From positions 1,116,001 to 1,180,000 of the forward strand of contig NZ_CP121687.1 of assembly GCF_038396635.1 (NCBI RefSeq): a stretch of 64,000 bases of DNA, read 5' to 3'. Of this stretch, positions 1 to 64,000 are shown piece by piece. The DNA is from Defluviitalea saccharophila (GTDB lineage: Bacteria; Bacillota; Clostridia; Lachnospirales; Defluviitaleaceae). Every line of letters starts with the position of its first letter. The first letter of the stretch is position 1. The notes beneath the pieces were generated by a model, which was not told where the DNA came from, searched no databases, and saw only the letters and a list, made by a program, of their open reading frames with translations. Made by a program: the position numbers and the translations under genes.

Positions 1-299
1 ATTCTAATAACTGTGCCATATTTACGGCCATTCTGCTTCTTGCAAATAGCCTTAATTTAAATATTATTCCCGAAGGAATAGAAACGCAAAACCAATTTAA
101 GTTTTTGAAACAAATTTTAAGCTTTGCCAGCAGCACCCTACAGCTTAAAGTAAATGCCGAAAATTTGCAATCTCAAAGTAATACTCAAATAATTACTGAA
201 AACCTATGTGCCAAAGTACAAGGCTATTTATTTAGTCCTCCGGTTCCTGCAGACCAATTTGAAGAACTGCTTAAAAAAGGTAAGTTTGAAATCAATTAA
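1..299 (+). CDS. EAL-domain protein, C-terminal fragment (probable c-di-GMP phosphodiesterase)
   Basis: The reading frame is already open at base 3, so the gene starts upstream of the window. The visible 98 residues are the end of an EAL domain: an ANSLNLNIIPEGIETQNQF stretch matches the conserved A-x-S-L-x-[LM]-x-V-I-A-E-G-V-E-T segment, and VQGYLFSPPVPADQFEELL matches the usual YxQGYxFSxPxPxxxFE ending. The glutamate of the EGIE motif is kept, but the usual alanine before it is proline. About 25-30 extra residues separate the EGIE segment from the QGY segment, compared with about a dozen in typical EAL domains. EAL enzymes hydrolyse c-di-GMP; activity of this copy cannot be judged from the tail. 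Confidence 0.75.
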   Translation, partial: SNNCAIFTAILLLANSLNLNIIPEGIETQNQFKFLKQILSFASSTLQLKVNAENLQSQSNTQIITENLCAKVQGYLFSPPVPADQFEELLKKGKFEIN

Positions 300-315
300 A
301 TAAATTAATGATTGA

Positions 316-351
316 AATAAGAAACTTGACATGACAAGTTTCTTATTTTTT
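316..351 (+). terminator. Rho-independent terminator after the EAL gene
   Basis: A perfect 13-bp stem (316-328 with 335-347), a 6-nt loop and a following T-run lie directly downstream of the EAL stop codon. They separate it from the feo operon. Confidence 0.85.
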
Positions 352-425
352 GCATTAAGAATACTATGTTATTGAATTCAATGAAATACTTTGCCATGTC
401 TAACATTGTAAAGGAGAGAATGAGT

Positions 426-668
426 ATGAAAGCCATATACATACCTTTAAATAAAGTTAAAACAGGTCAAACCTGCATCGTTCAAGATCTAAAAGCAACA
501 GGAACTCAAAGAAGAAGAATGCTGGATTTAGGCTTTATCAAAGATACTGAAGTAAAAGTAATGCGCCGCAGCCCTTTGGGAGATCCTACGGCTTATTTGA
601 TTCGAGACACCATCATTGCTTTACGAAAAGAAGAAGCCTCAAAAATCCTTGTAAAAGTCAATAGTTGA
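426..668 (+). CDS. feoA: FeoA, ferrous iron transport accessory protein
   Basis: An 80-residue SH3-like FeoA protein. It carries the family pattern around TGTQRRRMLDLGFIKDTEV and ends with a RDTIIALRKEEAS segment. FeoA is a small cytoplasmic partner of the FeoB Fe2+ permease. An in-frame ATG at 366 and another at 420 exist, but the AAGGAG at 411-416 lies 9 nt before the ATG at 426 and only 3 nt before 420, and 80 aa is the family size. The stop is 14 nt before the feoB GTPase start, so it is the first gene of a feoA-feoB(N)-feoB(C) operon. Confidence 0.92.
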   Translation: MKAIYIPLNKVKTGQTCIVQDLKATGTQRRRMLDLGFIKDTEVKVMRRSPLGDPTAYLIRDTIIALRKEEASKILVKVNS

Positions 669-682
669 CAGGAGGTGTCCTT

Positions 683-1450
683 ATGGGATTAACTTGCAGT
701 TCCTGCAAAAAAAAATCCATTGTAGATTTATATCATGTTGAAAAAACATCCAGCAATCAAGTGATTGTTGCCCTGGCAGGAAATCCTAATACCGGTAAGA
801 GCACCATATTTAACGAACTGACCGGGTTAAAGCAGCATACGGGAAATTGGCCCGGCAAAACCGTAACAAATGCAAAAGGATTCTACGCAAGAAAAGACAA
901 AGAATTTATTTTGGTCGATCTCCCGGGAACCTATTCTCTCTTTGCCAATTCTGTTGAGGAAGAAGTTGCAAGGGATTTTATATGCTTTGCAAAACCCGAT
1001 GCCACTATTGTCGTTGTAGATGCTACCTGTCTGGAAAGAAACTTAAATCTGGCTCTTCAAGTCATGGAAATCACCGATAATGTTATTCTTTGCGTGAATC
1101 TTTTAGATGAAGCAGAGAAAAAACACATTCAAATAGATTTAAAAAAACTTTCAAACGAACTGGGCATCCCCGTAGTAGGAACGGTTGCAAGAAACCGAAA
1201 GGGCTTAGAAGTCCTGATGGATACTGTTTATAACGTATGCACCAAAAAAATTATTCCCAAACCAAAACCTATGATCTACCCTGAAGCTATTGAAACGGAA
1301 CTCCAAAAAATTCTTTCAATGATTGAACCCTTAGTGCCAAGTGGCTTTAATCCCAGATGGATTGCCCTGAGATTGCTTGACGGGGATACGGATATTTTAG
1401 ATAAAATTACACATTATGCTGATTGTAAAGGAGCGTGTTATCATGCATAA
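683..1450 (+). CDS. feoB: FeoB GTPase-domain protein (N-terminal half of a split FeoB)
   Basis: A 255-residue protein carrying the FeoB G domain: G1 GNPNTGKST (about residues 31-39), G3 DLPGTYSL, G4 NLLDE and a G5-like TVARNRKGL, followed by the start of the GDI region. It begins with a short CSSC Cys pair. The start at 683 is set by AGGAGG at 670-675. Canonical FeoB continues from here into the membrane permease; this ORF stops and the permease is a separate overlapping ORF (8-nt overlap). The protein probably gates Fe2+ uptake by the downstream membrane protein. Annotated clostridial genomes contain comparable stand-alone FeoB GTPase proteins, so I regard the split as real rather than as an error. 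Confidence 0.88.
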   Translation: MGLTCSSCKKKSIVDLYHVEKTSSNQVIVALAGNPNTGKSTIFNELTGLKQHTGNWPGKTVTNAKGFYARKDKEFILVDLPGTYSLFANSVEEEVARDFICFAKPDATIVVVDATCLERNLNLALQVMEITDNVILCVNLLDEAEKKHIQIDLKKLSNELGIPVVGTVARNRKGLEVLMDTVYNVCTKKIIPKPKPMIYPEAIETELQKILSMIEPLVPSGFNPRWIALRLLDGDTDILDKITHYADCKGACYHA

Positions 1451-2795
1451 CGAAAACAAAATAAGCTCCTCCGATATATTTAGGGATGATATCGTAACAT
1501 CAATCTATAACCGGGCAAAGGAAATCTCAGAAGCTGTAGTCAACACCCCCAAACACAAAACCTTCGATTGGGATAATAAATTGGATGATATTTTAACCTC
1601 AAAATGGACCGGGTTCCCCATTATGCTTTTGATCCTTTGTTTTGTTTTTTGGTTGACTATCGTAGGTGCTAATATTCCATCTGCCATGCTTTCCAGGATT
1701 TTATTTTGGATTGAAGACAAATTAACCGAAATCTTTATATTTTTTGATGCCCCTTCCTGGCTCCACGGTATTTTAGTTCTTGGTATGTACCGTACTGGCG
1801 CATGGGTAGTATCGGTTATGCTACCCCCTATGGCTATTTTCTTCCCCTGTTTTACCCTTTTAGAAGACTTTGGCTATTTGCCAAGAGTTGCTTTTAACTT
1901 GGATCGATTGTTTAAAAAAGCCGGAACCCATGGAAAACAGGCTCTTACCATGGCGATGGGGTTTGGCTGTAATGCAGCAGGGGTCGTTGCCTGTCGTATT
2001 ATCGATTCCCCAAGAGAAAGACTGATTGCCACTCTAACAAATAATTTCGTGCCTTGCAACGGCAGATTCCCTACCCTTATTGCACTATCTATGATATTGA
2101 TAGGCGCAACTGTTCATTCTCCTTTTGTGTCTTTTTTGACCTCCGGAATCGTTATTCTCCTTGTATTATCCGGGATAGCAGTTACTTTCATTGTGTCGTA
2201 CATTTTATCTAAAACCATATTAAAAGGAACGCCCTCCACATTTAATTTAGAACTGCCTCCTTATAGAAGACCTCAAATTGGTAAGGTGATTGTAAGATCT
2301 ATATTTGACAGAACTTTATTCGTTCTCGGCCGTGCGGTGAGTGTTGCCCTGCCTGCCGGTGCCATTACCTGGCTGGTGGCCAATATAATGATAGGAGATG
2401 CCAGTATTTTAAATCATATTTCTGGTTTCTTAGACCCTTTTGGAATAGCCATAGGATTGGACGGAGTGATTATTCTTGCTTTTATTCTTGGATTGCCTGC
2501 CAATGAAATTGTATTGCCCATTATTTTTATGAGTTATCTGTCAAAAGGCGCTATGATTGAACTCGATACCATTGAAGAAATGAGAAATGTTTTTATATCC
2601 AATGGCTGGACCTGGCTTACTTGTTTAAATGTCATGCTGTTCTCATTGTTCCATTTTCCCTGCGGCACTACTCTATGGACAATAAGAAAAGAAACTCAGA
2701 GTTTAAAATGGACCGTGGCGTCATTTATAATTCCAACAATTGTTGCAATCATTGTATGTTTTAGTACCACCAGAATTGTCTATTGGTTCATATAA
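1443..2795 (+). CDS. feoB: FeoB membrane permease (C-terminal half of a split FeoB)
   Basis: A 450-residue polytopic membrane protein with the FeoB transmembrane and nucleoside-recognition (Gate) regions. Diagnostic stretches are MGFGCNAAGVVACRIIDSPRE (a conserved Cys in the FeoB core), a VPCNGRFPTL segment and a late FHFPCGTTLWTIRKE segment. Together with the preceding gene it gives about 705 residues, the size of an intact FeoB. The start at 1443 is supported by AAAGGAG about 8 nt upstream, inside the end of the GTPase gene, which implies translational coupling. The role is Fe2+ import across the cytoplasmic membrane. Confidence 0.9.
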   Translation: MHNENKISSSDIFRDDIVTSIYNRAKEISEAVVNTPKHKTFDWDNKLDDILTSKWTGFPIMLLILCFVFWLTIVGANIPSAMLSRILFWIEDKLTEIFIFFDAPSWLHGILVLGMYRTGAWVVSVMLPPMAIFFPCFTLLEDFGYLPRVAFNLDRLFKKAGTHGKQALTMAMGFGCNAAGVVACRIIDSPRERLIATLTNNFVPCNGRFPTLIALSMILIGATVHSPFVSFLTSGIVILLVLSGIAVTFIVSYILSKTILKGTPSTFNLELPPYRRPQIGKVIVRSIFDRTLFVLGRAVSVALPAGAITWLVANIMIGDASILNHISGFLDPFGIAIGLDGVIILAFILGLPANEIVLPIIFMSYLSKGAMIELDTIEEMRNVFISNGWTWLTCLNVMLFSLFHFPCGTTLWTIRKETQSLKWTVASFIIPTIVAIIVCFSTTRIVYWFI

Positions 2796-2813
2796 TAAAA
2801 CTCCTGCTAAAGC

Positions 2814-2870
2814 AAATGCACTTATGCAATAAATCTGGCTAAAAGAGATTTATTCATAAGTGCATTTTTA
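2814..2870. terminator. Terminator between convergent feoB and polC
   Basis: A long two-part hairpin: 13 bp (2814-2826 with 2855-2867) plus an inner 9 bp (2828-2836 with 2846-2854), followed by T-rich sequence on the + strand. It sits between the feoB stop and the polC stop, so it probably serves feo and possibly both directions. Confidence 0.85.
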
Positions 2871-5800
2871 TTACAGCATATCAAAAAAGCTCATTTGATT
2901 ACTTTCCGGAATACCTTCCAAGCATCCGAACTTCCTCAGTAATTCTATGCCGGAATTTCCGATTTTAGCGCGCTTTCTTAAATCTTCTATGGAACTGAAA
3001 GCTTTTTCCTGGGCTGCATTGTATATGCTTTCAGCAGCAATATTTCCCATACCGGATATGCTGTTTAGAGGAGGTCTTAAGGCATCTCCTTCTACTAAAA
3101 ATTTCGTAGCATGGGATTTATATAAATCAATCGGATGAAATTTGATGCCTCGCTCATACATTTCCAATACCAATTCCAAATCATCATACATGTCCTTATC
3201 TTTTGGAGCCGCTTGATTACCAAGTTCTTCGATTTCCTTCATTTTTGCTTTTACCTTTTCTTTGCCGAAAATCATGTATTCTGCATCAAATGCCTTTGCT
3301 CTTATGGTGAAATATGCTGCATAATAGGCTTTTGGCATATGCACTTTAAACCACGCGATTCTGAAAGCCATCATAACATATGCTGCTGCATGGGCTTTAG
3401 GGAACATGTATTTAATCTTTCTGCAGGAATCTATGTACCATTCAGGCACATTATTTTCCCTCATCATTGCTTCATATTCCGGCCATTTAGGATCTTTTAG
3501 GGCCTTTCCTTTACGCACTGTTTCCATAATCTTAAAGGCTGTGTTTGGAGGGAGACCTTTTTTGATCAGATAAATCATAATATCGTCTCTTGTACATACC
3601 GCTTCGCTTAGCGTCACGATACCCTGATCAATTAAGTCTTTTGCATTGCCAAGCCATACATCGGTACCGTGGGAAAGCCCTGATATACAAATTAAATCCG
3701 CAAATTGCTTGGGCATGGTATCCAGAAGCATTCCTCTTACGAACTTTGTACCAAATTCAGGAATTCCAAAGGTTCCTACCTTGGAATTAATCTGTTCCGG
3801 GGTTACCCCTAAGGCTTCGGTGGATGAAAAGATGGACATAGTTGCCTTATCATCCATAGGAATGGTCAGGGGGTCTACTCCGGTTATATCCTGAAGCATT
3901 CTTATCACTGTGGGATCGTCGTGCCCCAGTATATCCAGTTTCAACAGATTCTGGTCAATTGAGTGATAATCGAAATGGGTGGTGATAATGTCTGAATTCG
4001 GGTCATCGGCAGGATGCTGTATAGGACAAAACTCGAAGATTTCCCTTCCTTTCGGTACAACAATGATTCCCCCCGGGTGCTGTCCGGTGGTTCTTTTGAT
4101 ACCGGTACATCCTTTTGAAAGCCTGAGCATTTCAGCCTTATTGACCTTTTTATTTTTTTCTTCAAAATACTTTTTCACATAGCCGAAAGCCGTTTTTTCT
4201 GCTATGGTACCTATGGTTCCTGCTTTAAAGGTTGTCCCCTTTCCAAAGATGACTTCCGTATATTTATGAGCCCTTGCCTGATATTCTCCTGAGAAATTCA
4301 AGTCAATATCTGGCTCTTTGTCTCCGTTAAATCCTAAGAAGGTTTCAAAAGGAATGTCTATGCCATCCTTCGCCAATTTCTCTCCGCAAACGGGACATTC
4401 CTTGTCAGGAAGGTCAAAACCATTTTTATAGCCATAATCGGTAAAATCCGAATACTTACATTTTGGACATCTATAATGGGGAGGCAGGGCATTTACTTCC
4501 GTTATACCGGTCATATAGGCTACAAAAGAGGAACCGACAGAACCTCTCGAACCAACGAGATAACCGTCTTCATTAGACTTCCATACCAGCTTTTGTGCAA
4601 TAATATACATAACTGAGAAACCATTTTTAATAATGGAATCCAATTCTTTATCTAGTCTTTTTTGTACGATTTCCGGCAACGGATCTCCATATAGTTCATG
4701 GGCCTTTCCATATGCAATGTCCTTAATGGTCTGTTCACAGCCGTCTATATGAGGAGGACATTTTTCAGGAGAAATAGGACTGATCTGCTCACACATATCC
4801 GCAATTTTATTCGTATTGGTAACCACTACTTCGTATGCCTTTTCAGCTCCCAGGTATGAAAACTCCTCCAGCATCTCTTCAGTGGTTCTTAAATATAAAG
4901 GTGCCTGCTCGTCTGCATCCTTAAATCCTTGTCCTGCTTCCAGTATGCGCCTGTAGATTTCATCCTCCGGATCTAAGAAATGTACGTCTCCTGTTGCCAC
5001 TACGGGCTTATTGAGTTTTTCACCCAAAGCTATAATTTTTCTATTGATTTCTTTTAGAGTTTCTCTGCTCTCTACCTGCTCTTGTCTGATTAAATACTCA
5101 TTATTTCCTAAGGGCTGAATTTCTAAATAATCATATTCCTGCGCAATGGCTTCTATTTCCTCATCGGATTTTCCCAGGAGAATCGCCTGATAGAGCTCTC
5201 CTTCACTGCATCCGCTGCCAAGAATTAAGCCTTCAGAATATTTTTTGTACATACTTTTTAATATACGGGGCTTTTTATGGAAATAATCCAAGTGTGAATA
5301 AGAAACTAGCTTATATAGATTTTTTAAGCCCGTATAATTTTTTGCCAGAATAATAGCATGATAAGTTTTAAGCTTCTTATATTCTTCTTTTCTAGTTTGT
5401 TCGTCAGAAGAATAAACTTTTTCTATATCCGCAAGAGTTTTTACTCCTTTTTCTTTTAACATGTCGAGCATGATTTTAAACACTTTAACCGTTGTATCCA
5501 CATCATCCAAAGCTCTATGGGCAACCTCTACTTTGATTCCCAGATTTTTTGCAATTTTTCCGAGTTTATAGGTTTTAAAGTCCGGGAAAAGTTCATGGGC
5601 TAAGGTTAATGTATCTATATATGTAAAATCAAAGTCATATCCTAAAACCTTCGCATTATGTTTTAAAAATCTAATATCAAAGGAAGCATTATGGGCAACC
5701 AAAACACTGTCCTCTAGAAAATCCAGAATTTTAGGAAATACTTTGTCTATGGTTTCTGCATCCTTTACCATATCATCCGTAATACGGGTAACTTCCACTA

Positions 5801-7181
5801 CTCTTGGTGGAATTGGTTTTTCAGGATTTACGAAGCAGCTGAATTGATCGATTACCTTGCCATCCTTTAGCTTCATAATACCTATTTCAGTGATTTTTTC
5901 GGTTTGCGGTGAAAAACCTGTGGTTTCTAAATCCAACACACAGTAGGTGGTATCAATGCTTTGTCCCTTATCATTCGTTACAGAAGGGGTTTTATCCGGT
6001 GCAAGATATGCCTCTACCCCATAAATCACTTTCATATCGGGATTGTCCCTTCCTAAAAGCTTATGAGCCTCGGGAAAGGCTTGTACGACTCCATGGTCTG
6101 TGATGGCAATGGATTTCATGCCCCAGCTCATTGCTCTTTTAATCAAATCGGATGCACTGGTCATACCATCCATTTGGCTCATTTGTGTATGCATATGCAG
6201 CTCTACCCGCTTCGTTTCTGCGTTATCCACTCTTTTAGCCTTTTTTAGACCTTCTGTTTCCACGATGGTATGGGCAACAAGTTCAATCTCGCCAGAAAAA
6301 TTGCTGTATCCTGAATTTCCGGCAAGCCGAACCCCTTTTGCTTTTTTTAGTCTTGATAATACCTCTTCTCCTTGTTCAGGCTTGCAAAAGGCTTTACAAG
6401 TCATGGAACTGGAGCCGTCATATAAGTCAAAGGAAATGAGGATCTTTCCACTTTTTAGTTCCTTGGATTCTAAATTGAAAATTTCGCCCTCTATGGCTAT
6501 TCGCCCTTCATCAGGGGTAATATCCACAATTTTTATAACCGGATCTTTAATTTTAGAATTTCTTCCTAAAATTAAGACTGGGTCCTCTTTTGTACCTGTG
6601 GACTCTGTTGGCGTATTAGAAATATTATTGCTTGGGGGTGCAGTCATTTGTTCCTTAATGAGTTGAATTGTTTTAGCTTGATGATCCTCTTTGATGCGTT
6701 TTAATTCTTCCTTGTTTACTTTATCAATAAATTCAATTTTGTATTCTTTGCCATATAAAGACTTAATCACCTTACTGATTTTTCTGTCATAACCCATGGA
6801 ATGTAAAAAATGTGACAATGCAATGTTAAGATTAAATTTTATGGTATGCTCCACGACCTCAACAGCATAATTGTCTATAATAGCTTTCAAAACCGGATGT
6901 TCTTCTCCCATGGCAAGAATAATATTATCCAGTTGTTCCTTTAGAGGTTTTTTAGTTTCTCCGTCAATGTATCTTACAATAACCTTGGAATCGTTTAATT
7001 CAAATCTTTTTTGAATGAATTTATTAAAGTAATCGATTTCTCTTTTCCCAATATAATTGTAGGCATTGATTTTCATTTCCAATGCCTTCGTATCTTTTCG
7101 TATAACGACCTCTTCGAGGATGGCTGTATTGATATTTCCCTTGGACGGATAATCCCTAAAAATTTCATTTATTCTTTTCAT
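2871..7181 (-). CDS. polC: DNA polymerase III alpha subunit, PolC type
   Basis: A 1436-residue PolC, the replicative polymerase of low-GC Gram-positives. Domains in order: N-terminal domain, OB-fold (about 205-310), PHP domain (VELHMHTQMSQMDG, AITDHG), a DEDDh proofreading exonuclease inserted in PHP (DLETTGF, HNASFDIRFL, HRALDDVDTT), then the polymerase core. The core has a zinc-binding CPKC...CPVCG element and a PDIDLNFSGE catalytic motif. The start at 7181 is chosen because AGAGGG lies 10 nt upstream; the ATG eight codons earlier has no ribosome binding site. It is monocistronic here and converges on feoB. Confidence 0.96.
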   Translation of the reverse strand: MKRINEIFRDYPSKGNINTAILEEVVIRKDTKALEMKINAYNYIGKREIDYFNKFIQKRFELNDSKVIVRYIDGETKKPLKEQLDNIILAMGEEHPVLKAIIDNYAVEVVEHTIKFNLNIALSHFLHSMGYDRKISKVIKSLYGKEYKIEFIDKVNKEELKRIKEDHQAKTIQLIKEQMTAPPSNNISNTPTESTGTKEDPVLILGRNSKIKDPVIKIVDITPDEGRIAIEGEIFNLESKELKSGKILISFDLYDGSSSMTCKAFCKPEQGEEVLSRLKKAKGVRLAGNSGYSNFSGEIELVAHTIVETEGLKKAKRVDNAETKRVELHMHTQMSQMDGMTSASDLIKRAMSWGMKSIAITDHGVVQAFPEAHKLLGRDNPDMKVIYGVEAYLAPDKTPSVTNDKGQSIDTTYCVLDLETTGFSPQTEKITEIGIMKLKDGKVIDQFSCFVNPEKPIPPRVVEVTRITDDMVKDAETIDKVFPKILDFLEDSVLVAHNASFDIRFLKHNAKVLGYDFDFTYIDTLTLAHELFPDFKTYKLGKIAKNLGIKVEVAHRALDDVDTTVKVFKIMLDMLKEKGVKTLADIEKVYSSDEQTRKEEYKKLKTYHAIILAKNYTGLKNLYKLVSYSHLDYFHKKPRILKSMYKKYSEGLILGSGCSEGELYQAILLGKSDEEIEAIAQEYDYLEIQPLGNNEYLIRQEQVESRETLKEINRKIIALGEKLNKPVVATGDVHFLDPEDEIYRRILEAGQGFKDADEQAPLYLRTTEEMLEEFSYLGAEKAYEVVVTNTNKIADMCEQISPISPEKCPPHIDGCEQTIKDIAYGKAHELYGDPLPEIVQKRLDKELDSIIKNGFSVMYIIAQKLVWKSNEDGYLVGSRGSVGSSFVAYMTGITEVNALPPHYRCPKCKYSDFTDYGYKNGFDLPDKECPVCGEKLAKDGIDIPFETFLGFNGDKEPDIDLNFSGEYQARAHKYTEVIFGKGTTFKAGTIGTIAEKTAFGYVKKYFEEKNKKVNKAEMLRLSKGCTGIKRTTGQHPGGIIVVPKGREIFEFCPIQHPADDPNSDIITTHFDYHSIDQNLLKLDILGHDDPTVIRMLQDITGVDPLTIPMDDKATMSIFSSTEALGVTPEQINSKVGTFGIPEFGTKFVRGMLLDTMPKQFADLICISGLSHGTDVWLGNAKDLIDQGIVTLSEAVCTRDDIMIYLIKKGLPPNTAFKIMETVRKGKALKDPKWPEYEAMMRENNVPEWYIDSCRKIKYMFPKAHAAAYVMMAFRIAWFKVHMPKAYYAAYFTIRAKAFDAEYMIFGKEKVKAKMKEIEELGNQAAPKDKDMYDDLELVLEMYERGIKFHPIDLYKSHATKFLVEGDALRPPLNSISGMGNIAAESIYNAAQEKAFSSIEDLRKRAKIGNSGIELLRKFGCLEGIPESNQMSFFDML

Positions 7182-7303
7182 ATCACTCTTACCCTCTTGC
7201 AACATATTTCTGTATCTTATTATTATACTCCATGTACTTATTATTTGTCATATAAATATTTATGAATAATGCTTTAAGATCATACAAGAGTCCTTGTGTA
7301 AAA

Positions 7304-7747
7304 TTATTGTGGTTGTTCTGTAAATAAATATTCGTCCTTTTGTATTTTATAAAACTCATCGTATCTCTTTTGAATATCGGGATTTTCTTTCATAAAGTGA
7401 ACAAATTTTTCTATTGATTGTATGGTTGAAAAGGATAAATAGTGTTCCATAGATTCAGCTTCTTTCTCAATATCTGAAGAGGTTTTGAGCACTGTTAAAA
7501 AGTCTTTTAAAAGCTGATTTCTCTGAACCAAAAACCTTCCTTCAAAAATACCTTTTTCTGTTAGCTTAATCGCTTCATAAGGCTGATAAATCACATAGCC
7601 TCTATTGCTTAATTTATGTAAAGCCTTGACTACTGAGGGCAGAGAAACATCTAAAATTTGTGCTATGTCTGACACACGAATTTCATCAATCTTTATAGAC
7701 AATCTATACATCTCTTCTAAATAATCTTGTAAACTCGGGGATAACAT
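7304..7747 (-). CDS. DtxR/MntR-family metal-dependent transcriptional regulator
   Basis: 147 residues: an N-terminal winged helix (VSDIAQILDVSLPSVVKALHKL is the recognition region) and a metal-binding dimerisation domain without an SH3 tail, the size and plan of MntR. Compared with Bacillus MntR, ligands Asp8 and Glu11 are kept, and E98, E101 and H102 match Glu99/Glu102/His103, but the residue matching His77 is Asn77. This may change metal preference. The gene follows an AGGAGA site about 11 nt upstream. A feo operon lies about 4.5 kb away; whether it is a target is inference. Confidence 0.85.
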   Translation of the reverse strand: MLSPSLQDYLEEMYRLSIKIDEIRVSDIAQILDVSLPSVVKALHKLSNRGYVIYQPYEAIKLTEKGIFEGRFLVQRNQLLKDFLTVLKTSSDIEKEAESMEHYLSFSTIQSIEKFVHFMKENPDIQKRYDEFYKIQKDEYLFTEQPQ

Positions 7748-7908
7748 CGTATGATCTTCTCCTATCTTTTTTGTTCACAACAAGTATATTCTAAAACTTC
7801 TTCATATATTACATTCTTTTATTTCTGCTGGAGACGAACTTTGTCCTATGCTACAAGAATAATGAAGTATATTGTAATTTCTTTAAAGATTATCTGCCAT
7901 ATCTTCAA

Positions 7909-7937
7909 TTGACATAAATAATGCCACATATTACAAT
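7909..7937 (+). promoter_or_regulatory. Sigma-A promoter of degV
   Basis: TTGACA at 7909-7914, 17 nt, TACAAT at 7932-7937, about 35 bp before the degV ribosome binding site. Near-consensus. Confidence 0.85.
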
Positions 7938-7977
7938 AGATTAAGAGAGATATTAGAAAACGATTGGAGGACTTTTG

Positions 7978-8856
7978 ATGTCTGATTTTGTGATCTTGTC
8001 TGACAGCTCCTGTGACCTGCCGGATTCTGTGGTCAATGAATATAATATAGAACTCATTCCCTTTTACGTATCCTTTGATCAAAATACGTATTATAAAGAG
8101 AGAGTTGAATTAACGATTAGAGATTTTTACAATACACTAAGGAAGAAAAATGTATTTCCTAAAACATCCCTTCCTTCTGTAAATGATTACATGAAAATTT
8201 TTACAAGTTATATTAGAGAAAATAAGGGCATTATATGTTTTTGTCTTACATCTAAATTCAGCGGCTCCTATCAAGCGGCTGTAAATGCAAAAAATATACT
8301 TCTAGAAGAATATCCGGATGCAAAAATTGAAGTCATTAATTCTATACAAGCTACTGCGGGGCAAGGACTGATTGTTCTCCAGGCAGCTAAGATGCAAAAA
8401 GCAGGATATTCTATGGAAGACACTGTAAGGAAAATCGAAATTTTAAAAGAAACTGCCAGAATTACCTTCTTTGTAGATACTCTGGAGTATTTAGAAAAAG
8501 GCGGACGTATCGGAAAAGTAAGCGCCCTAATTGGAGGAGTTCTGAATTTTAAACCTCTTATCGTGGTAAAAGAAGGAGAGCTCATACCCTATGGGAAAAT
8601 CCGTGGAAGAAAGAAAGCTCTTAAAAAAATCATAGAAATGGCAGAAGAAATCATTCAGGATGATTTTGACAGTTACGAATTCTGTATTGCCCATGGAGAT
8701 TGTATTGAAGAAGCCGATGTCCTTAAAAATATGCTTGAAGAAGAATGGAATCTCAAAATGGACCTTCCGTTTTTTGAAATCGGTACAACCATCGGAACCA
8801 ATACCGGTCCCGATGCCATAGGAATTTGTTTTATTAAGAAATATGACCGTATATAA
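7978..8856 (+). CDS. DegV-family fatty-acid-binding protein
   Basis: A 292-residue DegV/FakB-type protein. Recognisable parts are the N-terminal FVILSDSSCDLP, KTSLPSVNDY, a LTSKFSGSYQAA loop, DTLEYLEKGGRIGK, and a C-terminal region with IGTTIGTNTGPDAIGI. The family binds a single fatty acid; FakB members present it to the kinase FakA for phosphorylation and phospholipid synthesis. No fakA is nearby, so the precise role is open. The start at 7978 follows GGAGG at 7966-7970. It is transcribed alone between a strong promoter and a terminator. Confidence 0.92.
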   Translation: MSDFVILSDSSCDLPDSVVNEYNIELIPFYVSFDQNTYYKERVELTIRDFYNTLRKKNVFPKTSLPSVNDYMKIFTSYIRENKGIICFCLTSKFSGSYQAAVNAKNILLEEYPDAKIEVINSIQATAGQGLIVLQAAKMQKAGYSMEDTVRKIEILKETARITFFVDTLEYLEKGGRIGKVSALIGGVLNFKPLIVVKEGELIPYGKIRGRKKALKKIIEMAEEIIQDDFDSYEFCIAHGDCIEEADVLKNMLEEEWNLKMDLPFFEIGTTIGTNTGPDAIGICFIKKYDRI

Positions 8857-8863
8857 ATTCAAA

Positions 8864-8907
8864 AAAGAGACTATCCGATGTCAGATCTGATATCAGATAG
8901 TCTCTTT
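8864..8907. terminator. Bidirectional terminator between degV and rpsD
   Basis: A 12-bp stem (8864-8875 with 8096+800 region 8896-8907) encloses a second imperfect palindrome around TCAGATCTGA. The A-run and T-run at its ends let it act for both convergent genes. Confidence 0.85.
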
Positions 8908-8910
8908 CTA

Positions 8911-9504
8911 TTATTTTGAATACCATTCAATGATCAATTGCGTATCAATTTGAATTGGAATGTCTTCAGGATTGGGTACAGAAATCAATGTTCCGCTGAA
9001 ATTGTCTGTGTCTTTTGAGATATATGGAAGGCTTACGCCGTTATTTGCTCTAAAATTATCTGCAAACATCTGTATTCCACGGGATTTTTCTTTTAATTCT
9101 ATTCTATCACCGACAGATACAATATAAGAAGGAATATCTACCTTTTTGCCGTTTACGGTAATATGCCCGTGATTGACCATTTGTCTTGCCTGACGAAGTG
9201 TGCTTCCAAATCCCATACGATAGACTAAATTGTCAAGCCTGCATTCCAATATTTGAACCAATGCATCTCCTGATACATCTTTACTCTTAATTGCTTTATC
9301 GACATACTTACTAAATTGTTTTTCTAATACGCCATAGTAAGCTTTTAATCTTTGTTTCTCTAAAAGCTGCATTCCATAGTAGGATAATTTTTTATCTGCT
9401 CTGCTTTGTCCTTTTCCTGCCCGTTCCATTGCTTTGGGATGCCCAACTACATTTAAGCCTAAGCGTCTGCAAAGCTTAAAACGAGGCTGTCTCATTCTTG
9501 CCAT
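8911..9504 (-). CDS. rpsD: 30S ribosomal protein S4
   Basis: A 197-residue S4 with the N-terminal [16 protein letters not shown] region, a central S4 RNA-binding domain ([20 protein letters not shown]...[15 protein letters not shown]) and the usual C-terminal WYSK-like end. It has only one Cys near the N-terminus, so it is the zinc-free form. S4 nucleates 16S rRNA folding and often represses its own mRNA. Here it is a stand-alone gene with its own promoter and a 5' leader of about 50 nt. GGAGG precedes the ATG. Confidence 0.96.
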
Positions 9505-9559
9505 TTATTTTCCTCCATAAAAATTATCATATTTGCCGCGATAATTTTATGCCGGAATT

Positions 9560-9588
9560 ATTATAACATAAAAAACACAAAATGAGAA
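9560..9588 (-). promoter_or_regulatory. Probable sigma-A promoter of rpsD
   Basis: On the minus strand TATAAT occupies 9565-9560, with a weaker TTCTCA at 9588-9583, spaced 17 nt. The leader that follows contains a short hairpin (AAATTATC with GATAATTT) that could take part in S4 autoregulation, but it is shorter than the known Bacillus rpsD leader. Confidence 0.6.
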
Positions 9589-9604
9589 TACTTTTTATTT
9601 GTAA

Positions 9605-10789
9605 TTAGTTATCAAACGCACTCTTTATTCCTTCTTCCAGCTGTAAAAAGGCTTTTTCAAGAATGACTCTCGGACAAGCAATATTAATCCTCTGAAAGCC
9701 CTCTCCTTCCCTGCCAAACATTGTACCCCCATCCAGCCATAGCTTCGCTTTGTTGACTATTAAGTCTTCCAGTTCTTCTTCACTTAAATTAAGGGCTCTG
9801 CAATCCAACCAAACCAGGTAAGTCCCTTCTGGTTCTACGATCTTAATCTGCGGTAATCTTTCGGCAAGAAAGTTCCTGATAAATTCTAAATTCCCTTCTA
9901 AATACTCTTTTAATTCTTCAAGCCATGGAGCACCGTGTTCATAAGCAGCCTGACAGGCAACAAGCCCCAAGGTGTTCAATTGACTGTATCCGGTTCGCTT
10001 CATTTCTTCTTTAAATTTCCTCCTAATATCTCTATTGGGTATAAAAATATTAGAAACCTGCAGCCCTGCAAGATTAAAGGTTTTGCTTGGGGCTGTACAT
10101 ATAATAGAGTTATTAAGGTATTCCGGTTTCAAGTCTGCAAAAACAAAATGCTTGATTCCTTTATAGGTAAAATCTCCGTGGATTTCATCGGATATAACCA
10201 TCACATTATGTTTTATACAAAGATCTCCCACACGGGTTAACTCTTCATTTGTCCAAACTCTTCCAACAGGATTATGAGGACTGCATAGTATAAATATTTT
10301 TACTTTATGCTTTATAATCTTCTCTTCAAAGTCCTCAAAGTCCATATAATACTTTCCGTTTTTATAGATCAGGGGATTGTTAATCAGCTTACGCTGATTC
10401 GCAAGTATTAAATCAGAAAACGGATAGTATACCGGCTGCTGAATCATTACGGCATCCCCTTCATCCGTCAGGGCACGAATTGCTGTAGCAATGCCATAAA
10501 CCACACCGGGGGTTTTTACAAGCCATTCCCTTTTTACACTCCAATTGAATCTGGTATTATACCAATTATAAACTGACCAAAAATACTCCTCTTTGGTATC
10601 GGAATAACCGAAAATCCCATGCTGTGCAGCTTTTACAAGGGCTTCAATGACGGGGGAAGGTGTCCTGAAATCCATATCTGCAACCCAAAGAGGAAGAATG
10701 TCTTCAGGTTTGCCTCTTTCTGCAGCAAAATCATATTTTATGGAATTGGTATTTTTTCTATCAATAATCTCATCAAAATTATAAGTCAT
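9605..10789 (-). CDS. PatB/MalY-type PLP C-S lyase (cystathionine beta-lyase)
   Basis: A 394-residue fold-type I aminotransferase-like PLP enzyme. It has the MalY/PatB start (LPLWVADMDF), the CSPHNPVGRVW substrate/PLP loop, SDEIHGDF with the PLP-ring aspartate, the SKTFNLAGLQ lysine motif and a C-terminal arginine in the FQRINIACPR segment. The family cleaves cystathionine or cysteine to thiol, pyruvate and ammonia, in methionine synthesis or cysteine desulfuration. It lies 43 bp downstream of a gamma-family cystathionine enzyme on the same strand, so the two probably form an operon that moves sulfur between cysteine and homocysteine. Confidence 0.88.
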   Translation of the reverse strand: MTYNFDEIIDRKNTNSIKYDFAAERGKPEDILPLWVADMDFRTPSPVIEALVKAAQHGIFGYSDTKEEYFWSVYNWYNTRFNWSVKREWLVKTPGVVYGIATAIRALTDEGDAVMIQQPVYYPFSDLILANQRKLINNPLIYKNGKYYMDFEDFEEKIIKHKVKIFILCSPHNPVGRVWTNEELTRVGDLCIKHNVMVISDEIHGDFTYKGIKHFVFADLKPEYLNNSIICTAPSKTFNLAGLQVSNIFIPNRDIRRKFKEEMKRTGYSQLNTLGLVACQAAYEHGAPWLEELKEYLEGNLEFIRNFLAERLPQIKIVEPEGTYLVWLDCRALNLSEEELEDLIVNKAKLWLDGGTMFGREGEGFQRINIACPRVILEKAFLQLEEGIKSAFDN

Positions 10790-10832
10790 ATAAACCTCTC
10801 CAATCTAAGTACAACATAAACTTAAATCTATA

Positions 10833-11966
10833 CTAACCTAAAGCTTGCCCCAAATCTACTATAAGGTCGTTAATATTTTCAATTCCTACCGATATACGTA
10901 ATAATCTTTCATCAATACCTTTGGCTTCCCGTTCTTCTTTTGGAACATCCGCATGGGTTTGCAGCATTGGATAAGTGATTAAGGTTTCTACTCCTCCAAG
11001 GCTTTCCGCATAAAGCACTAATTTTACTTTGCTCAGTAATTGTACGGCTGTTTCCTCGGTATCTACTTTAAAAGAAATCATTGATCCAAAACCTCTTGCC
11101 TGCTTCTTCGAGATTTCATAACCGGGGTGAGTTGGCAAGCCTACATAATAAACAGACTGAACCTTAGGATGATTACTTAGCCAATTTGCCAACAATATTG
11201 CATTTTCTTGCTGTTTTTCCATCCTGATAGCAAGGGTTTTGATTCCCCGAATCATAAGCCAGCTGTCAAATGGAGAGAGTCCTGCTCCTGTGGTTTTATG
11301 AATGAAACGTAATTTTTCCGAAAGTTCTTCCGTTCTCGTAACCAGAAAGCCTGAAAGAGTATCATTGTGTCCTGAAAGATATTTTGTGCCGCTGTGAATG
11401 ACAATATCCGCCCCCAATTGAATAGGATTTTGAAAATATGGGGTTAGAAAGGTATTATCCACAATCAAAAGAAGATTATTTTCCTTTGCGATTTTAGAAA
11501 TCGCAGCAATGTCCGTTACCTGCATCATTGGATTCGTCGGTGTTTCTATATAAATCGCTTTAGTTTCTTTTTTAATATGTTTGATCACTTCAGAGCTATC
11601 GGAAGTATCTACAAAACTGAATGAAATGCCGTTTTTCATTGAAATATGATGAAAAAGTCTATGGGTGCCCCCATATAAATCATCTGAGACAATAAGATGG
11701 TCTCCAATTTTAAAAAGCTCCATTAAAGCAGTAACGGCAGCCATTCCAGTAGAAAAGGCAAGGGCATCTGCACCGTTTTCAAGTTTAGCCACAATTTTTT
11801 CAACCTGTTCTCTCGTTGGATTTTGAAGCCGGGAATAATCATACCCGGTACTTTCTCCAACGCCGGGATGTACAAAAGTGGCTGCCTGATAAATGGGTAC
11901 GGTTATAGAGCCGGTACAGTGGGTATGATCCTCCGCTCCGTGAATACAAAGAGTAGAAATATCCAT
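10833..11966 (-). CDS. Cys/Met metabolism PLP enzyme (cystathionine gamma-synthase/lyase family)
   Basis: 377 residues of the Cys/Met-metabolism PLP family. Seen are the ATFVHPG...YDYSRLQNPT start, DDLYGGTHRLF, the VDNTF aspartate motif, the SGTKYLSGHND Schiff-base lysine segment, and the C-terminal SLGGVETLI and RISVGIE motifs. Members make or split cystathionine (MetB, MccB, MetC); the sequence alone does not settle which, though pairing with a PatB-type beta-lyase favours gamma-synthase or gamma-lyase. A strong AGGAGG precedes the ATG and a consensus promoter lies about 100 nt upstream. Confidence 0.87.
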   Translation of the reverse strand: MDISTLCIHGAEDHTHCTGSITVPIYQAATFVHPGVGESTGYDYSRLQNPTREQVEKIVAKLENGADALAFSTGMAAVTALMELFKIGDHLIVSDDLYGGTHRLFHHISMKNGISFSFVDTSDSSEVIKHIKKETKAIYIETPTNPMMQVTDIAAISKIAKENNLLLIVDNTFLTPYFQNPIQLGADIVIHSGTKYLSGHNDTLSGFLVTRTEELSEKLRFIHKTTGAGLSPFDSWLMIRGIKTLAIRMEKQQENAILLANWLSNHPKVQSVYYVGLPTHPGYEISKKQARGFGSMISFKVDTEETAVQLLSKVKLVLYAESLGGVETLITYPMLQTHADVPKEEREAKGIDERLLRISVGIENINDLIVDLGQALG

Positions 11967-12065
11967 GATAACTCCTCCTATCTCATATAATTAAAACAAA
12001 AGCTGCAACTGCAACCATTATGCTTTTAGCAAAAATAATTCGCAGTATTCCGATAAATTTTAATT

Positions 12066-12094
12066 ATAATATAAGATTTTTTTCCGTCTGTCAA
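12066..12094 (-). promoter_or_regulatory. Sigma-A promoter of the cystathionine enzyme operon
   Basis: On the minus strand TTGACA at 12094-12089, 17 nt, TATTAT at 12071-12066. The leader of about 90 nt holds an AAAAGC...GCTTTT pair followed by a T-rich stretch, possibly a weak attenuator. I see no SAM riboswitch or T-box in it. Confidence 0.8.
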
Positions 12095-12128
12095 GCAATA
12101 TTTTGCATAAGACAGCAACTACATTTGT

Positions 12129-12317
12129 GAAATAAGAAAATCTGGTTCTTGGCAAGCAATACAAACTTTCTTATCTTACAAGAAAGAGTTTCGCTTGCGA
12201 AACTCTCGCGCCGAGCGCGGTCGGCAAAGCCGACAAAATACAATACGCGCGAGTGTGCATTCTGCCCGGAGGGCTTTTATTGCATAGGAAATCCGGAGGA
12301 ATTTCCTATGCAATAAA
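12129..12317. repeat. GC-rich multi-hairpin intergenic element
   Basis: About 190 bp unlike the AT-rich surroundings. It contains nested palindromes: an outer ATAAGAAA/TTTCTTAT pair, GAGTTTCGC/GCGAAACTC with a 2-nt loop (12186-12205), CTCGCGC (12203-12209) that can pair with GCGCGAG (12246-12252), GTCGGC/GCCGAC (12220-12234), GCCC/GGGC (12263-12273), and a 16-bp stem around 12277-12317 (TTATTGCATAGGAAAT and its complement). No ORF crosses it. Such arrays are typical of interspersed repeat elements or structured RNAs. Other copies in the genome cannot be checked here. Confidence 0.55.
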
Positions 12318-12344
12318 AAAAGTCTGCGGAAACCGCAGGCTTTT
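12315..12344. terminator. Terminator of the 2-hydroxyacid dehydrogenase gene
   Basis: An 8-bp GC-rich stem (12322-12329 with 12333-12340) is flanked by a long A-run and a T-run. On the minus strand it follows the dehydrogenase stop and ends in seven T residues. Confidence 0.85.
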
Positions 12345-12350
12345 GTAATA

Positions 12351-13301
12351 TTAATATTCTTTATTCAAATCTACTTTATTGATATAATCCTCTTTTCCTT
12401 CAATATAAGTTTTTAAATTATGTTCGAAAATAGGCACTGCTCGATTCATATACATATTGGATAAACCCGAAATATGAGGGGTAATAGATACATTTTTCAT
12501 TGTCCACAAGGGACTGTCCTGAGGCAAAGGCTCTTTTTCAAATACATCAAGGGCTGCTCCTCTTATTATATGGTTTTGAAGCGCCTCAATGAGTGCCCCC
12601 TCATCCACTGTTGCTCCTCTTCCGATGTTAATAAAGTAAGCAGAATCTTTCATACTTGCAAACTGTTCTTTCCCTAATATTTTTTTGGTTTCATGGGTTA
12701 AAGGAAGGGTATCTACAACAAAATCTCCTTGAGATAAAGCTTTATTCAATTCACAGGTCGGGAAGATTTCATCAAAATAATCCACAGGTTTTCCACTGGT
12801 ATTTACTCCTATGGTTTTCATATCGAAAGCCTTCGCCTTTCTTGCAATTTCTTTTCCAATGGTACCTGTTCCAAGAATCGTTATTGTTTTTCCGAATACT
12901 TCTTCAAAGTTCATCTTTCTTTTCCATATCTTATTTTTCTGCTGTTCGTAAAGTCTAAAGCCATCAATACGATCATTGAGAATAACAGCCATTACATACT
13001 CGGCAATAGGTATTCCATGAATTCCCGTAACATTGGTCAAAAGAATATTTCTCTCCTTTAATGTTTCAAAGGGAAGCATATCTATTCCCGTTGACATGCA
13101 TTGAATCCATTTTAATTTTTTCATTTTTTCAATTAAATCTGCTGTCGTATCGAAACCAAAAGTGACAAAAATCTCTGCATCTTCTAAATGATCTCCTGCT
13201 TGCTCTATATCTTTATACATATAAAATTCAACACAGTCAAATTTTTTCTCTAAACGTTCTACATTGTTTTCTCCAATATTGAGAGATGATAGTATTTTCA
13301 A
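12351..13301 (-). CDS. D-isomer-specific 2-hydroxyacid dehydrogenase
   Basis: 316 residues with the family's two-domain plan. The NAD-binding motif is GTGTIG (about residues 144-149), followed by a GRGATVDEGALIEAL segment and the catalytic ALDVFEKEPLP and TPHISG motifs; the PHIS histidine is the general acid. Substrate is not predictable: a glyoxylate, hydroxypyruvate or branched 2-oxoacid reductase are all possible. The start codon is TTG at 13301, supported by AAAGGAGG 8 nt upstream. It is probably transcribed alone, with a terminator downstream. Confidence 0.88.
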   Translation of the reverse strand: MKILSSLNIGENNVERLEKKFDCVEFYMYKDIEQAGDHLEDAEIFVTFGFDTTADLIEKMKKLKWIQCMSTGIDMLPFETLKERNILLTNVTGIHGIPIAEYVMAVILNDRIDGFRLYEQQKNKIWKRKMNFEEVFGKTITILGTGTIGKEIARKAKAFDMKTIGVNTSGKPVDYFDEIFPTCELNKALSQGDFVVDTLPLTHETKKILGKEQFASMKDSAYFINIGRGATVDEGALIEALQNHIIRGAALDVFEKEPLPQDSPLWTMKNVSITPHISGLSNMYMNRAVPIFEHNLKTYIEGKEDYINKVDLNKEY

Positions 13302-13393
13302 TGATTATGCCTCCTTTGTAAATTATTGCTCGCCTTTTTTCCTATGAACTCTATTCTCAATAATTGAATTATAAAGCATAATAACTACTCTGT

Positions 13394-14071
13394 CTAATGC
13401 TTATACTTCTCTTTAATCGGCTTTGCAGCAAAAGCATATAATATAGCAATCAGTATAAAAGCTTCTGAAAATACAAAAGGTTCAATAGGGTAAACGGTAT
13501 TAAATAACATACACAATCCATCAATGGTTGTCAGAATGTATCCTAAGATAAATAAAAGATATTGACTTCGGGGAAACTTATATTTATATGATCTAAATCC
13601 ATAAAAACACATACATAAAACCATAAGCGTAAAAATTCCTTGAACCATACTCAACCAATGGTTCCAGGGTGAAATAAGCTGCAGCCTATAGCCAAAACCG
13701 TCATGCTTTATGATTTGAATCGGCTGTAAATATATGAGATTCAGATAAAAAAAGATAAATGGAGAAAATAAGAGCAAAACTACCCATTCTTTTATTCTTT
13801 CCCTAAATCTAGGAATGATATACCATAAAGCTAACACCGAAGGAATAGTTATACCTATGGATGAAGCATAATAAAAATAAGAGAAAAACTTTAAAATATC
13901 TATATTAGAACTAAGGGTAAAGACAATTAAAGCAATATACCTGAGTCCTGTAAATGTAAAAAGTATTAAGCAAATACTTCTCAAAATTCTGTTAGGATGG
14001 CCTTTAATTTGTATTATATTAAGAAGTACAATAATTAAAACTGAAAATAAAGGAATAAAAAATGTACTCAT
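13394..14071 (-). CDS. Seven-helix membrane protein of unknown function
   Basis: 225 residues, almost entirely hydrophobic, with about seven predicted membrane helices joined by short basic loops such as PRFRERIKEW and YKYKFPRSQY, and a basic C-terminus (KPIKEKYKH). The layout resembles the 7TM sensor region found at the N-terminus of some histidine kinases, but no kinase or output domain follows. No family was recognised. A G-rich ribosome binding site precedes the ATG. It is divergent from the MATE gene. Confidence 0.65.
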   Translation of the reverse strand: MSTFFIPLFSVLIIVLLNIIQIKGHPNRILRSICLILFTFTGLRYIALIVFTLSSNIDILKFFSYFYYASSIGITIPSVLALWYIIPRFRERIKEWVVLLLFSPFIFFYLNLIYLQPIQIIKHDGFGYRLQLISPWNHWLSMVQGIFTLMVLCMCFYGFRSYKYKFPRSQYLLFILGYILTTIDGLCMLFNTVYPIEPFVFSEAFILIAILYAFAAKPIKEKYKH

Positions 14072-14168
14072 TCCATAATTCCCCCTCCTATATCCTTTCT
14101 ACTATTTTATGTGTATAAAAATTAGTCAATGCAGGAAAGAATGAGAAAGTGGCAGCATTTATCAAAAT

Positions 14169-14177
14169 ATGGTATAA
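14169..14177 (+). promoter_or_regulatory. Extended -10 promoter of the MATE gene
   Basis: TGGTATAAT (TG at 14169-14170, TATAAT at 14172-14177) is a perfect extended -10 element. A GTGGCA hexamer 17 nt upstream is a weak -35. It lies inside the longest possible reading frame of the next gene, so that gene must start downstream. Confidence 0.7.
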
Positions 14178-14232
14178 TCCAAAATGTCTTTTGGGAAAAG
14201 CAACTAGAATATTATTGGAAAGAAGTAATATT

Positions 14233-15630
14233 ATGATTAAGAACTATGCTTCAAAAAAGCTGAACACTGTGCATAATCTGCTTTCAAATACCCAAAAAGA
14301 TGTGCTTGGGATTGCCTGGCCTGTGTTGGTGGAATTGCTTCTCGGCTCATTATTTGGAATGATAGATATGATTATGTTAGGCAGAATAGCAGATCCTGCT
14401 ATAGCAGCCGCTTCCATCTCTGCCGTAGGCATGACCAATCAACCGCTTTTTATCGGCCTTTCCCTTGTGCAAGCATTGAATATTGGGGGAACTGCTATCA
14501 TTGCTCGATATGTAGGAGCAAAACAAACCGATAAGATAGAAAACGTTCTTCAGCACATTATCCTTCTTACCTTGGTTTTACTGGCAATACCACTGTCTTT
14601 AGTGGGTATCTTTTTTGCCGATCCTATCCTTAGCTTTATGGGAGCACAAACGGATACCTTAACCGTTGGAAAAGGATATTTCAGAGTTGTTTCTATTGGA
14701 TTTTTGTTTCAATCTTTTAATTTTGCAATATCTGCAGCCTTAAGGGGTGCAGGCAATACGAAAACCACTATGCGTATTAATTTAAGTGTTAATCTTATTA
14801 ATGTCATAGGGAACGCCATTCTTATTTATGGACTTTTAGGCGTACCACCCCTTGGAGTAACAGGAGCAGGTATATCTACTGCATTCTCACAGTTTCTTGC
14901 CAGCATTATTTTAATCACATATCTCTTTCGAGGAAAAAGTATTATACAATTAACCTTTAAAGAACGTTTTAAGTTTGATAAAGATATTTTAGTCAATTTA
15001 ATTAAAATCGGAGTTCCTGCCTCTTTAGAGCAGATGGCTCTTAGAATAGGTTTACTGCTGTTTGCAAAAATTGTGGCCGGGTTGGGAACGGTTGTTTTTG
15101 CAGCCCATCAAATATGTTTAAGCATTCTCGGACTGTCCTTTAACCCGGGTCAAGCTTTTGGTATTGCAACTTCATCCCTGGTAGGACAAGGACTTGGGGC
15201 AAAAGACCCGGAACGTGCCGAGGCTTATGCAAAAGAATCCAGACGAATTGGATCTTTGATTTCTTCTATTATGGCATTTCTATTCTTTGTTTTTAGTCCT
15301 CAGCTGATTTCTTTATACACCAGCGATCCTGAAATTATCCAAAAAGCTTCCGTTGCATTAAAAATTATAGCTTTGGTGCAGCCCTTTCAGTCTTCTCAAC
15401 TTATACTGGCAGGGGGATTAAGAGGTGCCGGAGATACCTTCTGGCCTCTTATATCCACTTTTATCGGTGTTCTGGGTATTCGAGTCTTTCTGGCCTACGT
15501 ATTGGTTAACTTTTTCAATCTGGGACTTCCCGGCGCCTGGATGGGGGTATTTGTAGATCAATTTGTTCGCTGGGGCATTATTTATATTCGATTTAGAAGT
15601 GGAAAATGGAAAACGGTTACCATCCGATAA
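14233..15630 (+). CDS. MATE-family multidrug/Na+ efflux protein
   Basis: A 465-residue MATE transporter with about 12 membrane helices in two homologous halves. Typical segments are the N-terminal IAWPVLVELLLGSLFGMIDMIMLGR, ALRGAGNTKTTM in the first half and GGLRGAGDTFWPL in the second. These antiporters expel cationic drugs or metabolites using Na+ or H+. The frame is open back to a GTG at 14149, but the promoter at 14169-14177 and the AAAGAAG ribosome binding site before 14233 favour the ATG at 14233, which also gives the family's usual length. Confidence 0.9.
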   Translation: MIKNYASKKLNTVHNLLSNTQKDVLGIAWPVLVELLLGSLFGMIDMIMLGRIADPAIAAASISAVGMTNQPLFIGLSLVQALNIGGTAIIARYVGAKQTDKIENVLQHIILLTLVLLAIPLSLVGIFFADPILSFMGAQTDTLTVGKGYFRVVSIGFLFQSFNFAISAALRGAGNTKTTMRINLSVNLINVIGNAILIYGLLGVPPLGVTGAGISTAFSQFLASIILITYLFRGKSIIQLTFKERFKFDKDILVNLIKIGVPASLEQMALRIGLLLFAKIVAGLGTVVFAAHQICLSILGLSFNPGQAFGIATSSLVGQGLGAKDPERAEAYAKESRRIGSLISSIMAFLFFVFSPQLISLYTSDPEIIQKASVALKIIALVQPFQSSQLILAGGLRGAGDTFWPLISTFIGVLGIRVFLAYVLVNFFNLGLPGAWMGVFVDQFVRWGIIYIRFRSGKWKTVTIR

Positions 15631-15648
15631 GGATGATAACCGTTTATT
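15611..15648 (+). terminator. Terminator after the MATE gene
   Basis: A stem of 9 bp plus 5 bp (15611-15625 with 15631-15645, one small internal mismatch) overlaps the stop codon and is followed by a T-rich stretch. Confidence 0.8.
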
Positions 15649-15700
15649 TATTACATAAGAAGTTTCTCAGATTTCCCTATGTAAAAAAGATTTAATTAAT

Positions 15701-16930
15701 TTAATCCGATAGCAGTCTTTTTTCGCCGGAAATTTCCTGTATAGGTTTGATATTCTGCGTTACTTCCATGACACCCAAAAATTCGCCTTTTTCATCTCTT
15801 ACTGCAAAATATCTGATGAACACATATTTGTCACCCATTTTGATCCAAAAGTCTTCGTTATCCTTCTTACCGGTTTTTAAGTCTTCAACAATTTTTTCTA
15901 CGATATGCACGCTGGCAGGAGGATGACAATTCTTTACTTCTCTGCCGATTACCGCTTTAGTTCTTGGGAATATTCTTTCTTTCCCCTGAGAGAAATATTT
16001 CACAAGTCCATCTTTATCTACAAAGGTTATGTCTAAAGGCAGCGTATTGAACATACCGTTAATTTCTTCAGGAGTAAGAATACCTGTTTCAAATTTTATA
16101 TATCCGTTATTAGAGGGTTTTTCTCCTTCATTTTGAACCTTTTGTTCAACATTGACGCGAACCGGCTTCCATTTTGACTTTACATCTATAAACGTATAAC
16201 CGATCTCCCTGCTTTCTTCTTCTATCTTTAGCCACTCATCCTCAGATAAGGTTTCCAAAACCATTGGGAAAAGTATATTTTCTTCCTTAAAAATCATCTC
16301 TTTCACTTTATTAATTGCATTATTAATCTTGTCAATTAGGACAGTTTTTTCTCCATTGTAATGAGCAAGCAGATTTTTTACTTCCTTAATCTCTTCTCTT
16401 ATTTCATCGTCCACTCCCCACATTACTTTAGGCGGAGCAGTAATACCGTACTTTTCCATAAAGGGGAATAGGAGATTTTCTTTTCTTAAATAATGCTTGT
16501 CTATTTCCCATAGGGCATTAAAATCTTCCACAAGTTTTTCTATATTTTCCCCATTGTCGCTAGTTTGTACATCTTGTAAATGGGGCAGTATCTTGTCGTT
16601 GATTAATCTTTCAATTGCTCTGTTTTCAAGTTTAAAGGTATGTACTGGGTGTCCCGGTGTATCTTCTGGCTTGGTAGGCCTATGAATTTCTTCTATGGAA
16701 CCTTTAAATACGGCTGCATGTACATCGCAAAGTCGTTGAATCTCCTCCACAGGCATACCTTCCATAATTAAGGCTTGCTCCATTTGTGCAATTTCCGTAG
16801 CATCGATGCCTTCAATAAGCTTTTCAAATCTCGGCTTCACTTCGTCAACGGTTTTTCCCTTATGTAGTTCTCCGATCAGCTCTTTTAAAACTTTTTGTCT
16901 GTACTCTCGATTATTAATCACTTCACTCAT
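15701..16930 (-). CDS. DUF438 / hemerythrin-like / PAS protein
   Basis: 409 residues in three parts: an N-terminal DUF438 region (about 10-75), a hemerythrin-like HHE region (about 95-240, with several H...E pairs such as DKHYLRKENLLFPFMEK and KEENILFPMVLE), and a C-terminal PAS domain (about 295-395, LPLDITFVDKDGLVKYFSQGKERIFPR). Hemerythrin regions bind a di-iron centre and sense or carry O2 or NO; PAS domains sense ligands or redox. No catalytic output domain is present. The gene follows the DUF1858 gene by 12 nt, a common pairing, and lies downstream of RIC and Crp/Fnr genes, which suggests an oxygen/NO response role. Confidence 0.87.
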   Translation of the reverse strand: MSEVINNREYRQKVLKELIGELHKGKTVDEVKPRFEKLIEGIDATEIAQMEQALIMEGMPVEEIQRLCDVHAAVFKGSIEEIHRPTKPEDTPGHPVHTFKLENRAIERLINDKILPHLQDVQTSDNGENIEKLVEDFNALWEIDKHYLRKENLLFPFMEKYGITAPPKVMWGVDDEIREEIKEVKNLLAHYNGEKTVLIDKINNAINKVKEMIFKEENILFPMVLETLSEDEWLKIEEESREIGYTFIDVKSKWKPVRVNVEQKVQNEGEKPSNNGYIKFETGILTPEEINGMFNTLPLDITFVDKDGLVKYFSQGKERIFPRTKAVIGREVKNCHPPASVHIVEKIVEDLKTGKKDNEDFWIKMGDKYVFIRYFAVRDEKGEFLGVMEVTQNIKPIQEISGEKRLLSD

Positions 16931-16942
16931 AAACTTTCCTCC

Positions 16943-17170
16943 TTACTCCTTAATAGTATATCCCTGCCTGATAAATTCTTCTTTAATCTGATCTAAAGGT
17001 ATGCCTTTCATAGCGGCCCCTTTTGGTATCGTCATTACTCTTCCTGCAGTACTTAGCATTGCAGGATTAGAAATGGCGTCAAAACCTAAACTTTTCATAA
17101 CATCAATGATTTCAGGGTTGTCCTCCCACAGCTCATATACTGTCTTGGAAAAATCTATCGTTTTCGCCAT
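16943..17170 (-). CDS. DUF1858 domain protein
   Basis: A 75-residue protein that is a single DUF1858 domain: VYELWEDNPEIIDVMKSLGFDAISNP, then a short loop and IPLDQIKEEFIRQGYTI. The family is small, helical and often coded beside DUF438 or hybrid-cluster proteins; its biochemical function is unknown. It lies 12 nt upstream of the DUF438 gene with a GGTGAT ribosome binding site, so the two are co-translated. Confidence 0.85.
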   Translation of the reverse strand: MAKTIDFSKTVYELWEDNPEIIDVMKSLGFDAISNPAMLSTAGRVMTIPKGAAMKGIPLDQIKEEFIRQGYTIKE

Positions 17171-17241
17171 ATCATCACCTCAAACAATCATAATGTATTT
17201 TCAACCATATAAGTAAAAAATATACTCACAAGTTAATGATA

Positions 17242-17265
17242 AAGGGTGAGCAATTGCTCCCCCTT
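17242..17265 (-). terminator. Hairpin after the RIC gene
   Basis: A nearly perfect palindrome centred on GAGCAATTGCTC with flanking G/C and A/T pairs (11 of 12 bp) follows the RIC stop by 2 bases. The T-run is modest, so it may only partly terminate before the DUF1858 gene. Confidence 0.6.
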
Positions 17266-17267
17266 GA

Positions 17268-17960
17268 TTAGTCAAATCTCTTAAATAGTATATTATTCTC
17301 TAAATGGATATGCTCAAACAGATCGGCTTCCAAATCTTGTATCTGCTTATAAGCCAACTCGTAGGTAGCGCATCCGTCATCTGGCACAGCATAATCCTTT
17401 GTAATGTTTCTAAGCTCTTTAAGAATATCTCCGGCTCCATCATGCTCATCCTCAGTTTCTTTCATCACTTTCCTGATTTTATCCAGTAATTCTTCGGATG
17501 GCTCAATATCATACTGCTTTATAATTGGGAATAAAATCTCTTCTTCTTTAATAAAATGTTGTTCCAATTCTGTCTTTAATCCATGGAAAAGCTTATGAAC
17601 CTGGAAAAGTTCCTCATGGTGAGAGCCGTGAACCCTTAAAATCTTTGTTGTCATTTCGCTTATACTTGGTAAAATCTGTTTAGCAAAGTTATGATGGGTA
17701 TTCAGAATATAATCAATCAGTTCACTGGAAGATAAGGTTCTAAAATCAACCGCATTTTTAATCTTCTTTGTTTCTTCATATGCCGCATCAAGTTTTGCTA
17801 AAATTTCTTCTTCGTTTAAATTTTGCTCTTTGATTGCCTCCTGTAAAGGTCTATTGCCTCCACAGCAAAAATCTATTTGATACGCTTTAAAAACTTCACT
17901 GGCCTTTGGCATTATGGATACAATTTCTCCAAGCGTTTGAGAAGTGTTAAAAATACTCAT
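17268..17960 (-). CDS. RIC/ScdA/YtfE iron-sulfur cluster repair di-iron protein
   Basis: 230 residues with the complete RIC plan: an N-terminal ScdA_N domain with the IDFCCGGNRPL cysteine motif (about 28-38), then a hemerythrin fold with spaced His/Glu ligands (HHNFAKQI, HGSHHEELFQVHKLF, EQHFIKEEEILFPII, EDEHDGAGDI, EHIHLENNILF). RIC proteins repair Fe-S centres damaged by NO or peroxide, using a di-iron site. The frame is open 38 codons further upstream, but GGAGG lies 7 nt before the ATG at 17960 and the resulting protein begins exactly at the conserved N-terminus. The Crp/Fnr gene lies 117 bp upstream on the same strand. Confidence 0.93.
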   Translation of the reverse strand: MSIFNTSQTLGEIVSIMPKASEVFKAYQIDFCCGGNRPLQEAIKEQNLNEEEILAKLDAAYEETKKIKNAVDFRTLSSSELIDYILNTHHNFAKQILPSISEMTTKILRVHGSHHEELFQVHKLFHGLKTELEQHFIKEEEILFPIIKQYDIEPSEELLDKIRKVMKETEDEHDGAGDILKELRNITKDYAVPDDGCATYELAYKQIQDLEADLFEHIHLENNILFKRFD

Positions 17961-18077
17961 TATGATTCCTCCATTCACATTATTATTTTCGTTTTTATTG
18001 TCACTAAGTAAGCGATCATCTTTGATGATTAAAGAATAACCCATATTTGAAAATAATACTGTGATTGGACTCATATT

Positions 18078-18794
18078 TTAATGATTTATTGAATCTTCTA
18101 ATGCTTCTTTGTCAACAATAATAACCTTTTTATTGCCCACCATCTCTATAATGCCTTCGTCCTGTAAAAGACTCATCTTACGGCTTACAGTTTCTCTGGT
18201 TAATCCAATATAATTAGCGATTCCCTCACGACTTAATGGGAGTTCTACTAAAATTCCTTTAGAATGAGGCTTGCCATATTTGTTCGCAAACTCGAGAAGT
18301 ACGGAACTGATTCTTGCCTCTACATTCTTTATACTCATACTTTCAACAGCATTCTCCAGGCGAATCAGTCGATTACACAGTTCTTCCATGACTTTATAAC
18401 TAATTGCCGGATACTCTTTCAGGAGTATCTGAAAATCGTTTTTACTAATCATACATATATTGGTATCTTCTAAGGCTTCCACAGTATAGGTTGCTTTTTG
18501 ATTTATAATTAAATTCTTTTCTCCAAAGAAATCTCCTTCGGAAAAAATATAGAGTATCTGCTCTTTTCCTTCGTATGTATGCCTGAATGCCTTTACTCGT
18601 CCTTTATTGATAATAACAAGACTTCCTAAACTGGAGCCCTCTAATACAATAATTTCACCCTTGGAATACTTTCTTCTTACAATCAAACTGACTACTTTTT
18701 CAATCTCTTCAGGATCTAATAAAGAAAATATGGGTACGTTTTTGGCACAAAGCTTATGCTGACAATGTTCACAGTTACATATATGCTTACTCAC
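18078..18794 (-). CDS. Crp/Fnr-family transcriptional regulator with N-terminal Cys cluster
   Basis: 238 residues from a GTG start (AGGAGGG 5 nt upstream). A cNMP-binding-like beta-roll (about 30-140) is followed by a winged helix with LSREGIANYIGLTRETVSRKM. The N-terminus holds C6, C8, C11 and C16 (CNCEHCQHKLC), which could bind an Fe-S cluster as in FNR, though the spacing differs from E. coli FNR. The longer frame to 18887 would run through a terminator hairpin and has no ribosome binding site. The position next to RIC and hemerythrin genes makes an O2/NO-sensing role likely; direct targets are inference. Confidence 0.88.
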   Translation of the reverse strand: MSKHICNCEHCQHKLCAKNVPIFSLLDPEEIEKVVSLIVRRKYSKGEIIVLEGSSLGSLVIINKGRVKAFRHTYEGKEQILYIFSEGDFFGEKNLIINQKATYTVEALEDTNICMISKNDFQILLKEYPAISYKVMEELCNRLIRLENAVESMSIKNVEARISSVLLEFANKYGKPHSKGILVELPLSREGIANYIGLTRETVSRKMSLLQDEGIIEMVGNKKVIIVDKEALEDSINH

Positions 18795-18846
18795 TTGATC
18801 CCTCCTCACAAATAAACAAAAATTTAGGGTCTTCCTTGATTTCTTT

Positions 18847-18883
18847 AAAAAAACGCCTTCTGTCAAAATAAATAACAGAAGGC
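18847..18883 (-). terminator. Terminator after the chemoreceptor gene
   Basis: A 9-bp stem (18855-18863 with 18875-18883) followed on the minus strand by a run of T residues with one interruption. It separates the chemoreceptor gene from the regulator gene. Confidence 0.85.
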
Positions 18884-18909
18884 TCATAGCAAAATATATC
18901 CGTCCATGA

Positions 18910-20220
18910 TTAAAGTTTAAACTTGCTTAGATTCTCGTCCATATCTTTTGAGAGTGCATTTAATTCTTCTGCAGATTTCTTTAATTCTTCAAATATATTG
19001 AGTTGTAACTCAATGGTTGATGCCAGTTCTTCGCTGGCAGATGCCGTTTCTTCTGAAACGTGAGCTGTGGTTTCAATTGCTGTAATAGATTCTGTCTTTC
19101 CAGTTTCTATTTGTTTTATCGCTTCGTTTGTTGCATTAATTTTTAATATGATAGAATCCACTGCATTGGCAATTTTATTAAAGGAATCTTCCGTTTGATT
19201 AACAGACATGATTTGTTGCTGAGAAACGTTTTTCATGGATGTCATCGCTTCAATGGCCTGTTCCGAATCTCTTTGAATATTGTTCATCATACTGCTGATT
19301 TGTTCTGTAAATACTTTACTTTGATCCGCTAGTTTTCTTACTTCTTCTGCAACCACTGCAAATCCTTTTCCGGCATCCCCTGCTCTTGCCGCTTCGATCG
19401 CTGCGTTAAGTGCCAGAAGATTGGTTTGTTCTGCTATATTCTTGATGGATTCAATAAAGGAAGCAATATTATTTAAAGTTGATGTAAGATTTTCAACTGC
19501 TGTAAAAATCTTTTGTGAAGAAATATTATAGTCATCTGACTTCTCTCTTAAGGTCTTAACTGAATTGAGTCCATCCTTATTTAGAACATTCACATTTTCT
19601 GTTTCTTTAATAATAGAATTATAGCTATCGTATACGACTGAAATTTGGTTGGATAAATTTTCCATAATTTCAACGCTGGCTTTAGCTTGTAATACTTGTT
19701 CAGAAGCACCTACCGCAATTTCATCTATCGTTTGTGATATTTCTTGAATAGAGGAAGTTGCTTCTTTTACCCTATCCGTCATATCAATAGAAGATTGGAC
19801 GATGGATTTGGTTAAGCTATAAGTTCCCTGGATGATATGGCGAACTTGTTCCGTTACCGAGTTCATATGGTCTATGATTATTCTAAAAACTTTATTATTA
19901 ACATCTTTATCCAGATTAATTGAAAAATTCCCCTGGCTTATATCACTGAGTAAATTAACCAGATCTTTTGCACTCCTTTTGATGCTATTAGAAAAAACAA
20001 TGAAAAGAATACTTCCTAAAAGTACATTAGACACAATAGTAAGAATAAACACTAAGAAGAACTTATCGCTATGAGTAAGAGCTTGTAGAACAAAACTAAA
20101 TATAATTCCCTCTAAAATGGATACAAGGACTAAAAGAAATATTGAACCGGCAAAGATTCTCTTAATTAAGCTAATCCCATCCCGAGTCTTTCCTTGATTT
20201 TTGCTGTCCATTTCTTCCAT
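18910..20220 (-). CDS. Methyl-accepting chemotaxis protein without an extracellular domain
   Basis: 436 residues. Two membrane helices (about 22-46 and 54-77) are separated by only about 7 residues, so there is no extracytoplasmic sensor domain. A HAMP-like segment and a full MCP signalling domain follow, with the hairpin tip [40 protein letters not shown] given here only by position (about 275-315). The receptor must sense something in the membrane or cytoplasm, for example redox or energy state. The start at 20220 is set by GGGAGGGG five nt upstream. Upstream of the Fnr-RIC block, it may be part of an energy-taxis response. Confidence 0.9.
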
Positions 20221-20340
20221 AAAAACCCCTCCCAATTTATTGTATAAATTATCTAGTTATTCATCATGCTTTTAAATAATTTTATCACATTCTTATAATT
20301 AATTCTAGTTATTTTAGATAATCAACTATAAAATAAAATG

Positions 20341-20375
20341 ACCTTCTGCAAATTACTTTGCAGAAGGTTTTTCCT
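20341..20375. terminator. Terminator after the thioredoxin reductase gene
   Basis: A perfect 12-bp stem (20341-20352 with 20357-20368) followed by T-rich sequence on both strands. It lies just below the reductase stop codon. Confidence 0.85.
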
Positions 20376-20386
20376 TTTATATTCCT

Positions 20387-21250
20387 TTATTTATTCTTAC
20401 TTTCTAATTTATGAAGGTAACTCACAGCTTCTAAAGCGGCTACTGCCCCTTCTCCTACTGCCTTAGTGACTTGATACGGTCTTCCCGTACAGTCTCCTGC
20501 TGCAAAAACTCCGGGGAAATTCGTTTCTAATCTGCGATTGACTTTAATAGTTTTGTCTTCCATTTCCAAACCCTTTATTAATTGTGTCACCGGAATCGTC
20601 TCTTTAATTAAAAATACCCCATCAACTTTGATCTCTCTATCATCTATACGAATGCCCGATACAAAAGGGTCTCCTAATATTTCTTTAGGTTTGCCTTCTA
20701 ATATTTCTACATTGGGATGAACATTCTTTATTTCTTTGTAAGTGGGAAGAAAGTATACCTTGCTGCAAATTTCCTGAAGGAAATTCACATCTTCCTCCGC
20801 TTCCTCAATTTCTCCAATGACCATAGTTGTTTTCCCGCGAAATAAAGGTCCGTCACAGGTTCCGCAGTAGCTTACGCCTTTTCCTAGAAGCTCTTTTTCT
20901 CCTGGAATATACTTAGCCTTAGGAATACCGGTCGCTATAATAACAGTTTTAGCTTCGTAAAATTCATTTTCAACATTCAAAGTATAGTAGTCTCCCATAG
21001 AAAAGATTTCCAATATCCTGCCTTCATGGAACTCCACTCCAAGGGTCTGTGCATGCTTTATAAATTGCTCCACCATTCCAGGGCCACTGATATTAGGCAG
21101 GCCTAAATAGTTATCCACTCTTTCTGCTTTGTACAAATAACTGCTTTTGGGATTTCTCCCAAACACAATTACTTTTTTATTTCTTATTACTCCATTAATT
21201 GCCGCAGAAAGCCCAGCAGGCCCAGCACCAATAATCGCAATATCTAACAT
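20387..21250 (-). CDS. Thioredoxin reductase-like flavoprotein, probably ferredoxin-dependent (FFTR type)
   Basis: 287 residues with the thioredoxin reductase layout: FAD motif GAGPAGLSAA (8-17), ATGIPKAKYIPGE, the redox pair CGTC (about 134-137) and the C-terminal AAGDCTGRPYQVTKAVGEG. The second nucleotide-binding domain lacks both NADPH marks: GxGxxA is replaced by GEIEEAEED, and no HRRxxxR follows (YFLPTYKEIK instead). Established work on clostridial ferredoxin-dependent flavin thioredoxin reductases reports loss of exactly these motifs. So electrons probably come from ferredoxin; this is an inference from motif loss. A terminator follows, and no thioredoxin gene is adjacent. Confidence 0.82.
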   Translation of the reverse strand: MLDIAIIGAGPAGLSAAINGVIRNKKVIVFGRNPKSSYLYKAERVDNYLGLPNISGPGMVEQFIKHAQTLGVEFHEGRILEIFSMGDYYTLNVENEFYEAKTVIIATGIPKAKYIPGEKELLGKGVSYCGTCDGPLFRGKTTMVIGEIEEAEEDVNFLQEICSKVYFLPTYKEIKNVHPNVEILEGKPKEILGDPFVSGIRIDDREIKVDGVFLIKETIPVTQLIKGLEMEDKTIKVNRRLETNFPGVFAAGDCTGRPYQVTKAVGEGAVAALEAVSYLHKLESKNK

Positions 21251-21328
21251 ATTGAGCCCTCCTATATTGTATTATTGCAATATTATATCATACTATATTT
21301 TATTTGTCTAAAATATTTTATGTGCGTA

Positions 21329-23998
21329 TTATTTCAATTTTTTTGCAATTTCTCCACCAATCAGGGGAATAATTGCAAAAATCAGGGCCATGTCCAGCTC
21401 AAAAAATGACAAAGGTACTGTATGAAAAATGGGCTGTAAAGCAGGAATATAAACCACTGCCATAAGGAGTAATAAAGATCCCAGGACGCTAATATTTAAA
21501 AACATATTTGAAAAAATCTTCATTCTATAGATCATTCTTTCTTCAGAACGGGCAGAATACGCCCTCAGAAGTTCTCCTACAACCAGTGTGATAAAACAAT
21601 AGGTTCTGGCAGCTGAAAGTGCATCTTCACCAGTGAAATGATTCCGTCCGTACCAAAAAGAAAACAGCGCTGCAAGGGCTAAGGCTATACTTTGAATACC
21701 GACAGCAAGCCCCATTTTCTTATTTACAATTGGCTCGTCGGGATCTCTTGGCGGTTGTTCCATAATGCCTTCTTCTTTTGGTTCTACCCCAAGAGAAAAT
21801 GCAGGAAATGCATCGGTAATAAGATTAATCCATAATAAATGTATAGGAAGAAGCGGTACTTCACTTCCAAAAAGCATGGCAATGAATATCAGGAGCAATT
21901 CTCCGATATTACAAGATAACAAAAACCCTACAAATTTTCTTATGTTGCTGAATATTGTTCTTCCTTCTTCAACTGCATCCACAATACTTGCAAAATTATC
22001 GTCGGTTAAAATCATATCTGCAGCTTCCTTAGCAACATCCGTACCTGTAATACCCATGGCAATACCAATGTCTGCTTGCTTTAAGGCAGGGGCATCATTG
22101 ACTCCGTCCCCTGTCATTGCTGCAATTTCACCGTTTGATTTAACAGCTTTTACAAGACGTACTTTATGTTCAGGAGAAACTCTGGCAAAGACATTGACTC
22201 TTTTTACTTTTTCTTTTAATGCTTCGTCGCTAAGAGCATCTATTTCTTTTCCGTCTAAAGCTTCTTCATCCTTATCGATAATCCCAATGGCTTTCCCTAT
22301 GGCACTGCCTGTTGTCTTATGGTCTCCTGTAATCATAACCACTCGAATGCCTGCTTTTTTACAGATGGATACAGCTTCTTTGGCTTCATCTCTTGGAGGG
22401 TCAATCATCCCCACCAATCCTAAAAAAATCAAGTCCTGTTCTTCTTCCACATCTTCATTAACTTCTTTAGGCATCTTATAGGATAGGGCAAGGACTCTTA
22501 AAGCCTCGTTGGCAAAAGAATGGTTTTGCTCCATAATTTTTCCTTTATCTTGTTCAGTGAGTTCTACAGGGTTTCCATCCTTAAAAATATATTTGCAACG
22601 ACTCAGTACAACATCGGGAGCACCTTTTGTATACATGACGATACCTTCTCTATGTTGATGAAAGGTACTCATGAGTTTTCTTTTTGAGTCAAAGGGAATT
22701 TCTCCAATTCGTGGCATTTCAGCCATTAAGGTTTCCTTAGGATAACCTCCTTTAGCGCCTAATACAACCAACGCCCCTTCTGTTGGGTCTCCTATAATCT
22801 CGTCAGCACCTTTTTTTAAATAGGCATCATTACAAAGGACCCCTGCCCGAAGAAGCCTTTCCAGAGCCGGAGAAGTCTGCGTTTCTGTTATATCAGAGCT
22901 GTTTTCTTTCTTAATTTCTCCTTCCGTTGTATATCCTCTTCCTGTCACATTCCATAGATTTTCTCCGTCAAAAACCTTTACAACAGTCATTTTGTTTTGG
23001 GTAAGGGTTCCTGTTTTATCCGTACAAATCACTGTGGTACTTCCCAGGGTTTCAACTGCCCCCAGTCTTTTCATGATAGCATTTTTCTTAATCATTTTTT
23101 GCATACCCAATGCCAATACTACCGTTACCACTGTAGGAAGACCTTCCGGTATAGCGGCAACTGCCAAGCTGACTGAAGTCATAAAAATTTCGATAATTTC
23201 CTGTCCTCTAAGAAGCCCTAATACAAAAATAACAGCACAAATCCCCAAACATACGCTGCCTAAAAGCTTGCCCAGTTGATCTAGCTTCCTTTGAAGAGGT
23301 GTTGCTCCTTCTTCAACCGCTTCCAGCATGGAAGCCACTTTTCCTATCTCGGTATTCATTCCTGTCCCTACAACAATTCCTTTTCCTCTTCCGTAAGTAA
23401 CCACGGTACTCATAAAAGCAGAATTGACTCTATCACCGATCCCTGCATTTTCTTCAACCACTTCGCTGGCAAATTTCTCCACAGGAACCGATTCTCCCGT
23501 CAAAGCCGCTTCTTCGATTTTAAGATTAACGCTTTGAACCAGTCTAAGATCGGCAGGGATATAGTCTCCAGCCTCTAAAATGACCACATCCCCCGGCACT
23601 AATTCAGAGGAAGATACCTTTTCCAAATTTCCCTCGCGAATAACTTTTGCTTGAGGGGCTGCCATATCTTTTAGGGCTTTAAGAGCGTTACTTGCACGGT
23701 TTTCCTGGAAAACGCCTAAAATAGAGTTTAAGATAACAATCACTAAAATAATAATGGCATCCGTTCCTTCTCCTACTGCCATAGATACAATGCTCGCACC
23801 GATTAAAATTAATACCAGGAAATCCTTAAACTGATCTAAAAACATCTGAAGGATTCCTCGGCGTTCATTTTCTTGAAGGCGATTTTCTCCATATTCCTTT
23901 AGTCTTTTGGATACTTCTTCTTTAGAGATGCCCTGATCCATATAAGTATTAAATTCTTTTACAACTTCTTCTATACTTTTTTCATAAAAAGCTTTCAT
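21329..23998 (-). CDS. Calcium-transporting P-type ATPase (SERCA/PMR1-like)
   Basis: 889 residues of a P2A-type ATPase: N-terminal cation ATPase domain, TGES actuator loop, PEGL in helix M4 (AVAAIPEGLPTVV), phosphorylation motif DKTGTLT, nucleotide domain with KGAPDVVLSRC, hinge TGDGVNDAPALK and about ten membrane helices, ending in the C-terminal transporter domain with NLITDAFPA. The family exports Ca2+ (or Mn2+). The start is placed at 23998 where GGGAGG lies about 6 nt upstream; a longer frame to 24049 has no ribosome binding site. Confidence 0.94.
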   Translation of the reverse strand: MKAFYEKSIEEVVKEFNTYMDQGISKEEVSKRLKEYGENRLQENERRGILQMFLDQFKDFLVLILIGASIVSMAVGEGTDAIIILVIVILNSILGVFQENRASNALKALKDMAAPQAKVIREGNLEKVSSSELVPGDVVILEAGDYIPADLRLVQSVNLKIEEAALTGESVPVEKFASEVVEENAGIGDRVNSAFMSTVVTYGRGKGIVVGTGMNTEIGKVASMLEAVEEGATPLQRKLDQLGKLLGSVCLGICAVIFVLGLLRGQEIIEIFMTSVSLAVAAIPEGLPTVVTVVLALGMQKMIKKNAIMKRLGAVETLGSTTVICTDKTGTLTQNKMTVVKVFDGENLWNVTGRGYTTEGEIKKENSSDITETQTSPALERLLRAGVLCNDAYLKKGADEIIGDPTEGALVVLGAKGGYPKETLMAEMPRIGEIPFDSKRKLMSTFHQHREGIVMYTKGAPDVVLSRCKYIFKDGNPVELTEQDKGKIMEQNHSFANEALRVLALSYKMPKEVNEDVEEEQDLIFLGLVGMIDPPRDEAKEAVSICKKAGIRVVMITGDHKTTGSAIGKAIGIIDKDEEALDGKEIDALSDEALKEKVKRVNVFARVSPEHKVRLVKAVKSNGEIAAMTGDGVNDAPALKQADIGIAMGITGTDVAKEAADMILTDDNFASIVDAVEEGRTIFSNIRKFVGFLLSCNIGELLLIFIAMLFGSEVPLLPIHLLWINLITDAFPAFSLGVEPKEEGIMEQPPRDPDEPIVNKKMGLAVGIQSIALALAALFSFWYGRNHFTGEDALSAARTYCFITLVVGELLRAYSARSEERMIYRMKIFSNMFLNISVLGSLLLLMAVVYIPALQPIFHTVPLSFFELDMALIFAIIPLIGGEIAKKLK

Positions 23999-24139
23999 AT
24001 TCTGCCTCCCATACAATTTCTTGGATACAGTATGTGTTATTATAAACATTTCTATAAATCATTCTCTATATTATACACATTAGGAAAATATTACGTGATA
24101 AATAGTATTTGAGCAGGTTTATAAAATATACTTTCTCGA

Positions 24140-24169
24140 TTGAAAAAAATATCCATATTCAGTTATAAT
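24140..24169 (+). promoter_or_regulatory. Sigma-A promoter of the LUD gene
   Basis: TTGAAA at 24140-24145, 18 nt, TATAAT at 24164-24169. It overlaps an upstream TTG that would extend the gene, and so supports the start at 24197. Confidence 0.8.
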
Positions 24170-24196
24170 GAAAAAAAAACGGAGAGGAGAATAATC

Positions 24197-24832
24197 ATGA
24201 CACCTAAAAAAGATTATTATAGAATTAATGCGCATAAAATAATCGCTGCTTTTGAGAAAAGAAATATGGAAGGATATTACTGTGAAACGAAAGAAGAAGC
24301 AGTAAAAAAAGCTTTAGAACTGATGGAAAAGGGCTCCACAATATCTTGGGGAGGTTCTATGACTCTGGAAGAAATGGGGCTTCTCGACGCATTAAGAAAA
24401 GAGGATTATACGCTTTTAGATAGAAGTACTGCAAAAAATAATGATGAAACCACTGAAATTTATCATAAGGCATTTGCTGCAGATTATTATTTAATGAGTT
24501 CCAATGCCATTACCATGGACGGAAAATTAATCAATATTGACGGAACGGGCAATAGGGTTGCTGCCTTAATTTACGGACCTAAGAATGTGATTGTGATTGC
24601 AGGCATGAACAAAGTTGCTTCTGACGAGGATTCCGCAATCAAAAGAGCAAGAGATATCGCTGCCCCCATCAATGCAATTCGCTTAAGCAAAAAAACTTCC
24701 TGTACCAGTGTAGGAAGCTGCAAAGACTGTTTGTCCCCCGATTCGATTTGCTGTAATATTGTAGTGACCCGTATGTCAAAGTTTCCAAAGCGAATTAAAG
24801 TGATATTGGTTGGCGAAGATTTAGGATATTAA
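24197..24832 (+). CDS. LUD-domain (LutC/YkgG-like) protein
   Basis: 211 residues forming one LUD (DUF162) domain: GSTISWGGSMTLEEMGLLDAL near the middle, AADYYLMSSNAITMDGKLINIDGTGNRVAALIYGPK (core of the fold, about 95-130) and a C-terminal Cys-rich stretch (TSCTSVGSCKDCLSPDSICC). LUD proteins occur in lactate-utilisation iron-sulfur complexes, but many stand-alone clostridial members have no assigned activity. GGAGAGGAG at 24181-24190 sets the start. No lutA or lutB is adjacent. Confidence 0.85.
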   Translation: MTPKKDYYRINAHKIIAAFEKRNMEGYYCETKEEAVKKALELMEKGSTISWGGSMTLEEMGLLDALRKEDYTLLDRSTAKNNDETTEIYHKAFAADYYLMSSNAITMDGKLINIDGTGNRVAALIYGPKNVIVIAGMNKVASDEDSAIKRARDIAAPINAIRLSKKTSCTSVGSCKDCLSPDSICCNIVVTRMSKFPKRIKVILVGEDLGY

Positions 24833-24862
24833 AAAAGCAGGGAAAAATTTCCCTGCTTTTTA
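24831..24862. terminator. Bidirectional terminator between LUD gene and glyA
   Basis: A 10-bp stem (24833-24842 with 24851-24860) extended by A/T pairs, with an A-run before and T-run after. It overlaps the last codon of glyA. Confidence 0.88.
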
Positions 24863-26095
24863 GTACAATGGATATTTAGCTACTAATTCTGCAACTTTTT
24901 CAGCTGCTTTTGCTTTATTTCCTTCAAAATCTTTTAAGGTCATGGCAATAATATCCGCAATCACTTCCATGTCTTCTTCTTTCATTCCTCTTGAAGTAAC
25001 TGCTGGAGTTCCTAAACGAATACCACTGGTTACAAAAGGACTTTGAGGATCAAATGGAATCGTATTCTTATTACATGTCACGCCTATTTCGTCCAGTCTC
25101 TTTTCCGCTTCTTTACCGGTTAAATCCAAGTTTCTAAGGTCCACCATCATAAGATGATTATCCGTTCCTCCGGATACCAGATTTAAGCCTCTTGCCATCA
25201 AGGCATCCGCTAAAGCTTTAGCATTCTTTACGATTTGTTGCTGATAAGCTTTAAATTCATCGCTTAATGCTTCTTTAAAACTTACTGCTTTTGCAGCAAT
25301 AACATGCATTAATGGTCCCCCTTGGATTCCGGGGAATATGGATTTATCAATCAGCTTTGCAAATTCTTCTCTGCAAAGAATCATTCCGCCTCTTGGACCT
25401 CTTAAAGTCTTATGGGTTGTGGTCGTAACAAATTCAGCATAAGGAACTGGATTTGGATGAAGGCCTGCAGCCACTAACCCAGCAATATGAGCCATATCTA
25501 CCATTAAATAAGCGCCTACTTCATCTGCAATTTCTCTGAACTTTGCAAAATCAATGGTCCTTGGATATGCACTGGCTCCGGCAATGATCAGCTTTGGCTT
25601 ATGCTCTTTAGCTATTGCCCTTACATTGTCATAATCTATGTAGCCAGTTTTTTCATCTACGCCGTAAGGTACAATATTATAATGTTTTCCAGACATATTC
25701 ACAGGACTTCCGTGGGTTAAATGTCCTCCATGGGAGAGATTCATTCCCATTACCGTATCTCCAGGATTTAAAACTGCGAAAAACACGGCCATATTTGCCT
25801 GTGCTCCGGAATGAGGCTGAACATTAGCATGCTCTGCACCAAAAACTTGCTTTGCTCTTTCGATTGCCAAGTTTTCTACAATATCCACGTATTCGCAGCC
25901 GCCATAATATCTTCTGCCCGGATAGCCTTCAGCATATTTATTTGTAAGAGGAGAACCCATTGCCGCCATGACTGCTTTTGAAACAAAGTTTTCTGAAGCA
26001 ATAAGTTCAATCTTATTATTTTGTCTTCCTATTTCTTTTTCCATAGCCTCTGCTACTTCTAAATCGACCTTCTGTATTTCTTCAAAAGAATACAT
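24860..26095 (-). CDS. glyA: Serine hydroxymethyltransferase
   Basis: 411 residues, full length for bacterial SHMT. Motifs seen are the N-terminal [11 protein letters not shown], the [18 protein letters not shown] segment, [12 protein letters not shown], and [16 protein letters not shown] with the PLP lysine. The enzyme interconverts serine and glycine with transfer of the one-carbon unit to tetrahydrofolate. It is transcribed alone, from an extended -10 promoter, with GGAGGT before the ATG. Confidence 0.97.
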
Positions 26096-26128
26096 TATAT
26101 ATTACCTCCCGACTTTTTAATAAAAATT

Positions 26129-26157
26129 ATTATAGCATAATTTGTATATAAATTAAA
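26129..26157 (-). promoter_or_regulatory. Promoter of glyA
   Basis: On the minus strand TATAAT at 26134-26129 is preceded by TGC (extended -10), with a weak TTTAAT -35 at 26157-26152, spacing 17. Confidence 0.65.
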
Positions 26158-26202
26158 TATAATTTGCTTTATTAATTTAAACAAATAAAGTGCTGCTAAA
26201 CC

Positions 26203-26607
26203 TCAATTTTTTATTTTAATTTCCTCATAATCGCTAAGCTGTAAAGTCAAAGCCTTTGCTGAGATCAGCAGTTCTTTGATGGAAAACCCCAAAGAAGCCA
26301 TAAGTAAAATCAAACTGCAGGCAAAGGTAAACTCTGCAAAAGGATAATTATTGAGAAAAATTAAAAACATACAGAATACACATAAGAAAAAACTGCATAC
26401 TCCGAGAATCTGCATATTCCGAATCAGTAAAATACGTTTTTGGAGATTTTGAATTTGTCCTGATAAAATCTCATCGGGTTCTTCTTTGAATCTTGCATGA
26501 AGATCTCGAACCAATTGTGCCAGTACAAGAAATCGATTGGTATATGCTAAAAGCAATAAAGAAATTGCAGGGAATAATAAAGCAGGGGTTGTCAATGTTA
26601 ATTCCAT
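26203..26607 (-). CDS. DUF2721 membrane protein
   Basis: 134 residues: an N-terminal membrane segment (TTPALLFPAISLLLLAYTNRF), a cytoplasmic helix pair with QNLQKRILLIRN, and two further membrane helices (about 65-85 and 92-112). The pattern matches the DUF2721 family, whose function is unknown. An in-frame GTG three codons upstream exists, but the GAGGG site is 8 nt before the ATG at 26607. It is not clearly co-transcribed with glyA. Confidence 0.7.
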   Translation of the reverse strand: MELTLTTPALLFPAISLLLLAYTNRFLVLAQLVRDLHARFKEEPDEILSGQIQNLQKRILLIRNMQILGVCSFFLCVFCMFLIFLNNYPFAEFTFACSLILLMASLGFSIKELLISAKALTLQLSDYEEIKIKN

Positions 26608-26760
26608 ATAGTTCACCCTCTCGAAATAAAAAATAATATGTTTTTTTCACTTTAATAAATTTGAAATTTAATATTAATACTTGTATTATATTAATCGAGG
26701 CATATTTATAGTGTAGTATTCATTAGATATTCTATTCATTTAAAATGAAGGTGATTGAGC

Positions 26761-27531
26761 ATGCAGCATAAAACTTTATTAAAATTTGCAATCCAGGCTG
26801 GCGAAATTATGTTAAGAAGCGGTGCAGAAACCTATCGCGTGGAAGATACCATTGAACGCATATTATCCGCTCATAATTTGGAGGTTATAGAGGCCTTCGT
26901 TACTCCAACAGGTATCTTTGCTACTATTGACGACGAATCCATGGAAATGACAACTCTTGTTAAACGGATTCGGCATCGTTCTATTCGTTTAGATAAAGTT
27001 ACCTTGGTAAACGATCTTTCCAGACGGTTTACAGAAGGAAAAATATCCCTGGAGAATGCAATGATAGAGCTCAATGAGATTGACCAAAGACCTCCTTACC
27101 CATATTATATCATGATTGGCTCTACAGGACTGGTTTCTGCATTTTTTACTGCAGTATTCGGAGGGAACTTAAGGGACTGCATCGTTTCATTGATCATTGG
27201 CATTGCTCTTGGAATCATGCAGTATTTTTTCCGAAAAGCAAAGTCTTCCAGATTTCTCATAGATCTCATCGGAGGCTGTTTAATTGGAAGTATCGCTCTA
27301 TTGTTCACCAGAATAGTGGCTTCAACCAATCTGGATCAGATTATTATTGGATCCATTATGCCCCTTGTTCCCGGTGTTGCTATTACCAATGCTATCCGAG
27401 ATACCATCGAAGGAGATTTATTATCTGGTGTTTCCCGAGCTGTGGAAGCCTTTTTTGTAGCCATATCCATCGCAACAGGAGTAGGTGTCGTTCTGAAAAT
27501 CGGCTTTGTCTTTCTAGGGGGTATACTATGA
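26761..27531 (+). CDS. ThrE-like threonine/serine exporter, N-terminal subunit (DUF1212)
   Basis: 256 residues: a cytoplasmic N-terminal domain (about 1-110) with GEIMLRSGAETYRVEDTIERI, typical of the ThrE_1 family, then about five membrane helices (from YIMIGSTGLVSAFF onward). In ThrE of Corynebacterium this domain and the following gene's domain are one protein that exports threonine and serine; in Firmicutes they are often separate, as here. GAAGG lies 9 nt before the ATG at 26761. The stop overlaps the next start by 4 nt (ATGA). Confidence 0.87.
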   Translation: MQHKTLLKFAIQAGEIMLRSGAETYRVEDTIERILSAHNLEVIEAFVTPTGIFATIDDESMEMTTLVKRIRHRSIRLDKVTLVNDLSRRFTEGKISLENAMIELNEIDQRPPYPYYIMIGSTGLVSAFFTAVFGGNLRDCIVSLIIGIALGIMQYFFRKAKSSRFLIDLIGGCLIGSIALLFTRIVASTNLDQIIIGSIMPLVPGVAITNAIRDTIEGDLLSGVSRAVEAFFVAISIATGVGVVLKIGFVFLGGIL

Positions 27532-27947
27532 TTCTTCAAACGATCAGTGCGTTTTTTGCGACTTTCTTTTTTGCAGTCCTTTTCAATATTTCTAAAAAGC
27601 AGCTATTATTTTGCGGATGTATCGGCGCTTTTGGCTGGTTCATATATCTTTTATTTCTTAATTTGACCGGCTCTGTAGTTCTGGCGAATTTCGTAAGCGC
27701 TCTTGGTATCAGCATGATTTCCAGGATATTTTCTATCATTAGGAAAGTTCCTGTGACAGTTTTTTTAATATCGGGAATTATTACTCTTGTTCCCGGAGCA
27801 GGAATGTATCGAACCATGTATGCTATGCTCGCCCAAAATTTCGAAGAAACTGCCTTTTATGGAGCCCAAACCCTTCAGATTGCCGGCGTCATTGCCATCG
27901 CCATTATTTTTGTATCCTCCCTGCCCATGGGAGCAAAAAAGCGATAA
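27528..27947 (+). CDS. ThrE-like exporter, C-terminal subunit (DUF3815)
   Basis: 139 residues with about five membrane helices and the family's conserved ITLVPGAGMYRTMYAML motif. It matches the ThrE_2/DUF3815 half and is translationally coupled to the preceding gene, so the two subunits presumably form one membrane exporter. Substrate (threonine, serine or another small solute) is inferred from family only. Confidence 0.85.
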   Translation: MILQTISAFFATFFFAVLFNISKKQLLFCGCIGAFGWFIYLLFLNLTGSVVLANFVSALGISMISRIFSIIRKVPVTVFLISGIITLVPGAGMYRTMYAMLAQNFEETAFYGAQTLQIAGVIAIAIIFVSSLPMGAKKR

Positions 27948-27984
27948 GGAGTAAGCTATTTTGCTTTTCTTTATCGCTTTAAAA
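27935..27984. terminator. Terminator between the exporter genes and iorB
   Basis: A 10-bp stem (27938-27947 with 27971-27980) plus inner pairing around AGGAG/CTTTTC, with flanking A and T runs, between convergent genes. It starts within the exporter's stop region. Confidence 0.75.
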
Positions 27985-27990
27985 TATGCT

Positions 27991-28563
27991 TTATAATTCA
28001 TACCCCGTTAAAAATGCCTTTTTATTTAATTCAATGGTTTTTGGAGGGACAACTCTTTCGATGGCCTCTTCCCATTCATTTTTTTCTAAGCCCAAATTCT
28101 TTGCCAATATCCCAAGCAATACCGTATTCAGCACTCTTATATTTCCCAACTCTCTTGCTATTTTAAGCGCATCTACAACATAGGTTTGCTTGCAGGCCTG
28201 CTTAATTCTGTCCAGTGTATCACCAGGATACTCTGCAGCACCAGTAATAACCGGCATAGGATTGATTTCCTGATCATTGACAATCGCAATGCCATCTTCC
28301 TTTAAATAGTGAATCCATCGCAGGGCTTCTAATTTTTCAAAGGCCAGAAGAATATCTGCACAACCTTCTTCAACCAAGGGAGAATATACTTTTTCTCCGT
28401 ATCTTACATGGGTTACAACGCTTCCGCCTCTTTGAGCCATTCCATGAACTTCAGACATTTTCACATCATAGCCTTTGTTGATTGCAACGTCTCCAATGAC
28501 TCTGCTGGTTAATAAGGTGCCCTGTCCACCAACACCCACAATAAGTATATTTCTTGTCTTCAT
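27991..28563 (-). CDS. iorB: Indolepyruvate:ferredoxin oxidoreductase, beta subunit
   Basis: 190 residues of the gamma-type POR domain: ILIVGVGGQGTLLTSRVIGD at the N-terminus, a SEVHGMAQRGGSVVTHVR segment and a C-terminal VVPPKTIELNKKAF. With IorA it oxidatively decarboxylates aryl 2-oxoacids from aromatic amino acids to aryl-CoA and reduces ferredoxin. The ATG starts one nucleotide after the iorA stop, so the subunits are co-translated. Confidence 0.94.
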   Translation of the reverse strand: MKTRNILIVGVGGQGTLLTSRVIGDVAINKGYDVKMSEVHGMAQRGGSVVTHVRYGEKVYSPLVEEGCADILLAFEKLEALRWIHYLKEDGIAIVNDQEINPMPVITGAAEYPGDTLDRIKQACKQTYVVDALKIARELGNIRVLNTVLLGILAKNLGLEKNEWEEAIERVVPPKTIELNKKAFLTGYEL

Positions 28564-28564
28564 T

Positions 28565-30289
28565 TTATTCAGCCTCCCTTACGATTGCGCTGCTTCTGCA
28601 AACCCTTGTACAAAGGCCACATCCATTACACAGTGCATCATTGATAATGATTTTTCCATCCTGTTTTTCAATAGAAGGACATCCTAATCTTAAACATAAG
28701 CCGCACTGCACACAGGCATCAGAAATCTTATAGGCCAGTTCTTTTTTCTTCGATAAAAGTGCACAAGGTCTGCTGGCAATAATCACCGATGGTTCCTCTT
28801 TATTCGTTTCTTCCTTAAGAACCGTTTCTACTTCTTTTAAGTCAAAGGGATCTACCACACTTACGTTTTTAATGCCAATAGCTTTGGATAGTTCTACTAA
28901 ATTTAGTACAGGAGCCGGCTCCCCTTTAATGGTTCTTCCCGTAGCAGGATTGTCCTGGTGCCCTGTCATACCGGTCGTAGAGTTATCTAAAATAATGACT
29001 GTCGATATTCCCTTATTATAAACTATATCAATTAAACCCGTAATTCCTGAATGAATAAAGGTGGAATCTCCAATAATACCTACCCATTTTTTTGCAAATT
29101 CTTTTCCTCTTGCTTTCTCTATTCCATGGGCCATTCCAATACTTGCACCCATGCACACACAGGTATCTATGCCTCCCAAGGGCGGAAGTGCTCCTAACGT
29201 ATAACATCCAATATCCCCTGCCGCATGAAGCTTCAGCTTGTTGATAACATAATACATTCCTCTATGGGGACATCCAGGACATAATACAGGAGGACGTCCC
29301 GGTAAGGTTTCAGGAGTTCTAACCGTTAACTCGCGTTTAGCAATTGCTGACGCAATTTTTCTTACACTAAGTTCTCCTTGAACTGAAAATACCTCTTTTC
29401 CTATCGCTGGTATTCCCATACTTTTTACCTGTTCTTCTATAATGGGTTCCAATTCCTCTGCTATATAAAGGGTATCCACTGACTTAGCAAACTCTTTAAT
29501 GAGCTCTTTAGGAAGTGGATGTACCATTCCAAGCTTTAATACCGAAGCTTCTGGAAGGGCTTCTTTGACATATTGATAACTAATACCGCTTGTAATAACC
29601 CCTATTTTTTTATCTGCCCATTCTATTCTGTTGATATCCATTGTATTGGCAGCCTTTGCAAGTTCTTTCATTCTATTTTCAACTACTATATGCCTTTTAA
29701 TGGCCATACCCGGCATCATAACATTCTTTTGAATATTTTTTTCATAGGGCTTGCATTCTACTTCCTGTCTTTCACCCATTTCTACAACACTTTGAGCGTG
29801 AGAAACACGCGTTGTCATACGAACGAAAACCGGCGTATCGTATTGTTCACTAAGTTCCAGGGCAAGTTTCACATAATCCTTTGCTTCCTGGCTATCGGAA
29901 GGTTCAAGCATTGGAATATGAGCAGATCTGGCATAATAACGGCTGTCCTGTTCATTTTGAGAACTGTGCATTCCGGGGTCATCCGCAACGACAATAACTA
30001 AGCCGCCGTTGACGCCAGTATAAGACACAGTAAAAAGAGGGTCCGCTGCAACATTTAATCCAACATGTTTCATGGCAACCATAGCTCTGGCTCCTCCAAT
30101 GGAAGCCCCTATGGCTACTTCCATGGCTACTTTTTCATTGGGAGCCCATTCCGCATAGATCTCATCGTACTTAGCAACCAATTCGGTAATCTCTGTGCTG
30201 GGCGTACCCGGATAAGCCGTCGCTACCCTAACCCCTGCTTCATAGGCTCCTCTGGCAATTGCTTCATTTCCTAACATAAGCTTTTTCAT
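28565..30289 (-). CDS. iorA: Indolepyruvate:ferredoxin oxidoreductase, alpha subunit
   Basis: 574 residues: an N-terminal POR pyrimidine-binding domain (GNEAIARGAYEAGVRVATAYPGTPSTEI), a middle domain, a TPP-binding domain with a GDSTFIHSG...DNSTTGMTGHQDNP motif, and a C-terminal ferredoxin domain with two Cys clusters (CVQCGLCLRLGCP and CNGCGLCTRVC). The first of these has the unusual spacing common in IorA. The start at 30289 follows GGAGG 7 nt upstream; the open frame further upstream crosses the promoter. iorB follows directly. Confidence 0.95.
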   Translation of the reverse strand: MKKLMLGNEAIARGAYEAGVRVATAYPGTPSTEITELVAKYDEIYAEWAPNEKVAMEVAIGASIGGARAMVAMKHVGLNVAADPLFTVSYTGVNGGLVIVVADDPGMHSSQNEQDSRYYARSAHIPMLEPSDSQEAKDYVKLALELSEQYDTPVFVRMTTRVSHAQSVVEMGERQEVECKPYEKNIQKNVMMPGMAIKRHIVVENRMKELAKAANTMDINRIEWADKKIGVITSGISYQYVKEALPEASVLKLGMVHPLPKELIKEFAKSVDTLYIAEELEPIIEEQVKSMGIPAIGKEVFSVQGELSVRKIASAIAKRELTVRTPETLPGRPPVLCPGCPHRGMYYVINKLKLHAAGDIGCYTLGALPPLGGIDTCVCMGASIGMAHGIEKARGKEFAKKWVGIIGDSTFIHSGITGLIDIVYNKGISTVIILDNSTTGMTGHQDNPATGRTIKGEPAPVLNLVELSKAIGIKNVSVVDPFDLKEVETVLKEETNKEEPSVIIASRPCALLSKKKELAYKISDACVQCGLCLRLGCPSIEKQDGKIIINDALCNGCGLCTRVCRSSAIVREAE

Positions 30290-30395
30290 ATTATCCCTCC
30301 ATCTTTCTAGGCACTGTCTGATTTCCTCAGTATTTGAGTTATCCCAAAAATCGAAATATGTAATAACATTCTTAAATTTATAACGATTATATACA

Positions 30396-30424
30396 TTTAT
30401 ACACCAAAAAATAAAAATATTCAA
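30396..30424 (-). promoter_or_regulatory. Sigma-A promoter of iorAB
   Basis: On the minus strand TTGAAT at 30424-30419, 17 nt, TATAAA at 30401-30396. It leaves a leader of about 100 nt before iorA in which I see no riboswitch. The remaining 190 bp up to the divergent NlpC/P60 gene show no other clear signal. Confidence 0.7.
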
Positions 30425-30612
30425 TCTTAACTTTATCACTTTACATTAATATAATAGCACTCTCTTAAAGCTATTTCCATTTATAATTGATATATTTATT
30501 CCTTAAGACAAAATTTTCATGTAGATTGATATATTTTGGAATATTTTTGGTAATAATTAACCATAATACAAAAATGGGTAGATATCAAGAAAGTTGTTAT
30601 AGGAGGATACCA

Positions 30613-31362
30613 ATGAAAAAGTTTAATCACCTACGGCTAAAATATTTAGTTGGATTTCTGATAATACTGCTTTTAAATGGCTCGATCTTATATGCAGAGA
30701 TAAATGAATCTAATAAAGTTTCCAAAACTAATATTGTTTTATCTTCTACATGGGGTATAGTGAATCAAGATTGTATTAATATAAGACAATATCCTGATTC
30801 GAATGCAAAAATTCTAGGTACAGCCAATAAAAAGGATGTCCTTATTGTCACAGGCAAATATAAAAAGTGGTATCGAATCCGATATAAGAATAAATCTGCC
30901 TGGATTTATGCTCAGTATCTGGAAGGATACAATATCCCATTCATACGAGAAATCATTCCGATGACAAAAGAAGAAATCTTAAGAAGAGAAATTGTCCATT
31001 ATGCAAAGCAGTTTATCGGAACTCCCTATTGCTATGGTGGGACCGATTTAAGAAAAGGGGTGGACTGCTCCGGTTTTACCCGGGCGGTTATGCAAAACTT
31101 CGGCATTTCTATACATAGAACTTCCAGCGGTCAATTTCATAACGGAACCATCGTCAAAAAAGCAGATTTAAGCCCTGCCGACCTGGTATTCTTTGATACT
31201 TCCGGAAGAAATAACGGTAAAATATCTCATGTGGGGTTGTATATAGGCAACGATAAATTTATTCATGCGACCACCACAAAAGGCGTAAAGATAGATGATT
31301 TATCCCAAGGTTATTACAAAAGAACCTATGTATTGGCTGCATCAGTAATTGATGAAAAATAA
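30613..31362 (+). CDS. Secreted SH3b-NlpC/P60 peptidoglycan endopeptidase
   Basis: 249 residues: a signal peptide or anchor (about 10-30, YLVGFLIILLLNGSILYAE), one bacterial SH3 domain (about 50-110, GIVNQDCINIRQYPDSNAKILG), and an NlpC/P60 domain (about 130-245). The catalytic residues are the Cys in VDCSGF, the His in SHVGLY and a third polar His in FIHAT. These enzymes cut gamma-D-Glu-meso-Dpm or similar stem-peptide bonds in the cell wall. AGGAGG 6 nt upstream sets the start. It stands just before the putative spore-surface locus; a role in spore wall remodelling is inference. Confidence 0.9.
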   Translation: MKKFNHLRLKYLVGFLIILLLNGSILYAEINESNKVSKTNIVLSSTWGIVNQDCINIRQYPDSNAKILGTANKKDVLIVTGKYKKWYRIRYKNKSAWIYAQYLEGYNIPFIREIIPMTKEEILRREIVHYAKQFIGTPYCYGGTDLRKGVDCSGFTRAVMQNFGISIHRTSSGQFHNGTIVKKADLSPADLVFFDTSGRNNGKISHVGLYIGNDKFIHATTTKGVKIDDLSQGYYKRTYVLAASVIDEK

Positions 31363-31370
31363 TCTTTTTA

Positions 31371-31420
31371 AAAAGCACCTTAAACATTAGTAAGAAGCTA
31401 ATGTTTAAGGTGCTTTTTTT
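31371..31420 (+). terminator. Strong terminator after the NlpC/P60 gene
   Basis: A perfect 20-bp stem (31371-31390 with 31398-31417), 7-nt loop, then a T-run. Confidence 0.92.
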
Positions 31421-31460
31421 ATGGCTATAACAAAAAATATTAATATTCGACAGTATTCTT

Positions 31461-31489
31461 AACATCTTTAGAAATGAATTCATATACTA
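31461..31489 (+). promoter_or_regulatory. Sigma-K-like promoter of the three-gene paralog operon
   Basis: AACA at 31461-31464, 16 nt, CATATACTA at 31481-31489. This fits the sigma-K pattern (AC at -35, CATAnnnTA at -10). It lies about 25 bp before the ribosome binding site of the first gene. Confidence 0.65.
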
Positions 31490-31527
31490 TATTACAAAAT
31501 ATTTGTCCATAGAAAGGAGGATAATAG

Positions 31528-32036
31528 ATGTCTCAACTTTTACAATGTATTTTTGGAAAACTCCTCGATTTTGCTTTTGATGTATTAAGACCCAATGTTA
31601 CAAACAGTGACAGTCCCAGAGTTCCCATCCGATTTACATCTTCAAGTGAGGAAAAATACTATCCAGTATTACGGTGGACGTTCATGAAAAAAATACAGCA
31701 GTTTGGTTATTTGGAACAATAGGTTTTTTGGTAAATACAGTTATTTTCCCTGGCTCCCTCACATTTAATATTTGGAGAGGAAAACCGTATAAAGGTCAAC
31801 TCATTTTTAGTACTACCGACACAGCTCAAGGAGGAAGAGAGACCAGCATTGGCTTTGACCCTACTTTTCGTAATACCAGCTTTACAGCTACTGACTTCTT
31901 TAAAAATAAGCATTGTAATAAAGTCACGTACTATCTTACAGTTACTTCACAATTAACTTCTGATCCCGAAGATCCGATTGATGTTAGACTCATTGGTCCT
32001 ATCACATTTCTTGCCGGTACGATCCAAAATAAATAA
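31528..32036 (+). pseudogene. Family A paralog 1 (putative spore-surface protein), frameshifted
   Basis: First of three tandem paralogs. Translation from the ATG at 31528 (AAAGGAGG upstream) matches paralogs 2 and 3 up to about residue 48 (SPRVPIRFTSSS...EEKYYPVL). It then leaves the frame and stops at 31722. The remainder of the family match (DVHEKNTAVWLFGTIGF ... VRLIGPITFLAGTIQ) continues in another frame from about 31674 to 32036. Restoring a single base near 31669-31674 gives an alignment without gaps at this point: 13 residues between the conserved K and AVWL in both copies 1 and 2. So it is a one-base deletion, in the genome or in the assembly. No slippery sequence is present. Function unknown. 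Confidence 0.75.
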
Positions 32037-32071
32037 CTCTTATATAATTCTTTATCGAAAGGAGGATGCAT

Positions 32072-32548
32072 ATGTCACTACAATTCGATTTTGATAAACT
32101 CAGAAATTTTGCATACGATACCCTAAAACCAAATATTTCAGACAGTACGGATTCAAGAGTTCCTATTCACCTTACAAGTACAACAGGAGAAAAGCTTTTA
32201 TCCACTATTACACTTCCTCTTGAAAATCAAAAAGCTGCAGTATGGTTAAGTGCTACCATTGGATTTAGAGTAAATTCCCCTGTTCCCTCTCAACCTCCGT
32301 CTGCAATGCGTTTTAGGATATGGAGAGGGCAACCTGATACGGGTACCCTGGTTTATAGCACCACGGACAGTGGTCAAGGGGGGGACTCCTTTGGCTCTGT
32401 TTCTCGCACAACCAATCTCAATCATATAGATATTATAAAAACCCCTTGTAAATCTGTAACCTATACTTTAACCGTAGAAGCCTTTGATATCGTAAGCATA
32501 AGCATTATTGGACCCATCACATTTACAGCTGCAGAAATTGAGCTGTAA
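32072..32548 (+). CDS. Family A paralog 2, putative spore-surface beta-sandwich protein
   Basis: 158 residues with no recognised named domain. The N-terminus is FDFDKLRNFAYDTLKPNISDS; then come alternating hydrophobic strands, a conserved AVWLSATIGF, a FRIWRGQPDTGTLVYSTTD-type segment with GQGG, and a VTYTLTVEA...IIGPITFTAAEI end. Strand pattern and size are reminiscent of small jelly-roll (C1q-like) exosporium proteins of Bacillus, but this is only resemblance. GGAGG lies 6 nt before the ATG at 32072. No signal peptide or Cys cluster. It follows paralog 1 by 35 bp and is probably transcribed from the same sigma-K-like promoter. Confidence 0.7.
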   Translation: MSLQFDFDKLRNFAYDTLKPNISDSTDSRVPIHLTSTTGEKLLSTITLPLENQKAAVWLSATIGFRVNSPVPSQPPSAMRFRIWRGQPDTGTLVYSTTDSGQGGDSFGSVSRTTNLNHIDIIKTPCKSVTYTLTVEAFDIVSISIIGPITFTAAEIEL

Positions 32549-32583
32549 TGGACATTTAAAATCCCTAGAAAGGAGGTTAAAAG

Positions 32584-33051
32584 ATGTTTAACACTTTTAT
32601 AATTCAATTCGATAAGTTAATCCATTTCGTATTTGATAAATTAAATCCCAATATCAGTAATAGCACAGATCCAAGAGTTCCAATAGTACTGGCACCGGAT
32701 AGTGGTCCAAAGCTTTTATCTGCTATAGAAGTACCTATAGAAAAAAAAGAATCCATTGTTTGGTTAAGTGCTACCATAGGGACTTTCGTAGAAGATTCAA
32801 TTAATCCTTCCAGACTCATTTTTACCATTCTGCGAGGAAATCCAAATACTGGAAATATTGTATTCAGTACTGCTGATTCCGGTCAGGGAGGTCCTACCTA
32901 TCGAACATCTACTTTCACCCATGTGGATCAAATTAAAAATTACCCTTCTTCCAAAGTCACCTATTACCTCACAGTTCAAGCCGTTGATAATAGTTCAAAT
33001 ATAAATATCGTAGGTCCTATAAGCTTTAACGGAGCCACAATAAAAAAATAA
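32584..33051 (+). CDS. Family A paralog 3, putative spore-surface beta-sandwich protein
   Basis: 155 residues, clearly homologous to paralog 2: FDKLIHFVFDKLNPNISNSTD, RVPIVL, SIVWLSATIG, a LRGNPNTGNIVFSTADSGQGG region (given by its outline), VTYYLTVQAVD and INIVGPISFNGATI. Shared differences between copies are spread along the whole length, so the duplications are not recent. AAAGGAGG precedes the ATG. It is the last gene before a bidirectional terminator. Function unknown; the context suggests a spore coat or exosporium component. Confidence 0.7.
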   Translation: MFNTFIIQFDKLIHFVFDKLNPNISNSTDPRVPIVLAPDSGPKLLSAIEVPIEKKESIVWLSATIGTFVEDSINPSRLIFTILRGNPNTGNIVFSTADSGQGGPTYRTSTFTHVDQIKNYPSSKVTYYLTVQAVDNSSNINIVGPISFNGATIKK

Positions 33052-33079
33052 GCGGGAGCTTTCCCGCTTATTTTTTTAT
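33042..33079. terminator. Bidirectional terminator after the family A operon
   Basis: A 10-bp stem (33048-33057 with 33062-33071) with an A7 run before and T7 run after. It serves the + strand family A genes and the - strand family B gene. Confidence 0.88.
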
Positions 33080-33102
33080 TAGATGATGTGTACTTCAAAA
33101 AT

Positions 33103-33660
33103 TTATTCCGGATCTATACAAGAGAATACATTAAGAGGTATGCCTTCAGTAGGATCTCCCCCTACTAAATAAGCACGAACTGCAACTCTTGTTCCTTCCT
33201 CTGGCGTAACAAGTACCGGATAGGTAAAGTTCGTTTGATAGTCCACAACATTGCCTTCAGAATCTGGATTCGCTGCTACTAATGTGTTTAATACGTTAAA
33301 GGTTATGCCATCATATGTTCCAATCTCAACAATAATACCTTGAGGGGGATCGTCTGGACTAATAAAGTATGCGTGAATACCGGTAATCCTTACTGGTTGA
33401 CCATCGGCATATTCTACAAATCCATTGGAAGCGAATTCGCCTGCAGCAGTACAATTCGGAATAGCATCGAAAAGATCTTCCAGAAGCATATAGATGTCTC
33501 CTTCTGGCGAAAGAGTAGTATTGATGCTACATAGTAAGTCAATAATAGATTGGTCATTGCATTGTTCTGGATCGCCTAAAGCTTCCATGACTGCTTGCAG
33601 CCATCCCTTTAAGCCTTCACCGCAATCTCCCGTACAGAATCTTAATGGATTTTTTTTCAT
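33103..33660 (-). CDS. Family B paralog 1, putative spore-surface protein
   Basis: 185 residues, unknown family. The N-terminal part is helical with Cys residues (RFCTGDCGEGLKGWLQAVMEAL, LLCSINTT); the C-terminal half is strand-rich (ITGIHAYFISPDDPPQGIIVEIGTYDG, YQTNFTYPVLVTPEEG, AVRAYLVGG). It aligns along its C-terminal half with the gene at 34333-34842: KIHA/GIHA, YxTxFxxPxLV, VEV/VAV and a late Cys. No signal peptide. It is acidic overall. A clear sigma-K-like promoter lies upstream and GGAGGA precedes the ATG. Confidence 0.68.
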   Translation of the reverse strand: MKKNPLRFCTGDCGEGLKGWLQAVMEALGDPEQCNDQSIIDLLCSINTTLSPEGDIYMLLEDLFDAIPNCTAAGEFASNGFVEYADGQPVRITGIHAYFISPDDPPQGIIVEIGTYDGITFNVLNTLVAANPDSEGNVVDYQTNFTYPVLVTPEEGTRVAVRAYLVGGDPTEGIPLNVFSCIDPE

Positions 33661-33716
33661 TAAATCTCCTCCTTTTTAAAATTATAAATATTGTGTTAGA
33701 CAATTTCTACTTACTA

Positions 33717-33746
33717 TAGTCTATGAAAGCATTCCATTAGAAGTGC
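33717..33746 (-). promoter_or_regulatory. Sigma-K-like promoter of family B paralog 1
   Basis: On the minus strand GCAC at 33746-33743, 17 nt, CATAGACTA at 33725-33717, about 40 bp before the ribosome binding site. Confidence 0.65.
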
Positions 33747-33854
33747 CTTATTAGTACATTTTTCAGCAAATCTCCAGTAATGACTACATATTTTTTGATG
33801 ATCTCTCTTGATGTTTCGTGCTTATCTTATATACTTTTTTATCTTTGGATTCCG

Positions 33855-34180
33855 TTAATGCTTTTTATTGCTTTTCATCTCCTTTAAATCCATTTTTAAT
33901 TGGTTAAATAATTTTTCTGCCATATTCATTTTTTGAAGGATTGTAATAAATTCATCGAGAAGCCTTTGTAGCTCTGATATGTCTTGCACTACCTCTTCTT
34001 CTAATTCTTCTGGTTCTTTTGTAAATTTTTCTTCCTCTTCTTGCAGCCGCAGGTCTTTTTTTTTACTTCTTTTGGCTCCAGTAAAGTCTTTTCGGCTTTC
34101 TTTCGAAGAGCTTGCTCAATAAAGTCTTCTTTTCTTCTAGACAATTGATAGGAGCCTTTTGGGGATTTTTCTATTTTCAA
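33855..34180 (-). CDS. Small coiled-coil protein needing a -1 frameshift (108 aa)
   Basis: A gene easily missed because no single frame covers it. From a TTG at 34180 (AAGGGAG 8 nt upstream) frame 0 gives 42 residues (KIEKSPKGSYQLSRRKEDF... to ...KEVKKK). It then reaches A9-G at 34064-34055, which is read GTA AAA AAA AAG. Continuing in frame 0 stops after 17 more Lys-rich residues. A -1 shift at A AAA AAG instead joins a 66-codon frame ending at 33855 that is strongly helical and acidic (DLRLQEEEEKF..., ISELQRLLDEFITILQKM). A TGGAG lies 12 nt before the A-run, similar to the SD stimulator at dnaX. It could be programmed frameshifting, RNA polymerase slippage, a mutation or a homopolymer error. 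Own sigma-K-like promoter. Confidence 0.65.
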
Positions 34181-34215
34181 AGTACCATCTCCCTTCTATA
34201 CTTTTTTAGCTACTA

Positions 34216-34245
34216 CATACTATGCACTTTGTCCTTTTGAAGTTC
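34216..34245 (-). promoter_or_regulatory. Sigma-K-like promoter of the small coiled-coil gene
   Basis: On the minus strand GAAC at 34245-34242, 17 nt, CATAGTATG at 34224-34216, about 20 bp before the ribosome binding site. Confidence 0.6.
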
Positions 34246-34274
34246 TATTTTTCGACAACTTTTTTATCTTTTTA

Positions 34275-34310
34275 CAAAAGAAAAAGAATAGTCCGTGGGC
34301 TATTCTTTCA
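34275..34310 (-). terminator. Terminator after family B paralog 2
   Basis: An approximately 12-bp stem (AAAGAATAGTCC with GGGCTATTCTTT) and a T-rich stretch on the minus strand follow the stop codon by about 20 bp. Confidence 0.75.
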
Positions 34311-34332
34311 AAAGATATTTTTAATTAAGGTA

Positions 34333-34842
34333 TTAGTCAATACAATCTTTCTTACAATATACAACAGTTAAAGTACCATATCTGCTCGTTGGAACAAATA
34401 CTCCTCCGGTTGTTGTATAGAAAGCAAGTTCTACTTCTACAGGGCCTTTTACCAACAATGGATGAACAAAGGTTGTTTCGTATCTTTCAACTCCAAGGGT
34501 GATAAGATCATCTCCAAAGCCATCTTGGAAAACAATATTGCCTTCTCTATCTCTAACTGTAATAACTGCAAAATCAACAGGCGGTTCTACTGTGTCTGCA
34601 AATTCAAAAAATGCTGCATGGATTTTTGTAAGTAATACTTTATCTTCTTCAATATCCAATGTAAGCGTAGGCGTTGCAGTGTCTATACTATTCACTGATT
34701 GGGAAACAGAAACGCAAGTTCCTTTTATTTTACTGAGTTTGCACAATAGTCCGCAGCAGCAGTTCTTTAATACCTCTCTTATTGCTTCTAATTGTTGTGG
34801 GATATTTTTTTCTTTGCCCTTATTGCAGCCACCATCTCTCAT
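34333..34842 (-). CDS. Family B paralog 2, putative spore-surface protein
   Basis: 169 residues. The N-terminal third is basic and Cys-rich (NCCCGLLCKLSKIKGTC), followed by a strand-rich domain (LLTKIHAAFFEFADTV, FAVITVRDREGN, YETTFVHPLLVKGP, VEVELAFYTT) and a Cys-containing tail (VVYCKKDC). The strand-rich part aligns with the gene at 33103-33660. The CCC cluster suggests disulfide or metal cross-linking, common in spore coat proteins. No signal peptide. A sigma-K-like promoter lies about 45 bp upstream and GGAGGA precedes the ATG. Confidence 0.68.
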   Translation of the reverse strand: MRDGGCNKGKEKNIPQQLEAIREVLKNCCCGLLCKLSKIKGTCVSVSQSVNSIDTATPTLTLDIEEDKVLLTKIHAAFFEFADTVEPPVDFAVITVRDREGNIVFQDGFGDDLITLGVERYETTFVHPLLVKGPVEVELAFYTTTGGVFVPTSRYGTLTVVYCKKDCID

Positions 34843-34885
34843 ATAAATCCTCCTTTTAAATAAATTTTAGAGTTTTGCTTCACTA

Positions 34886-34914
34886 TATCTTATGAAATAG
34901 TTTTTAAGAAAGTT
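34886..34914 (-). promoter_or_regulatory. Sigma-K-like promoter of family B paralog 2
   Basis: On the minus strand AAC at 34914-34912, 17 nt, CATAAGATA at 34894-34886. It is a full match to CATAnnnTA. Confidence 0.65.
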
Positions 34915-34936
34915 ACAAAATCCGATATTCTTCAAT

Positions 34937-34970
34937 AAAAGTTCTCCTGTTTCTGCAGGAGAACTTTTTT
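34937..34970 (-). terminator. Terminator after family C paralog 1
   Basis: An 11-bp stem (34939-34949 with 34956-34966), with T-rich flanks in both directions. It lies about 14 bp beyond the stop of the gene at 34984. Confidence 0.85.
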
Positions 34971-34983
34971 GAACAAAGGATTC

Positions 34984-35814
34984 TTACTCTTCGTCTTCAT
35001 CACAAGCCTTACGTACTGGAACGTCGTCTATACATCCAAGATCTTCTTTTTGTGGAGGATTGAAAATTTCAAATGGGAAATCCATACTTTCAAATACGTC
35101 ACATGGATTAAGCGGAGAAACCTCTGCACATTCGTTTGGTTTGCAGAAACCTTTAGATTCAACCAGTAAGTTTACTAATCGGAATAACTTAATAATGGAG
35201 AATAATCCTATGGTAAGATTAATATCGTTCAATGCACCCTCAATACAGTCGCATCCTAAGGAGTTTACACAGCCATTCAAGTTAGAATCCAATAATACTG
35301 CTTTTGATTCAACCAATACATATGGTGCTTCCTCTAATACATGGGATTCTGGTTGGAATAAATTGCTTGCAATGGTAATTTCAGAACCTTCGCTTCCAAA
35401 GAGTAATACTGCTTTCTTGAATGTTGTTCCTGCTTCGATAAATTCTCTTTCAACAGTATCGTATCTTAGTATAATTGGGCATCCTTCTGAATTTAAGAAT
35501 GCAAGTTTGAATTTGAAGATGTACTTCACATGTACATTATAATATTTTGGTCTGAAAGCATCCTGCTTTCTGTCGGTTTCGATTTTATATAGTTTGAAAT
35601 CTTTAACTACAATATCTGTAGCTCCTGAAGGTACATTAATAGGTGATCCTTTTCCTGCAGCAATTACTTGCCCGCTTTCAGTTGTAATTGTCTGGCATTC
35701 CATTGAAAAAGGTCTTTCCAGCATTTCAGGTGTCAGGCAATCTTGTTGTCTACATTGGTCGTATACTTTTAATGCTATAATACACTCATCTTTTACTCTG
35801 CTATATGCAGCCAT
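34984..35814 (-). CDS. Family C paralog 1, Cys-rich putative spore coat protein
   Basis: 276 residues, no recognised domain. The N-terminus (KVYDQCRQQDCLTPEML) carries paired Cys. The middle is strand-rich (INVPSGATDIVVKDFKLYKI, YYNVHVKYIFKFKLAF), weakly recalling the SPOCS/DUF3794 pattern of spore coat morphogenetic proteins. The C-terminus has KGFCKPNECAEVSPLNPC and an acidic tail (ACDEDEE). It aligns with the gene at 36015-36956 over the region IGLxxxIKxxxxVxxxxxxKGxCxPxxC. There is no signal peptide, in keeping with assembly from the mother cell. A sigma-K-like promoter is upstream. Confidence 0.7.
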   Translation of the reverse strand: MAAYSRVKDECIIALKVYDQCRQQDCLTPEMLERPFSMECQTITTESGQVIAAGKGSPINVPSGATDIVVKDFKLYKIETDRKQDAFRPKYYNVHVKYIFKFKLAFLNSEGCPIILRYDTVEREFIEAGTTFKKAVLLFGSEGSEITIASNLFQPESHVLEEAPYVLVESKAVLLDSNLNGCVNSLGCDCIEGALNDINLTIGLFSIIKLFRLVNLLVESKGFCKPNECAEVSPLNPCDVFESMDFPFEIFNPPQKEDLGCIDDVPVRKACDEDEE

Positions 35815-35875
35815 ACTATTTCCCCCTTTAATTAGGTTTTAGGATAAGGACTAAGTTTATGGTTTCTCTCACTAC

Positions 35876-35904
35876 CATAATATGTGATGTTAAAAATTGT
35901 GTTC
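35876..35904 (-). promoter_or_regulatory. Sigma-K-like promoter of family C paralog 1
   Basis: On the minus strand GAAC at 35904-35901, 16 nt, CATATTATG at 35884-35876. Confidence 0.6.
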
Positions 35905-35980
35905 CATTATGTAAGGAAAATTTAATTCAGCAAGGAAACGACTACATCGTAAGTAAGACGAACTTTCATATTTTAAGAGC

Positions 35981-36009
35981 AAAACGCCTCCGGCTAGGAG
36001 GCGCTTTTT
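35981..36009 (-). terminator. Terminator after family C paralog 2
   Basis: A 7-bp GC-rich stem (35985-35991 with 35997-36003) flanked by AAAA and TTTTT directly follows the stop codon at 36015. Confidence 0.8.
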
Positions 36010-36014
36010 GAACC

Positions 36015-36956
36015 TTATCGTTTTTTCGGACATTCTTCTGCTGGAGTTGGGTCTTCAACTTCACAGAAACCATGCTTAATCGTTTTTGGCTTGCAGCATA
36101 ATTCCAATGGTTGAATACTTTGTTCGAGAAGATCTCCTTCAACAAAGTCAAGGCATGCATTTTCTGGTTCAATATCAACTGGAATGCATTTTGGTGGTAC
36201 GCAAAGTCCTTTATGAGGAATCTTGTATTGTACAAAGTAAATGGACTTGATATAAAGGGTTAATCCAATGGCTGCACTTAAAGAATCCACATCTAGATTA
36301 ACAACTTTTGCTAATGCCTGAACAACAATGCCTTGACGAAGTGCATTATTTCCATGGTCTCCATCTTCAACAAAGCCTAAGAAGCTGATCACAGGTTCGC
36401 ATTCGCATTTGAGCTTGTAAGAAACACCATATGGTGCATATACATCTATAGCAACGGAAACTGGATTGGTTTCATTATCGAAGTATGGATCTTCTTCGTC
36501 TCCTGGTAAATATTGAATTGTGAAGCATTCTTCTGCAATCACTCTGCAGTTTCGATCAATTACCTTCGCAGCAAAGGTAACGTCTATTTGTGAAAGGGTA
36601 ACTCTTACACAGTTCGGTCTGCGAATTAACGTTTCAACATTGGACCCGTTATCCTTTCCGAAATTAAAATCAATGTCAATAACACGAAGTTCGATTCCTG
36701 CAACATCGTCTCTTTCAAAATCTACATCATCGAAAATTTTGTCTAAGTTGTCAACAACTCTGCAAAGATTGATTCCACATTCATCAAATACAACCGGCGC
36801 TACAATAGTCAATAACTTTGGTTCACCCAATGGGGGACATACACATGCGTCTTCAGCCGGATTGATTGCTTCATCCGGTTTACATACTGGGCATTCGCCA
36901 GTGATAGGTCTTTGGAATATTCTGCCTCTAACTTGATTGTTACCACAACATGCCAT
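36015..36956 (-). CDS. Family C paralog 2, Cys-rich putative spore coat protein
   Basis: 313 residues starting MACCGNNQ (start fixed by AAGGAGGG; the frame is open 13 codons further). The N-terminal 50 residues hold several Cys pairs (ACC, CPVC, CVCPP). The middle is beta-rich, and the C-terminal third has KGLCVPPKC, NACLDF, ELCCKPK, GFCEVE and EECPKKR. Its C-terminal half aligns with the gene at 34984-35814, so the two arose by duplication. Cys spacing suggests cross-linked structural proteins. No enzyme motif is seen. Confidence 0.7.
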   Translation of the reverse strand: MACCGNNQVRGRIFQRPITGECPVCKPDEAINPAEDACVCPPLGEPKLLTIVAPVVFDECGINLCRVVDNLDKIFDDVDFERDDVAGIELRVIDIDFNFGKDNGSNVETLIRRPNCVRVTLSQIDVTFAAKVIDRNCRVIAEECFTIQYLPGDEEDPYFDNETNPVSVAIDVYAPYGVSYKLKCECEPVISFLGFVEDGDHGNNALRQGIVVQALAKVVNLDVDSLSAAIGLTLYIKSIYFVQYKIPHKGLCVPPKCIPVDIEPENACLDFVEGDLLEQSIQPLELCCKPKTIKHGFCEVEDPTPAEECPKKR

Positions 36957-36992
36957 AAAAAATTCCCTCCTTAAAGAAATTAATTTCAATAC

Positions 36993-37021
36993 CATATTAT
37001 GTGAAAATTGTCGATGTTGTT
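36993..37021 (-). promoter_or_regulatory. Sigma-K-like promoter of family C paralog 2
   Basis: On the minus strand AACA at 37021-37018, 16 nt, CATAATATG at 37001-36993. Confidence 0.62.
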
Positions 37022-37025
37022 ACTA

Positions 37026-37055
37026 AACATAAATAAGAAGTTTTGGAATATATAT
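37026..37055 (+). promoter_or_regulatory. Possible sigma-K-like promoter of family D paralog 1
   Basis: AACA at 37026-37029, 17 nt, AATATATAT from 37047. The -10 has A instead of the first C, so this is a weak candidate. It lies back to back with the promoter of the divergent gene. Confidence 0.3.
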
Positions 37056-37087
37056 AATATGATAAAGAAATTTTAGGAGGTTTTCCT

Positions 37088-38482
37088 ATGGCTTGTTTTT
37101 TGAAACTTCGGGACCAAAGCTTAATTCTTGTGGATTTTAATATACGGAACGGTTTATATTATCAAGTTTTCAGAAAGGATCAGCCCTCTCGCCCAAATCT
37201 GCTGCTGTCCAATGGAACCCATGAATATACTGCATTTTTAGACGAAAAAAATAACTTTCACGTGATTGCTAAGAATACGAGAAATCAAATCATACACCTT
37301 AAAGAAAGTGCTGATAAAATTACAAAAGAAGTTTTACTGGATGATCCAAATAATACATTTAAGATAGACAATATTTACGCCATCTCCGTAAAAAATCAAA
37401 TTCATCTTTTTTATTACGCAGATCATCCATCCACCAAAACACCGGAACTGATTTATCATTTGGTCAATGACCCTCTAGCTGCACCAAGGCCTATTGAAAC
37501 CCTTTACAGCCGCAGTATCAATTACGATTGTATCCGAAATAATGGTGATCTTTATTTAGCTGTAATCGTTAAGAAAGAGGATACCTACTCTATAGACCTT
37601 AAACATTTTGAGGACTATAAAGACTTATCGCTTCAAACTTCTACCCCAGTGTCCTCAGAGTTTCCTATCGTATACTGTAAAGTATGTATGGATAAAAACG
37701 GAATCTTGCATTTGATTTATCTTCAGGAACAGTATGGCAAGTTTCAGCTGATACATAAATGCAAAGATAGGGAATGGTCAAAAGAAAATCTGCTTTATTC
37801 CTGCGGGTATCCCATTAAACCGATTATCTTTATATATAATGATGCTTTATGGATTAACTGGAATGAAAATGGCATCATTAAAGCTATTTTATCCGTCGAT
37901 CATGGAAACAGTTTTTCAAAACCAATTCGAGCTTCCATAGAAGATCCTGATATAAGTCTTCATTCTTATGATGCTGAGCCAGAAGCATCCCCCTCACTTA
38001 TTTGTAATCAATTATACGGCGTGACTTACCCCACTCCAAAGTTTGCAGTGCTTCATAGCTTAGATATGGATGGAATCCATTTTAATATGACGCCTAATAC
38101 GGAACTTCAGCTATATCTGAATGCTATTAAAAATGCACTCAATCTTTCTGTTTCAAAATCAGCCCTAGAAGAGGAAAATATTAATCTTAAACATGAAATC
38201 CTTGAGCTTAATCAAATCCAAAGGGATATTACAAACCAATATAACGAACTTGCGGAACTAACGAAGAGAATCCAAGAGGAAGGAAAGAAATGGAGAGAGC
38301 TATATTTTAAAGGAAAAACAGAAATAGATTTTTATAAAAAAAGAGTTAAGCAGTTAGAAAAGTCTTTATCTTCAACTTCTCAAGACTCTGCTGTGGAGAA
38401 GCCGGAACCCAAAGAAGAAAACAATGTGATAGAGTCAGAACAACCTATTCCTCAAGAGTCAGGTGCTTCTGAGGATGAATAG
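37088..38482 (+). CDS. Family D paralog 1, Asp-box beta-propeller with C-terminal coiled coil
   Basis: 464 residues. The N-terminal 330 are repeated four-stranded blade-like units (FLDEKNNFHVIAKN, YAISVKNQIHLFYY, CMDKNGILHLIYLQ), with one BNR/Asp-box-like motif SVDHGNSFSKP (S-x-D-x-G-x-S/T-F) as in sialidase-type propellers. Residues about 355-435 form a coiled coil (LEEENINLKHEILELN, LAELTKRIQEEGKKW), and the tail is acidic. No signal peptide and no sialidase catalytic residues are evident. It shares length, plan and sequence with the gene at 40136-41644. AGGAGG precedes the ATG. Structural or adhesive role at the spore surface is inference. Confidence 0.68.
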   Translation: MACFLKLRDQSLILVDFNIRNGLYYQVFRKDQPSRPNLLLSNGTHEYTAFLDEKNNFHVIAKNTRNQIIHLKESADKITKEVLLDDPNNTFKIDNIYAISVKNQIHLFYYADHPSTKTPELIYHLVNDPLAAPRPIETLYSRSINYDCIRNNGDLYLAVIVKKEDTYSIDLKHFEDYKDLSLQTSTPVSSEFPIVYCKVCMDKNGILHLIYLQEQYGKFQLIHKCKDREWSKENLLYSCGYPIKPIIFIYNDALWINWNENGIIKAILSVDHGNSFSKPIRASIEDPDISLHSYDAEPEASPSLICNQLYGVTYPTPKFAVLHSLDMDGIHFNMTPNTELQLYLNAIKNALNLSVSKSALEEENINLKHEILELNQIQRDITNQYNELAELTKRIQEEGKKWRELYFKGKTEIDFYKKRVKQLEKSLSSTSQDSAVEKPEPKEENNVIESEQPIPQESGASEDE

Positions 38483-38491
38483 CTCCAATTT

Positions 38492-38529
38492 AAAAAGCAT
38501 TTCCTTATTAAAAAAGGAAATGCTTTTAT
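38492..38529. terminator. Bidirectional terminator
   Basis: A perfect 14-bp stem (38493-38506 with 38514-38527) between convergent genes, with A/T flanks. Confidence 0.88.
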
Positions 38530-38533
38530 CTTT

Positions 38534-39910
38534 TTATCTGTTTTCCATTGGAATATATTCTCGTTTAGGTGCCACACTTTTGAAAGCAGGACGAACGATT
38601 TTTCCTGCATTCGTTAATTCTTCAAGTCGATGAGCACACCAGCCGGCAACTCTGGAAATTGCAAAAATAGGAGTATATAATTCTTCCGGAATATCTAACA
38701 TTTCATAAATAAATCCGGAATAAAAATCTACATTTGCACAAACACCTTTGTAGATTTTACGGTGCTGTTCAATCACTTCAGGAGCTAATTTTTCAATTTT
38801 TTTGTATAAATTGAATTCTTCTTCAACATGTTTTTCATTTGCCAGTTCTTCTGCGTAGGATTTTAGAATCTCTGCCCTTGGGTCAGAAACAGAATATACG
38901 GCATGCCCAACACCATAAATAAGTCCTGAACGGTCAAACGCCTCTTTATTTAAAAGTTTGGTTAAATAATTCTTAATGGCTTCATCGTCATTCCAATCTT
39001 TGATATTTTCTTTAATATCTTTAAACATATGCCTTACTTTAATGTTGGCGCCTCCATGTCTCGGACCTTTTAAGGAACCTATAGCGGCAGCAATGGCAGA
39101 ATAGGTATCCGTTCCTGTAGAAGTAACCACATGGGTGGTAAAGGTTGAGTTGTTTCCTCCACCATGCTCTGCATGGATCACTAAGGATAAATCCAATAAG
39201 GTCGCTTCTAATTTGGAATATTTTGAATCAGGGCGCAGCATATGAAGGATGTTTTCAGCTATACTGAGTTCCGGCTGAGGGCTGTGCAGTACCAAGCTTT
39301 TGTTGAGATATTGATGAACATAGGCTTGATATCCATAGACAGCAATCAGCGGTACGCATGCAATTAATTCTATACTTTGTCTTAATACATTTTCTATACT
39401 AATATCATCTGCATTTTGATCCGCGCTATATAAGCTTAGTACCCCTCTTCCTAAAACATTCATAATATCTTTGCTTGGAATGTGTAAAACGGTCTTACGA
39501 GCAAATTCCGCTTTGGAACTTTGAGCATCGGATAATAACTCTTTAAACTGCTCAAGAACGGATTTATTAGGAAGAGTACCGCAAAGCAAGAGATATGCTG
39601 TCTCTTCAAATCCATATCTTCCTTCTTTTAAAAAGCCTTCGGTGATTTCCTTTATATCTATTCCTCTGTAACTTAAACGGCCGGGCACAGGTACCAATTC
39701 GTTTTCATCTAAAATATATGCATGAACTTCTCCTACTTCAGTTAATCCTGCAAGAACTCCTTTACCGCTAATATCTCTAAGTCCTCGTTTCACCTCATAC
39801 TTTGTATACAATTCAGGATTAATATAGTTGGAGTCTTTGGCTTTAATACTCAATTCTTTTATCAGATTATCTCTTTCTTGTTCAGACAGTTTTATATTGG
39901 TCATATCCAT
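38534..39910 (-). CDS. Citrate synthase
   Basis: A 458-residue citrate synthase-family enzyme. Catalytic regions are visible: HAEHGGGNNSTF with the first His, GVGHAVYSVSDPRAEIL with the second, and CANVDFYSGF with the Asp. It condenses acetyl-CoA and oxaloacetate to citrate; a 2-methylcitrate synthase role cannot be excluded. AGGAGGGGG precedes the ATG at 39910. The promoter looks vegetative (sigma-A), unlike neighbouring putative spore genes, and no other TCA-cycle gene is nearby. Confidence 0.93.
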   Translation of the reverse strand: MDMTNIKLSEQERDNLIKELSIKAKDSNYINPELYTKYEVKRGLRDISGKGVLAGLTEVGEVHAYILDENELVPVPGRLSYRGIDIKEITEGFLKEGRYGFEETAYLLLCGTLPNKSVLEQFKELLSDAQSSKAEFARKTVLHIPSKDIMNVLGRGVLSLYSADQNADDISIENVLRQSIELIACVPLIAVYGYQAYVHQYLNKSLVLHSPQPELSIAENILHMLRPDSKYSKLEATLLDLSLVIHAEHGGGNNSTFTTHVVTSTGTDTYSAIAAAIGSLKGPRHGGANIKVRHMFKDIKENIKDWNDDEAIKNYLTKLLNKEAFDRSGLIYGVGHAVYSVSDPRAEILKSYAEELANEKHVEEEFNLYKKIEKLAPEVIEQHRKIYKGVCANVDFYSGFIYEMLDIPEELYTPIFAISRVAGWCAHRLEELTNAGKIVRPAFKSVAPKREYIPMENR

Positions 39911-39938
39911 ATACCCCCTCCTCAGAATGATTTTTTAT

Positions 39939-39967
39939 ATTTTATCACGGGTTAATATGGATTACAA
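39939..39967 (-). promoter_or_regulatory. Probable sigma-A promoter of citrate synthase
   Basis: On the minus strand TTGTAA at 39967-39962, 17 nt, TAAAAT at 39944-39939. No sigma-K-like element is seen here. The rest of the 225-bp gap to the next gene has no clear signal. Confidence 0.55.
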
Positions 39968-40135
39968 GAAAAGGATTTTATATTTAGAATTTTTCTATAG
40001 GTTGTACTATTTTCCTTTGATAGGTCATATAGATTAGTATACAGCTGAATAAAGGCATTTCTATATAAATGATCAATATATATTTTGAAGTGTATGGGCG
40101 GCTGCTCACCTTAAAAATAGGAGGAAGATAAGATT

Positions 40136-41644
40136 ATGACAAAAGAAAGAGAAAATTACTATATCATAAAACAGAGTAAAGGGACATTATGGGCTTTTTT
40201 CTATGATCATAAAGATGGGATTTGCTGTACGACTTATACTTATGATGCCTGGTCCAATAGGCAAATCATCTTTAAGGACGGAACTAAAAATTTCTCTGTA
40301 TATCTTGATAACAGCGATCAAATACATATATTTTGTCAGGACACTTCAGGCAATATCCTATTGTATCGATATACTTCTAACGAATGGAAATCTGAAATAC
40401 TTTTATACAGTAAAACTGGATTCCTGGATTCTTTACACTTTGATGCCATCATTCAAGGGGAAGACTTATTCCTATTTTATAATTTGAAAGATCCTAACAA
40501 TAACAGACATGCTTTAGTTCAACAAGTAGCTGTAAAAGGTACCCATTGGAATACACCTTCCCTCATTGATTACATTGAACCCCTGGGGCATCAGCCATTT
40601 TCCGTTTATAGAGATTCTAACAATCATATACTCCTTTTTTATCAAAAGGTGCAGGACGGATGTCAGTTAGGATATAAAAAATACTCTCAAAATATGAATA
40701 CCTGGAGTAATTTCTACCCCTTCGATGAAAACAGACTTTCCTTTGGTGATGAATCCATATTATTAAATAACCAAAATATTCAGTGTCTGTATATCAAGAA
40801 AGAAAAGCACTACTCCACATTATTCTATAGATTTAAAAACGAATCCAAATGGGAAACACCCCAAAAGCTCTTTGAAAAAGCAGAAATCAGCTCATGTTCT
40901 TTGTTTATGATTGACGACCATCTATGGGCGGCCTGGATATCGGACGGTAAATTGTACAGCTGCTATTCCACCGATTGGGGACAGACCTTCTCAAATCCTT
41001 CTGTCCATTTTAGCGACAGGCCGACACAGCCTGTTAAAGCTTCCTATCAAAGCAATTTTCTCCAGGAGCAAAAACGCTTGCGTGCCAATAAAATCTATAT
41101 CCGCCCGGATGAACAAATAGAGTTTTTAATTATTCCCGATGTTTTTCCTATCATCTCTGGAAAATCGGCTCCATTAGAGGATACATTTATTCCTGTAACC
41201 GATAAAGTAGACAATTACCTCAATGAAATAAAAATGCATATGAATGAAGTATATGAAGAAATCTATATATGCAAAAAACAATTAAGAGAAAAAGAACATC
41301 AAATCGCTCAGCTGAAATATACCCTCAAAACAAAAAATCAAGACTTGTCCAGAATAACCTATGAGCTGAATAAAGCAAATGAAGCCCATAAAAAAGAATT
41401 GCTGAGTTTAAAAGAAAAGAACAAAAGCCTGGAAAAAGAATTACAGCAAAAAAATAATGAAATAAAAGTATTGGAAGAAAAAATCATTGCACAGAGAAAA
41501 GGGATGAATATTTTAAAGCAAGAACTGGAAGTCAGAAAAGCACCATTAATTATTACTGCCAATGAGGAGGCAAATTCTTCAAGGCAGAATAAGACTTCGC
41601 TTCTTAGACGAATTTTCAGTTTTGAAGATGAACATATAAATTAA
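40136..41644 (+). CDS. Family D paralog 2, Asp-box beta-propeller with C-terminal coiled coil
   Basis: 502 residues with the same plan as the gene at 37088-38482. Blade-like repeats (SVYLDNSDQIHIFCQD, FSVYRDSNNHILLFYQK) carry an Asp-box STDWGQTFSNP, then a linker, then a long coiled coil (about 365-470, KKQLREKEHQIAQLKYTL, SLEKELQQKNNEIKVLEEK) and a short basic end. No signal peptide. AGGAGG precedes the ATG. Its stop overlaps the stop of the convergent gene by 4 nt. I could not assign a sporulation promoter. Function unknown. Confidence 0.68.
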   Translation: MTKERENYYIIKQSKGTLWAFFYDHKDGICCTTYTYDAWSNRQIIFKDGTKNFSVYLDNSDQIHIFCQDTSGNILLYRYTSNEWKSEILLYSKTGFLDSLHFDAIIQGEDLFLFYNLKDPNNNRHALVQQVAVKGTHWNTPSLIDYIEPLGHQPFSVYRDSNNHILLFYQKVQDGCQLGYKKYSQNMNTWSNFYPFDENRLSFGDESILLNNQNIQCLYIKKEKHYSTLFYRFKNESKWETPQKLFEKAEISSCSLFMIDDHLWAAWISDGKLYSCYSTDWGQTFSNPSVHFSDRPTQPVKASYQSNFLQEQKRLRANKIYIRPDEQIEFLIIPDVFPIISGKSAPLEDTFIPVTDKVDNYLNEIKMHMNEVYEEIYICKKQLREKEHQIAQLKYTLKTKNQDLSRITYELNKANEAHKKELLSLKEKNKSLEKELQQKNNEIKVLEEKIIAQRKGMNILKQELEVRKAPLIITANEEANSSRQNKTSLLRRIFSFEDEHIN

Positions 41645-42021
41645 TACTTCTTTTTTTCCTCTGCAATAATTTGTTCTAACAGCTCTGCAGCTTCTCCAAT
41701 CAGTATGCTGCAATTGCCATAATACTCTCTGTGACTCTTAAGCTGGCTGCAATTAACAGCTTTATGCAGATCGTGAAAGGCATCAATATAACGCATTCTA
41801 AGGCGCTTTACGGTTTTTTCATCAAAAAGCAGCCCAAAAATCATTGTTGCAGCAGAAATCAGACTGCAAGTACCTCCAATCCCCAGTCCTGTATTTAAAC
41901 CTTTACACAGATCGTAACATTCCTCTGGAATATTTAAACCATAATATTTTTCAGCAGCTTTTAACATACATTGAGAACAATTATACCCTTTATTATAATA
42001 GTAAACCGCTTTTTCTTTCAT
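41641..42021 (-). CDS. C_GCAxxG_C_C-family protein
   Basis: 126 residues with family features: GYNCSQCMLKAAEKYYG at the N-terminus, GLNTGLGIGGTCSLISAATMIFGL where the family motif normally reads C-GCAxxG (here degenerate), and later NCSQLK and GNCSILI. The family is often fused or linked to redox and SoxR-reducing genes; biochemical function is not established. The ribosome binding site AAAGGAGG lies inside the terminator-like hairpin of the preceding gene. It follows RseC in the same direction. Confidence 0.75.
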   Translation of the reverse strand: MKEKAVYYYNKGYNCSQCMLKAAEKYYGLNIPEECYDLCKGLNTGLGIGGTCSLISAATMIFGLLFDEKTVKRLRMRYIDAFHDLHKAVNCSQLKSHREYYGNCSILIGEAAELLEQIIAEEKKKY

Positions 42022-42063
42022 AAAAAAACCTCCTTTCTTCATTATTGAAGGATAAGGAGGTTT
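42022..42063 (-). terminator. Terminator hairpin that contains the next gene's ribosome binding site
   Basis: On the minus strand AAACCTCCTT (42063-42054) pairs with AAGGAGGTTT (42035-42026), with an inner CTTCA/TGAAG stem, followed by seven T residues. The AAGGAGG half is the Shine-Dalgarno of the gene starting at 42021, so readthrough transcripts have it hidden. Confidence 0.75.
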
Positions 42064-42076
42064 GTTCTTTTATTAT

Positions 42077-42517
42077 TCAATTTTCTACAATTTCCACTAC
42101 TGCAGGACGGTAATTCTGGTTTTTCCATTTTTCTTCTCTTAAACGAATCCACAAATAAGTAATTCCCATAAACAAAAATGCACCAATGATTCCTGCAGGT
42201 TCTTGAACTGAAACATATCCTAATTTGTTTGAACCGAAATATCCTGCAAAGAAACCTAAAAATAATGCGATTAATGGCAGCCCGTACATAATAAGAGTTG
42301 CCTTTAGAAAGTCCGAATAGGCTAAATCTATACCTACCCGATCTCCTACTTTAGCATTGCAGAGGTTATCGGCTTCTAAAATCATTTCTTCTGACTTATG
42401 TCCATGACTGCAAGCTCCGCATTTTTGACAAGCCTCGTTTCTCACCAGGCTCACTATGGCATACTTATCCTTAATCGCAATAACCTTTCCGATTTCTTTT
42501 CCTCTTTCACTCATCTC
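42077..42517 (-). CDS. RseC/MucC-family SoxR-reducing system protein
   Basis: 146 residues: a cytoplasmic N-terminal domain with a Cys cluster (NEACQKCGACSHGHKSEEM), then two membrane helices (about 72-90 and 100-118) and a basic tail. RseC proteins accompany Rnf/SoxR-reducing electron-transfer systems; no rnf genes are visible here. GGAGGTGATGAG precedes the ATG at 42517; the frame seven codons longer has no site. The TcdA gene lies 30 bp upstream in the same direction. Confidence 0.85.
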   Translation of the reverse strand, partial: EMSERGKEIGKVIAIKDKYAIVSLVRNEACQKCGACSHGHKSEEMILEADNLCNAKVGDRVGIDLAYSDFLKATLIMYGLPLIALFLGFFAGYFGSNKLGYVSVQEPAGIIGAFLFMGITYLWIRLREEKWKNQNYRPAVVEIVEN

Positions 42518-42547
42518 ATCACCTCCAGAGAATCCCATTCTAGTGCC

Positions 42548-43297
42548 TCATTTAATTAAGTCCTTGATTACTTCTCCTGCAATAATGAGTCCCGCAACAG
42601 AAGGTACAAAAGAAATACTTCCAGGTATTTGACGTTTTTCAAGACAAGTTCTATCTTTCTTCGTACAAATACATCCTTCTCTACAGGTAGTTACTTCTTC
42701 TTCTCTTGGCTTAATAGGAGGTTCTTTAGAATAAACCACCTTTAAGGAATCTACATTACGTTTCTTGAGCTCTTTTCTCATGACCTTGGCCAAGGGACAA
42801 ATCGAAGTATTATAAATGTCATCTACTTCAAATTTCGTAGGATCTAATTTATTGCCTGCTCCTAAGCAGCTAATAATAGGAATATTTCTTTTCTTCGCTT
42901 GAAGGACCAGTTCTATTTTTCCCGTTACCGTATCAATAGCATCTACAATATAATCGCAGTCGTCTTCAATGATTTCATCTGAGGTTTCTGGAAGGAAAAA
43001 GGTCTGATGAGTGATTACTTCTGCTTTAGGATTAATCTCTAAAATCCGCTGTTTCATAACTTCAACCTTAGGTTTTCCTACGGTTTTTCTCGTTGCATGA
43101 AGCTGTCGGTTGATATTGGTTAAGCATACTGAATCATCATCTATGAGGATAAATTTACCGACGCCTGAACGTACCAAACCTTCCACTACAAAGCTTCCTA
43201 CTCCGCCTATACCGAATATAGCTACTTTGCTTTGATAAAGTTTTTCCATTGCTTCTTTACCCAATAGAAGTTCTGTTCTAGAAAATGAATGCAGCAT
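42548..43297 (-). CDS. tcdA: tRNA threonylcarbamoyladenosine dehydratase (TcdA/CsdL)
   Basis: 249 residues of the E1-like ThiF/MoeB fold: ATP site GIGGVGSFVVEGLVRSG (about 29-45), DDDSVCLTNINRQLHA, DAIDTVTGK and CLGAGNKLDP, ending in FVPSVAGLIIAGEV. TcdA cyclises t6A37 of tRNAs to ct6A with ATP. A Cys-rich loop (CREGCICTKKDRTC) precedes the C-terminus. It is the first gene of a run with RseC downstream. Confidence 0.9.
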   Translation of the reverse strand: MLHSFSRTELLLGKEAMEKLYQSKVAIFGIGGVGSFVVEGLVRSGVGKFILIDDDSVCLTNINRQLHATRKTVGKPKVEVMKQRILEINPKAEVITHQTFFLPETSDEIIEDDCDYIVDAIDTVTGKIELVLQAKKRNIPIISCLGAGNKLDPTKFEVDDIYNTSICPLAKVMRKELKKRNVDSLKVVYSKEPPIKPREEEVTTCREGCICTKKDRTCLEKRQIPGSISFVPSVAGLIIAGEVIKDLIK

Positions 43298-43413
43298 AAA
43301 GTCTCTCCTTTAAAACGTCTCTTCTTTAAGTATTCATTTTACTATTTCCGAGTATTTATGTCAAATATAATATTCTCCAAACTATACCGTTTTTAGCGGA
43401 GAAACTTCATCTT

Positions 43414-44055
43414 CTACTGGGTTTTACGGCCTTTTAAAAATAGAAGAAATCCAATGACGATAAAAGCAATAGGAATTATTCTGGGTGCAAAACGAATGAT
43501 AACTCCAACAGAAAATCCCATAAAGAACATAAAGCCAAATGCCAGAAGGATTCCTCCGGGAATTAAAGGCCATTTGCCTATTCTAGGATAGCCAAGGATA
43601 TACATTGTAATAAATGCTGCCCCGATACTTCCAAAGAATATCGAAGGAACCATCATTCCTCCTGCTAATCCGCTGACGACTAAACCTACAAATGTGCCAA
43701 ACCAAATTAAAATACACCCGGGGATTAAAAATCCTATCATTCGTTTTGAAAAATATAAGATCATAAAAATTGAGCCGGGGATTATAAATACCATAGGGGC
43801 GATAATGGTCCCTGCATTAATATAAACTCTTGGGAAAACTCCAAGAATGCCTAGAAACCCTATGGTCATACCTGTAACCAACGCCCAAGTCTTCTTCTTC
43901 GTATAATAGAGTAACAAAAGTGCAGTAGCTACAAATAAGACAGGTAAATTTCTCATCTTAATAAATGGGAGATCCACCCATTGCCCCAGTAAAGAGTATA
44001 ATCCCACTACTACCAAAATAACGCCTATTAATGCTTGATTTCTTTTATCGTTCAT
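43414..44055 (-). CDS. Polytopic membrane protein (LiaF-TM-like)
   Basis: 213 residues, about eight membrane helices with repeated G-rich turns (ALIGVILVVVGLYSLLGQW, LVTGMTIGFLGILG, LIPGGILLAFGFMFF). The repeated G-x-x-L-x-x-x-G pattern resembles the transmembrane part of LiaF/DUF5668 proteins, which modulate envelope-stress systems, but the output domain is absent. Start at 44055 follows GGGAGG. Function unknown. Confidence 0.6.
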   Translation of the reverse strand: MNDKRNQALIGVILVVVGLYSLLGQWVDLPFIKMRNLPVLFVATALLLLYYTKKKTWALVTGMTIGFLGILGVFPRVYINAGTIIAPMVFIIPGSIFMILYFSKRMIGFLIPGCILIWFGTFVGLVVSGLAGGMMVPSIFFGSIGAAFITMYILGYPRIGKWPLIPGGILLAFGFMFFMGFSVGVIIRFAPRIIPIAFIVIGFLLFLKGRKTQ

Positions 44056-44144
44056 AACTGAACCTCCCTGTGTCACATCTTTGTGCAAACCAATTGGTTT
44101 GTTTGATTTATCTATATATACTCTATTTTACACAAAAAGTCTGT

Positions 44145-45065
44145 TTATACTATAGATAAATTATCAGGGTAGATTCCTTCTTCTTGCATTTTGGTGATGG
44201 CTTCTACGATTTTATCTTTATCCTCTCGGTAAGTTACCCCATACCATCTGTCTTTAGATTCAAGAACCTTTACCAGAGCTTTTTTGCTTTTTATAAGATT
44301 ATTCACAACCTCCGGTATATAAAATTCTGCCTTTTCAGGATTGTTTTTTAAGGCTTCATCTAAAAAAGCCGGGAAGGCAGCCTTTAGTTCTTCCATTATA
44401 CTGGGCGTAAATCCCCATAAATTCATAGATACGATGCTTTTATCAGGAAGGGTAACCCAATGGGATCCATCCTCCGTATACTGAATGAGTCCATCTCTTT
44501 TTTCAATTCGGGTACGCTCATGAATCGTCTTCAAATAACCGTTTTCGTCGGTAGTACATACGCCTCTTGCCACATGTCCATGATCTGTAAGAGTATTTTC
44601 TAATATATAGCCCACCATAGCATAACGGTAATAGTCATCATCTTCCGTATTTATGAGAAAATCATAAATCAGCTTAAATGCATTTTTGCCGTAATAGTCG
44701 TCTGCATTAATAACGGCAAAAGGACCGTCTATGAGGTCTCGACATGCGAGAATTGCATGACCGGTCCCCCAGGGTTTGGCTCTGCCTTCTGGTACTTTAT
44801 ACCCTTCAGGAAGATCGTCTATTTCCTGATAAGCATAGACCAACTCTACATTCTTAGATATTCTGTCTCCTATAATCTGCTTAAAATCGCTTTCCATTTC
44901 TTTTTTTATAACACAGATGACCTTCTTAAAACCTGCTTTTCTTGCATCAAAAATTGAAAAATCCATTATGATTTCCCCGTTCTTTCCAACGGGTTCTATC
45001 TGCTTAAGACCTCCAAACCTGCTGCCCATGCCGGCGGCCATTACAACTAATGCTGGTTCTTTCAT
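44145..45065 (-). CDS. Sugar-phosphate nucleotidyltransferase
   Basis: 306 residues with the NTP-transferase fold: MAAGMGSRFGGLKQIEPVG (nucleotide loop, about 9-27), PWGTGHAILACRD and NADDYYG (metal Asp). It builds an NDP-sugar from NTP and a sugar 1-phosphate. It differs from GalU in length and details, so the sugar is not predictable. It lies 41 bp downstream of galE on the same strand, so the two probably act in sugar-nucleotide supply for surface polysaccharide. Confidence 0.85.
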   Translation of the reverse strand: MKEPALVVMAAGMGSRFGGLKQIEPVGKNGEIIMDFSIFDARKAGFKKVICVIKKEMESDFKQIIGDRISKNVELVYAYQEIDDLPEGYKVPEGRAKPWGTGHAILACRDLIDGPFAVINADDYYGKNAFKLIYDFLINTEDDDYYRYAMVGYILENTLTDHGHVARGVCTTDENGYLKTIHERTRIEKRDGLIQYTEDGSHWVTLPDKSIVSMNLWGFTPSIMEELKAAFPAFLDEALKNNPEKAEFYIPEVVNNLIKSKKALVKVLESKDRWYGVTYREDKDKIVEAITKMQEEGIYPDNLSIV

Positions 45066-45106
45066 AGAAATCTCCTCTGTTTATAATAATTTAAATTGAT
45101 ACTCAA

Positions 45107-46120
45107 TTACTCTTCGTAGCCATTAGGATTTTGAAGCTGCCAACGCCAGCTGTCCTCACACATTTTTTCTAAACCGAACTTAGCTTCCCAGTTTAACTCA
45201 TTTTTAGCTTTAGCAGGATCGGCATAACATTGGGCTATATCCCCTGGTCGGCGTGCAACGATTTCAAAGGGGATATTTCTGCCAGACACTTTTTCAAAGG
45301 CATGTATCATTTCCAATACAGAATATCCTGTACCTGTTCCCAGATTGTATACAACTAAGCCACAGTTTTGTTTTAATTTATTAAGGGCTGCTACATGTCC
45401 ATCCGCTAAATCCAGGACATGGATGTAATCCCGGACTCCCGTGCCGTCCTTGGTCTCATAGTCTCCACCAAATACTTGCAGCTTCTTTAGTTTACCCACT
45501 GCGACCTGGGTAATATACGGTACAAGATTATTTGGAATGCCCTTTGGGTCTTCTCCAATCAAACCGCTTTCATGGGCTCCAATGGGATTAAAATATCTAA
45601 GGATCGCAATGTTCATGTCCGGAGCGGCATGATGTACATCCCTTAATATCTGCTCAATCATAAGCTTTGTCTGCCCATAGGGATTCGTAGCAGAAAGGGG
45701 AAAATCCTCCCTGATAGGAACTGACTTTGGCAATCCATACACAGTTGCAGAAGAGCTGAATACAAAGTTCTTAACGCCGTACTTTTGCATCGTCTCTAAT
45801 ACAACAATGGCAGACTGTATGTTATTATCATAGTATCTAAGGGGAATTGCTACCGATTCACCTACCGCTTTATAAGCTGCAAAGTGAATCACGGCATCTA
45901 TTTGCTCATTTTGAAAAATCTCCTCTACTTCAGCTCGATTGCACATATCGGCATGATAAAATTTTAATTTTCTTCCTACGATTTTTTCAACCCGCTTGAT
46001 GGCTTCTGTTTTACTATTATAAAGGTTATCAGCTATTACAATATCAAACCCGTTTTCAATCAAGCGAATACACGTATGACTTCCTATATATCCTGCTCCT
46101 CCGGTTACTAATACTCTCAT
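45107..46120 (-). CDS. galE: UDP-glucose 4-epimerase
   Basis: 337 residues, complete GalE: NAD motif GGAGYIGSH (residues 7-15), SSSATVYG with the catalytic Ser/Thr, YGQTKLMIE (YxxxK catalytic pair), YFNPIGAHESG and a C-terminal PGDIAQCYADPAKA. It interconverts UDP-glucose and UDP-galactose. The start at 46120 is set by AAGGAG 9 nt upstream; the frame to 46198 would overlap the HAD gene. 13 bp separate it from the HAD gene. Confidence 0.95.
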   Translation of the reverse strand: MRVLVTGGAGYIGSHTCIRLIENGFDIVIADNLYNSKTEAIKRVEKIVGRKLKFYHADMCNRAEVEEIFQNEQIDAVIHFAAYKAVGESVAIPLRYYDNNIQSAIVVLETMQKYGVKNFVFSSSATVYGLPKSVPIREDFPLSATNPYGQTKLMIEQILRDVHHAAPDMNIAILRYFNPIGAHESGLIGEDPKGIPNNLVPYITQVAVGKLKKLQVFGGDYETKDGTGVRDYIHVLDLADGHVAALNKLKQNCGLVVYNLGTGTGYSVLEMIHAFEKVSGRNIPFEIVARRPGDIAQCYADPAKAKNELNWEAKFGLEKMCEDSWRWQLQNPNGYEE

Positions 46121-46133
46121 GACGCCCGTCTCC

Positions 46134-46733
46134 TTATAATATTCCGTTTTTCTTAAAGTACTCCTTAAGCTCATCGCTGCCGCAAAATTGGTGGGCAACT
46201 ATTCCTGCTTCCTGTGCTCCTTTTACGTTCTCTGCCAAGTCGTCGATAAATACACACTCACTGCCTATTAAATCAAATCTTTCCAGGAATCTCTCAAAGA
46301 TTTCTTTTTGAGGTTTTAATAAACGCTCCTTGGCAGAAATAAAAAAGCCATCAAAAAGTTTAAACATCTCTACCTGGGGCTGATACTGATAAAACCTCAA
46401 ACTCGTATTAGAAAGAAGATAGAGCTTGTAACCTTTTTCCTTTAGTAATGCTACCAACTCCGGCATGCCTTCTATCGGAGTTAAATCTGTATGCCAGTTG
46501 TCCATGGTTTTTTGTACATATTCAGCATATTGCGGAATTCTGGCTTGTACCCTTTTTACCGCTTCCTCCTCAGTAATGGCTCCTGCATCCAGCATAATCC
46601 ATTCTTCACTAAATAAAAATTCTTTTAATAACGCTTCTCCGATAGCCTCATCGGTTGTGATAGTTTTTACATATTCTTTAGGCCTATACGATAACAGTAC
46701 ATTTCCCATGTCAAACACAATATTCTTAATCAT
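46134..46733 (-). CDS. HAD-family phosphatase
   Basis: 199 residues of HAD subfamily IA: motif I DMGNV (8-12; the usual second Asp is Asn), motif II LLSNTS, motif III KPQKEIFERF and motif IV FIDDLAENV. The DMGNV form matches YihX-type sugar-phosphate phosphatases (e.g. alpha-glucose-1-phosphate). The position between a two-component regulator and galE fits sugar-phosphate metabolism. Confidence 0.85.
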   Translation of the reverse strand: MIKNIVFDMGNVLLSYRPKEYVKTITTDEAIGEALLKEFLFSEEWIMLDAGAITEEEAVKRVQARIPQYAEYVQKTMDNWHTDLTPIEGMPELVALLKEKGYKLYLLSNTSLRFYQYQPQVEMFKLFDGFFISAKERLLKPQKEIFERFLERFDLIGSECVFIDDLAENVKGAQEAGIVAHQFCGSDELKEYFKKNGIL

Positions 46734-46765
46734 TTATTCATCCTCCGTCCTAATGATGCCTATTA

Positions 46766-47557
46766 TTAGTTCAATTTATTTCTAAATTCTTTAGGAGATA
46801 TGCCTACAAGTTTTTTGAAAATAACACTAAAATATCTTTGATCCTTATAACCTACCATATTTGCAATTTCATGAATCTTTACATCGGATTCCTGCAAAAG
46901 CTTACAAGCTTTCTTGACACGATAGTAAGTGAGATAATCTAAAAAAGTTTGTCCTACATTGGCCTTGAACACTCGGCTCAGATAACTTTCGCTGATAAAA
47001 AGGCTGTCTGCAGCCGACTTCAGACTGATATCCTTCTGATAATTTTCTTTGATGTATTTGATTGCTTTTGCAGTATAATCATTGTCATCTTCATGCTCCG
47101 GAATGATGTACTCTTTAAAAAGCATCACCCGGCTGTCCGTTAAATCATCCATCTTGTTTTGGATTTTATCAAGAGTTTTTTTATTCTGAACTTCCTGACA
47201 CGTATGGCTTAAGGCATTATATAAATCTTCATCATCTATTGGTTTCACCAGAAAATCTCTTACACCCAGTTTTAATGCCTGCCTTGCATACTCAAATTCA
47301 CTATATCCGGAAATGATAATAAATTCCGATTTACATCCTTCTGCTTTTAAAGCTTCTATCATTTTAATGCCGTCTAAACCGGGCATACGAACATCCGTAA
47401 TAACGATATCAGGATTCATATTCCTGATTACTTCAATGCCCTCCATGCCATTAGACGCCTCTCCTACGACTTCACAGTTAAATCGATGCCAGTCCGTTGT
47501 AAGTATAAGTCCTTTTTTGACCAGCATTTCATCTTCTACGACTACTACTTTTATCAT
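46766..47557 (-). CDS. AraC-type response regulator (YesN-like)
   Basis: 263 residues: receiver domain (EDEMLVKKGL acidic pocket, DVRMPGLDG with the phospho-Asp at about 55, K at about 105) and a C-terminal AraC DNA-binding domain (about 160-263; DISLKSAADSLFISESYLSRVFK and a GYKDQRYFSVIFKKLVGISP second helix-turn-helix). It overlaps the kinase gene by 4 nt. Likely target: the adjacent ABC importer operon, which has 21-bp-spaced direct repeats upstream. Confidence 0.92.
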   Translation of the reverse strand: MIKVVVVEDEMLVKKGLILTTDWHRFNCEVVGEASNGMEGIEVIRNMNPDIVITDVRMPGLDGIKMIEALKAEGCKSEFIIISGYSEFEYARQALKLGVRDFLVKPIDDEDLYNALSHTCQEVQNKKTLDKIQNKMDDLTDSRVMLFKEYIIPEHEDDNDYTAKAIKYIKENYQKDISLKSAADSLFISESYLSRVFKANVGQTFLDYLTYYRVKKACKLLQESDVKIHEIANMVGYKDQRYFSVIFKKLVGISPKEFRNKLN

Positions 47558-49341
47558 GATGCAGTGCCTCCTCTTTCTCCTTCGTTCACTTGTTTAAAAG
47601 GCATTGTAATCCGTGTAGTAGTTCCTACATTTTCCTTGCTTTTGATATCAAGGCCGTATTCCTGACCATAATAAAGCTTGATACGTTTATCAACATTTTT
47701 AATGCCTATACTTTCTTTATGATCGTCCCCTTCATAATCTGCTTGTTTCAATTTACCAAGGTCCTCTTCATTAATGCCTATTCCATCATCAATAATCTCA
47801 AAAATAATTGTATCTTCTTCTTTTGTTCCCTTAATAACCAATTTTGCGTTTCCGATTTTATTTTCTATACCATGAATAATAGCGTTCTCCACCAAGGGCT
47901 GAATAATAAATTTTGGAACCACGCAGTCCATAATATCCTCATCAACGCGAATATCCACTTCAAATTTATCTCCATAGCGAATTTTTTGTATGGACAAATA
48001 ACTTTTTACAAGATTAATTTCTTCACGAATGGGGATCGTATCATCCTGATTATTGATGCTGTTTTTTAATAAACGTCCCAGTTGAGATACCATAATGACA
48101 ATATCCTCTACCCCGTTAAGTTTTGCTAACCATTTAATAGAATCCAATGTATTGTATAAAAAGTGGGGGTTAATCTGAGCATGAAGGGCTTTAATTTCCG
48201 ATAACCTTAAACGATTCTGCTTTTCCAGGTTGGTTTCATACAAGATATTCAGCTTATCAAGGGTCATATTAAAATGATCCGCAATGAAACCAAATTCATC
48301 ATCTTTTTGAACAGGTACACGGGCAGTAGTATCTCCTTGCTGCACTTTTTTCATAACCTCCACAATTTGATTAAGCGGACGGGTAAGGGCACGGACAATG
48401 ACCGGTGAAAGTCCTAGACACAGCAGTATCGCAACGGTTGCTACAATGAGCGTAGTAATTGCAATATAGTTATTATTCATAACTACAAGATCTACCCCTA
48501 CAGATGAAATAATGATAAAAGGAATATCGCCTTTCATCTCCTTCCAGGTAACCAGGCGCTTTGGTTTTTCTAAATCAAAAGATTTAGTAGATCTTGACGA
48601 TAGCAAAAGATTTCTTAAATCGGAATTTAAAAATTTATCGTTTGTATTAAAGATATCATCATATAAAATGTAATAGTTTTTATCTATGACCGTATAGGAT
48701 ACCGACTGCATCATACCGGATGAGGTAAAAATAGTTCGAAAAACCTCTTCGGGTATATCAATCATACAATATCCAATAATCTTCCCATCTTTTTTAATAT
48801 TATGGGCTATGGTCATACAATAGGTTTTGCCAAATGGTGATATAAAATGATTAGGATATACGATCATTCCTTCACTTCTATTGAGTGCACGAAAAATACC
48901 CCAATCTGGATGGTCTTGTACATCGTAAATATCCGGCAAAAATGAAGTACTCAGATTAAAGGTACCATCTGCTTTTACCACATGCATCGTAACACTTGCA
49001 GATTTACCCGCCAGCAGTATATACATCTTTTGATATAATGTAGTATGCTTCTCTTCTAAGATTTCATCGGAACTAAGTATTCCGATCACTTCGTCATCTA
49101 AGGAGAAATAGGATATGGCCATTTCATATTCTTTAATAGTCTGCTCCAAGTTCGCTATAGAATTTTCCAGTATGGTATTGGACTGACGTTTTAAATCCAC
49201 CATGAAATTTTGAAAAGAAAAAGTATACGCCAGGATGCTGAATGAAAGAACAGGAACAATACTAATCACCGCAAAACAAATATAAAGCTTTGCAAAAAAA
49301 CTGAGATGTACTTTTTGTTTAAGTTCTTTCATTTTTCTCAT
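47554..49341 (-). CDS. Sensor histidine kinase (YesM/LytS class)
   Basis: 595 residues: a membrane helix (about 12-35), an extracytoplasmic Cache-like sensor (about 36-290), a second helix (about 292-315), HAMP (about 316-370), a His_kinase domain with INPHFLYNTLDSIKWL (phospho-accepting His) and an HATPase domain (NAIIHGIE, DDGIGI, GIGIKNVDKRI). The Start ATG at 49341 has AAAGGTG 6 nt upstream. It signals to the coupled AraC-type regulator. Such pairs control sugar or sugar-phosphate uptake genes in Firmicutes. Confidence 0.92.
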   Translation of the reverse strand: MRKMKELKQKVHLSFFAKLYICFAVISIVPVLSFSILAYTFSFQNFMVDLKRQSNTILENSIANLEQTIKEYEMAISYFSLDDEVIGILSSDEILEEKHTTLYQKMYILLAGKSASVTMHVVKADGTFNLSTSFLPDIYDVQDHPDWGIFRALNRSEGMIVYPNHFISPFGKTYCMTIAHNIKKDGKIIGYCMIDIPEEVFRTIFTSSGMMQSVSYTVIDKNYYILYDDIFNTNDKFLNSDLRNLLLSSRSTKSFDLEKPKRLVTWKEMKGDIPFIIISSVGVDLVVMNNNYIAITTLIVATVAILLCLGLSPVIVRALTRPLNQIVEVMKKVQQGDTTARVPVQKDDEFGFIADHFNMTLDKLNILYETNLEKQNRLRLSEIKALHAQINPHFLYNTLDSIKWLAKLNGVEDIVIMVSQLGRLLKNSINNQDDTIPIREEINLVKSYLSIQKIRYGDKFEVDIRVDEDIMDCVVPKFIIQPLVENAIIHGIENKIGNAKLVIKGTKEEDTIIFEIIDDGIGINEEDLGKLKQADYEGDDHKESIGIKNVDKRIKLYYGQEYGLDIKSKENVGTTTRITMPFKQVNEGERGGTAS

Positions 49342-49416
49342 CCTGAACACCTTTCTTTTATGAATTATGATTTCATTTTACTATATTTCATTATCCCCGT
49401 CCACTTTGCTAACTTC

Positions 49417-49448
49417 AGAAAAGGAGTAGACCATAGGGCTACTCCTTC
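49417..49448 (-). terminator. Terminator after the ABC transporter operon
   Basis: A 9-bp stem (AAGGAGTAG with CTACTCCTT, 49421-49447) followed by T-rich sequence on the minus strand. It overlaps the stop of the permease gene. Confidence 0.78.
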
Positions 49449-51118
49449 TATATTACAGATACTTTACCTTTACTAATGAAGCTAAATAGCAGTAAGGACA
49501 GAATGGTTGCAATAGTCAAGATAGATGCCAAAGCTGCCGCCGTACCGAAGCTTGCACGAACTACTTCAGTATAAATTGCTACAGAAATAGTTGCTGTCTT
49601 ACCTCCATACAGCATAATACTGGAGCTTAACTCATTAATACTGGTAATCCAGCTTAAGATTGCTCCTGATATTACTCCTGGAGCCATCATCCTTGCTGTA
49701 ATTTTAAAGAATGTTTTCATCGGAGAAACTCCCAGATTTATAGAGGCTTCTTCAATACTTTGGTCAATCTGATACAGCATAGCACTACTTGAACGAATGG
49801 TATAAGGCATTTTTCGTACAACGTATGCAATGACCAAAATAGACGCAGTACCTGAAAGAATCAAAGGAGGTTGATTAAATGCTACCAATAAGCTGATACC
49901 GAGAACTGCACCTGGAATAACGTAAGGGAACATGATCAACAAATCTAAGAAGTTTGTAATCTTATCTTTCCTCTTAACTACAAGATAAGAAATGAGCATT
50001 CCTAATACTACCATAATAATGATTGCAATAGTCGAGTATACGAAAGTATTGGTAATGTTTTTAGAAAGTTTATAGAAAATCTTTTGATAACTTTCCAAGC
50101 TAAAGCCTTTTACAAAGATAGGACCGTTAGTTTTGATAAAGGAAGTAACAATTACCACGATTTGAGGTAAGAATGCAACGAAGGAAACAAACATACAAAT
50201 AGCTGTTAAGAAAATTCTTTTTCCTAAAGAAAGCTCTTCCACAATAGGTGGACGCAATGCAGTCATTACGTAATTCTTTCGTGATACAGCATATTTTTGA
50301 ATAAGAAGTACGGTGGTTGAGCATAGTACAATTATTACGCTGAGTGCTCCAGCCATATTGGCATTACCGCCCATCTCACTCATATACTCTTCATATACCA
50401 AAACTGGAAGTACCTTATAACCTTCACCAATAAGCATCGGCGTACCAAAGTCAGCCAGAGAAGACATGAATACCATGATTGCACCTGCTGTTAATGTCGG
50501 CATAATAACTGGTATTGTAATTGTCCAGATTCTTTTCAGTTTACTGGAACCAAGATTTTCAGCAGCTTCTTCTAAAGATCTATCAATGCTGGACATAGCA
50601 CCGGAAACATATAGATACACATAAGGGAAGAATTTAAGAGTAAATACTAGTACAATTCCGCCGAAGCCGTAAATTGGAGGTACAGTGATTCCTATTTTAC
50701 TGAATAAAGTGGTGACAAAACCGCTTCTTCCAAACATCATAATCCAGGAATATGCTCCTATAAATGGCGGAGACATAAGAGACATAATAATCAATATATT
50801 AATTAATTTCTTTCCATAAATATTATAACGGGTTGTAATGTATGCCATAGGAAGACCTATAATAACTGAAAAAAGTGTTGCAAAAAGCGAAACGGTCAAA
50901 CTGTTTTTTAAAGTTCTGTAGTAGTATTTCTTAGTAAAGAATGTTACATAATTTTGTAATGTAAAGCCACCATCTTTGGTTAGAAAACTGCGATAAAGGA
51001 TGGAAAAGAACGGATAAATAAGAAATATAAAAAAGAGTAAAATAGATAGCCACTTTACAATATTCCAAAAATCCAAACGTGATTTTAGCGATTTCTTTGT
51101 AGTGCCTTCATATGTCAT
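49448..51118 (-). CDS. Fused ABC permease (Fbp/Afu type, two BPD domains)
   Basis: 556 residues with about 12 membrane helices, two tandem permease domains. Each has an EAA coupling loop: EEAAENLGSSKLKRIWTITIPV (about 185-206) and EEASINLGVSPMKTFFKITAR (about 465-486). This fused arrangement is typical of the ferric (FbpB) and hexose-phosphate (AfuB) importers. It overlaps the ATPase gene by 4 nt. Confidence 0.9.
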   Translation of the reverse strand: MTYEGTTKKSLKSRLDFWNIVKWLSILLFFIFLIYPFFSILYRSFLTKDGGFTLQNYVTFFTKKYYYRTLKNSLTVSLFATLFSVIIGLPMAYITTRYNIYGKKLINILIIMSLMSPPFIGAYSWIMMFGRSGFVTTLFSKIGITVPPIYGFGGIVLVFTLKFFPYVYLYVSGAMSSIDRSLEEAAENLGSSKLKRIWTITIPVIMPTLTAGAIMVFMSSLADFGTPMLIGEGYKVLPVLVYEEYMSEMGGNANMAGALSVIIVLCSTTVLLIQKYAVSRKNYVMTALRPPIVEELSLGKRIFLTAICMFVSFVAFLPQIVVIVTSFIKTNGPIFVKGFSLESYQKIFYKLSKNITNTFVYSTIAIIIMVVLGMLISYLVVKRKDKITNFLDLLIMFPYVIPGAVLGISLLVAFNQPPLILSGTASILVIAYVVRKMPYTIRSSSAMLYQIDQSIEEASINLGVSPMKTFFKITARMMAPGVISGAILSWITSINELSSSIMLYGGKTATISVAIYTEVVRASFGTAAALASILTIATILSLLLFSFISKGKVSVI

Positions 51119-52200
51119 GAGAGCACCTCCGTTCCGGATTCGTTAAATAAATTAATCTTTTCAGGATTAAAGGTTAAGCTCACTTTTTGGCCTTGTTTGC
51201 GTACAAAATCAATGTCTTTTGTATATTCGTTTGCTTCTACGATTTGACCATTTGGAAGTTTGACCTCATAATTTGCAAAGTCACCAAGGAAAGTATACAT
51301 GCTGATTTCTCCCTGTAGTCCATACGCAGAAGGATCATTTAGAATAAATTGTTCAGGACGTACTGAAATCTTGATATTGCCTTCTGCTTTCTTTTTCAAT
51401 TTAATCTTAAACTCCATACCTGCATCCAGTTTTACATGGGCAGTCATATCATCATCCATCTTAACAATCTTTCCGTCCATAAAGTTTGAGATACCGATAA
51501 ATCCTGCTACAAAAGTATTCTGTGGTTTTTTATAAATCATTTCAGGCGTATCGATCTGCATTACTTTACCCTTATTAAGAATGGCTATCCTGTCTGAAAT
51601 TGCAAGGGCTTCTTCCTGGTCGTGGGTAACATATATGGTAGTGATATTAAGATCTTTCTGAAGTTTTTTAATGATGGTTCTCATTTGAACTCTCAATTTT
51701 GCATCCAGATTAGAAAGAGGTTCATCCATTAATAAAACACTAGGGCGGATAACAATAGCTCTGGCCAATGCAACACGTTGCTGCTGTCCTCCTGAAAGTT
51801 CAGAGGGCTTTCTGTCTTTGAGATTTTCAATCTGTACTAATTTCAGTGCTTCCATAACTCTGGGGCCAATTTGCTCCTTTTTTTCCTTTCGCGCTTTTAA
51901 CCCATAAGCAACGTTATCGAACACTGACATATGAGGGAAAATTGCATAATTCTGAAACACCATACCGATATCTCTTTTATGGGCTTCTATATTATTAATT
52001 ACCTTATCATCAAAGTAAATTCTTCCTTCTTCGATAGAGTTAAACCCGGCAATCATACGAAGCAATGTGGTTTTACCACACCCGGAAGGTCCTAATAAGG
52101 TGAAAAATTCCCCCTGTTTGATATCACATGAAATATGGTCAACTGCAACAAAGTCGCCATATCTTTTTACTACATCATCAATTTTAACTGTATGACTCAT
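51115..52200 (-). CDS. ABC importer ATP-binding protein (Fbp/Afu/Pot type)
   Basis: 361 residues: Walker A GPSGCGKTT (about 38-46), signature LSGGQQQRVALARA, Walker B LLMDEP, H-loop YVTHDQEEA, and a C-terminal TOBE domain (RPEQFIL and onward). It energises the adjacent permease. AAAGGAGCG lies 6-7 nt before the ATG. A strong stem-loop separates it from the binding-protein gene. Confidence 0.93.
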   Translation of the reverse strand: MSHTVKIDDVVKRYGDFVAVDHISCDIKQGEFFTLLGPSGCGKTTLLRMIAGFNSIEEGRIYFDDKVINNIEAHKRDIGMVFQNYAIFPHMSVFDNVAYGLKARKEKKEQIGPRVMEALKLVQIENLKDRKPSELSGGQQQRVALARAIVIRPSVLLMDEPLSNLDAKLRVQMRTIIKKLQKDLNITTIYVTHDQEEALAISDRIAILNKGKVMQIDTPEMIYKKPQNTFVAGFIGISNFMDGKIVKMDDDMTAHVKLDAGMEFKIKLKKKAEGNIKISVRPEQFILNDPSAYGLQGEISMYTFLGDFANYEVKLPNGQIVEANEYTKDIDFVRKQGQKVSLTFNPEKINLFNESGTEVLS

Positions 52201-52240
52201 TTTCTCGCTCCTTTATAATGTAATTTCCCTTTTAAGAATG

Positions 52241-52284
52241 CCGCGCAGGCAATGAAAAGAAGATACCTTTTCCCACCTGCGCGG
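52241..52284 (-). other. Intercistronic stem-loop between binding-protein and ATPase genes
   Basis: A perfect 9-bp GC-rich stem: CCGCGCAGG (52241-52249) with CCTGCGCGG (52276-52284). It has no T-run after it on the minus strand, so it looks like an mRNA-stabilising or partial-termination element that lets the binding protein be made in excess. Confidence 0.6.
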
Positions 52285-52336
52285 TATATATTGCTTTCTT
52301 TGGAAACTCTAATATTTTTTCTTCATTATTATTGAA

Positions 52337-53404
52337 TTATTGAACGATAACTTCCTTCCATTTATTCATGATATCTTCTTTTTGTGAGGAAGCCCATTCA
52401 AAATCGTAATCAACCATTGGAATTTCAGACATTGGTGGAAGTCCTTCTGGTGGATTGGTATCCAATCTTACTGGTCTTCTTCCAAAATCAGCAGCCATCA
52501 TGCTTTGACATTCTTTACTTAATACAAAGTTTAAGAAGATTTCTGCGTTTTCTCTGTTCTTTGATCCTTTAACCAATGCAATACCATCTGGAACTGCAGA
52601 TGTTCCTTCGGATGGATATATAATACCTACATCAGCACCAGCCTGAACATATTTAATTGCTTCTTTTTCAAGGGTTAAACCAACTGCATATTCTCCATCT
52701 GCAACTTTCTTATAAACGTCTCCAGAGGATGAAAGAATTTTGCCATCTAAGTTTGCAACTAATTTTTCAATGAATTCCCAACCTTTTCCGTCATCTTTAC
52801 CGAATGCAGTTAGCATTGTACACAGGATTGTGTAGGATGAACCGGATTTTGCAGGGTCTGCATAAGCAATTTGTCCTTTGAATTTTGGATCAATAAGATC
52901 TCCCCAGCCTTTTGGTACGTCGTTTTCAGCAACAAGTTTCTTGTTGTACATGATAACCATAGGAAGTGGTGATTCACCGGTCCACATATTGCTTGGGTCA
53001 ACATAATTTTTGTCGATATTATCAATATCTTCAGGTACGAATGTCTCAAAATAATCTGTGTAAGCTGCTAAAGAGTCAGCACCGCCGCCCCAGAAAACGT
53101 CACAAAGTGGGTTTGCACTTTCTGCTTCGATTCTCTTTAAAAGTTCCCCTGTACCTGCTGCAACTAAGTCAACTGTAATACCAGTTTTTTCTTGGAATTC
53201 TTTAATTCCTGCATTTAATGGGTCTGCAGGGTGTGGTGAGTAAACTGTAACACGCTTAGAAGCATCTCCACCTGTTTGAGCAGGTTCTTCACTGGTTGAC
53301 GGAGCAGATGGCTGCTCTTGTGTTGGCTGTTGGTTGCCTCCGCAGCCAACCATAGTTGTTGCTAGCATCATGAATACCAATAGCATACTTAAAATCTTTT
53401 TCAT
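52337..53404 (-). CDS. ABC importer substrate-binding lipoprotein (Fbp/Afu-like)
   Basis: 355 residues: a lipoprotein signal with Cys21 in MVGC, a low-complexity Q/E/S/P/T linker (about 25-50), then a type II periplasmic-binding fold (VTVYSPHPADPLNAGIKEF, FWGGGADSLAAY, AYADPAKSGSSY, DGIALVKGSKN). It belongs to the cluster that includes ferric-binding FbpA/FutA and sugar-phosphate-binding AfuA. The adjacent Tyr-Tyr pair that holds Fe3+ in FbpA is absent; no YY occurs in the protein. Substrate is therefore open (ferric iron, sugar phosphate, phosphonate). GGAGGAG precedes the ATG at 53404. Confidence 0.9.
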   Translation of the reverse strand: MKKILSMLLVFMMLATTMVGCGGNQQPTQEQPSAPSTSEEPAQTGGDASKRVTVYSPHPADPLNAGIKEFQEKTGITVDLVAAGTGELLKRIEAESANPLCDVFWGGGADSLAAYTDYFETFVPEDIDNIDKNYVDPSNMWTGESPLPMVIMYNKKLVAENDVPKGWGDLIDPKFKGQIAYADPAKSGSSYTILCTMLTAFGKDDGKGWEFIEKLVANLDGKILSSSGDVYKKVADGEYAVGLTLEKEAIKYVQAGADVGIIYPSEGTSAVPDGIALVKGSKNRENAEIFLNFVLSKECQSMMAADFGRRPVRLDTNPPEGLPPMSEIPMVDYDFEWASSQKEDIMNKWKEVIVQ

Positions 53405-53454
53405 TAATATCTCCTCCAATTCATTTTTTTTGAAGCTGTGTTACTTTTTGATAA

Positions 53455-53493
53455 ATTTATTATTACAATTTACACATTTATTATTACATTTAA
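53455..53493. promoter_or_regulatory. Tandem direct repeats with 21-bp period (possible AraC-type operator)
   Basis: ATTTATTATTACA at 53455-53467 is repeated exactly at 53476-53488, with four of the next five bases also similar. A 21-bp period (two helical turns) is what AraC-family regulators recognise. It lies about 50 bp upstream of the binding-protein gene, and an AraC-type response regulator is coded in the same cluster. Confidence 0.45.
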
Positions 53494-53607
53494 TAATGAT
53501 AAATTCAACGTGACAAACATGAACTTTTGTTTAGAATTTAGTCATCTTGTATAAAAAAACCTATTTATTATCTTATATTTATGCATTTTGCCGATAAATA
53601 ATATGCC

Positions 53608-53636
53608 TTGAATTATAAAAATAGCTGTGTTAGAAT
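53608..53636 (+). promoter_or_regulatory. Sigma-A promoter of the phosphohexomutase gene
   Basis: TTGAAT at 53608-53613, 17 nt, TAGAAT at 53631-53636, the latter preceded by TGT (extended -10). Confidence 0.72.
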
Positions 53637-53672
53637 GACACGAGTAAAAAATGCAATGTGGGAGGAATGACT

Positions 53673-55085
53673 ATGATAAAATTTGGAACAGGCGGATTTC
53701 GTGCAATTATAGGTGAGGATTTTACAAGAGAAAACCTTGAGCTGATTGCTAAGGCTCTCTCTCAAATGATTGTTCAGGATGGTGTGTCGGACAAGCCAGT
53801 AGTTATTGGATACGATAGAAGATTTTTATCCAATCTTGCGGCACAGTGGATTTCCTGTGTATTCGCAGCAGAAGGGATTACTGTACATCTTATTGATTTT
53901 AACGCTCCTACCCCGATGATTATGTATCAGGTAAAAGCAGAGGAGGCTGCCTATGGCATGGCTGTTACTGCCAGCCACAATCCTGCAGAGTATAACGGTG
54001 TCAAAGTCTTTACCTCCGGTGGTCGTGATGCTACCGAAGTAGTTACCAATAGAATCGAAAATGAAATTTCAAAAATTAACAAAGAAGATATTTCCAGAAT
54101 GGATTTTTCTAAGGCTGTCGAAGCGGGGTTAATTAAAAAAATCAATCCACAAAATGCATATATAGACAGTATTTTAAATCTCATCAATATTGAAGCCATC
54201 AAAGAAAGAGGTCTTAACATCCTTTTAGATCCTATGTATGGTGTAAGTAGGACCACCCTTCAAACCATTTTAATGACATGTCGCTGTAATGTAGAAGTCA
54301 TCCACGGCCGACATGATACCCTCTTTGGCGGCAGACTCCCCTCACCTAACAGCGATACCCTTGCCCACCTCTCACAATTGGTTGTAAAGGGCGGCTATGA
54401 CCTAGGTATCGCCACCGACGGTGATGCTGACCGAATAGGTTTGATTGATGCCAATGGTACCTTTATTCATCCCAATGACATATTAGTATTGCTATACTAT
54501 TATCTCCATGAATTTAAAGGCTGGAAAGGAGGAGTGGTTCGAAACATCGCCACTACTCACTGTCTTGACAGAATGGCAGAGGATTTTGGAGAAATATGCT
54601 ATGAAGTCCCTGTAGGATTTAAACATATTTCCTCCAAGATGGAAGAAACGGACGCGATCATCGGAGGAGAATCCTCAGGAGGCTTGACCGTAAAAGGTCA
54701 TATTCGCGGAAAAGACGGGGTATATGCCGGTGCTCTGTTAACTGAAATGTACAGTGTAATTGGCAAACCTTTGTCTGAAATATTGGATGATATCCACAGC
54801 AAATATGGAAACTATTTTATGAGCGAAGCGGATTTCCGTATCACTCAGGAACGTAAAGAAGAATTGCAAAGATTCCTTTTTGAAGAAAAGAACACTCCCC
54901 ATTTCGATCTTGAGATTGAAAAAGTTTCTTATCTTGACGGGTTCAAGGTTTATTTCAAAAATGGCGGCTGGGTAATCTGCAGATTTTCCGGAACCGAGCC
55001 GGTACTGCGTATCTTCTCTGAAATGAGTACTCCAGAAGAAGCGGATCGTATTAATAAAATCTTCCAGGAATTTTTACAGCTATAA
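53673..55085 (+). CDS. Phosphoglucomutase/phosphomannomutase family protein
   Basis: 470 residues of the alpha-D-phosphohexomutase family: active-site TASHNPAEYNG with the phospho-Ser (about 93-103), metal loop DGDADRIG (about 248-255), GGESSGG sugar loop and a C-terminal RFSGTEPVLRIF phosphate loop. It converts hexose 1-phosphate to 6-phosphate. Start at 53673 follows GGGAGG by 7 nt. It is divergent from the ABC importer operon. With galE, the HAD phosphatase and nucleotidyltransferase nearby, it supports a sugar-phosphate theme. Confidence 0.9.
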   Translation: MIKFGTGGFRAIIGEDFTRENLELIAKALSQMIVQDGVSDKPVVIGYDRRFLSNLAAQWISCVFAAEGITVHLIDFNAPTPMIMYQVKAEEAAYGMAVTASHNPAEYNGVKVFTSGGRDATEVVTNRIENEISKINKEDISRMDFSKAVEAGLIKKINPQNAYIDSILNLINIEAIKERGLNILLDPMYGVSRTTLQTILMTCRCNVEVIHGRHDTLFGGRLPSPNSDTLAHLSQLVVKGGYDLGIATDGDADRIGLIDANGTFIHPNDILVLLYYYLHEFKGWKGGVVRNIATTHCLDRMAEDFGEICYEVPVGFKHISSKMEETDAIIGGESSGGLTVKGHIRGKDGVYAGALLTEMYSVIGKPLSEILDDIHSKYGNYFMSEADFRITQERKEELQRFLFEEKNTPHFDLEIEKVSYLDGFKVYFKNGGWVICRFSGTEPVLRIFSEMSTPEEADRINKIFQEFLQL

Positions 55086-55117
55086 GAAAAGGCTTCGCAG
55101 TCGCGAAGCCTTTTTAT
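55086..55117. terminator. Bidirectional terminator between the mutase gene and aspS
   Basis: A 12-bp stem (55087-55098 with 55103-55114), 4-nt loop, with A and T flanks. Confidence 0.92.
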
Positions 55118-56902
55118 TTATTCTTGTATATCTATTTTTAATCCCAATTCTTCCAGCTGCTTTTCGGTAACTGTTCCGGGTGCCTCTGTCATCGGACAGG
55201 AAGCATCTTTTACTTTTGGGAAAGCGATAACATCTCTTATGCTGTCTTCCTGTGCCATCAGCATAACCATTCTGTCCAGGCCATAAGCCAATCCTCCGTG
55301 AGGCGGTACTCCATATTTAAAAGCATTCATTAAGAATCCAAAATTCTCGTAAGCAGCTTCTTTTGTAAAACCTAATGCAGCAAACATTTTTTCCTGAACA
55401 TCCCTTTGATAAATACGAATACTTCCGCCGCCGATTTCTACTCCATTAAGGCAAATATCATAAGCCTTCGCCCTTACTTTTCCTGGGTCAGTATCCAGTA
55501 ATTCAATATCTTCATCCATAGGTGAGGTAAAAGGATGATGCTTTGCAGCAAATCTTTGTTCTTCTTCATCCCACTCAAGAAGTGGGAACTCTGTTACCCA
55601 TACAAAGGAATACTCATCTTTCCTGGTTAAGCCTAAGCGTTTGGCAACTTCTAAACGAAGATTGCCAAGAGCATCGTATACTACAGAATTTTTATCTGCA
55701 CAGAAAAGCAGAAGGTCCCCATTTTCTGCGTCCATAGCTTTTAAAATAGCTTGTATAGTATCCTCTGATAAAAATTTCGTAAAACTTGATTTTAGTGAGC
55801 CATCTTCATTCACTGCAATCCAAGCTATCCCTTTAGCGCCATAGGTTTTTCCTACTTCAATCAGGGAATCGATTTGTTTTCTTGGGAAGTTTCCGCATCC
55901 CTTAGCATTGATTCCTCTAACACTTCCTCCATTTTCGATTGCATCGGTGAATACTTTGAAGCCGCTATCTTTCGCTATGTCTGAGATATTTACTAATTCA
56001 AGGCCAAAACGAATATCCGGTTTGTCACTTCCAAAACGGTCCATAGCTTCCTGATAAGTTAATCTTGGAATAGGAAGAGGAATATCCACATTGACAGCTT
56101 CTTTAAATACTCTTTGAAGAAGCCTTTCGTTCACATCAATAACATCCTCTACCTGTACAAAGGACAATTCCATATCAATCTGAGTGAATTCCGGCTGTCT
56201 GTCTGCTCTCAAATCTTCATCCCTGAAGCATCTTACAATTTGGAAATATCTATCAAACCCAGAAACCATTAAAAGTTGTTTAAAGGTCTGTGGAGATTGA
56301 GGCAAAGCGTAAAAACTGCCTTGGTGCACACGGCTGGGTACAAGATAGTCCCTTGCACCTTCCGGTGTACTTTTGGCAAGCATAGGCGTTTCTATTTCTA
56401 AAAAGCCCTCACCGTCAAGAAAATTCCTTACGGATTGCGCAACCCTGTGTCGAAGCATTATATTTCTTTGAAGATCCGGTCTTCTAAGGTCTAAGTAGCG
56501 ATACTTAAGACGAAGGTCTTCTTTTACAGCACTGTTTTCTTCTATGGCAAAAGGAGGCGTTTCTGCCTCTGAAAGTATTCGAAGTTCCTTTGCAATCACT
56601 TCAACATACCCTGTTTCCATATTTGGATTAATGCTTTCTCTTTGGCGGACATTCCCTCTTACGGCAATTACAAACTCGCTTCTAAGGGTCTCAGCCTTTT
56701 TAAAGCCTTCAGAATCTACATCGTTTTCATCAAAAACCACTTGTAAAATCCCGCTTCTGTCTCTTAAATCAATAAATATTAAACTTCCCAAATTTCTTCT
56801 TTTTTGTACCCAGCCCATTACTACTACTTCGCTGCCAATCAAATTTTCTTTGACCTGAGTGCAGTAGTGGGTTCTCTTTAATCCTGCCATTGATTCTCCC
56901 AT
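55118..56902 (-). CDS. aspS: Aspartyl-tRNA synthetase
   Basis: 594 residues, bacterial-type class IIb synthetase: N-terminal OB-fold (VVVMGWVQKRRNLGSLIFI, anticodon binding), motif 2 FRDEDLRADRQPEFTQID, a GAD insertion domain in the middle, and motif 3 GLAYGLDRMVMLM near the end. It charges tRNA-Asp. Start at 56902 follows AGGAGG by 6 nt. 45 bp downstream of hisS, in the T-box-controlled operon. Confidence 0.96.
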   Translation of the reverse strand: MGESMAGLKRTHYCTQVKENLIGSEVVVMGWVQKRRNLGSLIFIDLRDRSGILQVVFDENDVDSEGFKKAETLRSEFVIAVRGNVRQRESINPNMETGYVEVIAKELRILSEAETPPFAIEENSAVKEDLRLKYRYLDLRRPDLQRNIMLRHRVAQSVRNFLDGEGFLEIETPMLAKSTPEGARDYLVPSRVHQGSFYALPQSPQTFKQLLMVSGFDRYFQIVRCFRDEDLRADRQPEFTQIDMELSFVQVEDVIDVNERLLQRVFKEAVNVDIPLPIPRLTYQEAMDRFGSDKPDIRFGLELVNISDIAKDSGFKVFTDAIENGGSVRGINAKGCGNFPRKQIDSLIEVGKTYGAKGIAWIAVNEDGSLKSSFTKFLSEDTIQAILKAMDAENGDLLLFCADKNSVVYDALGNLRLEVAKRLGLTRKDEYSFVWVTEFPLLEWDEEEQRFAAKHHPFTSPMDEDIELLDTDPGKVRAKAYDICLNGVEIGGGSIRIYQRDVQEKMFAALGFTKEAAYENFGFLMNAFKYGVPPHGGLAYGLDRMVMLMAQEDSIRDVIAFPKVKDASCPMTEAPGTVTEKQLEELGLKIDIQE

Positions 56903-56947
56903 GATAAACCTCCTATAGTCCAAAATAATAAAATAAATGATTCCGTT

Positions 56948-58210
56948 TTATCCAATGAGTCCTTTTACTGCCTGTACAATATCACTAAGGACAACTTCTG
57001 TTTGTTCTCTGGTTTCCATATTCTTGATAACAGCTTTTCCGGCATTGATTTCATCATCTCCCAGGATCATAGAATATTTTGCACCAATTTTATCCCCATA
57101 TTTCATCTGAGCCTTCACACTTTTACCCAAATGGTCTGCCTCTGCAGATATTCCTGCCTGGCGAAGCTGATATACCAGATGATGGGCTTTAATTAATGCA
57201 CTTTCTCCTATAGAACCTATAAAGATATCTTTGGACGGAGTATATTCCTTTTTCCCCTTCTCCGCTTCTGCTACCATTAACAGTCTTTCCAATCCTACGG
57301 CGAATCCAACCGCTGGAGTGGGAGAACCACCTAATTCTTCAACTAAATTGTTGTATCGGCCCCCTCCACAGATGGTTCCCTGGGCACCGATATCTGTAGA
57401 AATGAATTCAAATACGGTTCTTGTATAATAGTCTAAGCCTCTTACAATACCCGGATCTACAGTGTATTCTATTCCCATTTCATCCAGTAATGTTTTCACC
57501 ATTTCAAAGTGATTTTTGCATTCTTCTCCTAAAGTATCCAGTACTGTAGGCGCATTGGCAACAATCTTGCCGCAATTTTCATTTTTACAGTCTAGTACCC
57601 TTAATGGATTTTTTTCAAATCTTTCTTTACAGGTTTCACAAAGATTGTGTAAATTTTCTCCAAGATATTCTCTTAGCTTTTCATTGTACTTCTTACGGCA
57701 TTCCGGTCCTCCCAGGCTGTTGATATGCAGTTTTACCTTGGAGATCCCCATTCTTTTTAACAGTTCTGCGGCAACAGTAATCACTTCTACATCTGCAGTT
57801 GGAGCGTCTGCCCCAAGAAGTTCAATACCAAATTGATGGAATTGTCTCATTCTTCCTGCCTGAGGTTTTTCGTATCTAAAGGCAGGGGTAATGTAGTACA
57901 GTTTTGTAGGCTGAGTGTCAGCGTACATTTTTTGTTCTAAGTAGGCTCTAACGGCTCCGGCTGTTCCCTCCGGCTTTAGAGTAATATTTCTTCCCTTTTT
58001 ATCTTGAAAACTATACATTTCCTTTTGAACAATATCCGTCGTTTCTCCTACGCCTCTTTGAAAAAGCTCTGTATGTTCAAACATTGGTGTCCTGATTTCT
58101 CCATAGCCAAAATCCTTGCATAATTCCCTGATAGTTTGTTCCATTTCCTGCCAAGCAATAATTTCACTTCCAAACAAATCCTTTGTCCCACGAGGTGCTT
58201 TGGTCAGCAT
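56948..58210 (-). CDS. hisS: Histidyl-tRNA synthetase
   Basis: 420 residues, class IIa synthetase: RGTKDLFGSE start, motif 2 FRYEKPQAGRMRQFHQFG, His-specific GLDYYTRTVFE and GGGRYNNLVEELGG, and a C-terminal anticodon-binding domain. It charges tRNA-His. It is the first gene after a T-box leader whose features fit tRNA-Asp, so expression of hisS follows aspartate charging. GGAGG precedes the ATG. Confidence 0.96.
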   Translation of the reverse strand: MLTKAPRGTKDLFGSEIIAWQEMEQTIRELCKDFGYGEIRTPMFEHTELFQRGVGETTDIVQKEMYSFQDKKGRNITLKPEGTAGAVRAYLEQKMYADTQPTKLYYITPAFRYEKPQAGRMRQFHQFGIELLGADAPTADVEVITVAAELLKRMGISKVKLHINSLGGPECRKKYNEKLREYLGENLHNLCETCKERFEKNPLRVLDCKNENCGKIVANAPTVLDTLGEECKNHFEMVKTLLDEMGIEYTVDPGIVRGLDYYTRTVFEFISTDIGAQGTICGGGRYNNLVEELGGSPTPAVGFAVGLERLLMVAEAEKGKKEYTPSKDIFIGSIGESALIKAHHLVYQLRQAGISAEADHLGKSVKAQMKYGDKIGAKYSMILGDDEINAGKAVIKNMETREQTEVVLSDIVQAVKGLIG

Positions 58211-58324
58211 ATAAATTCCTCCTTATGATATACCTTCTACGGCTTTTTATTCCCTGTTAAACCTTTTTAACCTGCGTAGCTTCTTATCCCTTGTTATTAA
58301 CATTACCAATAACCTATTTTTCAA

Positions 58325-58365
58325 CAAAAAATCCGTCCATGACAAAAAATTTTGCCAGGGACGGA
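58325..58365 (-). terminator. Attenuator terminator of the T-box leader
   Basis: TCCGTCC (58365-58359) pairs with GGACGGA (58338-58332) with further inner pairs, followed by T6 on the minus strand. Confidence 0.85.
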
Positions 58366-58571
58366 AATATTCTTCCGCGGTGCCACCCTGTTTGAATAGC
58401 ATTCCTCTTGTGAGTTTTATAACGGTAACAAACCGTACAATCCTACTCCTATTTCAGATTGTCACTTAAGGATGTCCTTCGAATATTTTTTCTTTAAAAG
58501 CTCTCAGCCCAGGCTTTTTTTTCTGTAAAAGAAATATAAATATTCTACTCTTCCTCTTAACGCTTTAATGT
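58325..58571 (-). promoter_or_regulatory. T-box leader of hisS-aspS (tRNA-Asp responsive)
   Basis: The conserved T-box sequence GGGTGGCACCGCGG is at 58388-58375 on the minus strand. Upstream is a Stem I in which GAATATTT pairs with AAATATTC, followed by GAAGGACATCC with GAC (Asp) in the specifier position. The T-box bulge reads TGGC, which pairs with an acceptor end GCCA (discriminator G73). tRNA-Asp has G73, whereas tRNA-His has C73. Both signals therefore point to tRNA-Asp. The leader ends in a terminator at 58365-58325. Confidence 0.88.
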
Positions 58572-58577
58572 ATTGCT

Positions 58578-58586
58578 ATCATACCA
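58578..58586 (-). promoter_or_regulatory. Extended -10 promoter of the T-box operon
   Basis: TGGTATGAT on the minus strand (58586-58578); no good -35. It lies just above the proposed leader start. Confidence 0.5.
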
Positions 58587-58623
58587 TTCCAATTTTCATA
58601 TTACATTCTACATTTTATGCATA

Positions 58624-60042
58624 TTAAAAAACATTGTCAAGGTCTTTCAAACCCTTTTGTTTTCTTAAGATCATCTCATCAATTCTATTAATATATTCTT
58701 CAACATTCTTAACATTGGGTATTCGTTCAATCCTATTAGTTATAGGGTCTACGACTTTTGTAATGGCTCCTGCCCCCAGGGCTAAGATTGTTTCTTTCTC
58801 TTCCATGATTTCAATATTGTACACCGACTCTTTTCCCGATTTACAATACCCTACATTCTCGAAATTTCCAAGCATGTTTTTTTGTCTATAAAGATAATAG
58901 GGTTCCATACCCATGTCATAAGCTCCTTGACTGGTTATGAATATCATATCTTCTATTTCCTCAGCTTTGGTCAGGGTATATTCCTCTAAGGATTCTCTTA
59001 ATCTTGAAGCCCGCTTAATTGCCATAGTATGAACCGTAATACTGTCGGGATTCAATTCCTTAATCTTAACCATAGTATTTTTCACATCTTCGGGACTTTC
59101 ACCAGGCAAGCCTACAATTAAATCCATATTGATATTATGATGGCCTATTTCCCTTGCCCAATTGAAAACTTTTACGATATCCTCCGTAGTATGCTTTCGG
59201 CCAATGCGTACGAGGGTTTCTTCGTTCATGGTTTGAGGATTAATTGAAATTCGGTTGACATGATACTGTTTAAGAATCTCTAATTTTCTTTTTGTAATCG
59301 TATCCGGTCTTCCGGCTTCTACGGTAAATTCCTCGGCATCCTTGACATTAAAATGCTGATTCACCAGCATTAACAGTCTTTCCAGCTGATCTTCGTTTAA
59401 GGCGGTAGGGGTCCCGCCTCCTATATAAATGCTTCTAATTTTCTTATTGCTGCTATACTTCCCACCGAAAATGATTTCTTTTTCTAAGGCATCCAGATAG
59501 CCCTCGACTTGTTTTTCTCTATGGTCTATAGCATAAGAAGTAAAAGAACAATACAGACATCTTGTAGGGCAAAAAGGAATCCCTATATAGACACTGATCT
59601 CATCCTCTTGATTTTTTTCCAATATGCTTTTTTCTTTTTCCGCAACTTTGATCATCAATTCCACTTTATCTTCTCTGATATCATAGAACTCTAATAATCG
59701 TTTTTTTATATCTTCCCTGGGCATATTGTGCTCAAACATTTCATGCACAATTTTTGTAGGCCTTATGCCTGTCAGAAACCCCCAGGGCATTTTTACTCCA
59801 GTAACTTCACAAAGGGTGTGATAAAGGGTGCGAATCAACTGCTGCTTGGTATGTTTTTGATCAAGACTCCCCTCTTCTTCTTTGACCACTATGAGCTGTT
59901 CCTTTTGATAAATTTCAGCTCTGCATAGATTATCTCTTAAAATACTTCTAATCTTCGCTTCTTGAATATAGCCTTCAAAAACTTTTATGATATTTTCTAT
60001 TTCGTAATGATATTCATGTCCTACTAATTCTATGTCAATCAT
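58624..60042 (-). CDS. hemZ: HemZ-like radical SAM coproporphyrinogen III oxidase family protein
   Basis: 472 residues: an N-terminal domain found in HemZ (about 1-150, with KMPWGFLTGIRPTKI), then a radical SAM domain with CPTRCLYC (CxxxCxxC, about 169-176), GGGTPTAL and a HemN-like C-terminal part. HemZ-type proteins are annotated as oxygen-independent coproporphyrinogen dehydrogenases, though biochemical proof is limited. Follows the MBL gene by 2 bp in the relA-dtd-MBL-hemZ run. Confidence 0.9.
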   Translation of the reverse strand: MIDIELVGHEYHYEIENIIKVFEGYIQEAKIRSILRDNLCRAEIYQKEQLIVVKEEEGSLDQKHTKQQLIRTLYHTLCEVTGVKMPWGFLTGIRPTKIVHEMFEHNMPREDIKKRLLEFYDIREDKVELMIKVAEKEKSILEKNQEDEISVYIGIPFCPTRCLYCSFTSYAIDHREKQVEGYLDALEKEIIFGGKYSSNKKIRSIYIGGGTPTALNEDQLERLLMLVNQHFNVKDAEEFTVEAGRPDTITKRKLEILKQYHVNRISINPQTMNEETLVRIGRKHTTEDIVKVFNWAREIGHHNINMDLIVGLPGESPEDVKNTMVKIKELNPDSITVHTMAIKRASRLRESLEEYTLTKAEEIEDMIFITSQGAYDMGMEPYYLYRQKNMLGNFENVGYCKSGKESVYNIEIMEEKETILALGAGAITKVVDPITNRIERIPNVKNVEEYINRIDEMILRKQKGLKDLDNVF

Positions 60043-60044
60043 AT

Positions 60045-60689
60045 TTATACATCCCAGCCGTCTTCATTGAAGTATGGATTATGTTTCTTTTCTGAACCAA
60101 TGGTTGTTGCTCCTTCATGTCCCGGGTAAACCATAACATCCTCAGGAAGAACAAGAAGTTTATCTTTAATACCAGCTTTTAAAAGCTGAAAACTTCCCCC
60201 AGGGAAATCAGTTCTTCCAATGGACCGTTGAAACAAATTGTCTCCCGAAAAAAGTACCTTATGATTTTCTTCATAATAATTAACCCCGTCCATCGTATGT
60301 CCAGGGGTATGAATCACTTTAAAGGATAAATTCCCTACATGAATGATTTCTCCATCGGAAACATATTTATCAGCAGTCTTTGTAAATCCCCTATGGGCAA
60401 ACACCCCTGAAAGATTAAGATTAGGATTACTTAAATATTCCTTTCCTTCTTCATGGATTACAATTTCTGCTCCGGTAAATTCTTTAACCTTATCCAAGGC
60501 TCCTATATGGTCGAAATGACCATGGGTGATAAAAATATATTCTATTTCCAAATTTTCTTTTTTTATAGCTTCAATAATTTTATTTCCCTCTGCTCCGGGA
60601 TCCACTACCACACCTTTACCGGTAGTTTCATCTCCCATGATATAACAGTTTACTCCCATCATTCCTACGGTAAGAACTTTTAATATCAT
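60045..60689 (-). CDS. MBL-fold metallo-hydrolase (glyoxalase II-like)
   Basis: 214 residues with the metallo-beta-lactamase motif THGHFDHIG (about 55-63), TPGHT and a GDNLF segment, then PGHEGATT. These are the zinc/iron ligands of the hydroxyacylglutathione hydrolase-like subfamily. Substrate is unknown. It lies 16 bp downstream of dtd in a conserved gene run. Confidence 0.9.
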   Translation of the reverse strand: MILKVLTVGMMGVNCYIMGDETTGKGVVVDPGAEGNKIIEAIKKENLEIEYIFITHGHFDHIGALDKVKEFTGAEIVIHEEGKEYLSNPNLNLSGVFAHRGFTKTADKYVSDGEIIHVGNLSFKVIHTPGHTMDGVNYYEENHKVLFSGDNLFQRSIGRTDFPGGSFQLLKAGIKDKLLVLPEDVMVYPGHEGATTIGSEKKHNPYFNEDGWDV

Positions 60690-60705
60690 ATAGGTTCTCC
60701 TTACA

Positions 60706-61155
60706 TTAAAAGGTTTTATCGCTATCGATTAAAATGGTTACAGGACCATCATTTAATAAACGCACTTCCATATGGCTTTGGAATTGCCCCTGTTCTACTT
60801 TTATTCCCGTTGCTTTTGCCTTTTTAATAAAGGTATTATAAATTTCTTCAGCCACAGCGGGGGGAGCAGCTTTTGTATAACTTGGTCTTTTCCCTTTTCT
60901 GGCATCTCCATATAGGGTAAAATTAGGAACAATCAAAAGCTCCCCGCCTACATCCTTAAGAGACAGGTTCATCTTGCCTTCTTCATCTTCAAAAATTCTT
61001 AGGTGAATGATTTTATCAAGCATATAGTCCATAACTTTTTCATCATCTGTCTCCTGCATTCCAAGAAGAACCATCAGTCCTTTTCCAATTTCGCCAATAG
61101 TATTTCCGTCTACTTTCACACTTGCTTGTGCTACTTTCTGTACAACTGCCCGCAA
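60706..61155 (-). CDS. dtd: D-aminoacyl-tRNA deacylase
   Basis: 149 residues: MRAVVQKVAQASVKVDG start, then RIFEDEEGKMNLSL, the region LLIVPNFTLYGDARKGKRPSYTKA, and the C-terminal NDGPVTILIDS (cis-Pro motif). Dtd removes D-amino acids (and Gly) from mis-charged tRNAs. The catalytic SQxxT motif of Dtd reads PNxxT here, which is unusual. It follows relA by 11 bp, the common Firmicute order. Confidence 0.92.
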   Translation of the reverse strand: MRAVVQKVAQASVKVDGNTIGEIGKGLMVLLGMQETDDEKVMDYMLDKIIHLRIFEDEEGKMNLSLKDVGGELLIVPNFTLYGDARKGKRPSYTKAAPPAVAEEIYNTFIKKAKATGIKVEQGQFQSHMEVRLLNDGPVTILIDSDKTF

Positions 61156-61166
61156 TGTCTTACCTC

Positions 61167-63404
61167 CTAGGTAGTCACTCGTATAATATCGTTGATTCCG
61201 GGTACATTTTTAAGCTTCTTGGTAATAACTTCTAGTTGCTGTACACCGCTAATCTCTATAGTAATATTAAAGATCGATTCATTATTTTTGTTCGTTCTGG
61301 CATTCAGTGCCTTAACAGGGATCTTTTCTTCTGTAAGTACCTTTGAAATGTCAATGAGCATTCCCATTCTATCTTCACCGACCACTTTAATTTCGGTTTG
61401 ATAGGTTCTCTTTTTCGTGTCCTGCTCGGCAACATACCATTCAGCATCAATTAAACGATTTTTGTCTTCATCGCCTAAGTGAATAATGTTAATACAATCG
61501 GTTCTGTGTATAGACACACCTCTGCCTCTTGTAATAAACCCGACAATCTCATCTCCTGGAACAGGATTGCAGCATTTAGAAAAGCGTACCGCTACATCTC
61601 CTACTCCTTTTACAACTATACCACTTTTTGATTTTTTAATTGGTTTTTTGGATTCTTCCTGGGGAACGATAATATTGTCTTCTGTGATGTGCTTTCTCTG
61701 CTCTTTTTGATATTCCTCATATAATCTGTGAACGACTTGCCCTTCTTTAAGGCCTCCATGGCCTATAGCTGCACAAACTGCATCCCAGGTTTGAAATCCA
61801 TATTTGCTTAAAACCACTGCCATCCATTCCGGTTTTAACAAATCATTTATATTGAGGCCTCTTCTTTTGGCATCTCTCTCAAGCATTTCTTTTCCACGGA
61901 TAATGTTTTCATCTTTGAATTCCTTTTTAAACCATTGGTTAATTTTCGTTTTTGCCTGAGAACTTTTTACGTTTTTAAGCCAATCCCTGCTGGGACCTCT
62001 GGAATTTTGAGAAGTTAATATCTCGATACGATCTCCATTTTTGATCTGATAATCAAACGTAACGATTTTACCATTTACCTTGGCACCTACCATCTTATTT
62101 CCAACGGCACTGTGAATTGAATATGCAAAATCAATTGGAGTAGAGCCATAAGGCAAGCTGATGACATCTCCTTTAGGGGTAAAGGCGTATACCTGATCAT
62201 TAAAGATATCCAAATCCAGTCTAAGGGCATCCATGAATTCCCTATTGTCTGACATTTCTCTCTGCCATTCAAGGATTTGTCTAAGCCATGCCAGTTTTTC
62301 TTCAGTTTTGTCCTGGGATTTGTCTTGATTCTTGCTTCCTTTTTTACCTTCTTTGTATTTCCAATGGGCAGCAATCCCATATTCCGCCGTACGGTGCATT
62401 TCCCATGTACGAATTTGAACTTCAAAAGGTTCTCCCTCAGGACCGATGACACTGGTATGAAGAGACTGATACATATTAGGCTTCGGCATAGCAATATAAT
62501 CCTTAAATCTTCCCGGGATCGGTTTATACATTTCATGTACAACACCAAGTACCCCGTAGCAATCTTTGACCGAATCGACTATTGCTCGAATAGCAAACAA
62601 ATCAAAGATTTGATCTAAAGTTTTATTTTGGCCTACCATTTTTTTGTAAATGCTAAAAAAGTGTTTTGGTCTTCCTTCAACCGATGCCTTAATGCCTGCT
62701 TCCTCAAGTTTTTTCTTAACCTGTTCAATAATTTTTTCTATATATTCTACCCGTTCAATGCGTCTTTTTGCAATTTTTTCCACTAAATCATAATAAGCTT
62801 CCGGTTCAAGATACCTAAGGGCTAAATCATCCAACTCCACTTTGATCTTGGAAATACCCAGTCTATGAGCCAAAGGGGCATAGATATGCAGGGTCTCATA
62901 AGCCTTTTCTTTTTGCTTTTCTGGGGACATGAAGCGAAGTGTTCTCATATTGTGGAGTCGATCGGCAAGCTTGATTAAGATAACTCTTATATCCTGTGCC
63001 ATGGCTAAAAACATCTTTCGATAGTTCTCTGCCTGTATCTCTTCTTTTTGCATTTCTTTATTACCGGTAGAAAACTCTATCTTTCCTAACTTTGTTACCC
63101 CTTCAACCAATCTTGCGATTTCTTCGCTAAAAAGCCTGGATATATCTTCAAACGTGTAATCGGTATCTTCTATAATATCATGCAGAATTCCTGCCGTTAT
63201 AGATTCTAAGTCCAGCTCCAGTTCAGCCAAAATGACTGCTACTTCCAATGGATGTATAATATATGGTTCTCCAGATTTACGGTATTGATTTTTATGAGCT
63301 TCCTTGGCAAGATTGTAAGCACGCTCAATCATAGAAAAATCATTGGAGGGATGATACGATTGAATTGTGCGTATTAACTTTTGGTAAATCGCTTCGTCGG
63401 GCAT
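61167..63404 (-). CDS. relA: Bifunctional (p)ppGpp synthetase/hydrolase RelA/SpoT
   Basis: 745 residues: HD hydrolase domain with HDIIEDTDYT (about 79-88), synthetase domain (RFKDYIAMPKPNMYQSLH), TGS domain (VYAFTPKGDVISLPYGSTPIDFAYSIHS region), a conserved Cys-containing linker (VRFSKCCNPVPGD) and a C-terminal ACT domain. It makes and degrades the stringent-response alarmone. Start is placed at 63404, with a G-rich site upstream; the frame to 63539 would overlap the previous gene and has no site. Confidence 0.95.
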   Translation of the reverse strand: MPDEAIYQKLIRTIQSYHPSNDFSMIERAYNLAKEAHKNQYRKSGEPYIIHPLEVAVILAELELDLESITAGILHDIIEDTDYTFEDISRLFSEEIARLVEGVTKLGKIEFSTGNKEMQKEEIQAENYRKMFLAMAQDIRVILIKLADRLHNMRTLRFMSPEKQKEKAYETLHIYAPLAHRLGISKIKVELDDLALRYLEPEAYYDLVEKIAKRRIERVEYIEKIIEQVKKKLEEAGIKASVEGRPKHFFSIYKKMVGQNKTLDQIFDLFAIRAIVDSVKDCYGVLGVVHEMYKPIPGRFKDYIAMPKPNMYQSLHTSVIGPEGEPFEVQIRTWEMHRTAEYGIAAHWKYKEGKKGSKNQDKSQDKTEEKLAWLRQILEWQREMSDNREFMDALRLDLDIFNDQVYAFTPKGDVISLPYGSTPIDFAYSIHSAVGNKMVGAKVNGKIVTFDYQIKNGDRIEILTSQNSRGPSRDWLKNVKSSQAKTKINQWFKKEFKDENIIRGKEMLERDAKRRGLNINDLLKPEWMAVVLSKYGFQTWDAVCAAIGHGGLKEGQVVHRLYEEYQKEQRKHITEDNIIVPQEESKKPIKKSKSGIVVKGVGDVAVRFSKCCNPVPGDEIVGFITRGRGVSIHRTDCINIIHLGDEDKNRLIDAEWYVAEQDTKKRTYQTEIKVVGEDRMGMLIDISKVLTEEKIPVKALNARTNKNNESIFNITIEISGVQQLEVITKKLKNVPGINDIIRVTT

Positions 63405-63519
63405 ATTTTTCCCCCATTCGTGATATATAAACATATTTCCTTTATTATAGTCATTCTGCACTATAAATGCAACATTCTCAAAAAAAGAAACTGAACTGTC
63501 AGACCATTCCATACAAATA

Positions 63520-64000
63520 TTAAAAATTAAAAAGAGCAAAAGGATATTCGGCTGGTTTTAATTCAAAACTGCATACTTTATTGGTTTTAGGATGATTAAA
63601 TGTTATTTTCCATGCCCATAGGGCAATTTGAGTCCATTCTTTTTTCTTTACGAAAATTGGATTGTACTTGTTGTCTCCCCAAAGGGGCAAGCTTTTATTG
63701 GCAAGCTGTACGCGGATTTGATGATGTCTGCCGGTCCTTAATTCGATTTTTAAAAGACTTAGAATGCCTTCTTCAGCAAATGCACTATTTACATATGTAT
63801 ATTCAAGGATGGCTTCTTTTGCTCCTTTAGTGCCTTCGGGAACAACTTTGGATACATTCCTAGCTTGATTTTTTAGAAGATAGTCTTTTATTTCTTCATG
63901 GTCTTTCTCCGGTTTTCCACATACTACAGCTAAATATTCCTTTTTAAATCGGTGGGACTGCATTTGCTCCGACAGTTTTGCATTGGCATCTTTGGTCTTT
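63520..64000 (-). CDS. RluA-family pseudouridine synthase, C-terminal part (runs off the window)
   Basis: The frame is open to the window edge, so the N-terminus and the catalytic RLDxxTSG motif lie outside. The visible 159 residues include KTKDANAKLSEQM, the RFKKEYLAVVCGKPEK segment after the active site, a RTGRHHQIRVQLA motif and LWGDNKYN, all typical of RluA/RluD-type enzymes that isomerise uridines in rRNA or tRNA. It is upstream of relA in the same direction, 115 bp away. Confidence 0.88.
   Translation of the reverse strand, partial: KTKDANAKLSEQMQSHRFKKEYLAVVCGKPEKDHEEIKDYLLKNQARNVSKVVPEGTKGAKEAILEYTYVNSAFAEEGILSLLKIELRTGRHHQIRVQLANKSLPLWGDNKYNPIFVKKKEWTQIALWAWKITFNHPKTNKVCSFELKPAEYPFALFNF

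What the first reader, a model, noticed from the sequence alone, without database searches (positions are those of the whole stretch)
31461..37087. A locus of unfamiliar genes carrying sigma-K-like promoters: probable new spore-surface gene cluster
Six transcription units (before 31528, 33660, 34180, 34842, 35814 and 36956) each have AAC or a close variant, 16-17 nt, then CATAnnnT(A/G), within about 20-60 bp of the ribosome binding site. This is seen directly. It matches the known mother-cell sigma-K pattern, and such repetition on both strands in 6 kb is unlikely by chance. Gene products lack signal peptides, and several are Cys-rich, as in coat/exosporium proteins. I recognise none as a named coat protein, so this may be an undescribed clostridial spore-envelope locus.
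Basis: partly seen in the sequence, partly recalled or inferred. Interest (0 to 1): 0.75.

Follow-up and report, generated by a model that had tools for sequence, protein, structure and literature searches.

The report
Sigma-K spore-surface gene cluster in Defluviitalea
This stretch of a digester bacterium's genome carries a cluster of unnamed genes that are almost certainly switched on late in spore formation and probably build the spore's outer shell, and two of them belong to previously unannotated protein families found in most of its spore-forming relatives.

Summary
All six promoter-like sites exist, 35-61 bp before six start codons: five strict sites where 0.27 are expected in shuffled DNA and 0.28 from the genome-wide rate.

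Comparative evidence makes them sigma-K promoters. Upstream of gene D, 38 of 39 distinct homologues across many families carry the -10 box, all with the sigma-K-specific AC exactly 16/17 nt before it. For gene C it is 23 of 25; for control genes 18 of 400.

D occurs in 25 of 74 genomes with SpoIVA and in 0 of 22 without. C is order-wide. Outside the window's own family C and D never co-occur (38 C only, 18 D only, 0 both), and together they cover 63 of 74 SpoIVA+ genomes. C lies beside spoIVA in three sampled genomes.

No product matches Pfam or NCBIfam. The three tandem A genes are predicted TNF/C1q-like jelly rolls, the fold class of Bacillus exosporium protein BxpB/ExsF. E1/E2 carry no recognisable sigma site. 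A1 is frameshifted here.

Best reading: a sigma-K-driven spore-envelope cluster, with an old Cys-rich core (C, D) and young family-specific extras (A, B). Spore location is inferred, not shown. D is also kept in live-bearing Epulonipiscium viviparus.

The parts
31461..31489 (+). sigma-K-type promoter of the A1-A2-A3 run: AACATCTTTAGAAATGAATTCATATACTA
   Evidence: equivalent site before the first A gene in L033 and L034
31528..32036 (+). A1, TNF/C1q-like jelly-roll protein gene, frameshifted in this genome (ORFs 31528-31722 and 31674-32036)
   Evidence: intact 169-aa copy in same-species genome G425
32066..32548 (+). A2, 160 aa, paralogue of A1/A3
32584..33051 (+). A3, 155 aa; predicted TNF/C1q-like jelly roll (pLDDT 78.5)
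33103..33660 (-). B1, 185 aa; Cys-containing N-terminus plus C-terminal domain homologous to that of B2
33717..33745 (-). sigma-K-type promoter of B1: CACTTCTAATGGAATGCTTTCATAGACTA
   Evidence: also in L032
34001..34180 (-). s34, 59-aa Lys-rich small protein, TTG start, poorly conserved
34216..34244 (-). sigma-K-type promoter of s34: AACTTCAAAAGGACAAAGTGCATAGTATG
34333..34842 (-). B2, 169 aa, Cys-rich N-terminus plus C-terminal domain shared with B1
34886..34914 (-). sigma-K-type promoter of B2: AACTTTCTTAAAAACTATTTCATAAGATA
   Evidence: similar sites in L031, L032 and L035
34984..35814 (-). C, 276 aa, Cys-rich; member of an order-wide unannotated family (90 of 196 order genomes)
35876..35903 (-). 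sigma-K-type promoter of C: AACACAATTTTTAACATCACATATTATG
   Evidence: conserved in 23 of 25 C homologues
36015..36956 (-). D, 313 aa, 20 Cys; central beta domain 47-247 predicted mostly with high confidence, no PDB match
36993..37021 (-). sigma-K-type promoter of D: AACAACATCGACAATTTTCACATAATATG
   Evidence: conserved in 38 of 39 distinct D upstream regions
37088..38482 (+). E1, divergent partner of D: probable propeller-like domain with an Asp-box-type motif, plus C-terminal coiled coil
   Evidence: no sigma-K or other known sigma motif
40136..41644 (+). E2, paralogue of E1, beyond citrate synthase

Best explanation
This is a mother-cell, sigma-K-driven gene cluster for the outer layers of the endospore in a Defluviitalea-type bacterium. 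After engulfment, sigma-K RNA polymerase would transcribe at least six units here (shown only as conserved promoters). The products have no signal peptides, so they would be made in the mother-cell cytoplasm and assembled on the outer face of the forespore (inferred). C and D are the conserved, slowly evolving, Cys-rich proteins and probably form a disulfide-linked structural layer. Across the order C and D replace one another, so they probably do the same job (inferred from mutual exclusion). A1-A3 are predicted TNF/C1q-like jelly rolls, probably trimers, and with the Cys-tailed B1/B2 would make a faster-evolving, family-specific outer decoration. E1/E2 (probable propeller plus coiled coil) are conserved partners whose own regulation is not identified.
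For: Sites are enriched locally. Footprint: the -10 is found in 38/39 D and 23/25 C upstream regions, every one with AC at spacer 16/17, against 18/400 controls; the AC position was not imposed in this test. Spacer bases vary while AC and CATA...T hold. A model built from the known consensus puts 36/39 D promoters above the 95th percentile of 318 controls (p 2e-23) and raises the A/B/C promoters as a group (p 2e-7); sigma-A, F, G and H models do not distinguish them, and the sigma-E model only weakly. C. difficile sigma-K promoters are defined by AC at -35, against ATA for sigma-E, with near-identical -10 boxes (PMC3789822). A sigma-K gene above the curated cut-off is in this genome. D is in 25/74 SpoIVA+ and 0/22 SpoIVA- genomes, p 6e-4. 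C or D is in 63/74 SpoIVA+ and 4/22 SpoIVA- genomes, p 1e-8; outside family f1 no SpoIVA+ genome has both, p 4e-9. C lies next to spoIVA in L187, L188 and L189 and divergent to an E gene in L186. A fold hits include Bacillus anthracis BxpB (8d02) and ExsF (9h3d). Selection is strong on D and C and weaker on A and B. The genus sporulates (PMC5817277).
Against: There are no expression, proteomic or localisation data. Sigma-K also drives non-structural genes such as enzymes and germination proteins (general knowledge). D is kept, with its promoter, in Epulonipiscium viviparus (L075), which makes live offspring instead of spores (PMC3416734), so a strict coat role is not guaranteed. E1 shows no sigma-K or sigma-E signature. 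The TNF-like fold also matches lectins and viral proteins. Distribution tests are phylogenetically non-independent, though within families f9 and f23 D is missing wherever SpoIVA is missing. Four genomes with C lack a full SpoIVA; they are draft genomes, two of them with SpoIVA fragments.
Confidence: 0.78

Rival explanations
1. The genes are sigma-K-regulated but not structural: mother-cell proteins acting in late development, for example mother-cell lysis, germination or release of offspring.
For: Sigma-K regulons include enzymes. D is retained in viviparous Epulonipiscium viviparus, whose type-B lineage has sigK but few late spore genes (PMC3416734).
Against: No signal peptides, no enzyme family match, low-complexity Cys-rich tails in C homologues, exosporium-type fold class for A, fast-evolving tandem paralogues.
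Confidence: 0.15
2. The promoters are sigma-E rather than sigma-K promoters, since the two -10 boxes are nearly the same.
For: CATANNNT is shared by both sigma factors (PMC3789822). The A/B/C group scores slightly above controls with the sigma-E model (p 0.001).
Against: AC sits at exactly 16/17 nt in every conserved site although it was not required. No D upstream region exceeds the 95th percentile of controls for sigma-E (0 of 39).
Confidence: 0.05
3. Chance run of AT-rich motifs upstream of ordinary genes of unknown function.
For: The pattern is not enriched genome-wide (147 sites against 178 reversed-control sites).
Against: Local excess of about 18-fold; conservation across tens of genomes with spacer turnover.
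Confidence: 0.02

Closest known systems
Sigma-K-regulated coat/exosporium genes of Bacillus subtilis and Clostridioides difficile
   Same: Promoter architecture (AC, 16-17 nt, CATANNNTA), several separate units, Cys-rich products without signal peptides; sigK present in the genome
   Different: None of the proteins matches a named coat or exosporium family in Pfam or NCBIfam; no expression evidence here
BxpB/ExsFA and the TNF/C1q-like domain of BclA (Bacillus exosporium)
   Same: Predicted fold of A3 matches BxpB (8d02, E 3.7e-4) and ExsF (9h3d, E 6.6e-4) with TM-scores about 0.5
   Different: No sequence match to any PDB chain; better fold hits are the Pgp3 C-terminal domain and TNF-like lectins; no collagen repeats seen
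F-ENA / DUF4183 endospore appendages
   Same: Small beta proteins on spore surfaces, known also in Clostridia (PMC11952670)
   Different: No DUF4183 or other Pfam match in A or B proteins; no fibre evidence
PLL/DUF346 and BNR beta-propeller lectins
   Same: E1/E2 profile weakly matches PLL2 (6rfz, E 0.002); one E homologue matches BNR_2 weakly; an Asp-box-like SxDxGxSF motif is conserved
   Different: All matches are below curated cut-offs; added C-terminal coiled coil; sugar binding untested

Membership tests
Sigma-K regulon | -35 AC and -10 CATANNNTA with 16-17 nt spacing near the gene start | tested here: met
   conserved across families
Sigma-K regulon | sigK gene in the genome | tested here: met
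   G000:C1:527644-528288, 347 bits, over cut-off
Sigma-K regulon | Expression in the mother cell that depends on sigma-K | not testable with these tools
   needs a sporulation time course and a sigK mutant
Spore-envelope protein | Restricted to genomes with a sporulation programme | tested here: met
   D 25/74 SpoIVA+ and 0/22 SpoIVA-; C or D 63/74 and 4/22, the four being drafts
Spore-envelope protein | Present in purified spores | not testable with these tools
   no proteome available
Named coat/exosporium families with Pfam or NCBIfam models | Match above the curated cut-off | tested here: not met
   no match for A, B, C or D
BxpB/BclA-type TNF/C1q-like domain | Jelly-roll fold of the TNF/C1q class | tested here: met
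   prediction only (A3)
BxpB/BclA-type TNF/C1q-like domain | Sequence homology to the family | tested here: not met
   no PDB chain up to E 5
F-ENA appendage | DUF4183 domain | tested here: not met
C and D as one superfamily | Significant profile-profile similarity | tested here: inconclusive
   collinear over 211 columns, E 0.008 but probability 5%
Beta-propeller lectin (E1/E2) | Propeller repeats above a curated threshold | tested here: inconclusive
   weak PLL2 and BNR_2 matches

The most novel reading that the evidence does not exclude
C and D are two mutually displacing branches of the main structural spore-envelope protein of the whole order (GTDB Lachnospirales by inference), a lineage whose coat assembly is largely undescribed. 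D has been kept under purifying selection in Epulonipiscium viviparus, where the former spore shell would now envelop live offspring.
Probability: 0.35. Interest if true: 0.78.

Novelty: new variant of a known kind. Interest (0 to 1): 0.62.

Why it matters
Coat and exosporium proteins of most gut and digester Clostridia are unknown. A 2012 survey reports that clostridia lack CotE, SpoVID and SafA and that other firmicutes' coats probably contain still unidentified proteins (PMC3533761). C and D together mark 63 of 74 SpoIVA-bearing genomes sampled in this order, have no Pfam or NCBIfam family, and come with a conserved regulatory signature. That makes them direct candidates for spore proteomics, for genomic markers of sporulation, and for asking what became of the spore shell in Epulopiscium, whose retained late genes are an open question (PMC3416734).

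Tried and rejected
(1) By eye, E1 upstream regions looked like sigma-E promoters. A sigma-E model scored them no higher than controls (median 4.4 against 5.4), and sigma-A, F, G, H and K models also failed, so that idea was dropped. (2) A genome-wide excess of the strict motif was looked for and not found; only the local cluster and its conservation count. (3) Homology of A with B was tested and not found; B1 and B2 are homologous in their C-terminal domains. (4) Homology of C with D is suggestive only. (5) The D model has a confident core, but its PDB matches are all poor (best E 0.006, TM-scores of at most about 0.3), so no fold is claimed. (6) Sequence searches of solved structures with A, B, C and D profiles gave nothing useful. 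(7) No D homologue was found in the plasmid collection.

Full report
Setting. The window is G000:C1:1116001-1180000 of a 3.01-Mb, 99% complete single-contig genome. Record L051, from a public MAG, encodes an identical D protein. The named relatives are Defluviitalea phaphyphila, Vallitalea, Cellulosilyticum, Niameybacter and Epulopiscium. I infer a Defluviitalea-clade organism in GTDB order Lachnospirales; the names come from the records, the order name from general knowledge. Defluviitalea species form terminal spores (PMC5817277).

Anatomy. Left to right: A1 (frameshifted), A2 and A3 run on + behind one promoter. B1, s34, B2, C and D run on -, each behind its own promoter. E1 is on +, divergent from D, and its paralogue E2 lies beyond citrate synthase. 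None of A, B, C or D matches Pfam or NCBIfam even at E 1. Cysteines: D 20, C 13, B2 8, B1 6, A 0-1.

Observation. All six sites are real and lie 35-61 bp upstream of start codons. Five strict sites in 5.7 kb compare with 0.27 per shuffle and 0.28 from the genome-wide density. Genome-wide the strict pattern is not in excess of its reversed control (147 against 178), so a bare match elsewhere means little. Among strict sites elsewhere that precede gene starts, several stand before coat-like genes: a DUF346 propeller-lectin protein, a Gly/Tyr-rich protein, two paralogous small Asn-rich proteins with Cys-containing tails, and a pair of short genes. Others precede ordinary genes.

Phylogenetic footprint. 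D homologues were collected from 25 of 96 relatives and from public records. Across 39 distinct D upstream regions, 38 carry the site. The exception, L086, is a shortened ORF matched only from query residue 28. In a version of the test that required only the -10 box, 38 of 39 D and 23 of 25 C upstream regions had it, and in every one AC stood at 16 or 17 nt (peak at 17 for D, at 16 for C). Among 400 control genes, 60 had a -10 match and 18 had AC at those spacings. Spacer bases vary freely between families. With consensus-based models D scores far above controls for sigma-K only. C. difficile data separate sigma-K (AC) from sigma-E (ATA) by the -35 element (PMC3789822). The control sets include some neighbouring cluster genes, which only lowers the contrast.

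Distribution. Using SpoIVA (TIGR02836) as marker, 74 of 96 genomes have a match over the cut-off. D is in 25 of these and in none of the other 22 (Fisher p 6e-4). Families f9 and f23 contain both states, and D is missing wherever SpoIVA is missing. In a sample of 341 genomes of the class only one besides the window's genome has a D match. The E family is in 45 of 96, 43 of them SpoIVA+. C is in 90 of 196 order genomes. Outside the window's family no SpoIVA+ genome has both C and D: 38 have C only, 18 D only, 11 neither (p 4e-9). One very weak C match in G043 (E 0.005), a D genome, was not counted. Together C and D are in 63 of 74 SpoIVA+ and 4 of 22 SpoIVA- genomes. These counts are not phylogenetically independent. 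C is encoded beside spoIVA in three of twenty loci examined, and in L186 it takes D's place opposite an E gene. hhalign of broad C and D profiles is collinear but weak (E 0.008, probability 5%), so common descent is open.

Structures. D: central beta domain within 47-247 at high confidence apart from residues 177-206, disordered Cys-rich ends, no meaningful PDB match. A3: pLDDT 78.5, with TNF/C1q-class matches: Pgp3 C-terminal domain, TNF-like lectins, Bacillus anthracis BxpB and ExsF. The exosporium matches are not the top hits and TM-scores are about 0.5, so the fold class is supported and the exosporium link is only suggestive. E1/E2: weak PLL2 and BNR_2 matches plus coiled coil.

Evolution. 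D and C evolve slowly (95% and 92% identity to G001; dN/dS about 0.05-0.07), A and B faster (about 0.2-0.3). A and B are essentially confined to the window's family within the order; A-like domains recur in 8 of 348 genomes sampled across the phylum. A conserved base layer with variable outer parts is the ordinary pattern for spore coats. The order-wide core without any database family is the unusual part.

Epulopiscium. D is intact with its sigma-K site in Candidatus Epulonipiscium viviparus (L075), whose D upstream site is identical to that of G072 (L050). G072 also has sigK and SpoIVA. The published analysis of this lineage found sigK retained, cotJB/cotJC absent and 17 of more than 75 late-stage proteins retained (PMC3416734). 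D comparisons within Epulopiscium give low dN/dS (0.04-0.17), but synonymous sites are near saturation, so this shows only that the protein is constrained.

Shown and inferred. Shown: the sites, their conservation, the distribution, sigK and SpoIVA presence, absence of family matches. Predicted: the A fold. Inferred: sigma-K dependence in vivo, mother-cell assembly, disulfide layer, division of labour between C/D and A/B.

Noticed in passing
window 31528-32036: A1 is frameshifted here but intact in a genome of the same species (G425:C58:14874-15374): a strain-specific lesion or a sequencing error.
   Followed up: yes
window about 37026-37062, upstream of E1: A conserved element, CATAAA(T)-N13-AATATA, lies upstream of E1 in the family and matches no known sigma class when scored; E1 regulation is unexplained.
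   Followed up: partly
G000:C1:50555 (L091): A strict sigma-K-type site 31 bp before a 428-aa DUF346/PLL-type propeller-lectin gene: another probable spore-surface gene of this genome.
   Followed up: partly
G000:C1:687100 (L109), 1342461 (L134), 1665513 (L125), 1426889 and 1429611 (L133): Strict sigma-K-type sites before small Asn/Gly/Cys-containing unannotated proteins that look like coat proteins; L109 and L134 are paralogues.
   Followed up: partly
window 30613-31362: NlpC/P60-like gene adjacent to the cluster and kept there in the family relatives examined (L031-L036), although the A/B genes vary.
   Followed up: no
L036 (G005): In this family member D is split into two ORFs and A, B and C are missing from the locus; no C match was found in its genome either.
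   Followed up: partly
window 665-2795: A FeoB-like iron transporter appears to be encoded as two overlapping ORFs (665-1450 G domain, 1416-2795 membrane part); assignment by eye.
   Followed up: no

Follow-up and report, generated by a model that had tools for sequence, protein, structure and literature searches.

The window considered here is a stretch of 64,000 nucleotides from Defluviitalea saccharophila, in which four Cys-rich open reading frames, designated A1, A2, C1 and C2, follow one another on the minus strand. A preliminary description had taken them for two pairs of paralogous coat proteins, and the coordinates it gave hold for all four. The start of C2 lies at 36956, at an ATG preceded by AAGGAGGG, and not at 36995. 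The pairs had also been called interleaved, which does not agree with the order along the strand (C2-C1-A2-A1, with a small extra gene between A2 and A1). The features of the locus are as follows.

33103 to 33660, minus strand: A1, 185 aa with 6 Cys; C-terminal half looks strand-rich; paralogue of A2
33717 to 33745, minus strand: putative sigma-K promoter of A1, CACT-N16-CATAGACTA
33855 to 34180, minus strand: small extra gene, made up of two overlapping frames
34333 to 34842, minus strand: A2, 169 aa with 8 Cys, including an NCCCGLLC motif; paralogue of A1
34886 to 34914, minus strand: putative sigma-K promoter of A2, AACT-N16-CATAAGATA
34984 to 35814, minus strand: C1, 276 aa with 13 Cys; member of a class-wide CsxA-like family
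35876 to 35903, minus strand: putative sigma-K promoter of C1, AACA-N15-CATATTATG
36015 to 36956, minus strand: C2, 313 aa with 20 Cys and extra Cys-rich ends; belongs with C1 to one superfamily, as its second, diverged member
36993 to 37021, minus strand: putative sigma-K promoter of C2, AACA-N16-CATAATATG, in the same place as the sites of its orthologues
37088 to 38482, plus strand: prop1, propeller-like (a label from the preliminary reading of the sequence); divergent, head-to-head partner of C2

The two frames of the small gene are joined at a conserved A_AAA_AAG heptamer, the run of A and the following G occupying 34055-34064, and this gene has a sigma-K-like site of its own at 34216-34244. 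Within the window, such sites precede six of nine genes of the locus and none of 17 others. When orthologous loci are included, 28 of 32 upstream regions score at least 8 against 2.1 expected from shuffles, a cut-off chosen after the window scores were known, with shuffles that preserve base composition only and with 13 C1 promoters hand-picked from the available C1 loci. The A1 promoter is found in only two of four orthologues. The putative C2 promoter carries one mismatch in the -10 element, for which the same scoring would give 8.0; the site that scores highest upstream of C2 in the window lies at -105 and differs from the orthologous one.

Homology within the two pairs

The motifs on which the pairs were originally proposed are present, namely IHAYF/IHAAF and YQTNFTYPVLV/YETTFVHPLLV in A1/A2 and IGLFSIIK...KGFCKPNEC/IGLTLYIK...KGLCVPPKC in C1/C2. 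The preliminary description lacked one further motif, (V/K)V(Y/F)D.C....C, which C1 and C2 have in common near the N-terminus. Pairwise BLASTP is marginal in both cases (E 0.011 for A1/A2 and 3e-4 for C1/C2) and too weak to decide either pair, so that homology is settled by profiles. Independent profiles of A1 and A2 align over 94 columns (hhalign E 2.9e-8, Prob 95). With a narrow C1 profile of 26 rows, drawn from 28 distinct members after leaving out one partial sequence and one of unsure start, C1/C2 reaches an E-value of only about 0.001-0.0019, near control level. A wide C1 profile (89 members on the C1 side) aligns with C2 at 4.8e-7 over about 200 columns, and the same set gives 8.9e-8 against another C2 alignment.

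These values are to be read against the best of 203 unrelated control profile pairs, at E 0.0012. A further pair among the 210 compared in all, thrE/thrE2, scored 1.3e-6, but it is an unclean negative control because the two genes are named as what we take to be two parts of one exporter. In this all-against-all comparison, the check that the preliminary description had proposed, both pairs thus stand above the controls (2.9e-8 and 8.9e-8), and chance resemblance within either pair is rejected. That the resemblance reflects convergent composition, both pairs being rich in Cys and strands, would account for the marginal BLASTP values and for the narrow C1 profile, yet it is highly improbable given the independent profile scores. 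Moreover, a whole-genome search with the wide profile, from which every C2 row had been excluded, returns C1 (1.7e-80) and C2 (5.7e-6) only, and short-form homologues match both profiles. C2 therefore belongs to the C1 superfamily, and the division between C1 and C2 is an ancient split within it. In a tree of 74 of 95 rows retained after thinning (proteins above 195 aa only; short search, no bootstrap), the branch leading to C2 is very long (5.2), and support for placing C2 near the CsxA-like clade is weak (79).

Distribution of the families

The A and C families differ in breadth. Among 57 genomes, that of D. saccharophila included, A2 is found in six, all of the same family, and A1 is absent from two of these six (G004 and G006); C1 is found in 28. 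A combined A1 and A2 profile has credible matches in seven of 246 genomes of the order, again all of one family; five more matches in four order genomes, at E-values of 4e-4 to 9e-3, were not considered credible. We read A1 and A2 as a lineage-restricted paralogue pair and as probable partners of C1 and C2.

The C1 family extends much further across Clostridia than the databases indicate, and it is without a Pfam or NCBIfam model. It occurs in 95 of 196 Clostridia genomes; C2 occurs in two of the 196, and six further C2 loci came from another search. Searches with A1, A2, C1 and C2 against the Pfam and NCBIfam models returned no family up to an E-value of 5, and Pfam likewise returned none for 26 C1 members and six A2 members. 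Five NCBIfam models, four of adhesins and one of an enzyme, each matched one of the 26 C1 members, none over the expected function. The spore gene spoIVA is present in 92 of the 95 genomes with the C1 family against 55 of the 101 without it (Fisher p 6.5e-13, shared ancestry being ignored); the counts take in a weak match in G242 and a partial one in G167, and without these two the four cells become 91, 4, 54 and 47. The phylum and class samples were drawn automatically, the phylum being as defined by the sampling tool.

A probable relationship to CsxA and a propeller-like partner

Members of the C1 family in a Clostridiaceae-like family sit between two genes that we take to be zapA and a U32 peptidase gene. 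Of the 69 Clostridiaceae-like genomes that have both a C1-family gene and pheT, 19 by hand count have the two no more than 25 kb apart, where a rough estimate from genome lengths would put chance at about 0.8 in 69. This is the position of csxA in Clostridium sporogenes, with pheT/zapA on one side and a U32 peptidase gene on the other (PMC7333573). CsxA is the exosporium basal-layer protein of C. sporogenes and Clostridium botulinum group I (PMC4942563, PMC7333573), a protein of 299 aa with 25 Cys (UniProt G9F2G0; PMC4942563). One family member at the zapA-U32 locus (L182:6589-7407), 272 aa long with 20 Cys, has MAINSKDFIP as its first ten residues, identical to the translation of the csxA forward primer in the literature, and matches the C1 profile at 8.9e-11. 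A looser form of this N-terminal motif occurs in 10 of 3612 proteins, every one in the C1 family. The csxA primer pattern itself matches none of 206 Clostridiaceae-like genomes, so the source species of csxA seemingly lies outside them. By family profile and tree, C1 belongs to a family present at the csxA locus, and the putative link to CsxA itself rests on the ten residues, the locus and the layout. The locus in the window (1.15 Mb) is not at pheT (2.28 Mb), 1.1 Mb away, nor in the zapA-U32 location, a position that does not define the family, as more distant homologues are situated elsewhere.

The layout concerns a second gene. Where a C-family gene and a propeller-like gene lie within 700 nt of each other (43 pairs), 39 pairs are divergent, four convergent and none tandem, and a divergent pair is found in 38 of 105 genomes; the C2/prop1 pair of G004 was scored as none since its open frames overlap, though the genes are divergent. 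C2 and prop1 are divergent in the window, so that C2 has the conserved partner gene, while C1 is without an adjoining propeller gene here and in most members of the order. A highly conserved open reading frame divergent from csxA has been described (PMC7333573) and, from the layout in relatives, is probably propeller-like. No report of a csxA-type/propeller-like gene pair was found in the literature searched, a body that mostly excludes subscription papers.

In common with CsxA, C1 and C2 are Cys-rich proteins of similar length (276 and 313 against 299 aa; CsxA being a spore protein, PMC4942563), C2 has a divergent conserved partner gene as csxA does (PMC7333573), and shared superfamily membership is suggested by how family members begin and by where their genes lie. 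In contrast to CsxA, with its 25 Cys (PMC4942563), C1 has 13 and C2 20, and two diverged paralogues stand side by side away from zapA-U32, C2 with extra Cys-rich ends; CsxA is described as self-assembling into a hexagonal disulfide-linked lattice, and its sheets reportedly dissolve only in strong reductant; for C1 and C2 a lattice is a prediction. The F-ENA anchor of Clostridium aceticum likewise carries a CsxA-like domain, beyond the C. sporogenes group and at a spore-surface locus, but as one domain of a long DUF4183/DUF11 anchor, where C1 and C2 are stand-alone (PMC11952670). The appendage locus of Clostridium taeniosporum (P29a/P29b, CRD1/CRD2, HYPO2/HYPO3) is also a pairwise-duplicated spore-surface cluster with sigma-K-type promoters, but its proteins have DUF11 repeats or are collagen-like, unlike the four proteins here, which have no Pfam match (PMC5749712). 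CdeC and CdeM of Clostridioides difficile are Cys-rich and needed for exosporium assembly but, by their description, are set apart as repeat-rich, and neither was detected in Lachnospiraceae by that study (PMC6101409).

Structural searches add little. The predicted structure of A2 is unusable (pLDDT 34.5) and that of C2 partial (56.6). PDB sequence searches with A2, C2, the C1 and A2 profiles and the L182 protein gave nothing significant. A fold search with the C2 model found no match at E of 0.001 or below and no VIA Z of at least 5, a null that is uninformative on the C2 fold because the model is partial.

A proposed model of the outer spore surface

The preliminary interpretation is supported in part. 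The two Cys-rich paralogue pairs are real, their promoters are of the sporulation type, and they can be connected with an exosporium lattice family already described; the layered or hetero-oligomeric structures suggested for them are conjectural. The pairs are nevertheless not of one event or kind, the split of C1 and C2 being ancient and A1 being missing from two A2-bearing genomes. The best explanation, to which we assign a probability of about 0.7, is that all four are proteins of the outermost spore layer, C1 and C2 forming a CsxA-family lattice to which A1 and A2 are attached or which they decorate. The genes would be transcribed in the mother cell, late in sporulation, from the sigma-K-type promoters. 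We read C1 and C2, Cys-rich and apparently strand-rich, as likely lattice proteins that would self-assemble into a disulfide-cross-linked two-dimensional array, C2 retaining the csxA-type head-to-head layout with a propeller-like gene seen across Clostridia. A1 and A2 carry Cys in an N-terminal segment and look strand-rich in the C-terminal half; they would most likely attach to this lattice. The computations show homology within both pairs, the breadth of the family, its association with spores and the conservation of locus and promoters, whereas the forming of a lattice in this organism, the layer concerned and the tiling of C1 and C2 jointly or in separate layers are inferred.

As relatives of CsxA, C1 and C2 might instead form a coat or crust layer on the spores of bacteria with no separate exosporium, the role of the family being generally one of coat tiling. 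To our knowledge, many C1-family spore formers have no described exosporium; within the order, the propeller partner is absent from most genomes with C1, and the spoIVA association is compatible with any coat layer. We regard this as somewhat unlikely, given the agreement of locus and layout with the published exosporium gene csxA and the retention of the C2/prop1 layout in the window. It is also conceivable, though unlikely, that A1 and A2 are subunits of ENA-like spore appendages, with the Cys-bearing N-terminus as connector and C1/C2 as the layer from which they emerge. Their small size, strand-rich appearance and N-terminal Cys cluster would suit such a role, a preprint from 2025 reports a clostridial fibre whose anchoring depends on a CsxA-like domain (PMC11952670), and the C. 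taeniosporum appendage loci are made up of related proteins in duplicate, with sigma-K sites (PMC5749712); against this, neither A1 nor the six A2 members have a Pfam match, and the A2 model is too poor to indicate a fold. To the lattice reading a broader proposal may be added, tentatively and at a little below even odds: that a CsxA-type lattice gene and a head-to-head propeller-like gene, its product with a coiled-coil-like tail, constitute an ancestral outer-layer kit of Clostridia. In the lineage of the window, the two anciently separated lattice forms C1 and C2 would have been retained side by side and would make up a shell, either mixed or of two layers, with the new paralogue pair A1/A2 as its decoration.

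In the literature searched, CsxA is the only lattice protein of a clostridial exosporium for which a two-dimensional crystal has been described. The family that would include it occurs in about half of the sampled Clostridia genomes and extends to groups such as Lachnospiraceae, in which neither CdeC nor CdeM was detected by PMC6101409. The C family is thus a concrete candidate for tiling the outer layer of the spore in many anaerobes of the gut and the environment. The propeller-like protein is a candidate partner, corresponding to the conserved divergent neighbour of csxA.

The paired genes and their profiles

The preliminary description proposed two pairs of related Cys-rich putative spore-surface proteins, A1/A2 and C1/C2. 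All four are genuine genes at the positions first noted, lie on one strand in the order C2, C1, A2, A1, and each has its own upstream region and a ribosome-binding-site-like sequence:

36956-36015, - strand, C2 gene
35814-34984, - strand, C1 gene
34842-34333, - strand, A2 gene
33660-33103, - strand, A1 gene

None of the four matches Pfam or NCBIfam up to an E-value of 5. The host genome is a single contig of 3.01 Mb; among named records, the nearest to it are MAGs labelled Candidatus Epulonipiscium and Vallitalea.

By BLASTP the resemblance within pairs is marginal (E 0.011 for A1/A2, 3e-4 for C1/C2). Profiles were built separately for each protein from orthologues gathered in relatives, and those of A1 and A2 align at E 2.9e-8 (Prob 95) over 94 columns, all in the C-terminal half. 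Narrow C1 and C2 profiles reach 0.0019, the control level; a wide C1 profile (89 members, zero C2 rows) matches C2 at 4.8e-7, in an alignment that spans nearly the full protein and takes in the N-terminal (V/K)V(Y/F)D.C....C motif. When 21 profiles were compared all against all (210 pairs), the top ranks were held by the propeller-like genes prop1/prop2 (3e-103), the tandem-family pair T2/T3 (1.5e-43), A1/A2 (2.9e-8) and C2 with wide C1 (8.9e-8), against a best value of 0.0012 among 203 clean control pairs. The thrE/thrE2 pair (1.3e-6), presumably two components of a single exporter, was kept out of these controls. A whole-genome search using the wide profile without C2 rows returned C1 and C2 as its only matches. 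Since the profiles exceed the controls and the genome search finds C1 and C2 only, the objection that the within-pair resemblance is not significant fails. Forms of ~215 aa from other genomes match the C1 and C2 profiles alike.

Distribution and descent of the two families

Members of the C1 family turn up in 28 of 57 genomes, counting the window's own. For the class the figure is 95 of 196, for a Clostridiaceae-like family 70 of 206 and, with the wide profile, 83 of 249 for the phylum in the tool's definition. C2 is rare, with 2/196 class genomes and six further loci from a separate search. A2 is found in 6/57 genomes (own included), every one in the same family, and a joint A profile is credible in seven of 246 genomes, five of which hold two copies. 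In the tree, C1 groups with an order-wide gene (98, 34 rows). C2 has a branch 5.2 long and falls next to the CsxA-like clade of the Clostridiaceae, a weakly supported placement (79). Because of these genome distributions and the tree, C1/C2 are an old split and A1/A2 a novelty at family level; a recent tandem duplication of the C pair was rejected on the same grounds.

In some genomes (L102, L103, L104/L105, L119) the C1 family occurs as separate N-half and C-half genes of ~140-190 aa. Genome G089, which is not of the window's family, has a C2 relative of 225 aa (L114:7925-8602) that lacks the Cys-rich ends.

Association with sporulation

The sporulation gene spoIVA is present in 92 of 95 C1-carrying genomes versus 55 of 101 without C1 (same 196 genomes; p 6.5e-13, a value that takes no account of shared ancestry). 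Scoring the regions in front of 26 genes of the window against the sigma-K consensus quoted in PMC5749712, with a cut-off of 8, gave sites for 6/9 locus genes versus 0/17 others (p 3.6e-4). Among orthologue upstream regions 28/32 score at least 8 (A1 2/4, A2 5/6, C1 12/13, C2 9/9), where shuffles give 2.1.

In three genomes spoIVA lies in two pieces 6-40 kb apart, with the break in each at about position 400 of the model, in what looks like skin-type intervening elements; a similarly truncated piece occurs in G071, G131 and G204:

G106:C2:27145-68041, split spoIVA
G172:C1:2487075-2494442, split spoIVA
G224:C1:2863155-2870734, split spoIVA

Between A2 and A1 lies a further small gene with a sigma-K-like site upstream:

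33855-34180, - strand, small gene of two frames overlapping at A_AAA_AAG

The window, L003 and L051 all conserve the two frames and have the heptamer at an identical offset (116). The frames may be joined by -1 frameshifting or slippage. No stable hairpin was seen downstream of the heptamer (z 0.6, -0.8, -0.9), and the gene is absent from L053, which has a short A2-A1 gap.

Probable relation to CsxA and the propeller module

According to PMC7333573, the hexagonal exosporium layer of C. sporogenes forms by self-assembly of the Cys-rich protein CsxA, whose gene has zapA on one side and a U32 peptidase gene on the other, with a highly conserved divergent ORF beside it and collagen-like and glycosyltransferase genes nearby. 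Homologues in further species of Clostridium have been published (PMC4942563, PMC7333573), as has a CsxA-like domain in C. aceticum (PMC11952670). The position of pheT was determined in 70 Clostridiaceae-like genomes carrying a C-family match, and in 19 of the 69 with pheT (hand count) the match lies within 25 kb of it, with one more at 32 kb. Judged from their sequences, the regions examined contain pheT and one or two genes of the C family together with zapA-like, propeller-like, glycosyltransferase-like and U32-like genes, the full set not being present in every region; one also encodes a collagen-like protein. The published csxA cloning primer encodes MAINSKDFIP, exactly the N-terminus of the C-family protein L182:6589-7407 (G414; 272 aa, 20 Cys). 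Among 3612 ORFs, the ten that carry a looser form of this motif all belong to the C family. Membership of CsxA in the C family is strongly indicated, not proved.

Eight loci (L115, L116, L173, L177, L179, L180, L183, L186) carry a class-V aminotransferase-like gene, a candidate cysteine desulfurase, near zapA and a Cys-rich lattice gene; a small DUF3343-like gene accompanies it in several. At 27991-30439 in the window, IorA-like genes stand close to the spore-surface cluster, as they do in two Clostridiaceae-like csxA-type loci, L178 and L182.

A profile of window prop1/prop2 and relatives, searched within 700 nt of C-family genes, found a propeller-like gene beside 43 of 127 (105 genomes). 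Thirty-nine are divergent, four convergent and none tandem, and in all four convergent cases the propeller sits between two C genes. Divergent pairs, C2/prop1 of the window among them, occur in 38/105 genomes, a layout that agrees with the unnamed divergent ORF beside csxA. The first tandem-family gene of the window (31528-32036, + strand) is split into overlapping ORFs of 64 and 120 aa; the near-identical record L002 has it intact (169-aa frame, 13921-14430).

C1 and C2 are most likely late-sporulation products of the mother cell; most likely they would fold into strand-rich units, and disulfides would most likely lock these into a sheet on the CsxA pattern, which A1/A2 probably attach to or decorate. 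Every step beyond expression we infer. The predicted C2 model has strands at residues 48-173 and 209-247, where 10-residue means are mostly 60-89. New, as far as the literature searched shows, are the breadth of a family without a curated model, C2 as a second, diverged member, and the recognition that the divergent partner resembles a propeller protein.
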